DNA from: a virus
DNA length: 35,027 nt
Virus record (IMG/VR): IMGVR_UViG_3300006919_000185
Span: 1-35,027 of that record
Reading direction: 5' to 3' (one strand)
Shown here: piece by piece, positions 1 to 35,027 of the stretch
Numbering within the stretch: position 1 is the first letter of the stretch
How the letters are laid out: each line of letters begins with the position of its first letter
The notes under the pieces: generated by a model
Database searches by the model: none
Seen by the model: only the letters and a program-made list of their open reading frames with translations
What the model was told of the DNA's origin: nothing
Translations under genes and position numbers: made by a program

Positions 1-19
1 AAATGTCGGTCGTGACGCT

Positions 20-304
20 TTAACGTGACGGCGGTTTGGGCAGTTCCGGCTCCGGCTTGTCAGCACGGGCTGACAGGCGGCACCACTTCGTGCAGGGGTT
101 CTCGCGGCCGAGCCGGCATTCGTCGCCCGAACAGATGGGCGGCAGGTCCGGCTGGCCGATGAGGACTTCGGCCTGTGGCGCTGCGGGCGCTGGGCGTGAT
201 GGCTTGCTGCCCACCCAGCGTCCGAATGCCCCGGCCGTCCCTTCCGTCCGATACCGGGGCAACCGGTAGATCGGCAGACGAGAGTTCGGATCGGCGTCAG
301 GCAC
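20..304 (-). CDS. Small Cys-containing protein, unknown function
   Basis: 94 residues, read from a GTG whose first eight bases overlap the end of the preceding gene (GTGCCTGA); there is no internal Met to use instead. The N-terminal half is basic, the C-terminus proline-rich (PEPELPKPP). Four cysteines at about 58, 63, 71 and 75 (C-x4-C-x7-C-x3-C) could bind a metal. I do not recognise the family. It is the last gene visible in the unit driven from the promoter at 542-570. Confidence 0.65.
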   Translation of the reverse strand: MPDADPNSRLPIYRLPRYRTEGTAGAFGRWVGSKPSRPAPAAPQAEVLIGQPDLPPICSGDECRLGRENPCTKWCRLSARADKPEPELPKPPSR

Positions 305-512
305 TCCGAATTTCCACGACCTTGACCTTGTTGAGCAGGTCGATCGTCAGGTCGAGGGCTTCGATCTCGCGATCACGCTGCTCACACTCAGCATTGAGTG
401 CTTTGGTCAGGCGATCGCCGAAGTTCTTTCGCATGACTTCATTACGCTGCGAAAGGGCGATGTGCTGTTCACGCAAAAGGCGAACTGCAAGGTTACGCTG
501 GTTTTCAGTCAC
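297..512 (-). CDS. Short charged helical protein, unknown
   Basis: 71 residues from a GTG start preceded by CGGAG at 7 bases. Nearly the whole chain is rich in Arg, Glu, Asp and Leu with no Gly or Pro breaks after residue 35, consistent with a single long helix or short coiled coil. First gene after the promoter at 542-570 and coupled to the next gene by an 8-base overlap. No recognised domain. Confidence 0.7.
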   Translation of the reverse strand: MTENQRNLAVRLLREQHIALSQRNEVMRKNFGDRLTKALNAECEQRDREIEALDLTIDLLNKVKVVEIRSA

Positions 513-541
513 TACGACTCCGATTTCTTTGTTCAGTGATT

Positions 542-570
542 CTGGTAACTGTGTTAAGTCAGAATGTCAA
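542..570 (-). promoter_or_regulatory. Phage promoter, TTGACA-N16-TTACCA
   Basis: TTGACA (565-570) followed after 16 bases by TTACCA, with the same spacing as the other minus-strand promoters here. It lies between the stop of the 584-754 gene and the GTG start at 512. Confidence 0.6.
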
Positions 571-583
571 TGGCCGGATCGCC

Positions 584-754
584 TTATCGTGCGATCCTAT
601 ATTCCCAACGACCAGCGACGCGGCGTCGCTCGACGGTTTCGAGCCACATGATGGCGGTGATCTCCAGCGCTTCGTCGCGGATCAGACGCGGATACCAGAC
701 ATACCACGGAGTCCACGGGGCTTCGAATGCCCAAGGGCTTTTACGTTCGACCAA
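584..754 (-). CDS. Trp-rich 56-residue protein, unknown
   Basis: A gene of 56 codons starting at TTG, two bases after the stop of the 757-1281 gene and 10 bases downstream of AAGGAGG. The protein has six tryptophans (residues 8, 14, 17, 20, 37, 50) in patterns such as PWTPWYVWYP and a basic C-terminal half (VERRRVAGRWEYRIAR). Short W/R-rich proteins of this style are common in large phages of GC-rich hosts, but no function is known to me. Start and length rest on the ribosome binding site and close packing. Confidence 0.7.
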   Translation of the reverse strand: MVERKSPWAFEAPWTPWYVWYPRLIRDEALEITAIMWLETVERRRVAGRWEYRIAR

Positions 755-756
755 GC

Positions 757-1281
757 TCAGCGGGCCTCCTTCAACGATTCGATCCAGCGCATGTCGTAGT
801 CGATATGCCCCTTCGGGAGGTAGGGTTCGATCAACTTCGTCTGGTCGTAATTGAGGAAGGGCTGCTTGACCGCATAGTCAGGCATGTGCTCCGGCTTGGG
901 CTTGCCGAAATACGCCTCATACCCGTTCGAGGTGAGGATGCTGGTCTCCGTGATGGGGACGCCCATCTCGGTGATGAAGATCGCGAGGCCGGGTTCGTCG
1001 GTCGGTCCGGTCATCCAACTCCAGACCGGCTTGCCGGGCACGACTCGGAAGTGCGGCATGACCAGCTTGACGATCTGGTTGTCGATGACGTTGCTACCAC
1101 GGGTGTAGAGGACGCCTTCCTCGATCCGTTCGTTGATCCATGTCCCCACCAAGGCGGCGTGCGGGTTGTCGAGCGTGCCGGGTGCCCATTCGATGGCGGT
1201 GCTGCGGGCGAAGGCGACGGTAGGCAGCAAGGCCCCCACGGCGGCGACGCCGATGCTGGCGAGAATTTCGCGGCGGTTCAT
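757..1281 (-). CDS. Exported protein with Tat-like signal peptide, unknown
   Basis: 174 residues. Start chosen at the ATG with GGAGACCC six bases upstream, because from there the protein begins MNRREILASIG followed by a hydrophobic stretch and an AFA cleavage site near residue 25. The RR pair suggests twin-arginine export, though a Sec signal is possible. The mature part (for example ending in DMRWIESLKEAR) has no motif I recognise. Exported proteins are rare among phage early-type genes; it could act in the periplasm or envelope. Third gene of the unit from the promoter at 2252-2280. Confidence 0.8.
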   Translation of the reverse strand: MNRREILASIGVAAVGALLPTVAFARSTAIEWAPGTLDNPHAALVGTWINERIEEGVLYTRGSNVIDNQIVKLVMPHFRVVPGKPVWSWMTGPTDEPGLAIFITEMGVPITETSILTSNGYEAYFGKPKPEHMPDYAVKQPFLNYDQTKLIEPYLPKGHIDYDMRWIESLKEAR

Positions 1282-1292
1282 GATGGGTCTCC

Positions 1293-1862
1293 TTATCGGC
1301 GGAGGATGTTCACGAAGTTCGTGGCATCGGTGTGATGGATGCGGCCATCCGATTGGCGGCCGGTGGCGGGGATGTTGGCGTCCAGCCATGTGCGGATCAG
1401 GTCGTGATCGACGAAGGTGCTGGTGCCATAATAGAAGAGGAGCTTCTGTCCATCGACGACGGCGGTGGTCAGACTGACCCAGCACTCGCGTCCGTCATAG
1501 GTGCCGACGCAGGTCCGAAGCCCGACAGTGTTGGCTACCCACGAGTAACGGATGCGCTTACCGCTGTCGAAGAACTTGGTCGCTTCCTCAGCGAAGCGTT
1601 CCCACAATGCGTGGTAGGCGTAGTCGTCCGCATCCACCGCGCCGGTGACGCCCTCAAGGAACTCGACCATCTGTGAGTCGGTTTCCGCGCCAACCTGCCG
1701 TGGCGTGCGCCGGGCGACGATCTGATCGAGCGCCTTGACGATCGATTTGGTGTCGTCGAGGAGTTCGGTGAAATCCTGTTCGGTCGCGTCGCGGTTCTGG
1801 AGCCAATGGATGTCAGCCCAAGCTGCCTTGATGCGGGTCTGGAGTGCGAGAAGGTCTTTCAT
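1293..1862 (-). CDS. Conserved phage protein, unknown
   Basis: 189 residues, ATG start inside the preceding gene's stop (ATGA overlap). The N-terminal 60 residues are helical and charged. The C-terminal half is beta-rich, with the stretch LLFYYGTSTFVDHDLIRTWL and a final TDATNFVNIL segment. From memory this resembles a phage family ending in a DHxLIRxWL...DAxNFxN pattern; no activity is known to me. Confidence 0.82.
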   Translation of the reverse strand: MKDLLALQTRIKAAWADIHWLQNRDATEQDFTELLDDTKSIVKALDQIVARRTPRQVGAETDSQMVEFLEGVTGAVDADDYAYHALWERFAEEATKFFDSGKRIRYSWVANTVGLRTCVGTYDGRECWVSLTTAVVDGQKLLFYYGTSTFVDHDLIRTWLDANIPATGRQSDGRIHHTDATNFVNILRR

Positions 1863-2218
1863 GCGTGTGCGCCCTCCCCGGTCAGGCCGGCAGCGTCGGC
1901 AACAGCAAGGATCACGTCCGCGCGGTCCATGTAGAAATTCCAGTGCAGATATTCTTGCAGGCGCTTGCGAGGAGACATCGCCTTGATGTCTTCGACCGTA
2001 TGGTCGCGCTCCAGCAGTGCGTGGATCAGATCGTGGTGGTCGATGCCGGTCTCGATCATGGCTTCCCGCACCAGATAGCCGGCGGTGTTGTAATAGCGCA
2101 CGGTCGGCTTTTCCTTCATGGGCGGCAAGCCCTGACGGCCCCGGCGCGGCATCGGGCGAAGGATGGTGGCGTCGGACGCTGCGGCGCGGTCTACGGCAAC
2201 CTGAGATGAAGCAAGCAT
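1859..2218 (-). CDS. Small conserved protein, first gene of its unit
   Basis: 119 residues. The ATG at 2218 is preceded by the strong site GGAGACAGACACAGA, favouring it over Met 23 or Met 34. The first 30 residues are basic and low-complexity; the rest is a soluble alpha-type domain containing RYYNTAGYLVREAMIETG and SPRKRLQEYLHWNFY. I do not recognise the fold. It opens the unit that continues through the Tat-like exported protein. Confidence 0.82.
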   Translation of the reverse strand: MLASSQVAVDRAAASDATILRPMPRRGRQGLPPMKEKPTVRYYNTAGYLVREAMIETGIDHHDLIHALLERDHTVEDIKAMSPRKRLQEYLHWNFYMDRADVILAVADAAGLTGEGAHA

Positions 2219-2251
2219 TCTGTGTCTGTCTCCTTATTCTGTCTGTGACTT

Positions 2252-2280
2252 CATCTAGGATGATTCGACTGCCCGGTCAA
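2252..2280 (-). promoter_or_regulatory. Phage promoter, TTGACC-N16-CTAGAT
   Basis: TTGACC (2275-2280) and CTAGAT (2253-2258) in the 86-base gap before the 1859-2218 gene. The leader carries AATAAGGAGACAGACA before the ATG. Confidence 0.7.
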
Positions 2281-2304
2281 CCGATTCGTTCACCACTTAA
2301 TCTA

Positions 2305-2628
2305 CTAATCGTCTGCGTAGGCGATCCGGTAGTCGCGCGCCTCCGGCGGCGTGTCCCACATGTCCTCCGAATAGAGTTCATTGGCGTTGCCATGCTTCAC
2401 GACGATCTGGTCGTTGGCCTTGGCGATCCGCAGGCCCTCTTCCCGATCGACAAAGCGCCCGTGGGTGGTGAGGAACCCCTGCTTCGCTTCGCCGCCGGTC
2501 TTCTTCCCGTCCACGAACAGCCGCGTCCACATGACATGGTGGTGGCGGGCGGGCGCGGGCAGCGCAAGAGTCCCGATGTCGGGATACTTGATCGCGACGC
2601 AGGCGATTTCTTCGGGCATATCCTTCAT
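2305..2628 (-). CDS. Conserved phage protein with GRFVDRxE motif
   Basis: 107 residues from the ATG overlapping the upstream stop (ATGA); a longer in-frame reading into the neighbour is rejected. The segment GFLTTHGRFVDREEGLRIA followed by SEDMWD matches, from memory, a widespread small phage/prophage family with a GRFVDRxEAxxIA...LxSEDL core and unknown function. Histidines HHH near residue 30 are notable. Last gene of the unit starting at 4551-4579. Confidence 0.82.
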   Translation of the reverse strand: MKDMPEEIACVAIKYPDIGTLALPAPARHHHVMWTRLFVDGKKTGGEAKQGFLTTHGRFVDREEGLRIAKANDQIVVKHGNANELYSEDMWDTPPEARDYRIAYADD

Positions 2629-3017
2629 ACGTTCACGCCTTCCTCGATCTCGGACCGGCGCTCTTCGATCACCTTCTGCAAGGTGTTGAGGCGATAAGCC
2701 TCGCCGGCCGGGATGTCCCAGATGAACTCCTCCCATGCGATCTGGGCGTCGTTGCGTGCGGCCCGGTCAGGCTTGGCTACCGGTTTGGGTGCCGGAGGAG
2801 CGACAGGTGCGGGGGGAATGTCCTGTGGCTCCTCCAGCGATGCGTCAGGGACGGCACCTGAGTGCGCCTGTCGCATCAACTCGTTGAGGCGATTCATGAT
2901 CGCCTCCTTGGTCAGATCAACTTCGACCGTCTCGAACTTCGGATCGATCCGCTTGGCGTCCGCTTGGAGGTGGACGTATTGCGGGCCGTCGGTAGTCTGG
3001 CAGAGGTAGAATTTCAA
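2625..3017 (-). CDS. Two-domain protein with Pro/Ala linker, unknown
   Basis: 130 residues. An N-terminal module (MKFYLCQTTDGPQYVHL start) is joined by a proline/alanine linker (about residues 65-85, PPAPVAPPAPKPVAKP) to a helical C-terminal segment. The linker suggests two independently folding parts. Overlaps both neighbours by four bases. No family recognised. Confidence 0.8.
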   Translation of the reverse strand: MKFYLCQTTDGPQYVHLQADAKRIDPKFETVEVDLTKEAIMNRLNELMRQAHSGAVPDASLEEPQDIPPAPVAPPAPKPVAKPDRAARNDAQIAWEEFIWDIPAGEAYRLNTLQKVIEERRSEIEEGVNV

Positions 3018-3256
3018 GGTTCGTTGCCCTCGTTTTCCATGATCGCGATGAAGTCCTCGGCTTTCATACCGGAGGCGAGGCCGCCACCTCCGAGAACGGA
3101 GTCAATGATGCTGTCAGCGTCCAGATCGGAAGGGGTGGTTCCGAAGTGGGATAGGCAGAACGCATCCAGCGCGGAGACCGCCTTGAAGTGTTCGCTGGTT
3201 GCCTCGGCCGCCCGGTCAATCAGGCGTTGAAGGCGTTCCTTGTCCCGCTTATTCAT
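3014..3256 (-). CDS. Small helical protein, unknown
   Basis: 80 residues, starting MNKRDKERLQRLIDRA, with a basic helix first and an acidic C-terminus. A run of glycines (LGGGGLASG, about residue 55) divides two helical parts. ATGA overlaps join it to both flanking genes, so it is likely made in step with them. Confidence 0.8.
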   Translation of the reverse strand: MNKRDKERLQRLIDRAAEATSEHFKAVSALDAFCLSHFGTTPSDLDADSIIDSVLGGGGLASGMKAEDFIAIMENEGNEP

Positions 3257-3894
3257 GCTGCCTGCACGCCTTTCACGTTGAAAGCGATGCGGAAATCCTC
3301 AATCGGGATGATCCGCTGCTCGTCGCCGTCCTGCACGAGGACGCAGTTGGATTTCTCGTCCGCGTAGGGCACCGCCTCAGTGTAGGCCCGGCCCGGCTTG
3401 CGATACTCCTCCGGCGTGGAACGCGAGGTCAGGCCGTCATACCAGACCAGCGCCGTTACCGGCCGGCCCTGATAGGTGCCCTCATTCGTCAGCGCCTGAC
3501 TCGTATAGGCGACACCAGCGTCGTCACCGATCTCGGCGTCCGGCTTGATCAGGTCGAAAAGCTTCTCTTCCCGATAGCTCAGGATGGCTTCTCGGACCCG
3601 TCGGGCGTCCTCCGCCGAAATCCATTCTACGTTGGTGCTGGACTTGCGCGCCGTCTGCATGGAACAGCCGACCGGTTCGCCATCGAAATAGATGGCGTTG
3701 AGGCCGACGTGCGTGTCGGTGCAGAGCCAGTTGAAGATCGGGTAGGACTGGAGGCGCGTCTGGAGTTCTTCCGGCTCGTTCCAGTCATAGTCGATGCCCA
3801 GCGCCTCGCAGATTTCCTCCAGCGGCGCGGAGTGACGCCACCGATCCGGCTCGGCCGGGCGGGTGACATTGCGGATCGCGTCGATCAGTTTCAT
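3253..3894 (-). CDS. 213-residue soluble protein, unknown
   Basis: Start taken at the ATG overlapping the upstream stop (ATGA at 3891-3894); an in-frame extension of 67 residues reads through the neighbour and is Arg/Gly-rich noise. The protein starts MKLIDAIRNVTRP, contains a mixed alpha/beta middle and ends with PIEDFRIAFNVKGVQAA. No catalytic signature seen. It is the largest member of the six-gene unit. Confidence 0.82.
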   Translation of the reverse strand: MKLIDAIRNVTRPAEPDRWRHSAPLEEICEALGIDYDWNEPEELQTRLQSYPIFNWLCTDTHVGLNAIYFDGEPVGCSMQTARKSSTNVEWISAEDARRVREAILSYREEKLFDLIKPDAEIGDDAGVAYTSQALTNEGTYQGRPVTALVWYDGLTSRSTPEEYRKPGRAYTEAVPYADEKSNCVLVQDGDEQRIIPIEDFRIAFNVKGVQAA

Positions 3895-4154
3895 GCTTCG
3901 CCCTCCTCTTCGATGCGTTCGATGTTGCGCCGCTCGGCGTGATAAGTCGGCGGCGAGACCGCCTCGAAATAATAGTCCGGGTTGCGCCGGGCGACGGTCT
4001 CCGCCTTCTCGGCGGCCTCTTCCTCCGTCTCGGCCCGGACCTCGAAATCGACATAGTTGCAGTCGTCGTGGCTGCTGATCACCCGGACGTGCCACAGTTC
4101 GCCCTCACCAGCGGCAAGGAAGTCGTCGTCATCCTTATAGCTGAACTCGGTCAT
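3891..4154 (-). CDS. Acidic 87-residue protein, unknown
   Basis: Strongly acidic, beginning MTEFSYKDDDDFLAAGEGE, with an ELWHVRVISS beta segment and a Glu/Ala-rich helix (ETEEEAAEKAETVARR). The HVRV...EVRAETEEEAAEKA layout resembles small phage proteins in which a beta strand is followed by an EA-rich helix, as in the 34454-34657 gene. Function unknown. Confidence 0.8.
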   Translation of the reverse strand: MTEFSYKDDDDFLAAGEGELWHVRVISSHDDCNYVDFEVRAETEEEAAEKAETVARRNPDYYFEAVSPPTYHAERRNIERIEEEGEA

Positions 4155-4155
4155 G

Positions 4156-4518
4156 TCAGTCCTCGCTCGGATAGAAGGTCAGGTCGAAGCTGTAATAGGG
4201 TTCGACGAGCTTGCCGGTGGTGGAGCCGATCTCCATGCTCGCGGGGATCGCCCACTGGAACGGGCCGCTCTCCCAACACACGATCCAGACGCCCGGCTGG
4301 CCGCCGAGGAAGTCGCCGGATTCTTCCGGGGTCTTCATGAAGACCTCGTAATCGGGGTTCTGACCGTAGGCGACGCAGGTGTCGCAGCAGACCTTGTAGG
4401 CCGCCTTCGCCATGGTCTCCGCCGTCTTGACCGGCAGCGCACCCAGCGTGAGCGCGAGGGTCGTGATGAAGTTGTTGGCGAAGTCCCGTTCAGCGCGTTC
4501 GATCGAGTCGAAATCCAT
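4156..4518 (-). CDS. 120-residue protein, first gene of a six-gene unit
   Basis: ATG start behind CAGGAGACAGACC. N-terminal helical half with LALTLGALPVKTAETMAKAA and a CCDTC cysteine cluster near residue 45; C-terminal beta-rich half with PGVWIVCWESGPFQWAIP. Not hydrophobic enough for a clear membrane segment. Downstream genes to 2305 follow with no gap over 2 bases. No family recognised. Confidence 0.8.
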   Translation of the reverse strand: MDFDSIERAERDFANNFITTLALTLGALPVKTAETMAKAAYKVCCDTCVAYGQNPDYEVFMKTPEESGDFLGGQPGVWIVCWESGPFQWAIPASMEIGSTTGKLVEPYYSFDLTFYPSED

Positions 4519-4550
4519 GGTCTGTCTCCTGAGTCGTTGTTGGTGACACC

Positions 4551-4579
4551 GAACTAGGACGATTCTTCCGGTTCGTCAA
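4551..4579 (-). promoter_or_regulatory. Phage promoter, TTGACG-N16-CTAGTT
   Basis: TTGACG (4574-4579) and CTAGTT (4552-4557). It sits within the last codons of the 4554-4949 gene and fires into 4156-4518. Confidence 0.65.
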
Positions 4580-4949
4580 CAGTCATGTGTAAATGTCTGT
4601 CGCGGATACGCCAAAGCTCGGTGGCCTGACAGACGCCGCCGCGCCGGCCGAAGCGATCGGCCAGCCCGGTCGCCGCCAGAAGCACCGGTATCAGGTCCGG
4701 GTTCTCGGCGATATACTCGTCCCACAGCGCGGCGTAGAGCGCCCGCACCTCCCGGCCGTTGACCGGGCGCAGTCCCTTCGCCTCCTTGATGGAGAGGCCC
4801 GTGGAGCCGCAGGAGAAGACCTTGGCTCCTTGGTATAGCTGCTCGATCGTTTGCCCTTCCCTGCCCCTCAGACGGGCGTAGAATGCACTGAACCGACGGT
4901 CGCCGGCACTTGAGCATTCGAGGAAGGGAGGCTTGCCGTGGTAGATCAA
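4554..4949 (-). CDS. Conserved protein, possibly NADAR-like fold
   Basis: 131 residues from a TTG start with AGGGAC upstream. The pattern FSAFYARLRGREGQTIEQLYQ at about 20-40, then GAKVF, and VLLAATGLADRFG with ELWRIR near 89-116, matches from memory a conserved phage/bacterial protein beginning YxGxPPxLECSSxGDxRFSAFYA. Its SxFY...xIExxYQxxK...LLxTG layout recalls the NADAR (YbiA-like) fold, but that link is remote and unproven. Its upstream side was probably displaced by the homing endonuclease gene at 5004, which is divergent to it; no standard promoter is visible. Confidence 0.78.
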   Translation of the reverse strand: MIYHGKPPFLECSSAGDRRFSAFYARLRGREGQTIEQLYQGAKVFSCGSTGLSIKEAKGLRPVNGREVRALYAALWDEYIAENPDLIPVLLAATGLADRFGRRGGVCQATELWRIRDRHLHMTVDEPEESS

Positions 4950-4991
4950 TCAAATGGTCCCTATTACCTAGCTTTACCGGAAACTATGTGA

Positions 4992-4997
4992 TATACT
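4992..4997 (+). promoter_or_regulatory. Putative -10 element of the homing endonuclease gene
   Basis: TATACT ends six bases before the ATG at 5004. No Shine-Dalgarno sequence is visible between them, so a transcript starting here would be leaderless. The -35 (TAGCTT at 4969) is poor, so this is tentative. Confidence 0.35.
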
Positions 4998-5003
4998 AAT
5001 TAC

Positions 5004-5645
5004 ATGGCCGAAGCACTTCCTTATGTCTACATACTGGTTCACCGGGACACTCGCCATTTCTACTTTGGTTACCGCGAGTCGAACAAAAACAACGCGAGCG
5101 ACGATCTGGGTGTCTATCAATCGTCATCGAAGAAGGTCAAAGACATGGGGTATGCTAGTTTCCATGCCTATGTCGTCCGAGAATTTGAAACACCGTTAGA
5201 GGCTTACGATTATGAGCAGCGCCTCATTGAAGCCAACTTTGACAATCCGTTGATCCTGAACCAGCAATATCGAAGAGAAGGGGACGCACGGTTTAAGACG
5301 CCTCCTAGGCTGACCCCTGAGTGGCGTAGCCGGATAAGAGAATCATCCTACCGGCGTAGCCCAATATCTGAGGAAACGAGAGACAAGCTCCGGCGGGCCA
5401 AACTAGGGAAGACGCGCGGCAAGGAGGACCCAAAACGAACCGCGAAAAGAGTCTCAGCTATCCTAGATACTTTTGACCATGTCTGGGAGGTAACGACTCC
5501 TAATGGAGAGGTCGTAGAAGTAAGAAGCCTTAATGCTTACTGCGTCGAAAATAACCTAGGGATGGGCCATATGAGTTCCGTAGCTAGTGGTAAAAGGAAG
5601 CACCATAAGGGCTACTCGGTCAGGAAGCTATCTTCACCTTCCTAG
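5004..5645 (+). CDS. GIY-YIG homing endonuclease (free-standing)
   Basis: 213 residues on the strand opposite to every neighbour. N-terminal GIY-YIG-type nuclease: YVY at 7-9, HFYFGYR at 18-24 and a likely catalytic Glu in YEQRLIE near 71. A NUMOD3-type DNA-binding motif follows at 119-138 (SPISEETRDKLRRAKLGK). The C-terminal segment 160-206 resembles an IENR1/NUMOD module (VWEVTTPNGEVVEV start, GKRKHHKGYSV end). Such enzymes cut a specific site in uninvaded relatives and spread by repair. Base composition is visibly less GC-rich than around it, which fits a late arrival. Its 3' end overlaps the convergent 5620-6165 gene by 26 bases. Confidence 0.85.
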   Translation: MAEALPYVYILVHRDTRHFYFGYRESNKNNASDDLGVYQSSSKKVKDMGYASFHAYVVREFETPLEAYDYEQRLIEANFDNPLILNQQYRREGDARFKTPPRLTPEWRSRIRESSYRRSPISEETRDKLRRAKLGKTRGKEDPKRTAKRVSAILDTFDHVWEVTTPNGEVVEVRSLNAYCVENNLGMGHMSSVASGKRKHHKGYSVRKLSSPS

Positions 5646-6165
5646 AAGGATATTGATGGAATGGCTTACCGTTCTTAGAGTAATTCATAATCTGCTGGGT
5701 CCGCCATGCGACCTTAGAGCCGTCCGGCTTAGTGACGATCAGCGTCGAATAGGACCAGACGTGGTTGCCGTGCAGCACGGCAGCGGTCACGTCGCCGACC
5801 TTGTTGATGAGCTTGAGGATGAAGGCGTCGTATTCGGCCGCCGCCTGTTCCATCTGCTGCGTGATGTAGCGCTGTCCGCGCTCGGCATCCATGACGACAT
5901 AGACCGGCCGGGTGCCGTTGTTCGACTGGTAGCCACGCGCCGGGTCCTGCTGCGTGACCGCGTGGAACAGGTTGTGCTTGACCCGCGCCGCGAAGAACTG
6001 GAGGCCGCCACCCAAGTCGCGCGGATAAGGGGCCGCCGCGTTGATGTTCCACTCATGCGCCGCGAGCGCGATGTGGACGTTCTTGATCGCTTCCTCGGCC
6101 CCTTGCCGGGCGCGCTCGATCGCGTCTGCCCGGAGGGGTTCTACGGCTTGTCGGACGAAGTCCAT
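5620..6165 (-). CDS. Conserved phage protein, unknown
   Basis: 181 residues, ATG behind AAGGAGACAGAC. Mostly helical first half; the second half contains RYITQQMEQAAAEYDAFI, KLINKVGDV, HVWSYSTLIV and the ending NYSKNGKPFHQYPSRKVK. From memory this ending (SKxGKxFxQxPxRKxK) with a preceding YDAFxxKLxxKIG segment marks a widespread phage/plasmid family of unknown function. It stands alone behind its own promoter. Its last codons are also covered by the convergent endonuclease gene. Confidence 0.85.
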   Translation of the reverse strand: MDFVRQAVEPLRADAIERARQGAEEAIKNVHIALAAHEWNINAAAPYPRDLGGGLQFFAARVKHNLFHAVTQQDPARGYQSNNGTRPVYVVMDAERGQRYITQQMEQAAAEYDAFILKLINKVGDVTAAVLHGNHVWSYSTLIVTKPDGSKVAWRTQQIMNYSKNGKPFHQYPSRKVKIAS

Positions 6166-6190
6166 GTCTGTCTCCTTCGATTAGTCTAGC

Positions 6191-6225
6191 TTGACCGAAG
6201 TAGGTTTGTTGTTCGATTCGGTCAA
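6191..6225 (-). promoter_or_regulatory. Promoter with palindromic TTGACCGAA arms
   Basis: On the minus strand TTGACC (6220-6225), 16 bases, then CTACTT (6198-6203), driving the 5620-6165 gene. The -35 is also one arm of a perfect 9-bp inverted repeat (6191-6199 and 6217-6225), so a second TTGACC faces the other way. An operator for a dimeric regulator is possible. Confidence 0.6.
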
Positions 6226-6290
6226 TCTATTTTGTCATCCTGATATTCCACCTATCGCTGATCAAACTTGTTTGTCAGCCAGCGGAGGAA

Positions 6291-6572
6291 TCAGTCGGTC
6301 GCCCAATCGTCGTAGCGATCAACGGCGGCCTGCACGATCTCCTCGATCTCCTTGTTCATCCGGTCGAGCTTTTCCTGCACGAACGGGCACAGATAATGGC
6401 CCGGCCCGGCCTCCGACTGGACGAGATAAAAGTCGTCGTGGATCGCGAAGATTTCGTTCTCGTATCCGGTGCGCCCGTTCTCGGTCATGAAGTTCAGGAT
6501 CATCTCTTCACGAGAGCCGACGGCCGGCATCCACGGCGCGCGAAGTGTTGCGGTCATGCGGATTTCCTGCAT
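6291..6572 (-). CDS. 93-residue protein, unknown
   Basis: ATG overlapping the previous stop by one base (TGATG), seven bases after GGAGG; a second ATG at 6557 also has AGGA upstream and is an alternative start. The middle reads ENEIFAIHDDFYLVQSEAGPGHYLCPFV, a beta-rich segment, and the C-terminal 30 residues are an acidic helix. No family recognised. Confidence 0.78.
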   Translation of the reverse strand: MQEIRMTATLRAPWMPAVGSREEMILNFMTENGRTGYENEIFAIHDDFYLVQSEAGPGHYLCPFVQEKLDRMNKEIEEIVQAAVDRYDDWATD

Positions 6573-6925
6573 CAGTAAGCCTCCAATCCATAGAAATAGC
6601 GCTGCTCGGCCCGAACCTCGGCTTCGTATTCCGCCTCGGCCTGCATCTCTTCACGCCACCGGGCGAGTTGGTCGGCGTTCATCCGATCGGTGTCGGCGAC
6701 CTTCACCTTACCCGCACCATCACATGCCTCGCACTGGCGATCATAGACGCCGGCCTTGTAGTCCTCCCACGCGTCCGGGTCCCAATCGTCGAGGTCCTGC
6801 TGGGTCATCGCGCCCAGATGACGCGAGTGCGCGCCGTCGCCGTTGCAGGTGCCGCAGATCACCCACTTGGTGGGGAGTTCGATGCGGTTCTCGTCCTCAT
6901 CGTAGAAGTAGGTGATGTTCGCCAT
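6572..6925 (-). CDS. DnaJ-type zinc-finger protein
   Basis: 117 residues from the ATG after GGAGACAGACA (MANITYFYDEDENRIELP). It has one pair of CxxCxGxG motifs, CGTCNGDG near 24-31 and CEACDGAG near 65-72, as in one zinc site of the DnaJ cysteine-rich domain. Phages of GC-rich hosts often carry such isolated modules. There is no J domain, so calling it a chaperone would be unjustified. The C-terminal third is a Glu/Ala-rich helix. First gene of a two-gene unit. Confidence 0.85.
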   Translation of the reverse strand: MANITYFYDEDENRIELPTKWVICGTCNGDGAHSRHLGAMTQQDLDDWDPDAWEDYKAGVYDRQCEACDGAGKVKVADTDRMNADQLARWREEMQAEAEYEAEVRAEQRYFYGLEAY

Positions 6926-6957
6926 TGTCTGTCTCCGGTGTCGCTGTAACACGAATC

Positions 6958-6986
6958 GGAATAGGACAATTGTTCCTCTTCGTCAA
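6958..6986 (-). promoter_or_regulatory. Phage promoter, TTGACG-N16-CTATTC
   Basis: TTGACG (6981-6986) and CTATTC (6959-6964), followed by CGATTCGTGTTA and GGAGACAGACAATG. The stretch from the spacer into the -10 and CGATTCG is nearly identical to the promoter at 12033-12061. Confidence 0.7.
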
Positions 6987-7192
6987 TCGACATTCGCGAG
7001 ACGATACCGCGTCTGCTGATACACCGGGCGGCTGGGGTCCTGTTCTTTGATCACCTCGCCGGCGCAGACCATCTCCATCAAGGGCGATGCCAGTCCCTCC
7101 CCGCCGCGCAGGGCAATGTCGGGATAGGTCGCGTCTCCCATCTGCTGGAGGATAGTGGTGATCGCGAGCTTGTCACGTTCGCTGTGAGTCAT
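6983..7192 (-). CDS. Small protein, possible helix-turn-helix-like
   Basis: 69 residues, ATG behind AAGGAAG. Helical start SERDKLAITTILQQMGDATYPDI, then a short segment and RPVYQQTRYRLANVD. The spacing (helix, ATYPDIA, helix, extended wing-like end) could be a mini winged helix, but no diagnostic residues allow a firm call. It lies alone between a terminator (7245-7277) and the promoter at 6958-6986; its own promoter is not obvious. Confidence 0.72.
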   Translation of the reverse strand: MTHSERDKLAITTILQQMGDATYPDIALRGGEGLASPLMEMVCAGEVIKEQDPSRPVYQQTRYRLANVD

Positions 7193-7244
7193 GTTGCTTC
7201 CTTTGCGGTGAATGTGATGGCTAATCGCCGCGTGATGTGCGGAG

Positions 7245-7277
7245 AATAAAAAGCCCCGGAGATTGCTCTCCGGGGCT
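7245..7277 (-). terminator. Rho-independent terminator
   Basis: Perfect 11-bp stem (7252-7262 with 7267-7277, loop TTGC) followed on the minus strand by TTTTTATT. It closes the five-gene unit ending with the 7304-7699 membrane protein. Confidence 0.9.
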
Positions 7278-7303
7278 ACTCGTTGACGCGGCGAGTGATG
7301 CGG

Positions 7304-7699
7304 TCAGTTCGGCAGGATCAGGGTCCACGCGAAGGCGGACGCGAGGACCATGGTCATGAACACGCAGACGATGGTGAACCGCTTGGCCGCGTCGCTGAAA
7401 ATCGCGGGGTCCGGCTTGTTCTCAGGCATCTCCCGCATCGCCCCGGCGACCTTGGCGTCCTTCGCGGTCAGCAGGCTCACGATGAGCGCCGCGCCGATCG
7501 CCGTCTTGAACGACAGGGTAGCATAGCCGGCCGGCACGAGAAACCAGTCCCAGATCGTGGTCAGGACGAAGGCCCCGTAGGCGGCGACGCCCAGCCCGAC
7601 GATGAAGATCACGACGATCGAGAACAGATCGGTGACGATCTTTCCGATGATGGGGGACAGGCTATCGCCGGTCTCCGATTCCAGAGTGATGGCGTTCAA
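7304..7699 (-). CDS. Membrane protein with about three transmembrane segments
   Basis: 131 residues from a TTG start with AGGAGA upstream. Hydrophobic segments at about 24-46 (LFSIVVIFIVGLGVAAYGAF), 62-78 (SFKTAIGAALIVSLLTA) and 106-128 (RFTIVCVFMTMVLASAFAWT). Acts in the inner membrane if expressed. No family recognised; a holin is conceivable but nothing lytic lies next to it. Last gene of the unit, directly before the terminator. Confidence 0.8.
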   Translation of the reverse strand: MNAITLESETGDSLSPIIGKIVTDLFSIVVIFIVGLGVAAYGAFVLTTIWDWFLVPAGYATLSFKTAIGAALIVSLLTAKDAKVAGAMREMPENKPDPAIFSDAAKRFTIVCVFMTMVLASAFAWTLILPN

Positions 7700-7708
7700 T
7701 TCGATCTC

Positions 7709-8029
7709 CTATTTGTCGTGGGCGGTTGAGATGAAGGCGACCAAGTCCTCATAGGGCATGGTGCCGATGCGCGAGCCGAGCGGCTGGCCGTCCTTCATGA
7801 GGAGCAGCGTGGGCGTCCCCTTGATCTGCATCGCGCGGGTGAGCTTGGGGAAAGCTTCGACATCAATGTCGATGATGTCCTCATCAGCCAGCCAGCCCTC
7901 GTCGAACAGGTGATCGAGAAGGCCGGCGACGACATTGGACGGGCCGCAGAAAGACGAGCGGAAGTTGAGCAGGAACGGCCGGGTCGTCGCCGGCAGCACC
8001 TGCTCGAAATTGTCGTCAGTCAGCTTCAT
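7709..8029 (-). CDS. Thioredoxin-fold protein with CxxS active site
   Basis: 106 residues from the ATG overlapping the upstream gene by 14 bases. FLLNFRSSFCGPS at 19-31 occupies the WCGPC position, with the second cysteine replaced by Ser and the Trp by Phe; GTPTLLLMKDG at 71-81 carries the expected cis-proline. Length and order fit a complete thioredoxin. A CxxS protein cannot form the usual internal disulfide, so it may reduce mixed disulfides, act as an isomerase-like or glutaredoxin-like protein, or bind a partner. Family certain, chemistry uncertain. Confidence 0.87.
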   Translation of the reverse strand: MKLTDDNFEQVLPATTRPFLLNFRSSFCGPSNVVAGLLDHLFDEGWLADEDIIDIDVEAFPKLTRAMQIKGTPTLLLMKDGQPLGSRIGTMPYEDLVAFISTAHDK

Positions 8030-8291
8030 TGACGGGCGCTTCCTCGGCGACGGTCGGCGTGAAGTCGCCGCCTGCCGACCACGAGTGGATCGGGGTGGCA
8101 ACGCTGGTGACCGGATCGACCTCCAGCAGGACCGCCGCGAACGGCGTCTTGTTCCCGACGACGGTCGGATCGCCAAGCGCGAAGCGGTTCAGATAGTTGA
8201 TGGCGGCTTCAAGGCCGGTGCCCCGCCCGGAGGACAGGCTGGTGCCCTCAGCGGTGATGGCAGTCAGGCGATAAGTGGGCGTCGATTTCAT
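8016..8291 (-). CDS. 91-residue protein, unknown
   Basis: ATG behind AAGGAACCACC. Beta-rich beginning MKSTPTYRLTAITAEGT, a helix (LEAAINYLNRFALGD) and an acidic tail. The 14-base overlap with the thioredoxin-fold gene suggests coupled synthesis. No known domain. Confidence 0.78.
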   Translation of the reverse strand: MKSTPTYRLTAITAEGTSLSSGRGTGLEAAINYLNRFALGDPTVVGNKTPFAAVLLEVDPVTSVATPIHSWSAGGDFTPTVAEEAPVNEAD

Positions 8292-8305
8292 GGTGGTTCC
8301 TTGTG

Positions 8306-8680
8306 TCAGTCGATTTCGGAATGACCGATGTCTCGGCCGGCGATGGCGTCCTGCAACGCCATGATGTCGTCGCTGGGCGTGTATTCACTCCAAGCGGCGT
8401 GATAGCTCTCGTAGAAGTCGCCGATGCGGGCGGCCTCGAACCCGGCGCGGAATGCCTCTTCGTTCGACTGGACGGCGAAGTCGCTCAGGCGGCCGGAGTT
8501 GGCGACCATGTCGGAGTCATCGGTGGCGACCACCGAGATATGCGTCATGTCGAGCGCGACCATGTTCAGGCCGCCGGCCATGGTGATGATCTCGCGATCG
8601 TAGCCAGCCTCTTCCAAAGCCATGGCCATGATGTCCCACGCAGCGCGCGGGATACCCATGATCGCCGTGGTGTAGGTCAA
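8306..8680 (-). CDS. 124-residue protein, unknown
   Basis: Start placed at TTG 8680, which shares TTGA with the preceding stop and follows GAGGAG; ATG 8659 is the alternative. The ending EEAFRAGFEAARIGDFYESYHAAWSEY resembles the C-terminal AFxAGFxA...AxxAAWxxY pattern of many small phage proteins. The front part reads AAWDIMAMALEEAGYDREII. Function unknown. Confidence 0.75.
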   Translation of the reverse strand: MTYTTAIMGIPRAAWDIMAMALEEAGYDREIITMAGGLNMVALDMTHISVVATDDSDMVANSGRLSDFAVQSNEEAFRAGFEAARIGDFYESYHAAWSEYTPSDDIMALQDAIAGRDIGHSEID

Positions 8681-8916
8681 AGCCTGATCTCCTCGATCTG
8701 GGCCGGCGTCGCCGCGCGTGCCCATTCGACGATCTGCCACATGGTCAGCGCCAGTTCGGGGTCGATCCGAAACTCGTGCGTCTCGCTGTAAGTGTAGAGC
8801 GCTTCGGACAGCGCACGGTTCGACTGCGCCACCGCCGGGACCGGCAGACCGGCCTCCAAGGTGTTGTAGCGGGCGCGCGGCGTGTTCTGCTCGTCGTCTT
8901 CGAGATCAAAAGGCAT
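8677..8916 (-). CDS. 79-residue protein, first gene of a five-gene unit
   Basis: ATG behind CGGAGACAGCCTTA. Acidic N-terminus MPFDLEDDEQNTP, then a helical body LSEALYTYSETHEFRIDPELAL. No family recognised. Genes 8306, 8016, 7709 and 7304 follow without room for another promoter. Confidence 0.78.
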   Translation of the reverse strand: MPFDLEDDEQNTPRARYNTLEAGLPVPAVAQSNRALSEALYTYSETHEFRIDPELALTMWQIVEWARAATPAQIEEIRL

Positions 8917-8949
8917 TAAGGCTGTCTCCGAGTGATTCTTGATTGCCTG

Positions 8950-8979
8950 TTAGTAGGCTTGGACCTGACTCGATGTCAA
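8950..8979 (-). promoter_or_regulatory. Phage promoter, TTGACA-N17-CTACTA
   Basis: TTGACA (8974-8979) with CTACTA at 8951-8956, one base further apart than in most copies. It drives the 8916-7304 unit. Confidence 0.6.
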
Positions 8980-9212
8980 GCCATAATGTCGGTGTCAGCC
9001 ACGGTCTTCGCCATCAGCGCCTTGAGGTCTTCGATCTCGACCTCGTAGGCGGCGATCGCCCCGGTGAGGATGTGCTTGTTCTTGCGCTGCCACCACGGCA
9101 GGCTGGCACGGGATTCCCGCAGCGCTTTCAACTGCGCCCCAAGCCGGTGGAGCAGACCGACGGACGGGAGAACCATACCGGGATAGGAGGGCGTGGGGGA
9201 CTGAACGATCAA
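8976..9212 (-). CDS. 78-residue helical protein, unknown
   Basis: TTG start sharing TTGA with the upstream stop. Contains a basic, Trp-containing helix region (RLGAQLKALRESRASLPWWQRKNKHILTG as two parts) followed by IAAYEVEIEDLKALM. This is the sort of charged helix found in many phage accessory proteins. Last gene of a four-gene unit. Confidence 0.74.
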   Translation of the reverse strand: MIVQSPTPSYPGMVLPSVGLLHRLGAQLKALRESRASLPWWQRKNKHILTGAIAAYEVEIEDLKALMAKTVADTDIMA

Positions 9213-9451
9213 TTCTCGATCCTCTCGAAATAGTAGCCGCTCCGCGTGTGGACGCTGGGGTAGGCGGTCGTGATGTAACGCTCATCGAAATCCTTGGCCG
9301 GATCGTAGGTCGCCACATCGACCGGGCCGTTATGCTTCTTGGCGAAGCGGCCGGCCTTGGCGCGGGCATGGACCTTCTCCTCGAAACCCATGACTTCGGA
9401 GGCGATGAGTTCCAGCTTCTCGCTGTAGATGTCGAACTGATAGAGCGCCAT
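9209..9451 (-). CDS. 80-residue protein, unknown
   Basis: Start at the ATG one base after the previous stop; a longer reading through the neighbour is rejected. MALYQFDIYSEKLELIASEV opens a beta-hairpin-like domain; the end VHTRSGYYFERIEN is also beta-rich, with a basic middle (ARAKAGRFAKKHNG). No recognised family. Confidence 0.76.
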   Translation of the reverse strand: MALYQFDIYSEKLELIASEVMGFEEKVHARAKAGRFAKKHNGPVDVATYDPAKDFDERYITTAYPSVHTRSGYYFERIEN

Positions 9452-9452
9452 G

Positions 9453-9644
9453 TCAGGTCCCCTTCTTCGCGAGAGCGGCGAGGTCGGCCACCTTATCGCC
9501 CAGCGCATAGGAAGCGCCGGTCGTGACGCCCCGCTCTATGAGGTTGTGGTGGACGTGCTTGAGATCGTCCTCGAACTCGGAGATGTGGAAATCCCAATCG
9601 AGGGCGTTCTGCGGGTCGCGGAAGACGGTGATGTAGCGCGCCAT
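9453..9644 (-). CDS. 63-residue protein, unknown
   Basis: Begins MARYITVFRDPQNALDWDFHI, ends in a basic LAALAKKGT tail. Histidine-rich helix KHVHHNLIERG in the middle. One base separates its ATG from the upstream stop. Nothing further can be inferred. Confidence 0.75.
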   Translation of the reverse strand: MARYITVFRDPQNALDWDFHISEFEDDLKHVHHNLIERGVTTGASYALGDKVADLAALAKKGT

Positions 9645-9645
9645 A

Positions 9646-9828
9646 TCAGCCGACCATGTTCACGTCGCGGGCGACGTAGCCGGCGCGCTCGGCGATGCGA
9701 GCAGCCTGATCGCGGTTCGTCGCTCGGACCAGCACATCCGTGATCGTCTTGGGGTCCTTGCCGTCCCAGACGCCGACGCCATAGGCGTGTGGCGCTTTCG
9801 ATTCCGGGTTCAGTTCAATCATGGTCAT
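9646..9828 (-). CDS. 60-residue protein, first gene of its unit
   Basis: ATG behind GAGGAGACAGGCG. Sequence MTMIELNPESKAPHAYGVGVW, then ATNRDQAARIAERAGYVARDV, a short strand-helix arrangement. Likely starts the unit 9646-8976. Function unknown. Confidence 0.76.
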   Translation of the reverse strand: MTMIELNPESKAPHAYGVGVWDGKDPKTITDVLVRATNRDQAARIAERAGYVARDVNMVG

Positions 9829-9860
9829 CGCCTGTCTCCTCAGCCGTTGTTACACGAATC

Positions 9861-9889
9861 GGATTAAGCCGGATGACCGATTCGGTCAA
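9861..9889 (-). promoter_or_regulatory. Phage promoter, TTGACC-N16-TTAATC
   Basis: TTGACC (9884-9889) and TTAATC (9862-9867), with the upstream context AAAGTGC and GAATCGG in the spacer, as in the plus-strand promoters at 33568 and 34401. Confidence 0.7.
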
Positions 9890-9902
9890 GCACTTTATCC
9901 AC

Positions 9903-10190
9903 TTACGCCCTACATTTGCAGGTAGTTTCCTCGGTGCGCTCCATGTCGCGGATGCGGTTCAGCAGCGTGTCGCGATAGCCTTTGTCATAGGCATCGCCGG
10001 AGGAGAACATGAAGCTCTCCTCGTAGAAATGCTCGATCGCCGTCCGGTTGTCCCAATTATGCTGCAACAGTTCCTTGGCGGAATCCACGCCCCGGAAATA
10101 TTTGACCTGTGCTGCCTCTGGCCAAAAGGACCAGACAAGCGCGATCAGGCCCGCGCCGATGGCGAAGGATGTGATGCTAAAGTCGATCAT
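9903..10190 (-). CDS. Membrane-anchored small protein
   Basis: 95 residues, ATG behind AAGGACGACGA. One hydrophobic segment at about 4-24 (FSITSFAIGAGLIALVWSFW) without a clear cleavage site suggests an N-terminal anchor. The rest is charged and soluble and ends in a CKC cysteine pair. No family recognised. Last gene of the unit beginning at 12000. Confidence 0.77.
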   Translation of the reverse strand: MIDFSITSFAIGAGLIALVWSFWPEAAQVKYFRGVDSAKELLQHNWDNRTAIEHFYEESFMFSSGDAYDKGYRDTLLNRIRDMERTEETTCKCRA

Positions 10191-10202
10191 TCGTCGTCCT
10201 TA

Positions 10203-10646
10203 CTAAGCGGCTCTACGCGCTCTTTGTAAATCCCGCGCGCAAGTCTTGCAGCGTCTATGGCCTTTGCGGTCGATATGCAGGTTGCTTCCTGCATACTCAT
10301 GACCAGCGGGGCAGTGAGTTACGGTCGAATACCGGATCGCTGAGACTTTATCGAGATTGCCTCTGGTGACATTCTCTTGGTGTGTCACATCTTCTAAACA
10401 GGCTGGACGACAGCACAGAGTTTTCTCACAATTGTGATCCCACTCTGGAGGTGTTCCCTTCCCGGCAAGGAAGGCTGTCAGACGATGGACGCGCCACGTC
10501 TTGCCCTTGTATTTTATAGTCCCATATCCTCGGTCAGAGGCGGAACCCGGCCATATCCAGCACCCATCATCATCCTTCTCACAGTGGCTTTCAATCCATG
10601 CGAGAAGTTCAAGACCATCTATCCCTCTCTTGCGGTAGGAGATCAC
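10203..10646 (-). CDS. HNH endonuclease, probably degenerate
   Basis: 147 residues. The phage HNH_3-type layout is clear: CWIWPG (29-34), RGYG (39-42), VHRL (53-56), WDHNC (69-73), CCRPACLEDVTHQENVTRG (78-96), then a C-terminal zinc knuckle CPAGH (112-116) with CKTC (133-136). In active relatives the segment after DHxC reads xCxNPxHLE; here the codons give R-P-A-C-L-E, so both the Asn and the last His of the HNH signature are replaced. Composition is less GC-rich than the flanking genes. It overlaps the preceding gene by four bases (ATGA). Mobile nuclease origin is likely; activity is doubtful. Confidence 0.87.
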   Translation of the reverse strand: MISYRKRGIDGLELLAWIESHCEKDDDGCWIWPGSASDRGYGTIKYKGKTWRVHRLTAFLAGKGTPPEWDHNCEKTLCCRPACLEDVTHQENVTRGNLDKVSAIRYSTVTHCPAGHEYAGSNLHIDRKGHRRCKTCARDLQRARRAA

Positions 10647-11341
10647 GCGTCGCCTTTGTCAGGTAAAGCGATTGGAGGAGGGGAATGTCCGGTTCCGTCG
10701 GTCAAAGCAGCGATCCCGGCGCGCTGGAAGAGGCTGGTTGCATAGCCATGGATTTCCACCTTGGCCCGTTCCAGTTCCTTCTCCATATGCTCACCGAACT
10801 GGTTGGCGACGAACGGCGCGGCGTCGCTGATCTTGCGATGGGCCGTGATGATCCGGGCCTTCATCCGATCAGCCTTGGCTTTCGACAGGCCCAGCGTGCC
10901 CACCTCTTCCAGTGCTTCCTTGAGCGCCTGAATGGCTTCGTCGAAGTCTTCCTGAAACTCTTTGCCGAACTGGTCGGCACGCGCCTCGGGCATGGGCAGG
11001 CCGGGGATCACCCCCTTCCCTTCCTGCCATGTCAGCGTGCAGGGCACGCCGCTACCGATGTTCATCGACGAGACGAACGAGGACCATTGCGCTTCACTCA
11101 TCGCCAGTTCGATGATCTGCTTGCGGCCGAAGTGCCAGTCGTTCGACAGGGTGCGGTTAAGCTCGCTCGCCGTCACGGTGATCGTGATGTAATTCTGGTG
11201 GACGAAGTCCGAGCCGTAGAGGACGGTCTGACCGCTGACGCGTGATGCGACGATCTGCGCGAACGACGGGTGCCGGGTCTTCGTCCCACCGAGCGGGCCG
11301 TCCTGTTCGATGGTGATGGGGTCTTCGATTTCGCGTGCCAT
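10643..11341 (-). CDS. Conserved phage protein, unknown
   Basis: 232 residues; start at ATG 11341 (TGATG overlap) with TTG 11344 just before it as an alternative, both after GGAGGAAGC. The order TRHPSFAQIVASRVSGQTVLYGSDF, ELNRTLSNDWHF, ELAMSEAQWSSFVSSMNIGSG, then DAAPFVANQFGEHMEKELERAK matches, from memory, a well-conserved phage family with RHPSFGxIxASRxSG and SEAQWAxFVSSMN signatures. Its function is not known to me. A long helical region (130-200) may be a coiled coil. Confidence 0.85.
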   Translation of the reverse strand: MAREIEDPITIEQDGPLGGTKTRHPSFAQIVASRVSGQTVLYGSDFVHQNYITITVTASELNRTLSNDWHFGRKQIIELAMSEAQWSSFVSSMNIGSGVPCTLTWQEGKGVIPGLPMPEARADQFGKEFQEDFDEAIQALKEALEEVGTLGLSKAKADRMKARIITAHRKISDAAPFVANQFGEHMEKELERAKVEIHGYATSLFQRAGIAALTDGTGHSPPPIALPDKGDA

Positions 11342-12000
11342 CAAGCTTCCTCCACCAGCTTCCAGCCGGTATTTTCGTGTAGGGGATCACCGGCAAAGGC
11401 AGTCTCGACATTGAGACCCGGTTTGCCATCTTTCTTGAGCAGGCGGACGAACGAGGTGCCCATGTTCGGTAGGCTCCAGTTGCCCCGATTTGCCGGCAAG
11501 TTGGTGTCGGCGCGGCGCGTTTCGATTAGGCCGAAGACGACCTCCTCGCGCTTACCCATACGGCCGGCACGGATCGTCTTGTAGACCTTCTTACCTTCGT
11601 GCGGGTGGCCCACGATCGCGCGCTGTTCCGCCCATTTCTCCTCGCGATAAAGGGCCTGCGCCTGATCGCTCAGTAGGTTCAGTTCGGCCTTCTGCTCAGC
11701 AGCGATCTCCGCTTTCAGGGCGGCGATGCGGCGGTCGGCTTCCGCCTTGAGTTCACCCTGCCGGGCTTGGATCACCTTCTGCGCGGTGGTGATCACGCTG
11801 ATCGCGCGCGGAAGGGTGTCAGATACCCGGAATGGCGCGACGGAGGCCAGCATGATAATGGACCCATCTTCCTTGGTGAAGAGCTTCCCATCCTTGCGGC
11901 TGATCAGATAGACCTCACCGTAGGTCGATTGCGAGACCTCTACGATCTCGACTTCGGTGCTGTGGGGCGCGTCGTGGACTGCTTCGGTGAGGTATACCAT
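11341..12000 (-). CDS. Coiled-coil protein, unknown
   Basis: 219 residues behind TTGGAGACAGACA. N-terminal beta segment (VEIVEVSQSTYGEVYLISRKDGK), central long Ala/Glu/Arg helix at about 72-125 typical of a coiled coil, then a C-terminal globular part with NRGNWSLPNMGTSFVRLL. First gene of a four-gene unit that ends with the membrane-anchored 9903-10190 product. No family recognised. Confidence 0.82.
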   Translation of the reverse strand: MVYLTEAVHDAPHSTEVEIVEVSQSTYGEVYLISRKDGKLFTKEDGSIIMLASVAPFRVSDTLPRAISVITTAQKVIQARQGELKAEADRRIAALKAEIAAEQKAELNLLSDQAQALYREEKWAEQRAIVGHPHEGKKVYKTIRAGRMGKREEVVFGLIETRRADTNLPANRGNWSLPNMGTSFVRLLKKDGKPGLNVETAFAGDPLHENTGWKLVEEA

Positions 12001-12032
12001 TGTCTGTCTCCAAGTTCGTTGCTTCGCGAATC

Positions 12033-12061
12033 GGAATAGGACAATACTTCCTCCACGTCAA
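12033..12061 (-). promoter_or_regulatory. Phage promoter, TTGACG-N16-CTATTC
   Basis: TTGACG (12056-12061) and CTATTC (12034-12039). It overlaps the end of the 12058-12300 gene and drives the unit starting at 12000. Confidence 0.7.
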
Positions 12062-12300
12062 CGGTGATTCACACCGTTCACCGATTCATCCACCATCCGG
12101 GCAGCGTCAAGCTGGGCGACCCGGTCGAACAGATTGTTCATCCGCTCCAACCGGGTCTGCGGCGTGTTCCCCAGATGCCAATGCCGGCACTTGGGACAGA
12201 AGTAAGGCACCAACCGGCCGGTCCTGCTCTGGACGTTGAGGAGCGCCTTATGAGCGCTCCGCTTTCCCCGGTGCATTACCTTGCCGGTCGGGCATCCCAT
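12058..12300 (-). CDS. Zinc-finger-like protein (CPxCxxWHLG)
   Basis: 80 residues. ATG shares one base with the preceding stop (TGATG). Begins MGCPTGKVMHRGKRSAHKALL and carries YFCPKCRHWHLG near 38-49. Small phage proteins with this C...H...YxCPxCxxWHLG layout are common and probably bind zinc and perhaps nucleic acid. The C-terminal part is a helix (ERMNNLFDRVAQLDAARM). Last gene of the unit. Confidence 0.82.
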   Translation of the reverse strand: MGCPTGKVMHRGKRSAHKALLNVQSRTGRLVPYFCPKCRHWHLGNTPQTRLERMNNLFDRVAQLDAARMVDESVNGVNHR

Positions 12301-12596
12301 CAGAGCGCTTCTATCATCTGCTGGATGAAGGCGTCGCGCTCCTTGCTGTCCACGTCGTAGACTTCGGGATAGTCCGGGTCTTCCTCGTCGATCGTGCCTT
12401 TGATGCAGCCGTTCTTCACCAGCACGAAGTCGAGGCACATTTCCCAGCCGCTGTTGCCGAACGGGCGCTTGCCGGAGAAGCTTTCGCCTTCCTCCCACAG
12501 CGTCGCCAGTTGCAGCTTGAAATAGTCGGCGATCGAGGTTTCTTCGTAGTTGTCCTGATCGAAGAAGATCAGGTTCAGGGCTTCATCGGGACGCAT
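12300..12596 (-). CDS. Conserved phage protein (FSGKRPFGNSGWE motif)
   Basis: 98 residues. The stretch SIADYFKLQLATLWEEGESF followed by SGKRPFGNSGWE and LVKNGCIKG matches, from memory, a small phage family found across actinobacterial and proteobacterial phages and always of unknown function. Its first 14 bases overlap the end of the small membrane protein gene before it. Confidence 0.85.
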   Translation of the reverse strand: MRPDEALNLIFFDQDNYEETSIADYFKLQLATLWEEGESFSGKRPFGNSGWEMCLDFVLVKNGCIKGTIDEEDPDYPEVYDVDSKERDAFIQQMIEAL

Positions 12597-12753
12597 TGTT
12601 CAGTTGTCTTTCTTTGATGATGATGGCCGGGTCCCACGAGGGCGGGAGCAGGATCAGGGTGATACAGACGGCGATGAGAGCCACGCCGATGGACTCGCCG
12701 ACATAGATGGCCAACAGGAAAGCAGTGGCGAGCAAAGCCAACCCCTTGAGCAT
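12583..12753 (-). CDS. Small membrane protein (56 aa)
   Basis: A short gene whose ATG shares one base with the upstream stop (TGATG) and whose end overlaps the next start. MLKGLALLATAFLLAIYVGE forms one hydrophobic segment and IGVALIAVCITLILL a second, separated by a few residues, so either two passes or a hairpin. The tail (IIIKERQLNNASR) is charged. Exact stop/start fit makes it convincing despite its size. Function unknown. Confidence 0.75.
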   Translation of the reverse strand: MLKGLALLATAFLLAIYVGESIGVALIAVCITLILLPPSWDPAIIIKERQLNNASR

Positions 12754-13382
12754 CAGAGACCGAGGGCCGCGAAAGCCTGCTTCACATAAGGCTTCGACAG
12801 GATGTGCGCGGAAGCCGACGTGCCGGAGACGCGGGTGGTGTGGTAGGCGTCGATGATCCGGTCGATCAGCGCGGCCTTGGCCAAGGTGATGTCCGCTGTC
12901 CCCGGACGGAGGTCAGGACGGTGTGCCCACAAAGCTTCGAGCGAGGTGGCCGCATCCGCGTGGTCGATCCAGACGCCGCCGGCCGCGATCCACTTCGAGC
13001 GGTGCTTGGGCGTGTCGTCGATCAGGATGTCGCCCGGCTGGCAATATTGCGCCTTCTTGGCCGACAGGCAGGTGATGACCTTGACGTTGGGGAAATGGGC
13101 GGCGGCCCATCGGCGCTTCTGGATGTCCGCCCAGCCGCCCTTGGGCATACCGGTCAGGATGATCGGCCGCAGGTGCTTGACGCCTTCATACAGCGTCAGC
13201 GCGTCCCGCATCAGCGGAAGGGTGCCGAAGAAGTCGGGATGGCCTTCGATCTCTTCCCAGAAACGGGTGGAGCCATAGCGCTTCTCATAGTCGGCGCTGA
13301 GCATTCCCCAATGCTCCTCGAAGCCGCGATCGAAATCCGCGAGCACGCCGTCGCAGTCGAGATAGATGGTCGGCTGGCGCAT
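12753..13382 (-). CDS. HAD-superfamily 5'-nucleotidase-like phosphatase
   Basis: 209 residues. Motif I is LDCDGVLADFD (8-18; D9 nucleophile, D11 acid/base), motif II ILTGMP (75-80), motif III lysine in SAKKAQY (near 109-110) and motif IV GDILIDDTPKH (117-127). This arrangement fits the 5'(3')-deoxyribonucleotidase/NT5C-like group, cytosolic magnesium enzymes that remove phosphate from (d)NMPs. In a phage this could adjust dNTP pools. The substrate cannot be read from the sequence. TGATG overlap with the upstream gene. Confidence 0.87.
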   Translation of the reverse strand: MRQPTIYLDCDGVLADFDRGFEEHWGMLSADYEKRYGSTRFWEEIEGHPDFFGTLPLMRDALTLYEGVKHLRPIILTGMPKGGWADIQKRRWAAAHFPNVKVITCLSAKKAQYCQPGDILIDDTPKHRSKWIAAGGVWIDHADAATSLEALWAHRPDLRPGTADITLAKAALIDRIIDAYHTTRVSGTSASAHILSKPYVKQAFAALGL

Positions 13383-13843
13383 CAGTTGAATCCTTCACGG
13401 TCGATGTGGTTGATGGCGGGTTCACGGGTCCGGTCCGGTTCCTTGCCCCAGCGATCCCGGATGTTGGCGAGGCGCTTGGATGCGGTCTCGACGGCGTCGC
13501 CATAGACCCGCTCCACATAGTCGTGGGTGAAGTGGATGGTGCCGTCTGTCTGCGGGTAGGCGCGGAGCAGATCGCGGTCGGGGTCCGGGCGATCGACGAT
13601 CAGAAGGACGTTCCGGTAGGAGTGATGATTGGGCGAACCAACGACTTCCAGACCACGCCTCTTGAGTTCATAGGCGTAGATCATCCGCGTCTTGTTACCA
13701 CCGCAGACGACGACATCGCCCGGCTGGACCTGCTCCACGGTCCGGGTGGTCCGGCCGGTTTTGCGGTTGGTGTTTTCGAGGGTCCGCATGAAGGAGCGGA
13801 CAGCCGCGCCGACGCCAAATATGTCGTAATATGGGAGGGTCAT
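13382..13843 (-). CDS. 153-residue protein, unknown
   Basis: Begins MTLPYYDIFGVGAAVRSF; contains RKTGRTTRTVEQVQPGDVVVCG followed by NKTRMIYAYELKRRG, which resembles phage proteins with a GRTTRxxE...GDxVV strand-loop-helix start, then an Arg/Asp-rich end. No Walker motif is complete, so I do not call it an ATPase. Overlaps its neighbours by one and four bases. Confidence 0.8.
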   Translation of the reverse strand: MTLPYYDIFGVGAAVRSFMRTLENTNRKTGRTTRTVEQVQPGDVVVCGGNKTRMIYAYELKRRGLEVVGSPNHHSYRNVLLIVDRPDPDRDLLRAYPQTDGTIHFTHDYVERVYGDAVETASKRLANIRDRWGKEPDRTREPAINHIDREGFN

Positions 13844-14301
13844 TTCTTGTCCCGTTCGCGCGGATAGAGGATGCGGCGGAGAGCGCCGAGCATTTCGCAG
13901 GCGCGGTCGTAATCGGAATGGATGATCTGCCCGTCGAGCAGTTCGTGATACATTTCCCGGACGAGGTCGAAGTCCGCGCGCTCAGGCCAGCCGGCGATGT
14001 CCTTGAGGGTATCCCCCATCATCGCGGCGACGGCGCAATGCGTCTTGTTGCCTCCGTAGGTCGTGATGTGTTCGCCGTTGATTTCGTCGTCGGGATTGGC
14101 GATCCGACGCGCCATGATGACGACCTGATCGTAGCCATAGTCCTTGGCGATCCGTTCGGCCGCCGAGATCGGGATGGGTTTCATCTTCCGGGGCTTCTCA
14201 GCGATGGGCGTGACGCCGGCCGCGATCTCTTCCTTGCAGCGAGAGCACTTCATGCACCCGGTGCCGAGGGCGATCGAACCCTTGCAATATATGTCGGTCA
14301 T
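13840..14301 (-). CDS. Conserved phage protein with Cys cluster and YGYDQVVIxAR motif
   Basis: 153 residues from the ATG after GGGAGCACATC (a start 12 codons upstream reads into the hairpin). Four cysteines in the first 22 residues (CKGSIALGTGCMKCSRC) suggest a metal site. The core IAKDYGYDQVVIMARRI...GEHITTYGGNKTHCAVAAMMGDTL matches, from memory, a very common phage/prophage domain (YGYDQVIIxAR...EHVTTYGxxxxHC) of unknown function. First gene of the six-gene unit to 12058. Confidence 0.84.
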   Translation of the reverse strand: MTDIYCKGSIALGTGCMKCSRCKEEIAAGVTPIAEKPRKMKPIPISAAERIAKDYGYDQVVIMARRIANPDDEINGEHITTYGGNKTHCAVAAMMGDTLKDIAGWPERADFDLVREMYHELLDGQIIHSDYDRACEMLGALRRILYPRERDKK

Positions 14302-14315
14302 GATGTGCTCCCGAG

Positions 14316-14348
14316 GAAGCGGCGAGGCGTCGGGCACCTCGCCGCTTC
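14316..14348 (-). terminator. Intergenic stem-loop between units
   Basis: Perfect 12-bp stem (14316-14327 with 14337-14348) and 9-base loop directly after the SPFH gene. No T-run follows on the minus strand, so it may be an attenuating or mRNA-stabilising hairpin rather than a full terminator. Confidence 0.55.
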
Positions 14349-14353
14349 GGCCC

Positions 14354-15145
14354 TTACTTGGCGGTGTAGAGCGCCTGTCCGCCGACGATCAGGGTGCATT
14401 TGCCACCGTCGGCGCAGCTTTCCTTGATGGCCTTGACCCGCTCCAGTTCGACGAACTGGTCCGGGCTGAGGTTCATCTGGGTGCGGTAGGCGTTGTCCGC
14501 CTCGGCGCGGGCCAACTCGCGGGCCTTGCGGGTCACTTCGGCCTTCTGGCCGGCGGCCTCGGTCTCGGCGCGCTGCTGCTCCTGCGCCGTCTTCACGCGC
14601 TGGTCCTTGACCGACGGGGGCGGATTGGCCTTGCCGACGGTGCTGCGGCCGACGGCCAGCGGCAGGCCCTTCTCGGCGATATATTTCTTGAGTTCGGCGT
14701 TGATCACCCGGTCGATGTTGTCGATCGCCGTGGTGTCGATCGCGACCTCGGTCATCGGGTGCTTGCGGACTTCCTGACGGATCAGGCTTCCGTAGACGCT
14801 CTGGATGTTGTTCTCGAACCACTTGGGGCCGAACTTCTCGACCAGCTTGACCGAGTCCGTGATGGTCAGGACCAGCGTCGCGTCGAAGTGCATCGGCACG
14901 CCGTCCTTGGTCATGAGGTCGTCGAACGAGACCTTATATTCCTTGGGGAACATATCGACATAGATCGCGTCGGTCGTGAACGCCGTGTATGCCTTGCCGG
15001 TCTTCACCGGGGTATCAACGACGCCGCCGTGGCCGAAGAACATGGGCTTCTGCACGAGGACGGCTTCCTGACCCGGATCGGGCGAAGCGACGCCGCAGGC
15101 GCTCAGGCCCAGAACCATGGCAAATGCGAGAGCGATTTTCTTCAA
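14354..15145 (-). CDS. SPFH/band-7 domain lipoprotein
   Basis: 263 residues from a TTG start eight bases after GGAGG. A lipoprotein signal (MKKIALAFAMVLGLSAC, lipid-attached Cys at 17) precedes a prohibitin/HflK-like SPFH region (about 28-170, including EAVLVQKP, DAIYVDMFP, IRQEVRK and NAELKKYIAEKGL) and a helical coiled-coil part at about 185-225 (Gln/Ala/Arg/Glu-rich), then a short disulfide-capable end (CADGGKC). SPFH proteins form ring assemblies that regulate membrane proteases or scaffolds. A phage copy might act at the envelope, for example on FtsH-HflKC control or superinfection. Role inferred, family secure. Confidence 0.85.
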   Translation of the reverse strand: MKKIALAFAMVLGLSACGVASPDPGQEAVLVQKPMFFGHGGVVDTPVKTGKAYTAFTTDAIYVDMFPKEYKVSFDDLMTKDGVPMHFDATLVLTITDSVKLVEKFGPKWFENNIQSVYGSLIRQEVRKHPMTEVAIDTTAIDNIDRVINAELKKYIAEKGLPLAVGRSTVGKANPPPSVKDQRVKTAQEQQRAETEAAGQKAEVTRKARELARAEADNAYRTQMNLSPDQFVELERVKAIKESCADGGKCTLIVGGQALYTAK

Positions 15146-15177
15146 AAGTTACCTCCTGTTTTGTTTGGGATGACTGC

Positions 15178-15206
15178 CTGTTAAGTGAGACTGTCGGTGC
15201 CGTCAA
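15178..15206 (-). promoter_or_regulatory. Phage promoter, TTGACG-N16-TTAACA
   Basis: TTGACG (15201-15206) and TTAACA (15179-15184). The spacer ends with GACAGTCTCAC, an 11-mer repeated near two other promoters of this arm. Drives the SPFH lipoprotein gene. Confidence 0.65.
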
Positions 15207-15478
15207 GGCAATTTTTCAAATTCTTCCGGCTGGCGCAGCATCAGTGCGATCAGTTCGCCGTGGTTCTTGCGAGCGCCGCCAAAGCTCCCGCGACTGCGAT
15301 GTTCGCTGAGGATCAGCTTATCGCTCATCGCGATCTGTGCCGCATATTCGAGCACCATTTCGATGATCGCCACGGTGGCATCTCTGGTGTGGCGAAACTC
15401 GCCGATGTCCACGCCGTTCTCATACAGCGTGTCCTCCACCATTTCGGTGATTCGCTCTTCCAGTTCCGCGCGCTTCAT
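15203..15478 (-). CDS. 91-residue helical protein, unknown
   Basis: Starts MKRAELEERITEMVEDTLYE behind GGAGGACCAG, overlapping the upstream stop by four bases. Helical throughout the first 60 residues, with a basic SEHRSRGSFGGARKNHGELI segment and an acidic end. Last gene of a nine-gene unit starting at 17690. No family recognised. Confidence 0.78.
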   Translation of the reverse strand: MKRAELEERITEMVEDTLYENGVDIGEFRHTRDATVAIIEMVLEYAAQIAMSDKLILSEHRSRGSFGGARKNHGELIALMLRQPEEFEKLP

Positions 15479-15870
15479 CTGGTCCTCCAGTTCATGCGGG
15501 CCGCCAGTTCGTCGTAGAGGTCTTCGGTGATCAGCTTCTCCGGCGGTATCCAGAAGCCTACCGGGATGCCGTGATCTTTGGCGATCGTGATCTCGGCCTG
15601 AACGCCGGTCGATTCTTCCCAGCCGGGCAGAATGAGGACGCACAAGCGATCGCATCGGGTGAGCAGCTTCTTGGAGAAGTCGGCCCAATAGTCCCACGTC
15701 AGCGGGAACTCGTTGCCCGTCTCGGCGAGGAGATGGTTCATCAGCGGGGACACCGGGTGATGTCCCAAGGCGATGAGTTCCCGCATGGTGTGCGTGAAGG
15801 CGTTGACGCGTGATGCGACGACGGCCGGATCGGCATGGCTGTAAGGCGCGGCGACGTAGATCAAGCTCAT
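15475..15870 (-). CDS. DUF1937 / nucleoside 2-deoxyribosyltransferase-like protein
   Basis: 131 residues from the ATG in the ATGA overlap. IYVAAPYSHADPAVVASRVNA at 4-24, WDYWADFSKKLLTRCDRL (59-76) and VLILPGWEESTGVQAEITIA (78-97) match the DUF1937 pattern (YLAAPYSH...CDxxVLMLPGWExSxGVxxEI), related to nucleoside 2-deoxyribosyltransferases. The Glu in GVQAEI corresponds to the family's catalytic glutamate region. A role in nucleotide salvage or base exchange is likely but the substrate is unknown. Confidence 0.87.
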   Translation of the reverse strand: MSLIYVAAPYSHADPAVVASRVNAFTHTMRELIALGHHPVSPLMNHLLAETGNEFPLTWDYWADFSKKLLTRCDRLCVLILPGWEESTGVQAEITIAKDHGIPVGFWIPPEKLITEDLYDELAARMNWRTR

Positions 15871-16067
15871 TCGATGGGCCTCCAGAAAAACCAGCGCCAG
15901 CCTGTTGCCACCACATAGAAGAGGCCGACCAAGGGGATGAGTCCCGCGACCAGAACCTTCTCGAAGCGGCTGTAGAGTGCATAGCGGTCCCGCAGTCCGG
16001 CCACGGTAAAGCCTACGACGCACCATGTTATGTATGCGATGCCGCACCAAGCGAGGAACACCATCAT
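15867..16067 (-). CDS. Small membrane protein (66 aa)
   Basis: Start at ATG 16067 within ATGA; a second ATG follows immediately. Two hydrophobic segments: MMVFLAWCGIAYITWCVVGF and VLVAGLIPLVGLFYVVATGW, joined by a basic loop (LRDRYALYSRFEK), predicting a hairpin in the inner membrane with few exposed residues. No family recognised. Confidence 0.8.
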   Translation of the reverse strand: MMVFLAWCGIAYITWCVVGFTVAGLRDRYALYSRFEKVLVAGLIPLVGLFYVVATGWRWFFWRPIE

Positions 16068-16303
16068 TCCTTGAACTCCACGCATTCGAGGTTCCGCGTC
16101 TCCACGAACCAGTAGAGGCCATCCTCGTCGGCCGGGTCGCCGTCGCTTCGCGCCTCGATCACATAGAAGGTGTCGCCATCCTCCCAGCACGTCCCATGCG
16201 CCTCGTTGATCGCGCCCTCGCGGGTAAGGCACGGGCCGGACAGATCGAACACGTCGTCAGGGTAGAGGCCGGCATACCAGCGCCACGGTGTCGGTTCGCT
16301 CAT
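16064..16303 (-). CDS. 79-residue protein, unknown
   Basis: MSEPTPWRWYAGLYPDDVFD opening, then ATGA-coupled to both neighbours. Beta-rich middle DGDTFYVIEAR and acidic end. The W-x-W and YWFVETR aromatics suggest a small compact domain. Similar short acidic proteins occur in large phages; function unknown. Confidence 0.78.
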   Translation of the reverse strand: MSEPTPWRWYAGLYPDDVFDLSGPCLTREGAINEAHGTCWEDGDTFYVIEARSDGDPADEDGLYWFVETRNLECVEFKE

Positions 16304-16608
16304 GCGTCGTCACTCCGGGCGGCGCGGGCGGCAATGACCTGCCAGTCCGTCTCCGGGTCCCAATGACCGCAGTCACCGGAATTGATCAGGGCGGTGTAGA
16401 GGTCCGTCATGTCGTCGAGCGCCTGTCGCAGCGCAGCGATCTCGGTAAGCGCTGCCCGCATGTGCCCGACGCATGTGACTTCGGCGACGCCTGCCGCGTC
16501 TTTCCATGCCTTGATGTCGGCACGCTTACCGGTCTCCTGCGCCTTGCGATAGGCGACCGCGTTGGCTTCCAGCACCCCAAGGATGTCGTCGATCGGTGTC
16601 AGGAACAT
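16300..16608 (-). CDS. 102-residue helical protein, unknown
   Basis: Start at ATG 16608, overlapping the previous gene by ten bases; GGGAG lies 15 bases upstream, which is rather far. Mostly helical (ILGVLEANAVAYRKAQETG; MRAALTEIAALRQALDDMTD) and ending ARAARSDDA. No motif found. Confidence 0.74.
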   Translation of the reverse strand: MFLTPIDDILGVLEANAVAYRKAQETGKRADIKAWKDAAGVAEVTCVGHMRAALTEIAALRQALDDMTDLYTALINSGDCGHWDPETDWQVIAARAARSDDA

Positions 16609-16931
16609 GCTGCTGCTTTCTCCCGGTTCGCCGGGATGATGGGGTTGTTGCTGTAGGCCCACCGATAGAGGCGACGCTTGCCTTCCTTGGTGAGCGCGAA
16701 CATGCGGGTGTCGAAGGCGCGCTTGTTCGGCTGGAGCAAGCCCTTCAATTCCTCGAACAGCTTGGCCGGGACGCGCATCTTCTCGAAGTGGTTCTGGTAA
16801 TAATGGTGGGTCGGACCTTCCTCGAAAGGCGCTCCGGGCCTGTAATCACCGCCGACGATGTGGTGCTCGTTGGTGTGAATCCAGAGAAGAACATCCTCGA
16901 CGGTCTTCATCGTCTTCTGCTTCAAGCCCAT
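16599..16931 (-). CDS. 110-residue basic protein, unknown
   Basis: TAATG overlap with the preceding stop. Begins MGLKQKTMKTVEDVLLWIHT; contains THHYYQNHFEKMRVPAKLFEE and a C-terminal basic helix with LTKEGKRRLYRW. The ALTKEGKRRL stretch resembles the wing or recognition region of small winged-helix proteins, but this is weak. Confidence 0.75.
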   Translation of the reverse strand: MGLKQKTMKTVEDVLLWIHTNEHHIVGGDYRPGAPFEEGPTHHYYQNHFEKMRVPAKLFEELKGLLQPNKRAFDTRMFALTKEGKRRLYRWAYSNNPIIPANREKAAACS

Positions 16932-17338
16932 TATTCAGGTCCTACAGCGCGCTTTGCGGCTCGATAGTGTTTGATGAGAAGACGGAACTTCGCCCATTCT
17001 TCGTCATCTTCGGTGGCGTCGATGAACTCGCAACAGTCCGCGAAGGGGCGAAGCGCCCTCAGCGCCACATCATATTCCCCATTCAAACGAGAGAAATCGG
17101 CTTTCCACTGCTGGGCACGGTCGAACCACAGCATCGCCTCGGTCGCTTCCTTATGCTTCTCGTCGAGCAGGAAAGCGCCGGAGTTGCGGAGGAGTTCGAT
17201 CTCGTCCGCCATGTCGTGGATCAGATTGTGCGCCTCGTAGAGCTTTTCGATCTGCCGGGGCGTCAGCGTGTCTGCAAGTTCGTCGGCGATCGACATCGGC
17301 CATACTGCCGTCCCGCGCGCCTCGTCGGTGTTGATCAT
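16931..17338 (-). CDS. 135-residue helical protein, unknown
   Basis: Starts MINTDEARGTAVWPMSIADE in an ATGA overlap. Charged helical segments (LTPRQIEKLYEAHNLIHDMA; AMLWFDRAQQWKADFSRL; EEWAKFRLLIKHYRAAKRAV) predict an all-alpha soluble protein. No homologue recognised. Confidence 0.78.
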   Translation of the reverse strand: MINTDEARGTAVWPMSIADELADTLTPRQIEKLYEAHNLIHDMADEIELLRNSGAFLLDEKHKEATEAMLWFDRAQQWKADFSRLNGEYDVALRALRPFADCCEFIDATEDDEEWAKFRLLIKHYRAAKRAVGPE

Positions 17339-17529
17339 GGGGTGCTATCCAGAATTTCGTCCAGCATGGATTCCATGCGATCGGCATCGCAGACGATCGC
17401 AGCGTAGAAGCACATGATCCCGCCGATGATGAGCGAGATGGTGCTGCAATAGTGACCCTGATCGGCCATCCAGCCGGCGGTGATGACGCAGGCGATGCTC
17501 GCCGCGCCATAGAAATGGCGCTTGCTCAT
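17335..17529 (-). CDS. Small membrane protein (64 aa)
   Basis: ATGA overlaps on both sides. Hydrophobic segments AASIACVITAGWMA and STISLIIGGIMCFYAAIV, then an acidic C-terminal tail DADRMESMLDEILDSTP. Directly downstream of another two-pass protein, so the two may work together in the membrane. Confidence 0.78.
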   Translation of the reverse strand: MSKRHFYGAASIACVITAGWMADQGHYCSTISLIIGGIMCFYAAIVCDADRMESMLDEILDSTP

Positions 17530-17690
17530 TTCGCGAAGGTGCCATCGATCTCAGCCATCAGGCCGATAGCGATCACGACGGCGGCGATGCCCGCGCTGAT
17601 CGCAGCGGACGAGAGGCCGAGTTGGGCGAGGACGCCGGTCACCAGAATGAAGGCGATAATGGCGAAGAAGAAGAGGTAGCGATTGTTCAA
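17526..17690 (-). CDS. Small membrane protein (54 aa), TTG start
   Basis: A short gene read from TTG at 17690 behind AGGGGACACCAC; it ends in the ATGA start of the next gene. NNRYLFFFAIIAFILVTGVL is one transmembrane segment and SAAISAGIAAVVIAIGLMA a second. It opens the nine-gene unit from the promoter at 17736-17764. The exact junctions support it, although it is short. Confidence 0.75.
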   Translation of the reverse strand: MNNRYLFFFAIIAFILVTGVLAQLGLSSAAISAGIAAVVIAIGLMAEIDGTFAK

Positions 17691-17735
17691 GTGGTGTCCC
17701 CTGTTATTCTTGAACGACTCGATGTCATGTTAAAA

Positions 17736-17764
17736 TGACTATGCGAAGTGAGTCGTGATGTCAA
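17736..17764 (-). promoter_or_regulatory. Phage promoter, TTGACA-N16-ATAGTC
   Basis: TTGACA (17759-17764) and ATAGTC (17737-17742). It overlaps the last codon of the 17761-17949 gene and drives the nine-gene unit 17690-15203. Confidence 0.6.
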
Positions 17765-17949
17765 CCAGCAACGCGGCGATCGAACCGGGTTTCGAGGATC
17801 AATTCGCGGAGGATGTGCTTGAGGTCATCCACCGTTTCGGCCGCATCCACGTCGCGGAGCATCTGTCGCTGCATGACGCGGTGGAAGGCTTCGAATATCG
17901 AGACGCCCTCCCCGTCCCGCTCGCGCTTTACCTCGTCGGCGAATGTCAT
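17761..17949 (-). CDS. 62-residue helical protein, unknown
   Basis: MTFADEVKRERDGEGVSIFE start in an ATGA overlap, then a continuous charged helix (FHRVMQRQMLRDVDAAETVDD). Last gene of a five-gene unit that begins at 19459. Nothing diagnostic. Confidence 0.76.
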   Translation of the reverse strand: MTFADEVKRERDGEGVSIFEAFHRVMQRQMLRDVDAAETVDDLKHILRELILETRFDRRVAG

Positions 17950-18218
17950 CGGACTTCCAGCGCCTCTCTCATGACGCCGGCTTGGAACCGGCGGCCCTGC
18001 CAGTGGGCGGCCTTCATCAGCGTCTCGACGCCTTGGATGCGATAGATGAACCGCAGCAGCGTCTCGCCTTCATCGCGGAGGAAGACATGGGTGTCGCGGC
18101 CGGGACCGAAGCACTCGATCTCGCAGCGGTTCAGGCGCTCGTCCGTGCGATCGCAGGGCGTGATGCTATTGAAGCCGGCGGCCGGCCGCCAGAAATGCAG
18201 CTTGTAGAAGTCGCTCAT
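17946..18218 (-). CDS. 90-residue protein, unknown
   Basis: Start at the ATG in ATGA at 18215-18218; the in-frame extension is the shadow of the HD hydrolase gene. MSDFYKLHFWRPAAGFNSIT, beta-rich middle (HVFLRDEGETLLRFIYRI) and a basic end. Immediately downstream of the SpoT-like gene and coupled to it, so a helper or antagonist is possible, without direct evidence. Confidence 0.77.
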   Translation of the reverse strand: MSDFYKLHFWRPAAGFNSITPCDRTDERLNRCEIECFGPGRDTHVFLRDEGETLLRFIYRIQGVETLMKAAHWQGRRFQAGVMREALEVR

Positions 18219-18757
18219 GCGTCGCGCTTCTCCGCCAGCTTGGCGAGGCCCTGCTGGACGATCTCGTGTGCCTCTTGCCACAGGGATTCATTCCCCTCGA
18301 TCAGCACCCCGAGCAGCCGGATTTTCTCCGGTAGGTAGATGCGGGCGAAGCCTTCGTCCAGCGCGAGGATCGACCGGGAGTTCGAGATCAGGTCGGCCAG
18401 CTTGATCGTCTTCGTCCGGGGCGGAGCCTTCGCGATATGCTCACGGTCCATCGCCTTGCGGATCGCCCGGTTGCCGTCCGACGGCTTGCTCACGTCAGTC
18501 AGCCATTGGACATGGTTCGCCACCTCGTAGCCGAAGCGGTTCCACACCTCGCCGATTTGCGTGTTGGTGTCCTCCACCACGTCGTGCAGGATCGCGGCGA
18601 TGATCATGTCGGTGTCGTCGGTCACTTGCGCGACGATGGAGGCGACCTCCAAGGTGTGCGTGACGTAAGGCTCACCGGTCCATTTGCGGACCTGCCCGTG
18701 ATGGCGGCTGGCGGCGAACGCAGCGGCCTCAAGGATCAGCATCTGGTCGGCGCTCAA
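18215..18757 (-). CDS. HD-domain (p)ppGpp hydrolase-like protein (MESH1/SpoT type)
   Basis: 180 residues from a TTG sharing TTGA with the upstream stop (ATG at 18742 is an alternative). The metal and catalytic pattern of SpoT/MESH1 is intact: HHGQVRKWTGEPYVTH (19-34), AAILHDVVEDT (54-64; HD at 58-59, ED at 62-63) and KTIKLADLISNSRSI (116-130; D122, N126). There is no synthetase or TGS domain, so it is a small alarmone hydrolase. By breaking down (p)ppGpp it could hold off the host stringent response during infection. Nucleotide substrates other than (p)ppGpp, such as NADPH, remain possible. Confidence 0.9.
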   Translation of the reverse strand: MSADQMLILEAAAFAASRHHGQVRKWTGEPYVTHTLEVASIVAQVTDDTDMIIAAILHDVVEDTNTQIGEVWNRFGYEVANHVQWLTDVSKPSDGNRAIRKAMDREHIAKAPPRTKTIKLADLISNSRSILALDEGFARIYLPEKIRLLGVLIEGNESLWQEAHEIVQQGLAKLAEKRDA

Positions 18758-19128
18758 TATCCTTCCTCCCGGCCGACGATCAGCACGGCGAAATAGCCGC
18801 TGAGGTCGAGGCCCGTGATGAAGTTACCGGTGCTGCTGCCGGGGTTCGCAACCCATAGCGTCTCGTCGCCGTTGTAGCGATAGTCCCCGCCCTTCCAGCC
18901 GGTGAAGATCGTGCCGATCGCACCTTCAAGCTGTTCGATCAGTGCCTCAGCCTCCGGCGGGCGGGCGTCGCCGTCGTATCCGGTCGGTTCCCAGCCCAGC
19001 GCTGGCTGGTCATAATATCCGCGATAGCTGGCCACGGTCGTCGGCGCGATGTCAGCAAAGCTGAACACGACCGGGCGTTCCGGTGCCAGTTCCTTGAGGG
19101 CGGCGATCACTTGGTTCATGGTCATCAT
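18754..19128 (-). CDS. Conserved phage protein (SYRGYYD motif)
   Basis: 124 residues, ATG behind GAGGAG. N-terminal helix MTMNQVIAALKELAPERPVV, then IAPTTVASYRGYYDQPALGW and TGWKGGDYRYNGDETLWVAN. From memory this SYRGYYDxLALG...KGGDY...xWVAN layout is a recurrent phage protein of unknown function. TTGA overlap couples it to the HD hydrolase gene. Confidence 0.83.
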   Translation of the reverse strand: MMTMNQVIAALKELAPERPVVFSFADIAPTTVASYRGYYDQPALGWEPTGYDGDARPPEAEALIEQLEGAIGTIFTGWKGGDYRYNGDETLWVANPGSSTGNFITGLDLSGYFAVLIVGREEGY

Positions 19129-19141
19129 GGCAGCGGTCTCC

Positions 19142-19459
19142 TCAGTGCATGGTCGGTTCGGCCACGATGCTGTGATCGTGGAAGCGGCTTACCAGCGTGA
19201 CGGTCGCGCCGGCCAGTTCCGGGTGGTCGCGCAGATGACTCAGGAATGCCTTGTAGGTGCGCGGACCGTGATAGTGGGTGCTGTATCCCGACCGCAGTTC
19301 GCGGGACTCTTCCCACGTCAACCAGCGCTTCGCCTTGTCCGACCACCACAGGGCATGACCGTCGGCGTCCGACGCGCAGATGCCCCAGAAATGCGATCGC
19401 AGGATGCGCGTGCCGACCTCGGCCTCGAAGCGGATATTATGTGTGAGGGCCTTGCCCAC
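19142..19459 (-). CDS. 105-residue protein, first gene of its unit
   Basis: GTG start five bases after AAAGGAGACTGAC. MGKALTHNIRFEAEVGTRIL, an aromatic-rich stretch (ADGHALWWSDKAKRWLTW), and histidines in the C-terminal part (FHDHSIVAEPTMH). No family recognised. Confidence 0.78.
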   Translation of the reverse strand: MGKALTHNIRFEAEVGTRILRSHFWGICASDADGHALWWSDKAKRWLTWEESRELRSGYSTHYHGPRTYKAFLSHLRDHPELAGATVTLVSRFHDHSIVAEPTMH

Positions 19460-19504
19460 GTCAGTCTCCTTTTATTTCTAATCGACTCAGTGTCGTGTGA
19501 GACT

Positions 19505-19533
19505 GTCGTAGGATGATTCGTCCTATGCGTCAA
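19505..19533 (-). promoter_or_regulatory. Phage promoter, TTGACG-N16-CTACGA
   Basis: TTGACG (19528-19533) and CTACGA (19506-19511), followed by the repeated 11-mer GACAGTCTCAC at 19497-19507. It overlaps the end of the 19523-19753 gene and drives the HD-hydrolase unit. Confidence 0.65.
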
Positions 19534-19753
19534 CCCATGTGGCGCATTCCTGTGCAGCGTGCGCCTCATGGTAATAGGGACTGTCCGGCAACATCGTCGC
19601 CAGATTGATGTGGCGGCGCACGTCCGTCACGTTGAAGCCGATCATGGTGATGGTCGGGAGCGGGTATTCACAGGTCGCCGAATGCTCCGGTTCCTTGGAG
19701 CACTGCGGAGTCCGTGCCGGTCCCCGCCACTTGCAGGTCAGGCAGTTACGCAT
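19523..19753 (-). CDS. Small Cys-rich (zinc-binding-like) protein
   Basis: 76 residues beginning MRNCLTCKWRG with further cysteines in PQCSKEPEHSATCEYP: C4, C7, C18, C28. The CxxCKW...C...C arrangement is seen in short phage zinc-knuckle proteins. Its ribosome binding site (GGGGACTGA) is weaker than average. Final gene of the long unit beginning at 24304. Confidence 0.76.
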   Translation of the reverse strand: MRNCLTCKWRGPARTPQCSKEPEHSATCEYPLPTITMIGFNVTDVRRHINLATMLPDSPYYHEAHAAQECATWVDA

Positions 19754-19759
19754 GGTGTG

Positions 19760-19999
19760 TCAGTCCCCAAGCGACTGGCGGTAGGTAGCTCCGGCCAATC
19801 GGTTCATTTCCTCGGCGTCGGCTTCATCGCTCGCCCGGCGGGCTTCGGCGTCCAGAAGCTCCAGCGCCTCCACCGCGAGATGGTAGGAAGCGATGAAGCC
19901 ATCTTGCAAGCAGACCACGTCGTCGTGGTCATAATTGCAAAGGTTCAGTTCGCCCTCCAGCACGATCATTTCGCTCAGGATGTCCCGGATGGTTCTCAA
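19760..19999 (-). CDS. 79-residue acidic helical protein, unknown
   Basis: Read from the TTG sharing TTGA with the upstream stop at 19996; the longer open frame covering 20323 is the shadow of the membrane protein gene. RTIRDILSEMIVLEGELNL, YHLAVEALELLDAEARRA and ASDEADAEEMNRLAGATY are helical and acidic. No family recognised. Confidence 0.74.
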   Translation of the reverse strand: MRTIRDILSEMIVLEGELNLCNYDHDDVVCLQDGFIASYHLAVEALELLDAEARRASDEADAEEMNRLAGATYRQSLGD

Positions 20000-20277
20000 A
20001 ACAGGTCCACCCCAACAGGCACGAAAGCGCACACCGCGCCGCAGGTCATCATCGTCCAGAAGGCACCGCAGCTTTTCGCCGTGAAGCCATCGACCATCCA
20101 CGCAGCAGCCGTGACGGCGAAGCTCAGGACGCCCATGATGCCGAAGCTCAGGATGACAGCGGTGGTGGTCCCGTCGGTCCATGCCGCCATGGCGAAGCCC
20201 AAGATGGTCGTGATGACCACGCACGGGATGTAGCTGTGATACCAGCGCTCGGTCGGGACAGGGTAGCTCCGCGTCAT
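19996..20277 (-). CDS. Membrane protein with two to three transmembrane segments
   Basis: 93 residues from ATG 20277 (ATGA overlap); ATG 20283 two codons upstream is also possible. Hydrophobic segments YIPCVVITTILGFAMAAW, AVILSFGIMGVLSFAVTAAA and FWTMMTCGAVCAFVPVGV. The N-terminus is basic and periplasmic orientation is uncertain. Unknown role. Confidence 0.78.
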   Translation of the reverse strand: MTRSYPVPTERWYHSYIPCVVITTILGFAMAAWTDGTTTAVILSFGIMGVLSFAVTAAAWMVDGFTAKSCGAFWTMMTCGAVCAFVPVGVDLF

Positions 20278-20444
20278 TTCCATGCTTCCAGTTCTTCGCA
20301 GATGCCCTCGTAATCGTCCTCATCCAGCATGATCTGGATACGGCCGGCCGAGTTCACCATGTGAGATTTGATGTGGTTGATCTGGTGCTCAAGCTCCTCG
20401 ATCCGGCGCTTGAGCATGACGACCTCGATCCGATCGTCGGTCAC
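20274..20444 (-). CDS. 56-residue coiled-coil-like protein, GTG start
   Basis: GTG sharing GTGA with the preceding stop; the end overlaps the next start. TDDRIEVVMLKRRIEELEHQ continues into a heptad-like helix with Leu/Ile spacing, then a short acidic end (DEDDYEGICEELEAWK). The exact junctions on both sides make it credible. Confidence 0.74.
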   Translation of the reverse strand: MTDDRIEVVMLKRRIEELEHQINHIKSHMVNSAGRIQIMLDEDDYEGICEELEAWK

Positions 20445-20725
20445 GCCCAGCCCTTCGCCCGGCTACGCTTGCGGAAGTCCGCCAGCGGATACCAGTATTC
20501 GACGAAGGACATACCGACGGTCAGGCCGCCTTCGCGGAGGTGGACGCCGCGCTTGATGCCCTTATAGCGCCATGCGAACGGGTTACCATCCTTGTCGTAG
20601 CACTCGACCCGGACATTCACCTCGTTGTCATGGTCAACCAGCGCCACCAGCCGGCGGCGGAGAACCCATGCGAGGAGACGGCGGAACGGCGCGTAAGGGA
20701 CAGGCTGTGTGGGGCGGTGGTTCAT
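20441..20725 (-). CDS. 94-residue basic protein, unknown
   Basis: MNHRPTQPVPYAPFRRLLAW with an Arg/Leu-rich segment (VLRRRLVALVDHDNEVNVRV) that could be membrane-associated, then a beta-rich C-terminal part (GLTVGMSFVEYWYPLADF). ATGA and GTGA overlaps on its two sides. No family. Confidence 0.76.
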   Translation of the reverse strand: MNHRPTQPVPYAPFRRLLAWVLRRRLVALVDHDNEVNVRVECYDKDGNPFAWRYKGIKRGVHLREGGLTVGMSFVEYWYPLADFRKRSRAKGWA

Positions 20726-20922
20726 TTCTTCCTCACGATGATCTCGAACTCGCCCAGATCGGCGTGGTCGATCGTTACGGTGTTGAGCACGCGGGTGACG
20801 GCCATCAGGAAGCCGTCCAGCGACGGCGCTTCGATGATGCCCTGCGCCGCTGCGCTGGCGATCTTCATGGCGACCGACCGGGTGTAGTCGTCGCCCATGT
20901 AATGGAGTGAGCTATCCGCCAA
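20722..20922 (-). CDS. 66-residue protein, unknown
   Basis: TTG start at 20922, overlapping the previous gene by 11 bases; ATG 20898 is an alternative without a ribosome binding site. Helix (YTRSVAMKIASAAAQGIIEA) then strand (TIDHADLGEFEIIVRKK). Start uncertain. Confidence 0.66.
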   Translation of the reverse strand: MADSSLHYMGDDYTRSVAMKIASAAAQGIIEAPSLDGFLMAVTRVLNTVTIDHADLGEFEIIVRKK

Positions 20923-21358
20923 CGGCCAGCGCCTTCTTCTGGTGCTTGCGCGCGTCCTTCTCGTCCTTGACCTCTTCCGTCAGGGCGAACTTGATGTCCG
21001 GGTGGTCAAGGTTGCTGCCCAGCCATTCCATCGCCATGTCGAACCGCACCAGCGGCCGGTAGACGAGGCCGCCGTAGCGGTTGAAGGCTTCGACGCTGGC
21101 CAGACCCTTGGTCACCAGTTCGTCAAGCGCCGCCTGAGCGCGCGGGGAAGGCTTGGCCTTCTGCAACTGGAAGGTGACTTCGCCCTTGCCCGGCACCATC
21201 ATGCCGAACCATGCGCCGGCTACGCCCTTGGCGTCGAAGCTGAGGTCGTCGAACCAGTTTTCGTTTTCGATGATCGCGGTCACAGATGATTCCATGTCAG
21301 AGGGTGGCTGCTGAATTGGAGATAAGCTCATTGTGACCCAGCCCGTTGCGGAAGTCAT
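20912..21358 (-). CDS. 148-residue protein, unknown
   Basis: ATG 21358 lies in an ATGA overlap five bases after AGGAGGAGACCT, one of the strongest sites here, so it is preferred over Met 22. Contains WFDDLSFDAKGVAGAWFGMM, a basic helix (QLQKAKPSPRAQAALDELV), TKGLASVEAFNRYGG, and a charged end (EVKDEKDARKHQKKAL). No domain recognised. Confidence 0.78.
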   Translation of the reverse strand: MTSATGWVTMSLSPIQQPPSDMESSVTAIIENENWFDDLSFDAKGVAGAWFGMMVPGKGEVTFQLQKAKPSPRAQAALDELVTKGLASVEAFNRYGGLVYRPLVRFDMAMEWLGSNLDHPDIKFALTEEVKDEKDARKHQKKALAVGG

Positions 21359-21624
21359 AGGTCTCCTCCTTGATGCAGATGAATGCCGGCCAGCGGCCGG
21401 TCCTCGTCCGTAAGTGTGATGTCACGCGCCTTGAGCCAGATCGTGTGGTGGGTAGCGCCCTTCCGCTTCACGTCGAACTCGATCTTGATCGGATCACGAA
21501 AGTTGCTCTCGACGATGGAAGTCACGGTCGCAAGGCGACCATCGTTTCCCAATTTGCGGTAGGGCTGCTTCCAGTTTTCCGGGTCGGCCAACTTAACGCG
21601 GTCCCCGATTGAGAAGTCCGTCAT
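21355..21624 (-). CDS. Small SH3-like beta-barrel protein, tentative
   Basis: 89 residues: MTDFSIGDRVKLADPENW, then GRLATVTSIVE and IKIEFDVKRKGATHHTIWL. The opening FSIGDRVKL...ATVTSI...IxxEFD matches a KOW/SH3-like small barrel, the type found in many phage DNA- or RNA-associated accessory proteins. Partners unknown. Confidence 0.77.
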   Translation of the reverse strand: MTDFSIGDRVKLADPENWKQPYRKLGNDGRLATVTSIVESNFRDPIKIEFDVKRKGATHHTIWLKARDITLTDEDRPLAGIHLHQGGDL

Positions 21625-21980
21625 GGCCGGCTCTCGTCGATCTCGACCAGCACGTCGTCCTGCGATCCGCCGATGATCTCGTTGCAGGGATTGCTCCCCG
21701 GCGGATTGGCATAGCGCGTCTCGAACTCGACCTCGCGGCAGAGATTCGTGATGGGACCGCCGCCGGGGCGGATGGTCTCCATGTTGTCGATCTGGAACTC
21801 GGCATCCGACGCCGCCGACGCGGCCAGCCGCTCGCAGGTCTTCACGACGCCAAGGAAGGCGGCCTGATAGATACGGGCGTAGTTGGACGTGATGGACTTC
21901 CAGCCGGAGTTATCCGCCACCTGCTTCGCGATCTCCTCGGCGAGGACGCGCTGCGATTCCTTCGTGTTGGGGATGGTCAT
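21621..21980 (-). CDS. 119-residue protein, unknown
   Basis: Start at the ATG in ATGA (21977-21980), beginning MTIPNTKESQRVLAEEIAKQ. Helical first half with YQAAFLGVVKTCERLAASAA, beta-rich second half with MVETIRPGGGP-like turns and FETRYANPPGSNPCNEIIGG. The longer open frame upstream is an overlap artefact. Confidence 0.77.
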   Translation of the reverse strand: MTIPNTKESQRVLAEEIAKQVADNSGWKSITSNYARIYQAAFLGVVKTCERLAASAASDAEFQIDNMETIRPGGGPITNLCREVEFETRYANPPGSNPCNEIIGGSQDDVLVEIDESRP

Positions 21981-22201
21981 GGCTTCTCCTCCAGCAGGTC
22001 GGTGCCGTCGAACGCATAGCACTTGGCGTAGCGGTCGTAATCGATCAGGTCCGGGTGGGCGTCCATGAACGTCTGGATGTCCGACGATGCGATCGCCAGC
22101 GTCACGTCGAACTTCTCGACGATCTGCTTGCGGCGGATCATGCCGTAAGTCATCAGCGTGGCGCGGATGAAGTCCTGCCGCTGTTTCTGGAACCAACTCA
22201 T
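21977..22201 (-). CDS. Winged-helix-like DNA-binding protein
   Basis: 74 residues. FIRATLMTYGMIRRKQIVEK followed by FDVTLAIASSDIQTFM and YDRYAKCYAF corresponds to the small phage HTH pattern seen before WYL domains: a helix, R-x-x-I-V/L-x-x-F, then x-SxDIxx and a YDxxxKxY end. Likely binds DNA and could regulate the unit it sits in. No effector domain is attached. Confidence 0.8.
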   Translation of the reverse strand: MSWFQKQRQDFIRATLMTYGMIRRKQIVEKFDVTLAIASSDIQTFMDAHPDLIDYDRYAKCYAFDGTDLLEEKP

Positions 22202-22476
22202 GCCGATGCCTTGTCGATGACGAAGGTTTCGAGGAGGTCCACGTTGGTCGTGATGCCCATATCCACCGACGGGCCATAGCCTTCGATGAACTCGCCGCAG
22301 TGTTTCGACGGTTCCGCGATACCGCGCGCCGCAAGCTGGGCGAGGTGTTCCGCGTGCTCTTCGAGCGTATCGAATTGGAAGAACGACTGGCGGAATTCAT
22401 CCATGAACTCCGACGTGAACTTGGTCTCGTCGAGCGTGACGGTGACGATCTGCGTCACCTCAACCGTGAACTTCAT
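22198..22476 (-). CDS. 92-residue protein, unknown
   Basis: Start at ATG 22476 (ATGA). MKFTVEVTQIVTVTLDETKF is a beta-hairpin opening, followed by an acidic helix (FQFDTLEEHAEHLAQLAARG). Layout resembles small phage proteins with a strand-strand-helix core. Function unknown. Confidence 0.77.
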   Translation of the reverse strand: MKFTVEVTQIVTVTLDETKFTSEFMDEFRQSFFQFDTLEEHAEHLAQLAARGIAEPSKHCGEFIEGYGPSVDMGITTNVDLLETFVIDKASA

Positions 22477-22802
22477 GGGTGCTCCCCTTTGATGGCGTTG
22501 AACCGGTGGTCGCCCAGCGAGCCGGCCATGATGAAGAAGCGTCGCCCGAACGCCTGATAGGACAGGTAGAAAGGGCGCTCGTTGATCGGCCAGTCGCTCG
22601 CCGGCCATTCGTCTTTCGGCGTCTGGCTAAGGGCCGTGTGATGCCACGCCGCCAGCGAAAGACGGCGCTGCGTCTTGCGGAACAGGATCGCCTCGAACCG
22701 CTGGTGGATCAGGTTCGCATAGAGGCAGACGAGGACGAACAGGCCCGCCGCGATCCCTGCGAGGATCACCACGACATAGCCGATGATCTCGAAGACGCTC
22801 AC
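22473..22802 (-). CDS. Membrane-anchored protein (109 aa), GTG start
   Basis: GTG within GTGA at 22799-22802; the ORF upstream of it is a shadow. One transmembrane segment at about 4-28 (FEIIGYVVVILAGIAAGLFV), then a basic region (FRKTQRRLSLAAW) and a soluble aromatic-rich C-terminal half (ERPFYLSYQAFGRRFF). Orientation probably N-out, C-in. No family recognised. Confidence 0.76.
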   Translation of the reverse strand: MSVFEIIGYVVVILAGIAAGLFVLVCLYANLIHQRFEAILFRKTQRRLSLAAWHHTALSQTPKDEWPASDWPINERPFYLSYQAFGRRFFIMAGSLGDHRFNAIKGEHP

Positions 22803-23125
22803 GGCCGGAACTTCGCCAGTATCCGGTGCGCCGTGTAACCGATGCACTGGAAATCCCCCACGATGGAGGAGGACATAGGGTCCGTAGTGTCCAACCGGTC
22901 GCGGCTGATCCGCAGGATTCGTTCGAGCGCTTCCACCAACTCGGCGTTCTGCTCTTCCAGCGCCTTCTCATAGGCGGTCGGTTCGGCTGGGTTCGCCTCC
23001 GGGTCAGCCGCCAGAAGCTCATCGGCCAAAGACCAAACCTCCTTCGGGTTCCATACCCGGCCGCGCGCCAGCATACCAGAAGCGATGGACGCAGCGATCT
23101 CGGTGCGCGGGTTGTGGTAGCTCAC
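22799..23125 (-). CDS. 108-residue protein, unknown, GTG start
   Basis: GTG in GTGA at 23122-23125. SYHNPRTEIAASIASGMLAR, then a helical part LEEQNAELVEALERILRISR with coiled-coil character and a C-terminal IGYTAHRILAKFRP. Repeated GTGA junctions here show coupled translation. No recognised motif. Confidence 0.75.
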   Translation of the reverse strand: MSYHNPRTEIAASIASGMLARGRVWNPKEVWSLADELLAADPEANPAEPTAYEKALEEQNAELVEALERILRISRDRLDTTDPMSSSIVGDFQCIGYTAHRILAKFRP

Positions 23126-23376
23126 GGGAAGACCTCCGTTTCGAGGAAGAACTGGACCGCTCGGAGGTGAAGCTCCCAATCGGTTCCGGGATATTGCTCC
23201 GCCTCCCCGTCCAGAGCGGCGAGGATGCGGGCGCGTTCGGCGGCGATCTCCGGGGAGACCGGCGCGGCTGGGGCGCACATATAGTTGCACACCTCCCCGT
23301 CCGACGGGCGACGATGAGCGCCACCCGTCGTTTCAGGGCCGAAGTAGCCGCACTTGTTGCAGAAGGCGTCAGCCAA
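23122..23376 (-). CDS. Cys-rich small protein with zinc-ribbon-like start
   Basis: 84 residues, TTG start overlapping the previous gene by eight bases. MADAFCNKCGYFGPETTG and GEVCNYMCAP give a CxxC...CxxxC arrangement, consistent with a zinc-ribbon knuckle. The remainder is helical. Such proteins often act in nucleic-acid or protein contacts. Specific role unknown. Confidence 0.77.
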   Translation of the reverse strand: MADAFCNKCGYFGPETTGGAHRRPSDGEVCNYMCAPAAPVSPEIAAERARILAALDGEAEQYPGTDWELHLRAVQFFLETEVFP

Positions 23377-23668
23377 CCTGCTCGGCCGCCTCGTCTTCGA
23401 CCGAGCGCATGAAGTTGCTCAGGGTCGCGGACAGATTGCGGGCGATGTTCTCGGCATCTTCCTGATCGATCCGAGCGAGGAAATCCTCGGCCTCGGCCCA
23501 GCCCTGCGGGGTGTCGGTGAACGGGCCGGCGCGGAACGCCGGCTCGACGCCTTCGGCGGTTTCGCCGCGCAGGCAGATCGTCGGGCCGTCGAAGTCGTCA
23601 CCGACGCCTTCGATCGTTGCGAGCAACTGACCGTGTTCGGTCTCGAACAGCTTTGCGAACTTTGCCAT
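23369..23668 (-). CDS. Paralogue of the neighbouring 23681-24304 protein
   Basis: 99 residues. MAKFAKLFETEHGQLLATIE aligns with FAKLFSTRHGQLLVTLN in the next upstream gene, and the similarity continues through DGPTICLRG and PQGWAEAEDFLARI. The two are tandem copies that have diverged. The core FAKLF-x2-xHGQLL...DGPxIxxRG...GWxxA recurs in both. Role unknown. Start behind GGAGGGACCG. Confidence 0.8.
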   Translation of the reverse strand: MAKFAKLFETEHGQLLATIEGVGDDFDGPTICLRGETAEGVEPAFRAGPFTDTPQGWAEAEDFLARIDQEDAENIARNLSATLSNFMRSVEDEAAEQVG

Positions 23669-23680
23669 CGGTCCCTCCGA

Positions 23681-24304
23681 TCAGACCGCGTCGCGGTGCT
23701 TGGTGGTGTCGGTCATGCCCGCTTCGGCGGACGCAGCCATGGCGGCCATCAACTGCTCGGAGAACGCCGCCTGACCACGCGCCGACAGATCGGCTGCTGC
23801 ACCTTCGGCGACTTCCTGCGAGAAGGCATCGAACGCGCGCGCGGCCGACAGCCAGCCCTCGTCGGTGCCCGTGTAGGCCATGACGAACTCGGGCGTGTAT
23901 TCGCGCGGACCGGCACCGCGAATGACGATGTGCGGTCCGTCGTGCTCCGGCGTCGGGTTGTTGAGCGTGACCAGCAACTGGCCGTGGCGGGTGCTGAACA
24001 GCTTGGCGAAGGGCACCATCGCGAACGGCGCGGCAGTCGGAGCCACCGGCGGCACGCCCAGCAGAGCGGACATCAGGTCGATGAAGGCGAGCGCGTTCTC
24101 GATGTCTTCCTTGTCGGCAGCGGTCGGTTCCGGCTGGGCCGTGGGCTTGGCAGCGCCGAAGATTTCGTCGAGCAGCGCGCCGAATGCTGCGCTGGAGTCG
24201 ATCGTGCGGTCGGTGGTGGTCTGCATGGAGGCTCCTTTTCCTTCGGTGAGTATCTGGTCGATCTCCGCGAAGAAGGACCGGGTGGCTTGCGATTCGTTCG
24301 TCAT
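23681..24304 (-). CDS. Paralogue with extended N-terminus, unknown
   Basis: 207 residues if read from ATG 24304. The alternative ATG 24226 has the better site (AAGGAGCCTCC) and would give 181 residues; the longer start sits next to a promoter and may be leaderless. The N-terminal part is Ala/Pro/Thr-rich; the FAKLFSTRHGQLL core starts near 99 and is shared with the 23369-23668 product. C-terminal Ala/Met-rich helix (LMAAMAASAEAGM). First gene of a unit of about 16 genes. No family recognised. Confidence 0.78.
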   Translation of the reverse strand: MTNESQATRSFFAEIDQILTEGKGASMQTTTDRTIDSSAAFGALLDEIFGAAKPTAQPEPTAADKEDIENALAFIDLMSALLGVPPVAPTAAPFAMVPFAKLFSTRHGQLLVTLNNPTPEHDGPHIVIRGAGPREYTPEFVMAYTGTDEGWLSAARAFDAFSQEVAEGAAADLSARGQAAFSEQLMAAMAASAEAGMTDTTKHRDAV

Positions 24305-24310
24305 GTGATT

Positions 24311-24339
24311 CTGATACCTATGTCATGTGAGACTGTCTA
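24311..24339 (-). promoter_or_regulatory. Promoter candidate, TAGACA-N16-GTATCA
   Basis: TAGACA (24334-24339) with GTATCA (24312-24317), same spacing as the others but an imperfect -35. It overlaps GACAGTCTCAC (24327-24337). The predicted start of transcription is at or very near ATG 24304. Confidence 0.5.
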
Positions 24340-24364
24340 TAGGGTTTGTGCAAATGGCGGTGAA

Positions 24365-24628
24365 TTATTTCGCCTGTTGCATCCGCTGGTATTGCGCCCA
24401 CGCCTTCTGAGCGGTCAGGTCCATGGGGCGCGTGCCTCCGCTTGTGTGGCGCAGAGCCGCCTCGTATCCGGCATGGAAGATGTCTTCGGGCGTCTGGTCG
24501 GCCGGCGTGAGGCGATCGGCGATGTCACGGATACGCTGGCGCTCGGCTTCGAGGTCTCCCGGCGTCATCCAGTCGCGGGTGTATGGCCAGTGGGAAGCGA
24601 CCATGGTGAGGAATTCCTTGTCGTTCAT
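24365..24628 (-). CDS. 87-residue protein, unknown
   Basis: Start at ATG 24628 behind GGGGGATAGC. MNDKEFLTMVASHWPYTRDW, then a charged helix (EAERQRIRDIADRLTPADQT) and AGYEAALRHTSGGTRPMDLT. The xxAGYEAALRH stretch is typical of small phage proteins; function unknown. Confidence 0.77.
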   Translation of the reverse strand: MNDKEFLTMVASHWPYTRDWMTPGDLEAERQRIRDIADRLTPADQTPEDIFHAGYEAALRHTSGGTRPMDLTAQKAWAQYQRMQQAK

Positions 24629-24629
24629 G

Positions 24630-24923
24630 CTATCCCCCGATCTTGAGCGTTTCAGCGAGCGCGGCGCGCTTCTGGGCAAGGGCATCGGCTTCATCCGTGC
24701 AGCGGCGACCATAGCGCCGCATATCGCGTGCGTTGTTTTCCGCTTGCGTGGCCCGCTCGTGGTGTTCCTTGGCGTCGCGCCGCAGTTGCTCCTCCTGCTC
24801 CGCCATGTTGTCCATGGACTGGCGGATCGCGTTCATGGCAACTGAGGTCGCTTCCGGCGTCAGGCCGACGAGGACCTGCGTCACCGGCGCGGCCGGCCGC
24901 TTGCGATTGAAGAAGCCGAACAT
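24630..24923 (-). CDS. Coiled-coil protein (97 aa)
   Basis: MFGFFNRKRPAAPVTQVLVG start, then from about residue 30 a nearly continuous Gln/Glu/Arg/Ala helix (AEQEEQLRRDAKEHHERATQ). The beginning MFGFFxRKR is typical of short phage proteins that join a small basic tip to a coiled coil. TGATG overlap with the next upstream gene, also a coiled coil. Confidence 0.79.
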   Translation of the reverse strand: MFGFFNRKRPAAPVTQVLVGLTPEATSVAMNAIRQSMDNMAEQEEQLRRDAKEHHERATQAENNARDMRRYGRRCTDEADALAQKRAALAETLKIGG

Positions 24924-25294
24924 CAGGCCGCCGCCTTCTCGTGCTCAGCAAGGACGGCGCGGGAGTCGAGGAGAATCTGCATGTCGCGCTCGGCCGACCA
25001 TGCGGGCACAGCCTCATAGCGCTTGACCCAGCGGCGCAGCAGTTCCCAGACGACGGCACCGGCCGGCGTCTTGTATGCGATCAGGTTCTGCATCTGGGCG
25101 GCCATGCCACGCATAGCTTCCTCGGCCGCGTCGGCGCGCTTGTTTGCGAGACGCTTGGCCGACCGGAGATTAGCCATCCGGGTTTCATATTCCTTCCGCT
25201 GGCCGTTCTTCTCGGCCGTCAGCAGACCAACGCGATCGCGCAGGCGGGCAACCAGTTCGAGCAACTGATCGCGGTCCATATCTTCGGATTTCAT
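24923..25294 (-). CDS. Coiled-coil protein (123 aa)
   Basis: Start at the ATG directly after AGGAGGACAC; a 20-residue in-frame extension has no site. Residues 5-75 are heptad-like (RDQLLELVARLRDRVGLLTA), with a basic stretch (NLRSAKRLANKRADAAEEAM); the last third includes VVWELLRRWVKRYE. First gene of a three-gene unit. It may pair with the following coiled-coil product. Confidence 0.8.
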   Translation of the reverse strand: MKSEDMDRDQLLELVARLRDRVGLLTAEKNGQRKEYETRMANLRSAKRLANKRADAAEEAMRGMAAQMQNLIAYKTPAGAVVWELLRRWVKRYEAVPAWSAERDMQILLDSRAVLAEHEKAAA

Positions 25295-25321
25295 GTGTCC
25301 TCCTGTTGTTTCGTTGAGACG

Positions 25322-25350
25322 GACATAACCGCGTGATGTGATTCGATCAA
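25322..25350 (-). promoter_or_regulatory. Phage promoter, TTGATC-N16-TTATGT
   Basis: TTGATC (25345-25350) and TTATGT (25323-25328), with GAATCA in the spacer and AATAAGTGG before the -35, the same upstream context as the copy at 9861-9889. Confidence 0.6.
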
Positions 25351-25359
25351 CCACTTATT

Positions 25360-26709
25360 CTACGAATCAGACGCCGCCTGCCGGTGGGCGCGCGCTTCCC
25401 GATCCGAATAGGACCGGCGCACATATTTGGCCCGGCGGGCGGCGAGCTTCTGCTCCGGCGTCGGGTTGATGATCTGCACGCGCTTGGCCTTCTCGATCGC
25501 GATCTCCTCCGGTGTCAGGAACCGGCGCTCTGGCGCGTTCGCCCGGCGGCGCGCGAGGTCAGCCATCTCCTCTTCATAGAGGCGGTCGCGTTCCTCTTGG
25601 GCGCGGGCGGCTTCGATCGCTTCCAGTTCCTCGCGGCGCTCGCGGTTCGCCTTCTCTTCCGGCGTCTCCACCAGCGCGCGGGCCAGCCGCACCGAGAAGG
25701 GCGCGAGGTCGGCATATTCGTTTGCCGCTTCTTTTGCACTGTCGAGTCGGGTGTAGGACTTGTATCCGCGCCCGTCGCGCACATATGCACAGACCCGCGT
25801 GTCGAACAGCGAATAGGGCCGGCCGTCGTGGATGGCGGGCGTCAGGTGAACCTCAACATGATCGACCCGGTAGTGGGTGATCCCTTCCATCGGCAGCTTG
25901 GGTTCCGGCGCTTGCTCGTAAAAGAACTTGGCCTCCCGTTCCGCGTCGATCCACGTCGGATAGATATAGGCCACGCCGTCTTCATCCGAGGCGGCCGAAT
26001 AGACGCCCCGGTCATAGTGCGTGATGAGGTAGCTCCCCATCAGGTGCGGAAGGTCGCCGGTCTGGTTGTTCCCGGTGCGCGCCCGGCGGCCACGAGCAGG
26101 AGCCGTGTTCGAGACGCAGCGCCAGACCTGTGCGATCGGGTTGGAAAGCTCCGGCTCGATGCGGAAGCGATCAACCAGCGCGGTCAAGGACACGGGCGGA
26201 TGCTCGATCGGCGCGGGCGGCTGGGGTTTCGGCTTGGGTCCGCGCTTCTTCGGTTCGGGCGGTTTGGGCTTCGGTCCCGGCTTCTGCGGCTTGGGTGCAT
26301 TCTTGCTGCCCACCGGCCGGCCACGCTTGCGAGGGGGCACAGGGTCTAAGTTCTGGATGCCGGCGGCATTGTTGGCCTCAACACCTTCATAGCTGGCCAA
26401 CCATTTGCGGACGGCAGGATCAGCGGCGATCGCGTCCTTGGTCGCCCGGCGCATGAAGCGCACGGCCTTGTCATACTCGTTGAAGCCGCGAACGCGCTTG
26501 GGACCACCAGCGACCGGGCGCTTGTTGTAGGTGCGCGCGTGAATCCAGAAGCGGATGGGGCCGTCGTGCTCCATCACATAGAAGATGCCCGTGGTGATCA
26601 TCACGCGCTCGTTGGGTAGCGCACCGGAGCGGCTGGTGAAGGGCACATCAGGGACGGCGGCGGGCGTCTGCGAGTCGGCAGCGTCAGTATGGCTGGTTGG
26701 TGTGGTCAT
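25360..26709 (-). CDS. Large AT-hook-like protein with Pro/Lys linker
   Basis: 449 residues; the ATG at 26709 is chosen because the upstream 29 codons overlap the promoter. There is no good ribosome binding site (GTGAGA only), so it may be leaderless. An N-terminal module (about 1-110, with GIFYVMEHDGPIRFWIHART) is followed by a linker at 126-170 with RKRGRPVGSKN, an AT-hook-like core, and KKRGPKPKP repeats. A beta-rich part (about 175-350, for example GSYLITHYDRGVYSAA) precedes a long charged Arg/Glu C-terminal helix. DNA contact through AT-rich minor groove is plausible. It is the first gene of the minus-strand arm next to the AT-rich region at 27.2 kb. Confidence 0.83.
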   Translation of the reverse strand: MTTPTSHTDAADSQTPAAVPDVPFTSRSGALPNERVMITTGIFYVMEHDGPIRFWIHARTYNKRPVAGGPKRVRGFNEYDKAVRFMRRATKDAIAADPAVRKWLASYEGVEANNAAGIQNLDPVPPRKRGRPVGSKNAPKPQKPGPKPKPPEPKKRGPKPKPQPPAPIEHPPVSLTALVDRFRIEPELSNPIAQVWRCVSNTAPARGRRARTGNNQTGDLPHLMGSYLITHYDRGVYSAASDEDGVAYIYPTWIDAEREAKFFYEQAPEPKLPMEGITHYRVDHVEVHLTPAIHDGRPYSLFDTRVCAYVRDGRGYKSYTRLDSAKEAANEYADLAPFSVRLARALVETPEEKANRERREELEAIEAARAQEERDRLYEEEMADLARRRANAPERRFLTPEEIAIEKAKRVQIINPTPEQKLAARRAKYVRRSYSDREARAHRQAASDS

Positions 26710-26715
26710 TCTCAC

Positions 26716-26744
26716 ATGATGGTGCATCACGCGATAATTGTCAA
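26716..26744 (-). promoter_or_regulatory. Promoter candidate, TTGACA with CATCAT -10
   Basis: TTGACA (26739-26744) with CATCAT after 17 bases. A start of transcription about seven bases on would coincide with ATG 26709. Confidence 0.5.
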
Positions 26745-27346
26745 CGATCCAAAATGTTAGAAAAAGTGGTGGAAGGTGAAAGCGACGGATTTCCAAGGGT
26801 TTCAGGGGCCGCCGGGTGTCTTTTTATTTTTTATTGGACATTTTGTCGGGATATTCGGGTGTCATTTTGACGTGACGGCCATGATGGCGTGATGATCGTG
26901 ATGGCGTGATGATCGTGATGCCGAGGAGGCGTGATGGAGGGGATCGAGATGGCGTGATGGGCGTGATGGCGGGGTGGGTTTTTGCGATTTGGGCGTGATG
27001 GAGAGGTAATTAGAGGAGGTGATAAGGGACGAGTGATGGTGTAGAAATGGCTGTTTTCTGCGGGTTACAGCGATTTTACCGGGCTTTTTTGAGCCGCCAC
27101 CAACTTTTACGTTTCGTTTTTATTCAGCCCAGCCACGAATTAGGTCTGCCCTGATCGCCCCGTTCTGACCGGTGAGGCCCTATGCGAAGGTTCTTGGTTA
27201 TATACTTTATTATTAAAAATATATAAATATATAATATAGTAGGGAACCTTCCGTAAACGACGGCGGATTACCGTGGGTTAGCGGTCCAACCAGTTTTATT
27301 AGATTTTTCAGTAATTTTTACAAACCTCCCTGACCGCCATTTTCCC
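26745..27346. other. Divergent intergenic region with GTGATG repeats and AT-rich core
   Basis: No credible gene. From about 26868 to 27006 there are many GTGATG units, including a 17-bp tandem repeat of GATGGCGTGATGATCGT (2.2 copies, 26883-26920). At 27186-27193 GAAGGTTC faces its inverse GAACCTTC at 27244-27251; the 50 bases between are almost all A/T (27192-27240). A 22-bp word at 27045-27066 recurs with one mismatch at 32096-32117. Together these fit a control region between divergent units, possibly a replication origin. Confidence 0.6.
26883..26920. repeat. 17-bp tandem repeat, GTGATG-rich
   Basis: Unit GATGGCGTGATGATCGT repeated 2.2 times head to tail; further GTGATG words continue to about 27006 with irregular spacing. 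Confidence 0.8.
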
Positions 27347-27375
27347 TTGACATTGGGTATCTTCTGGCTGACCAT
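27347..27375 (+). promoter_or_regulatory. Promoter candidate for the terminase operon
   Basis: TTGACA (27347-27352) with GACCAT after 17 bases, 30 bases before ATG 27405. The -10 is poor; the -35 and position are good. Confidence 0.45.
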
Positions 27376-27404
27376 AGGCCCTCAAGCCACGGAGTTCCCT
27401 ATCA

Positions 27405-27746
27405 ATGCTCACCCACGGGTATCGGCTGGTCTACAACGCGAAGACCGCCCCGACCGACTACATCCCCTCTCTCATCGCGATCGACGAACATCAACTCGGT
27501 CCGAACGCCAAAGACCTCTATTTCGAGAGCGTCGAGCTTCCCAAGCACACGATCACCTCGATCAGCTATTCGCGCTGGGTCAGCTATGACAGCACACCTT
27601 CCCTCACCCGCGATCCGATCGTTGGTATCAAGGCAGGCGCGCTGAGCTACTATGTTCCCTACTCGGAACTGGTCGCCCTGCTCGACGACGCAGATTGCGA
27701 CCCGGTCACTGCCGCGATGATCCGCGCGCTGGGTTCCAACACATGA
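27405..27746 (+). CDS. 113-residue protein, first gene of the terminase operon
   Basis: ATG behind CGGAG at ten bases. MLTHGYRLVYNAKTAPTDYI then a beta-rich body (FESVELPKHTITSISYSRWV; GIKAGALSYYVPYSELVALL) and a short C-terminal helix. Compact soluble domain of unknown family. It opens the plus-strand operon and couples to the next gene through ATGA. Confidence 0.8.
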   Translation: MLTHGYRLVYNAKTAPTDYIPSLIAIDEHQLGPNAKDLYFESVELPKHTITSISYSRWVSYDSTPSLTRDPIVGIKAGALSYYVPYSELVALLDDADCDPVTAAMIRALGSNT

Positions 27747-28081
27747 GCCGGGAGCTACCCTTCGCCGAATTGGTGGAGGCGGCTGCGCTGGCTGGCGTCC
27801 CTCAGATCATGGCTGCGACCAAGCGCCGCAAGGTGGTGGTCGATTATTTCCCCGCCCGCAGCGCGATCTCCTATCCCCGCGAGCCTGACGACGAGGACGG
27901 GATCGACCCCTTCCCAATCCGACCGGTCACGCTGACCTTCACGTTGGAAGACGCGATGCTCGGCGGCACGGTGTTCGCATCACTCGTCTGCGGTCATCGC
28001 GTCATCATTCACCCCTTCCCATGGGAAGGCTTCCACCAACTCGCGGACATCAAGCTGGAGGACTATCTTGTTTACCGCTGA
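27743..28081 (+). CDS. 112-residue protein, unknown
   Basis: Starts MSRELPFAELVEAAALAGVP in an ATGA overlap. Contains basic TKRRKVVVDYFPARSAISYP, an acidic loop (REPDDEDGID) and a beta-rich part around LTFTLEDAMLGGTVFASLVC, ending IKLEDYLVYR. The 14-base overlap with the next gene places them in one translational series. No recognised domain. Confidence 0.78.
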   Translation: MSRELPFAELVEAAALAGVPQIMAATKRRKVVVDYFPARSAISYPREPDDEDGIDPFPIRPVTLTFTLEDAMLGGTVFASLVCGHRVIIHPFPWEGFHQLADIKLEDYLVYR

Positions 28082-28403
28082 GCTACCGCCGACCAGCCGC
28101 GAAGCACTGGCGGCAATCTTCTGGCAGCATCTGGGTTTCAGTCGCTACCATCGCGGCTTCGGTCCGACGATGCGGCTGTCGTGGGTGCCTCCCATGAAGC
28201 TGATCCCACCACCGGCCGAATATGACGATCTGCACGCACTGACCCCACAGCACGAAATCCGCTTCTCGGTCGAGGTCTTCACCTACGGGAACGAGGAGTG
28301 GGTCGCCGTCGGCTCGAACGGGATGCTTGTCGTTGCGCCGTTTCTCTACCCGGAGGAAGGTGAGCCATGGCCGACCACCCCGGAGGAGTGCCGCCGTGTT
28401 TAG
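28068..28403 (+). CDS. 111-residue protein, unknown
   Basis: TTG start after GGAGGACTATC, reading MFTAELPPTSREALAAIFWQ. Then a Trp/Pro-containing segment (MRLSWVPPMKLIPPPAEYDD), a beta-rich middle (IRFSVEVFTYGNEEWVAVGS) and the end TTPEECRRV. Unknown family. Confidence 0.76.
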   Translation: MFTAELPPTSREALAAIFWQHLGFSRYHRGFGPTMRLSWVPPMKLIPPPAEYDDLHALTPQHEIRFSVEVFTYGNEEWVAVGSNGMLVVAPFLYPEEGEPWPTTPEECRRV

Positions 28404-28755
28404 CTTCCCGGTCACCGTCCCGATCCGGCGGCCCGACTCGATCGAAACACTGACAGTCTCGATTGACATTGACAAAATCGCTGTTGTCAAGTCATTGCTT
28501 GACAAAGTGGAGGAAAGTGGTGTAGAGTCCGACTTCTGCTCCCTTCTACCTGCAACCGAAATCCTTCTGGACGATGGCAGGAAGCTCCCGGTGGTCGAAC
28601 CGGTGGAAGAAATCCTCCGCTACCTCGACGCCTACCGAGAACTTGATCTCTTCTTCACCGGCGGCCCGCCGGTGCTGGAGACCAGAGAGGGGAATGTCAT
28701 CCCTCTGTTCAAAGTCTCCCCATGCGCTTCATCGGTGGGATCGACCCCGGCCTGA
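28396..28755 (+). CDS. 119-residue protein, unknown
   Basis: GTG start at 28396 behind GGAGGA, overlapping the previous gene by eight bases. Ubiquitin-like or beta-grasp-like opening (FSFPVTVPIRRPDSIETLTV), acidic helices (LLDKVEESGVESDF; VEEILRYLDAYRELDLFF) and a final stretch overlapping the resolvase gene by 34 bases. No confident family. Confidence 0.74.
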   Translation: MFSFPVTVPIRRPDSIETLTVSIDIDKIAVVKSLLDKVEESGVESDFCSLLPATEILLDDGRKLPVVEPVEEILRYLDAYRELDLFFTGGPPVLETREGNVIPLFKVSPCASSVGSTPA

Positions 28756-29270
28756 CCGGGGCACTCGCGGTCCTCGATCTCCAAGATTTCCAGCTTCACC
28801 TCTGGGACACCCCCACTCTGATCGTCAAGGTCGGGGACAAAGAACGCAAGCGCTGCGACGTGGATGGCTACGTCGCGGCGTTTTCGCATTTCCCGCTCGA
28901 CTACTGCACGATCGAAAACGTGCAATCGACGCCGAACGATGGTCATGTCGGCGCGTTCACCTTCGGTAAGGTTACTGGCATCGCCCTCGGCATCGCCGCC
29001 GGCCTCGACATCCCCATGGCTTCGGTCGCCCCGGCCAAGTGGAAGATGCACATGCAGTGCCCGGCCGACAAGGAGCAGACCAAGCACCGCGCTTCGCTCC
29101 TCTTCCCGAATTGCACCGCCGGCTGGTCCCGCAAGATGGATCATGGCCGGGCCGAGTCCGCTCTGATCGCCCTCTATTCCGCGATCCTGTTGGGCCACCA
29201 GCCCACCCAACCCTTCCACCTCGGTCTCATCAACGGGACCCTCCCCAAGAGAAAAGGGGCACCCAAGTAA
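28722..29270 (+). CDS. RuvC-type Holliday junction resolvase
   Basis: 182 residues. The RNase H-like core shows GIDPGLTGALAVLD (6-19; D8), IENVQS (64-69; E65) and MDHGRAESALIALYS (139-153; D140, E145), the phage RuvC arrangement. Cleaves four-way junctions or branched replication DNA, here directly before the terminase genes, where branch removal is needed for packaging. Start overlaps the previous gene's end. A TAATG junction leads into the terminase small subunit. Confidence 0.87.
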   Translation: MRFIGGIDPGLTGALAVLDLQDFQLHLWDTPTLIVKVGDKERKRCDVDGYVAAFSHFPLDYCTIENVQSTPNDGHVGAFTFGKVTGIALGIAAGLDIPMASVAPAKWKMHMQCPADKEQTKHRASLLFPNCTAGWSRKMDHGRAESALIALYSAILLGHQPTQPFHLGLINGTLPKRKGAPK

Positions 29271-29809
29271 TGGCCCAAACCTACCTGAACAAGAAGCAGG
29301 AGCTTTTCGCCAAGTTCCTCGCCGAAGGCTGCACGCAGCTAGATGCCTACACCAACGCTGGATACGAGCCATCAAGCTCGAACGCCAGCACCCTCGCCAG
29401 CCAGCCGCTCGTGAAACAACGGGTGGAAGAATTGCGTGCGGAGATCGAGCGCAAAAGCGTGGAGTTCGACATTCTCCGAAAGCAAGCCGCAGGCAGTCCC
29501 GAAAGCGCTGTCGAAGTGGCTGCTTGGACCTTCCAACGTGTCATGGACATGATGGCTTCCAATGTGAAGTTCGCTCAGGCGGCCGGCGAATACAAGGCCG
29601 CCAATGAATGCCTCAAGATGATGGGCGATGCCCTCAAAATGTTCGAGAAAGCACAAGCAGATGCAACTAGCGGAAAGCAAGCGGGACCGCAAAACACGCT
29701 TGCACTCATCGGTCAAGTCACTCAAGTCCTTGCAGACGCGAGTGGAGGAAGCAGTCCGCAAGCAGACAACCCTCTCGCCCCACGACTACCAAGCACTTCG
29801 GACGCTTAG
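29270..29809 (+). CDS. Terminase small subunit
   Basis: 179 residues, ATG sharing the resolvase stop (TAATG). LNKKQELFAKFLAEGCTQLD, then AYTNAGYEPSSSNASTLASQ, then LVKQRVEELRAEIERKS is the DNA-binding helix-turn-helix module of small terminase subunits (KQExFAxxYLx...TQAxxxAGY). A helical oligomerisation part follows (RVMDMMASNVKFAQAAGEYK). It recognises phage DNA and recruits the large subunit. The last 182 bases overlap the annotated start of the large subunit gene in another frame. Confidence 0.88.
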   Translation: MAQTYLNKKQELFAKFLAEGCTQLDAYTNAGYEPSSSNASTLASQPLVKQRVEELRAEIERKSVEFDILRKQAAGSPESAVEVAAWTFQRVMDMMASNVKFAQAAGEYKAANECLKMMGDALKMFEKAQADATSGKQAGPQNTLALIGQVTQVLADASGGSSPQADNPLAPRLPSTSDA

Positions 29810-31391
29810 TCAGTCCGACGATCTCGACACGCAGCTAACCACGCTCGATAAGACGATCGACTTCGCCGAGGCCGAACTGGACGAAGTCTGGATCGAACTG
29901 GCGCGCGAGAGCTACCACGATTTCTATGAGTTCATGCAGCGCGAGAATGGTTACACCATGTCGCCGCACCAGAAACTCATCGGAGACTTGCTCATGTCCT
30001 CCGCTTCCAAGGAGACCATGCGCTTCATGCTGTCCATGCCTCCGGGGCACTGTAAATCGACCCACTCGTCGCACCACTTCCCTGCGTGGTGGTTCGGCAA
30101 GTTCGGATCGAAGCAGAAGTTCCTGCAAGCCGGGCACAGTCAGGACTTCGTCGCCAAGGAAATCGGTGCAACCGTTCGCCAGATCATCGCGTCTGAGGAT
30201 TACCAGCGCGTCTTCCCCGACATCAAGATCAAGCACGACATGCGCGCCATGGACTATTGGGCACTGACCAATGGTAAGGGCAAATATGTCGGCAAGGGTG
30301 TCGGACAGGGTATCTCCGGCTTCCGTGGTCACTACGGTATGGTGGACGATCCCTACAAGAGCCGCAAGGACGCTGAAAGCCCGACGATCCGCGACACCGC
30401 GTTCAAATGGTATTCAGACGACTTCTCCACGCGCCTTCTGCCGGGTTCCCCGCTGGGCATTATTATGACCCGCTGGCACTCTGACGACCTCTGCGGACGC
30501 ATCTCAGATCGCGAAGAACGGGAAAAAAGAGAAGAGCAAGAAAAAATAGAAAAAGATTTTGCGGACCAACTCATTGATTCTCTTGAGGAAAAAGAGGGAA
30601 AACGCAAAAAATACCGCTTTGAAATTATTAATCTCCCCGCCATCGCCGAAGAAGACAACGATATTCTAGGCCGGGCGTCCGGCGAAGCATTGTGGCCAGA
30701 GGTTTACGACCTCGACGCATTGGAAAATCTCAGAAGCGATATGACTTCCGCGTCGTGGAACTCGCTGTATCAGGGCACGCCTATGGACGTGAGCGGCGGC
30801 GCGGTCGATGCTGAATGGTTCCAGCGCTACACCCATCCGCCGGCCAAGGCCGATCCTGAGAAGGGAACGCAGAACCAGATTCGTCGCACCGTGGTTTCGG
30901 TTGACGCCGCGAACACGGACAAGGAGCGAAGCGACTACACCGTCATCACGGTCTGGATCGAAGACCTCAAACGGAACCATTATCTGGTGGACGTGATCCG
31001 CAAGCGAATGGAACTGGTCGAACTGTCGTCCGAGATCGCCCGCGTGGTGAAGCGCTACGACGCCGACGCCCTGCTGGTCGAAGCCAAGGGCAACGGTCTG
31101 GCCTATTGCCAGTTGAAGGCGAATGGTGGTGCTCCTACCGCGCTGATCCCAATCGAGGTGGGCACCGCGAGCAAGTCGTTCCGTTTCGACGAAGTGACGC
31201 CGATGTTCGAGGCCGGGCAGGTCTACCTGCCGGAAAGCGCCAAGTGGCTTGCCGATTATGAGAAGGAACTCGTGGCCTTCCCTAACGGCAAGAATGACGA
31301 CCAAGTGGACGCCACCTCGCAATATCTGAAATGGGCCAAGCAGAAGGCCCGTCGCGGGACGAAGAAGATGACCGGCGCTGGCCACCGCTGA
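29628..31391 (+). CDS. Terminase large subunit (packaging ATPase-nuclease)
   Basis: 587 residues if read from ATG 29628; ATG 29661 (576 residues) is also possible, neither has a strong ribosome binding site. Walker A is MPPGHCKST (137-145), Walker B YGMVDDP (236-242), then IIMTRWHSDDLCGR (278-291). The RNase H-like nuclease has VVSVDAANTDKERSDYTVI (422-440; D426), LLVEAKGNG (482-490; E485) and NDDQVDATSQYL (556-567). The motor cuts and packs DNA into proheads. Residues about 295-337 (charged EEREKREEQEKIEK-type helix) are encoded by DNA much richer in A/T than the rest. Confidence 0.92.
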   Translation: MPSKCSRKHKQMQLAESKRDRKTRLHSSVKSLKSLQTRVEEAVRKQTTLSPHDYQALRTLSQSDDLDTQLTTLDKTIDFAEAELDEVWIELARESYHDFYEFMQRENGYTMSPHQKLIGDLLMSSASKETMRFMLSMPPGHCKSTHSSHHFPAWWFGKFGSKQKFLQAGHSQDFVAKEIGATVRQIIASEDYQRVFPDIKIKHDMRAMDYWALTNGKGKYVGKGVGQGISGFRGHYGMVDDPYKSRKDAESPTIRDTAFKWYSDDFSTRLLPGSPLGIIMTRWHSDDLCGRISDREEREKREEQEKIEKDFADQLIDSLEEKEGKRKKYRFEIINLPAIAEEDNDILGRASGEALWPEVYDLDALENLRSDMTSASWNSLYQGTPMDVSGGAVDAEWFQRYTHPPAKADPEKGTQNQIRRTVVSVDAANTDKERSDYTVITVWIEDLKRNHYLVDVIRKRMELVELSSEIARVVKRYDADALLVEAKGNGLAYCQLKANGGAPTALIPIEVGTASKSFRFDEVTPMFEAGQVYLPESAKWLADYEKELVAFPNGKNDDQVDATSQYLKWAKQKARRGTKKMTGAGHR

Positions 31392-31411
31392 GCCGGTCAT
31401 CCAATCAAAAA

Positions 31412-31464
31412 TTATGGATCGAGGCCATTTTGCCTTGCGGTTATTATGGATCGAGGTCATTTTG
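31412..31464 (+). repeat. Family-A repeat, two copies
   Basis: ATGGATCGAGGTCATTTTG-like copies at 31412-31433 and 31444-31464, same orientation as the six copies at 32480-32663. Confidence 0.9.
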
Positions 31465-31470
31465 ATGCTC

Positions 31471-31542
31471 CCGTTCGGGAACATTAGCGTAAAAACCGCC
31501 CGAATCTGACCGAAATGACCCCGTTCGGGAACATTCGGGCGG
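31471..31542. repeat. 15-bp direct repeat plus 10-bp inverted repeat
   Basis: CCGTTCGGGAACATT at 31471-31485 and 31521-31535, exactly 50 bp apart. CCGCCCGAAT (31496-31505) is inverted at 31533-31542. Possible protein-binding site beside the family-B array. Confidence 0.8.
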
Positions 31543-31544
31543 TC

Positions 31545-31664
31545 GTTAACCTTAACGAAATCGCTCCCGGCGTTAACCTTAACAGAAATGCCGGCCGCGT
31601 TAACCTTAACGAAACCTTCCAATCCGTTAACCTTAACAAATCCCCTCCCCGCGTTAACCTTAAC
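31545..31664. repeat. Family-B array: five GTTAACCTTAAC sites at 27-bp spacing
   Basis: Copies start at 31545, 31572, 31599, 31626 and 31653, each exactly 27 bp from the last. The 12-bp core is a dyad GTTAA-CC-TTAAC followed mostly by A-rich bases; the rest of each unit varies. Regular phasing near 2.5 helical turns is iteron-like. Confidence 0.93.
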
Positions 31665-31668
31665 AAAA

Positions 31669-32479
31669 GGCCCGCCATGCTCTCGTCCGCCAGCCTGCAT
31701 CCGCACCGTCCCGCCGATCAGGGGGACCCCGACGAACGACATCCGGCCGACGGTCCCCACGACACAGACTAGGGGACCCTCCCCCTCAGAGCAAGGGCCG
31801 GGGACCCCTTTTCTCCAGACCTCTGGGACCCTCCCCGTCAGGACATAGGCCGGGGTGTTGGATTTCGATTTTCCATCACTCCTTCCACCCATATCTCCAC
31901 CATTTCCGGGCAGCACGCCCCCCTCCCACCTCCATCACATCCTCCAGCCGCCTCCACAAATCGCCCTGAGAAGCCTCGGGAAGCGATCGACGACCCATGT
32001 CCGGCGTCCCGGATCGTCCCCTTGAGGCCGCGCCGCGCCGGTAATGTTGCACCGACTAAAGTCACACAATCTGTAGATTGGAATATTAGAAGGGAAAATG
32101 GCAGTTTTCTGCGGGTTTGAAGGGGCAAAGTCGAAAAAAGATTTTGTGATTTTACAGCCTAATGTTGTAAAAGATGGTTCGTCAAATCGGACCCCGGCCG
32201 GGTCGGCTCCACCACCAATGTCAAGTGAAACTGTCGGTGTAATGTCGAAAAACGGACATTTGGCGACATAAGGCCGGGAAATTGACCCCTCAGAGGGTAA
32301 AATGGCGGATTTGACCCGTTTTCTGGTGCTTCGACCGCCATTCTGGCTTTACAGTGCCCGTCTGGAGGCCCCTCAGAGCCGTTCTAAGCGCCGTGGAGCC
32401 TCAACAGGTCCTCCCGGTGCCTTCTGGGGCCTCCTGACGCCCTGTGGCGCTCCCTGAGCCTCCCACGGGCCTTCCCATG
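31669..32479. other. Middle non-coding segment between the two repeat clusters
   Basis: No supported gene; the open frames present are repeat shadows or lack codon bias. It has a GGGACCCTCCCC word at 31773-31784 and 31825-31836, each ending in GGCCGGGG; several CCTCAGAG words; and at 32096-32117 the word shared with 27045-27066. A minus-strand TTGACA near 32220 lacks a usable -10. Confidence 0.65.
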
Positions 32480-32663
32480 TCATGGATCGAGGTCATTTTG
32501 CTGGGTGATCGCCCGCGACCGCTCCGAAGTCATGGATCGAAGTCATTTTGCAAAATTATGGACCGAGGCCATTTTGCATCTGCTATTATGGATCGAGGTC
32601 ATTTTGCGATTCTATGGACCGAGGCCATTTTGCGCCGGGAGTTATGGACGAAGGTCATTTTGC
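32480..32663 (+). repeat. Family-A repeat, six copies
   Basis: Copies at 32480, 32530, 32556, 32586, 32612 and 32642 (about 22 bp each). Consensus TATGGAYCGAGGYCATTTTG; differences are mainly T/C. Start-to-start distances are 50, 26, 30, 26, 30. Confidence 0.93.
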
Positions 32664-32742
32664 ATCTGATTTTGAAAACCGCGCCCGCGATCGTCGCCGC
32701 GCGCCCAGCCGATGGTTAACGCGCGCGAAACCGCGCCGGCCG

Positions 32743-32907
32743 GGTAAGGTTAACGAAATCGACCGATCCGTTAAGGTTAACGACTTAGTTAGTGTTAACG
32801 GTTCGTTAAGGTTAACAAAATCCACCACTTCGTTAAGGTTAACGCCGGAGCCGTTAAGGTTAACGCGGCGTTAAGGTTAACGACTTCCTCCATCTGTTAA
32901 GGTTAAC
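32743..32907. repeat. Family-B array, opposite orientation, about eight copies
   Basis: GTTAAGGTTAAC at 32770, 32805, 32832, 32853, 32870 and 32896, with variants at 32743 (GGTAAGGTTAAC) and 32788 (GTTAGTGTTAAC). Half-sites GTTAAC lie at 32715 and 32923. Spacing is 27, 18, 17, 27, 21, 17 and 26. The central GG is the complement of the CC in the left array. Confidence 0.92.
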
Positions 32908-32951
32908 GCCCAGCCCCAGCCCGTTAACCATTTGCGCGGTGGAATTAGTGC

Positions 32952-32980
32952 TTGACCGAATCACTCTCCTCCCCTAGCAA
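32952..32980 (+). promoter_or_regulatory. Promoter, TTGACC-N16-CTAGCA
   Basis: TTGACC (32952-32957) and CTAGCA (32974-32979). Family-B half-site GTTAACC lies 29 bases upstream; AGGAGACAGACGCA precedes ATG 33015. Confidence 0.7.
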
Positions 32981-33014
32981 GATGGCGTGCAATGTCGCAC
33001 AGGAGACAGACGCA

Positions 33015-33416
33015 ATGCCCTTCCCTCTCTCGACCCAAGAGCAACTGGCCACATTCCGCGAAGACGCGGACTCTGGCGTCGCTATGGTTCATGTCGATAC
33101 CTGCATCGGCTGCTATTTGCAGGATCATCACAATCGCGATGGCGAATGCCTTTTCGGCGTCTATGTCGATGGCAATTCGACCGTTGACGACGTTCGGAAA
33201 GGACTCATCGACGAGGTGCGCCAGACGGGCGACCGCGTGCCGGACGAGGTGACAGACGAGGCAATCGCCGCCGCTATCGACGCGACATTCGATGGCGTCG
33301 ATCCTGCCCGGATTTTCGATGCTTCGCTGGAGGTGCCGGACGAGGATGCGGACGACGACGGCGCGGAAAGCTGCCAAGCGTGGTTCGTCCTTACATGGGA
33401 GATCGCCGATAATTGA
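33015..33416 (+). CDS. 133-residue acidic protein, unknown
   Basis: ATG behind AGGAGACAGACGCA; an in-frame longer reading starts in the promoter and is rejected. MPFPLSTQEQLATFREDADS, a CIGCYLQDHHNRDGECLFGV segment with three cysteines and two histidines (a possible metal site), and an acidic C-terminal half (VPDEDADDDGAESCQAW). Single-gene unit closed by a stem-loop. Unknown family. Confidence 0.8.
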   Translation: MPFPLSTQEQLATFREDADSGVAMVHVDTCIGCYLQDHHNRDGECLFGVYVDGNSTVDDVRKGLIDEVRQTGDRVPDEVTDEAIAAAIDATFDGVDPARIFDASLEVPDEDADDDGAESCQAWFVLTWEIADN

Positions 33417-33459
33417 AGCCATCACGCGCCTAATAGGCGGCATCATCCTTATCATCTTG

Positions 33460-33487
33460 GCGGCTGGACTCTCTTGAGTCCGGCCGC
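33460..33487 (+). terminator. Stem-loop terminator
   Basis: 12-bp stem with one G-U pair (33460-33471 with 33476-33487), loop TCTT, followed by TTTGGCTT. Short T-run, so moderately strong. Confidence 0.7.
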
Positions 33488-33512
33488 TTTGGCTTGCCGG
33501 TCCTAACCATTC

Positions 33513-33524
33513 GTTAAGGTTAAC
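33513..33524 (+). promoter_or_regulatory. Family-B site upstream of a promoter
   Basis: GTTAAGGTTAAC 43 bases before the -35 at 33568, with a second half-site GTTAAC at 33540. Same layout as at 32896 and 34360, so an operator role is plausible. Confidence 0.6.
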
Positions 33525-33567
33525 GCGGCGGTCCAGCCCGTTAACCATTGATCGGTGGAAAAAGTGC

Positions 33568-33596
33568 TTGACCGAATCGGTCCCCTCACCTAGAAA
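33568..33596 (+). promoter_or_regulatory. Promoter, TTGACC-N16-CTAGAA
   Basis: TTGACC (33568-33573), CTAGAA (33590-33595), preceded by GGAAAAAGTGC. Followed by ACGAATCA and GGGAGACACG. Confidence 0.78.
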
Positions 33597-33622
33597 CGAA
33601 TCATCAAATAGGGAGACACGAT

Positions 33623-33904
33623 TTGTCGGATCATTTTTTCGCACGCAGTCCCATGCCGGGCTTCATCGAAGTGGACATATGGGAAAAGCAAGCGCGCCGC
33701 GATGATTGCGGACCGGGCTTCGCCATGATCGCCGTCCCTCACGTCGCTGCGGTCCTGAACGTCTGGAACGACGCTGACCGCGAAATCTGGGACCATTGCA
33801 CGATTATTCTCGCGTCCGGCCTGCGGATCGAAACAACGGCGTGCTTTGAGCAAATCGAAGAGGCCATCATCAACGCCACGAAGCAAAAGGAGATCGCCGC
33901 ATGA
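33623..33904 (+). CDS. 93-residue protein, unknown
   Basis: TTG start behind GGGAGACACGAT, reading MSDHFFARSPMPGFIEVDIW. A compact mixed domain follows (AMIAVPHVAAVLNVWNDADR; HCTIILASGLRIETTACFEQ) with a helical end. No family recognised. ATGA overlap to the next gene. Confidence 0.77.
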   Translation: MSDHFFARSPMPGFIEVDIWEKQARRDDCGPGFAMIAVPHVAAVLNVWNDADREIWDHCTIILASGLRIETTACFEQIEEAIINATKQKEIAA

Positions 33905-34314
33905 AGAAAGGCCCGACCGTCTATGTCGCCGTCATCGAGCACGGCAACGGCAATAACGTCTATGTGGCGGAATCGCCGAAAGTGCTGGAAGAGGAAATTT
34001 ATGCGTTTGTCGCCGACTGGTGGGAAACCGAATATCCTGACAAGGCGATGCCGGAGGATAAGGCTGACGCCATTGCGGAATATTTCGAGGATCATCATTC
34101 GGAATATCTGACCCGGATCGGCGAAACCTACATTTCCGTCGCCGACGCCCCTCCCCGCCTGTCCGAACAAGCCCGGCTGGGCCTGATCGAAGAACTGAAC
34201 GAGAAAGGCGAGGCGGACGGCTGCGCCGACATGACAAGCATGATCCGCCGCGCCTTGCTGGTCGAGACCGAGGAGGAGGCGGAAGCCCTTCGGGAAGAAT
34301 ACGGCCTGAACTAA
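33901..34314 (+). CDS. 137-residue acidic protein, unknown
   Basis: ATG in the ATGA overlap. MKKGPTVYVAVIEHGNGNNV and YVAESPKVLEEEIYAFVADW resemble small phage proteins with a YVAxxEHxxGxxVYVxxSxxxA layout, the rest being acidic helices and ending LRREYG-type (ALREEYGLN). The opening VAVIEHGNGNNVYVAES is beta-rich. Function unknown; the unit ends at the following terminator. Confidence 0.8.
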   Translation: MKKGPTVYVAVIEHGNGNNVYVAESPKVLEEEIYAFVADWWETEYPDKAMPEDKADAIAEYFEDHHSEYLTRIGETYISVADAPPRLSEQARLGLIEELNEKGEADGCADMTSMIRRALLVETEEEAEALREEYGLN

Positions 34315-34341
34315 GGGAGGGAGGCGAAAGCCTCCCTTTCC
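34315..34341 (+). terminator. Stem-loop terminator
   Basis: GGGAGGC-GAAA-GCCTCCC (34319-34336) with a GNRA loop, followed by TTTCCTGTC; extra pairs with 34315-34318 are possible. Confidence 0.75.
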
Positions 34342-34359
34342 TGTCATCCGTTACCATCC

Positions 34360-34371
34360 GTTAAGGTTAAC
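34360..34371 (+). promoter_or_regulatory. Family-B site upstream of a promoter
   Basis: GTTAAGGTTAAC 29 bases before the -35 at 34401, again followed by CGCCCAGCCC as at 32896. Confidence 0.6.
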
Positions 34372-34400
34372 GCCCAGCCCGGATAATATGGAAAAAGTGC

Positions 34401-34429
34401 TTGACCGAATCGGCGGAGCATACTAGAAA
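34401..34429 (+). promoter_or_regulatory. Promoter, TTGACC-N16-CTAGAA
   Basis: TTGACC (34401-34406) and CTAGAA (34423-34428) with AAAAAGTGC upstream; followed by ACGAATCACC and AAGGAGACAGAC before ATG 34454. Confidence 0.8.
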
Positions 34430-34453
34430 CGAATCACCAACAAGGAGACAGAC

Positions 34454-34657
34454 ATGCCCAAGTTTTTCGTTGATTATACGGTGACGGAATTCACGCACCA
34501 GCGCGTCGTCGTGGAAGCGGAGACGGCGGAACAGGCCCTCGAACTCATGTATGAATATGAGGTGGACCTGTCCGAATCGTGGCAGATCGACTCGATGAAA
34601 TACGAGATCGATTATGTCGAGATCACCGGCACGGTGGCGGAGGACGCGAAGGCATGA
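34454..34657 (+). CDS. 67-residue acidic protein, unknown
   Basis: ATG behind AAGGAGACAGAC. MPKFFVDYTVTEFTHQRVVV, then EAETAEQALELMYEYEVDL: a beta-strand pair followed by an EA-rich helix, the common small phage strand-strand-helix fold with EAxTxEEAxEL. It resembles the layout of the 3891-4154 product. ATGA overlap with the next gene. Confidence 0.8.
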   Translation: MPKFFVDYTVTEFTHQRVVVEAETAEQALELMYEYEVDLSESWQIDSMKYEIDYVEITGTVAEDAKA

Positions 34658-34860
34658 CGACGCCCGCGATGCCGGACGCGATCCGCGCAACCATCATTAA
34701 CGCCCTGCACTGCCACGGCGATGCCGTCTTTCAGGGGTCGCAATATGGCGACTATTCCGAGGAGGAGTTGCACGACTCCAATATGGAAATCGCCGCCGCA
34801 CTAGAATGGCTGGGCGAAGCGGAGTCCGCCGCATCCTTTCGGACGGCTGGCGGTGAGTAA
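34654..34860 (+). CDS. 68-residue protein, unknown
   Basis: MTTPAMPDAIRATIINALHC start in ATGA, then an acidic part (YGDYSEEELHDSNMEIAAAL). Mostly helical. Function unknown. Confidence 0.77.
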   Translation: MTTPAMPDAIRATIINALHCHGDAVFQGSQYGDYSEEELHDSNMEIAAALEWLGEAESAASFRTAGGE

Positions 34861-35027
34861 GCGCCACCGCGTCGCCGTCGTCCATTGCCCGGACGGTTTC
34901 CTGCGTCAGCGCGTCCTATCGCGCTGGGCAACCATAGCGGAGGCGGAGGCGGAAATCGCCCGCATAGAGCGCGAGGAAGACCCGCAAGGCGTCCCAAGGG
35001 GCGACTATGGGATTGATCCGCCGGAGG
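34853..35027 (+). CDS. Small basic protein, partial at the window edge
   Basis: GTG start overlapping the previous stop by eight bases; open to the end (58 codons seen). SKRHRVAVVHCPDGFLRQRV, then a helix (SRWATIAEAEAEIARIEREE) and RGDYGIDPPE. Incomplete, so neither length nor family can be given. Confidence 0.7.
   Translation, partial: MSKRHRVAVVHCPDGFLRQRVLSRWATIAEAEAEIARIEREEDPQGVPRGDYGIDPPE

Follow-up and report, generated by a model that had tools for sequence, protein, structure and literature searches.

Described systems and genomic setting

Control of phage genes by CtrA ("lytic deferment") was proposed from TTAA-N7-TTAA sites. Another arrangement is known from the L5-type stoperators of mycobacteriophages, where many copies of a short directional site are dispersed in early intergenic regions. 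CtrA binds the DNA of phiCbK and other phages, and its sites are concentrated in the direct terminal repeats (DTRs) of phiCbK-like phages and Lacusarx (PMC9437464). The DTR of phiCbK starts inside terL (PMC3556154), and in Lacusarx a block of ~10.5 kb with double coverage, placed directly after terL, was read as the terminal repeat (PMC5648845). The described CtrA half-site is TTAACCAT (PMC3692519; PMC6180460). Also, a 12-bp direct repeat with GTTAACCAT occurs in a ~1-kb gap between divergent genes in the Sphingomonas phage vB_StuS_MMDA13 (cited in PMC9437464).

The window analyzed here, an IMG/VR contig of 35,027 bases, sits inside a contig of 151,382 bases (G291, or L010), being 100% identical to it over the compared stretch. 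Judged by its sequence, the window is a contig of a large phiCbK/Lacusarx-like siphophage of alphaproteobacteria: as in the TTAA-rich-repeat phages of this group, an early-gene block whose intergenic regions carry TTAA sites comes after a homologous TerL. The TerL of the window is 75.6% identical to that of XM05 (Erythrobacter phage), 72% to Lacusarx (Sphingobium phage) and 66% to L02 (Erythrobacter phage), with lower values for the more distant RXM (Citromicrobium phage, 53%) and phiCbK (38%). Moreover, every array-bearing contig in which terL was found (14/19 contigs) has a homologous TerL. Phages that infect Caulobacter, Sphingobium, Erythrobacter and Citromicrobium carry the identical core.

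Every one of the 27 cores of G291 falls within bases 1-3953 and 141,989-150,712, the other ~138 kb having none, and a scan of this contig with the backward control pattern gave 0 matches. The two core-bearing ends would form one block of ~13 kb if the contig closes on itself. Because the cores are confined to this terL-adjacent block and the relatives have repeats there, the array probably sits at the terL end of a terminal-repeat, early-gene block. From its position and the homology to relatives, this block would also be physically a repeat in the window phage.

Two core arrays and the gap between them

terL and the block that starts directly 3' of it have the following features:

29628-31391, plus strand: terL, large terminase (Pfam Terminase_6C, 8.8e-17)
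31413-31464, plus strand: two copies of the family-A repeat TATGGAYCGAGGYCATTTTG, before the left array
31545-31664, minus strand: left array, the core (read on this strand as GTTAAGGTTAAC) five times in exact 27-bp steps, from the motif scan and relatives
31665-32480, no strand: gap between the arrays, with no convincing gene
32481-32662, plus strand: six copies of the family-A repeat, before the right array, kept in L014, L019 and L024
32712-32720, plus strand: half-site ATGGTTAAC
32743-32907, plus strand: right array, with GTTAAGGTTAAC exact at 32770, 32805, 32832, 32853, 32870 and 32896 and one-mismatch copies at 32743 and 32788

As the original prediction stated, the left array consists of five GTTAACCTTAAC cores with zero mismatches, at 31545, 31572, 31599, 31626 and 31653, the four steps being exactly 27 bp each. 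Such a series is expected by chance about 0 times in 35 kb. When up to one mismatch is allowed, GTTAANNTTAAC has 15 matches in the window vs 0.12 in shuffles, all of them to the right of 31.5 kb, so that the first 31 kb has none. The 27-bp steps predicted among the irregular ones of the opposite array (32743-32770 and 32805-32832) were found as well, together with two that had been missed, from the core at 32896 to GTTAACCAT at 32923 and from the core at 33513 to GTTAACCAT at 33540. Also, the 17-bp step between 32853 and 32870 contains a TTAA-N7-TTAA. The distance between the arrays is ~1.0-1.3 kb in most relatives, and a search of positions 31300-35027 against Rfam matched no RNA element.

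The presence of two arrays around a conserved ~1.1-kb gap right after terL in nearly all relatives would fit terminase (TerS) recognition sites flanking the terminal-repeat cleavage and packaging start. The end of the DTR near terL in phiCbK points in the same direction, as does the contig end shared by L011 and L012, contigs from different samples that both stop exactly at base 31892. However, other contigs span this base and collapsed terminal repeats alone make no contig ends; a physical DNA end at 31892 was not retained, and the coincidence is kept as an observation only. Moreover, single copies of this element precede most early promoters over 13-21 kb, and packaging needs no such sites, which makes the TerS reading improbable. 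The gap also contains two 31-bp repeats, GGGACCCTCCCC..AGGGCCGGGG, at 31773-31803 and 31825-31855, which are 77-81% conserved in distant relatives. These repeats might mark a terminal-repeat cleavage region.

On the other hand, the occurrence of two repeat families together with an AT-richer stretch in the gap could be expected of the iterons of a replication origin. In this case, the core element would be confined to the origin, but it is dispersed at promoters over the same 13-21 kb. Also, the cumulative GC skew of XM05 turns near 102 kb and 34 kb, which are strand switches, and not specifically at the arrays (96-98 kb). An origin is thus still less probable than a packaging site. In the family-A repeat itself, both variable Y positions covary, and the repeats are conserved in several relatives.

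Conservation in relatives

The array of five cores at 27-bp steps is identical in L010 and is also present in L013, which is 93% identical overall. A comparison of the window with L013 reveals 0 substitutions at 144 comparable core bases (60 in the left array and 84 in the right), 3/60 in the left fillers and 76/1078 (7%) in the inter-array gap, which has many indels as well. The left array is free of indels, and the right array of L013 is short of exactly one 21-bp unit. In L011 and L012, copy 4 carries two different single mutations with the register retained.

Regarding the spacing in other relatives, part of what had been predicted stood, since the 27-bp step recurs. However, the left arrays of XM05, L014, L019 and L024 are of mixed orientation, with steps of 27, 30 and 41-43 bp instead of five cores at 27 bp. 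Even so, they are made mainly of N15 and N4 units, and the spacing in relatives is therefore not random. The same comparison bears on the possibility that the period is coding periodicity, that is, nine codons (27 = 9 x 3) giving VNLN repeats in an 85-residue open frame at 31515-31772. The steps of 17, 32 and 43 bp in relatives break the frame, which refutes this idea, and neither the second array nor the promoter sites are coding; its probability is negligible.

A directional unit and its spacing

The cores had been described as dyads, but they are not true ones, since the center is nearly fixed: 1003/1049 of the GTTAANNTTAAC sites have CC/GG there (phage loci, with overlapping loci counted). 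The site is thus directional. Its flanks are also constrained, with Y before the core in 97% and R after it in 90% of 463 non-redundant copies. The core is equally readable as a direct repeat, GTTAAG-GTTAAC, or as an extended half-site, GTTAACC-T-TAAC. GTTAACCWT is common to the core and a second element, GTTAACCAT.

Spacing was scanned in all IMG/VR contigs, the spacer being left free up to 31-33 bases, and the results were deduplicated. Pairs of a core and GTTAACCAT are separated by N15 in 62/90 cases and by N16 in 14 more; N15 is also found in 25/84 core pairs of the same direction and in 3/15 facing core pairs. For inverted GTTAACCAT pairs, N15 occurs in 14/17 at core-bearing loci vs 3/28, with a spread distribution, at core-less loci. 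If only the arms are counted (TTAAC-Nk-GTTAA), the maximum lies at k=15 (222), and there are smaller primary peaks at k=5 (75) and k=7 (52). The peaks at k=21, 11 and 13 would be the same pairs offset by the 6 bp between the two arms of one core. In terms of the helix, k=15 corresponds to 21 bp from arm to arm, or two turns, and k=5 to the CtrA spacing TTAA-N7-TTAA, or one turn.

The conserved quantity, in IMG/VR contigs as well as in named phages, is then the 15-bp spacer between facing arms, GTTAAC-N15-GTTAA, with 21 bp from start to start, 2.0 turns, on the same face. This spacer is common to the nominal 27-bp steps (core to core and core to GTTAACCAT) and to the 24-bp steps (GTTAACCAT pairs), where 27 = 21 + 6. 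The 27-bp period had been interpreted as about 2.5 turns, with successive sites on alternating faces of the helix. This has to be revised: facing arms share one face through N15 and only the dyad centers rotate, by ~206° per step, and a pure helical phasing of these centers was rejected because the N15 arm spacing fits better. Nonetheless, the proposed selection on spacing is credible because the spacing is kept while the filler varies, and it recurs well beyond the left array. As N5 and N7 also recur, 27 bp is not the sole step allowed.

Promoter context

In XM05, 37/39 cores fall inside one block of 21 kb. Although 38% of this block is intergenic, all 37/37 of its cores (P 3e-16) and 33/33 of its GTTAACCAT elements (P 1.5e-14) are intergenic, and a core is present in 27/34 intergenic gaps. 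In Lacusarx, 8/8 cores are intergenic. The elements precede a conserved sequence for which 144 non-redundant copies give the consensus TGGAAAAAGTGC-TTGACC-GAATC-GGTGGA-N4-CCTAGAAAC-GAATC-A. From their conservation and position before genes, we infer that these sequences are promoters. A generic sigma-70 scan gave 0 matches (1.9 expected), so the promoter call draws on conservation and not on the E. coli consensus.

Among the 144 promoters, the usual distance upstream of TTGACC is 41 or 53-56 bp for the start of the core and 26-29 bp for that of GTTAACCAT; 25/144 have neither element within 70 bp. The modules of the window at 32896/32923, 33513/33540 and 34360 match this general plan:

32923-32931, plus strand: GTTAACCAT, 27 bp after the core at 32896 and 29 bp upstream of the -35-like TTGACC at 32952
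32952-32962, plus strand: TTGACCGAATC of the putative first early promoter, with GANTC in the spacer, from the 144-promoter consensus
33513-33548, plus strand: core GTTAAGGTTAAC (33513), N15 and GTTAACCAT (33540), 56 and 29 bp upstream of TTGACC at 33569
34360-34371, plus strand: single core, 41 bp upstream of TTGACC at 34401

In these promoters, including those with TTGACC boxes at 32952, 33569 and 34401 in the window, GANTC, the CcrM methylation site, was also observed: it lies between -35 and -10 in 142/144, and a second one follows just after the -10-like box in 117. This placement suggests that early transcription may be sensitive to methylation or to GcrA. A GcrA homologue was found in phiCbK only, among 10 phages checked.

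Proposed operator system and candidate binders

The sequence, the location, the spacing rule and the selective constraint of these elements are directly observed. With a probability of roughly 60%, we consider that the array belongs to a system of multi-copy operators in the DTR early-gene region of a phiCbK/Lacusarx-like siphophage, where a short DNA word probably serves as docking code for a host cell-cycle regulator, or a similar protein, that controls the first viral genes. The operator unit would be GTTAACC-W-T, appearing as GTTAACCAT or inside the core GTTAACCTTAAC. Two units would face each other across a 15-bp spacer. Their arms would then lie on a single face of the DNA, separated by two helical turns, and two subunits could bind cooperatively. 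At most early genes, a single module would stand upstream of the conserved promoter, with GTTAACCAT ~26-29 bp and the core ~53-56 bp from TTGACC, whereas at the terL-proximal end the unit would be stacked into two arrays around the ~1.1-kb gap. For the first early promoter, these stacked arrays could be control or nucleation sites of high occupancy, and they could perhaps titrate the regulator as well. The DTR would be the first DNA to enter, and a regulator on two facing TTAACC arms would set early transcription. Binding, cooperativity and regulation are what this sequence organization would predict.

The leading candidate for the binder, with somewhat less than an even chance, is the CtrA of the host or another host regulator that recognizes this half-site. 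The half-site TTAACCAT occurs 3 times in the window and 33 times in the XM05 block, all of the latter intergenic, and it lies 26-29 bp from -35 in 48 promoter placements. Moreover, in the relative L254, full TTAA-N7-TTAA sites that end in TTAACCATA lie in the intergenic regions alongside core-like elements. This counts for CtrA, but can equally be compatible with a second protein reading the core. It was also observed that at 1152-10945 of L254 intergenic full CtrA sites (TATGGTTAACAAAGGGTTAACG) are paired with the palindrome GTTAACSTTAATTATTAASGTTAACG.

However, the canonical TTAA-N7-TTAA is scarce: among the 32 TTAA of the window block, N7 is found 2 times vs 13 for N2, 10 for N17 and 14 for N23, and the Lacusarx block has 0 N7 pairs. 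Also, the sites stand upstream of the -35 box and not over it, and typical CtrA-activated promoters differ in site placement from such upstream-only sites (PMC6180460). In a sample reached via a Rhodobacterales genome, and not chosen for sphingomonad hosts, the N15 operator form occurs in 1/289 genomes. The core stays near the control level among 115 genomes from the class and 61 from the family, also in Rhodobacterales-derived sampling. The enrichment of the core in two Rhodobacterales genomes was discounted as a sign of a host motif, because both had been chosen for carrying the core. As a separate observation, the Rhodobacterales genomes L124, L115 and L127 have the 12-mer 10-12 times each, partly in tandem at 20-21-bp steps, in stretches that look non-coding; such an occurrence is unusual for their family.

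Since TerL is homologous in all the terL-bearing array contigs, a lineage-specific phage protein would also fit. In this line, the cores could be operators of a CI-like XRE repressor of the phage, with dispersed silencing similar to that of mycobacteriophage stoperators that would permit a carrier or pseudolysogenic state. An HTH_3 protein is present in 9/10 motif-bearing phages, including the 151-kb contig of the window (277-aa frame), and the aligned XRE orthologues of the Lacusarx group are 38-60% identical to the latter. The core arrays are lineage-specific, and the single operator per early promoter would suit global repression. Nonetheless, the XRE recognition region diverges (DKVRGTIVAYERN in XM05, GSTRQSIRNYESG in L02 and VARAAYSQYETG in CcrSC) while the core is unchanged, and the asymmetric GG center (1003/1049 GG/CC) is odd for the two-fold symmetric site of a CI dimer. 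Also, the S24 domain was not detected in the XRE protein by Pfam, and the XRE gene of XM05 (33.5 kb) has no core nearby, thus giving no sign of autoregulation. Together these observations make an XRE repressor unlikely, although clearly ahead of the packaging and origin readings. A CI-like XRE protein of ~240-280 aa is seen in nearly all phages of the group (~100581-100745 in G291 and 33549-34304 in XM05), the XM05 gene being at a strand switch near the GC-skew minimum.

The regulators MucR, GcrA and OmpR-type were rejected as general binders because each was found in 1/10 phages only. If the binder of the proposed operator system is not CtrA or a regulator with its half-site, it may be the phage XRE protein and, after it, a host factor other than a CtrA-like one. 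A more speculative extension, which we regard as doubtful, is a two-input early switch in which TTAACC/N15 operators and GANTC promoters would read CtrA (or a new regulator) and CcrM-type methylation at once, at dozens of promoters. If true, the incoming phage would sense the cell-cycle state of its host at all of these promoters.

Comparison with known systems

The locus shares with mycobacteriophage L5-type stoperators the many scattered copies of one short directional site in early intergenic DNA. However, sequence and lineage are unrelated, and the sites described here are spaced pairs upstream of putative promoters. In MMDA13, compared by its description only, GTTAACCAT direct repeats also lie in a ~1-kb gap, but this phage reportedly belongs to a lineage that evolved independently, and no core has been described there. 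Lacusarx (PMC5648845) has a TerL 72% identical, an early block after terL, and 8 cores and 7 GTTAACCAT, all intergenic; unlike the window, it has fewer cores and no array of five at 27 bp.

There is also a likeness with the CtrA sites that Mascolo et al. (2022, PMC9437464) described in phiCbK-like and other alphaproteobacterial phages, in the DTR and in gap regions. Those sites are TTAA-rich and intergenic too, and are concentrated in the terminal repeat beside terL. The half-site TTAACCAT is common to both, and the phages belong to the same superfamily, Lacusarx being named in that work. In contrast to those TTAA-N7-TTAA sites, TTAA-N2-TTAA cores and TTAAC-N15-GTTAA pairs dominate here, and the modules, which are candidate CtrA sites on sequence grounds, are tied to a strongly conserved GANTC promoter. 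The core 12-mer was not found printed in the literature searched, and the core/N15 geometry is apparently undescribed, though foreshadowed in kind by the CtrA-rich terminal repeats of phages. For a phage group that is widespread but has been little studied, these elements amount to a ready set of operator and promoter parts. Moreover, in the terminal repeats of the sphingomonad-phage branch, the elements that dominate keep to another geometry, which is very strict and holds at most early promoters. This opens a direct test of whether a two-turn spacing is accepted by CtrA or these sites are read by another regulator.
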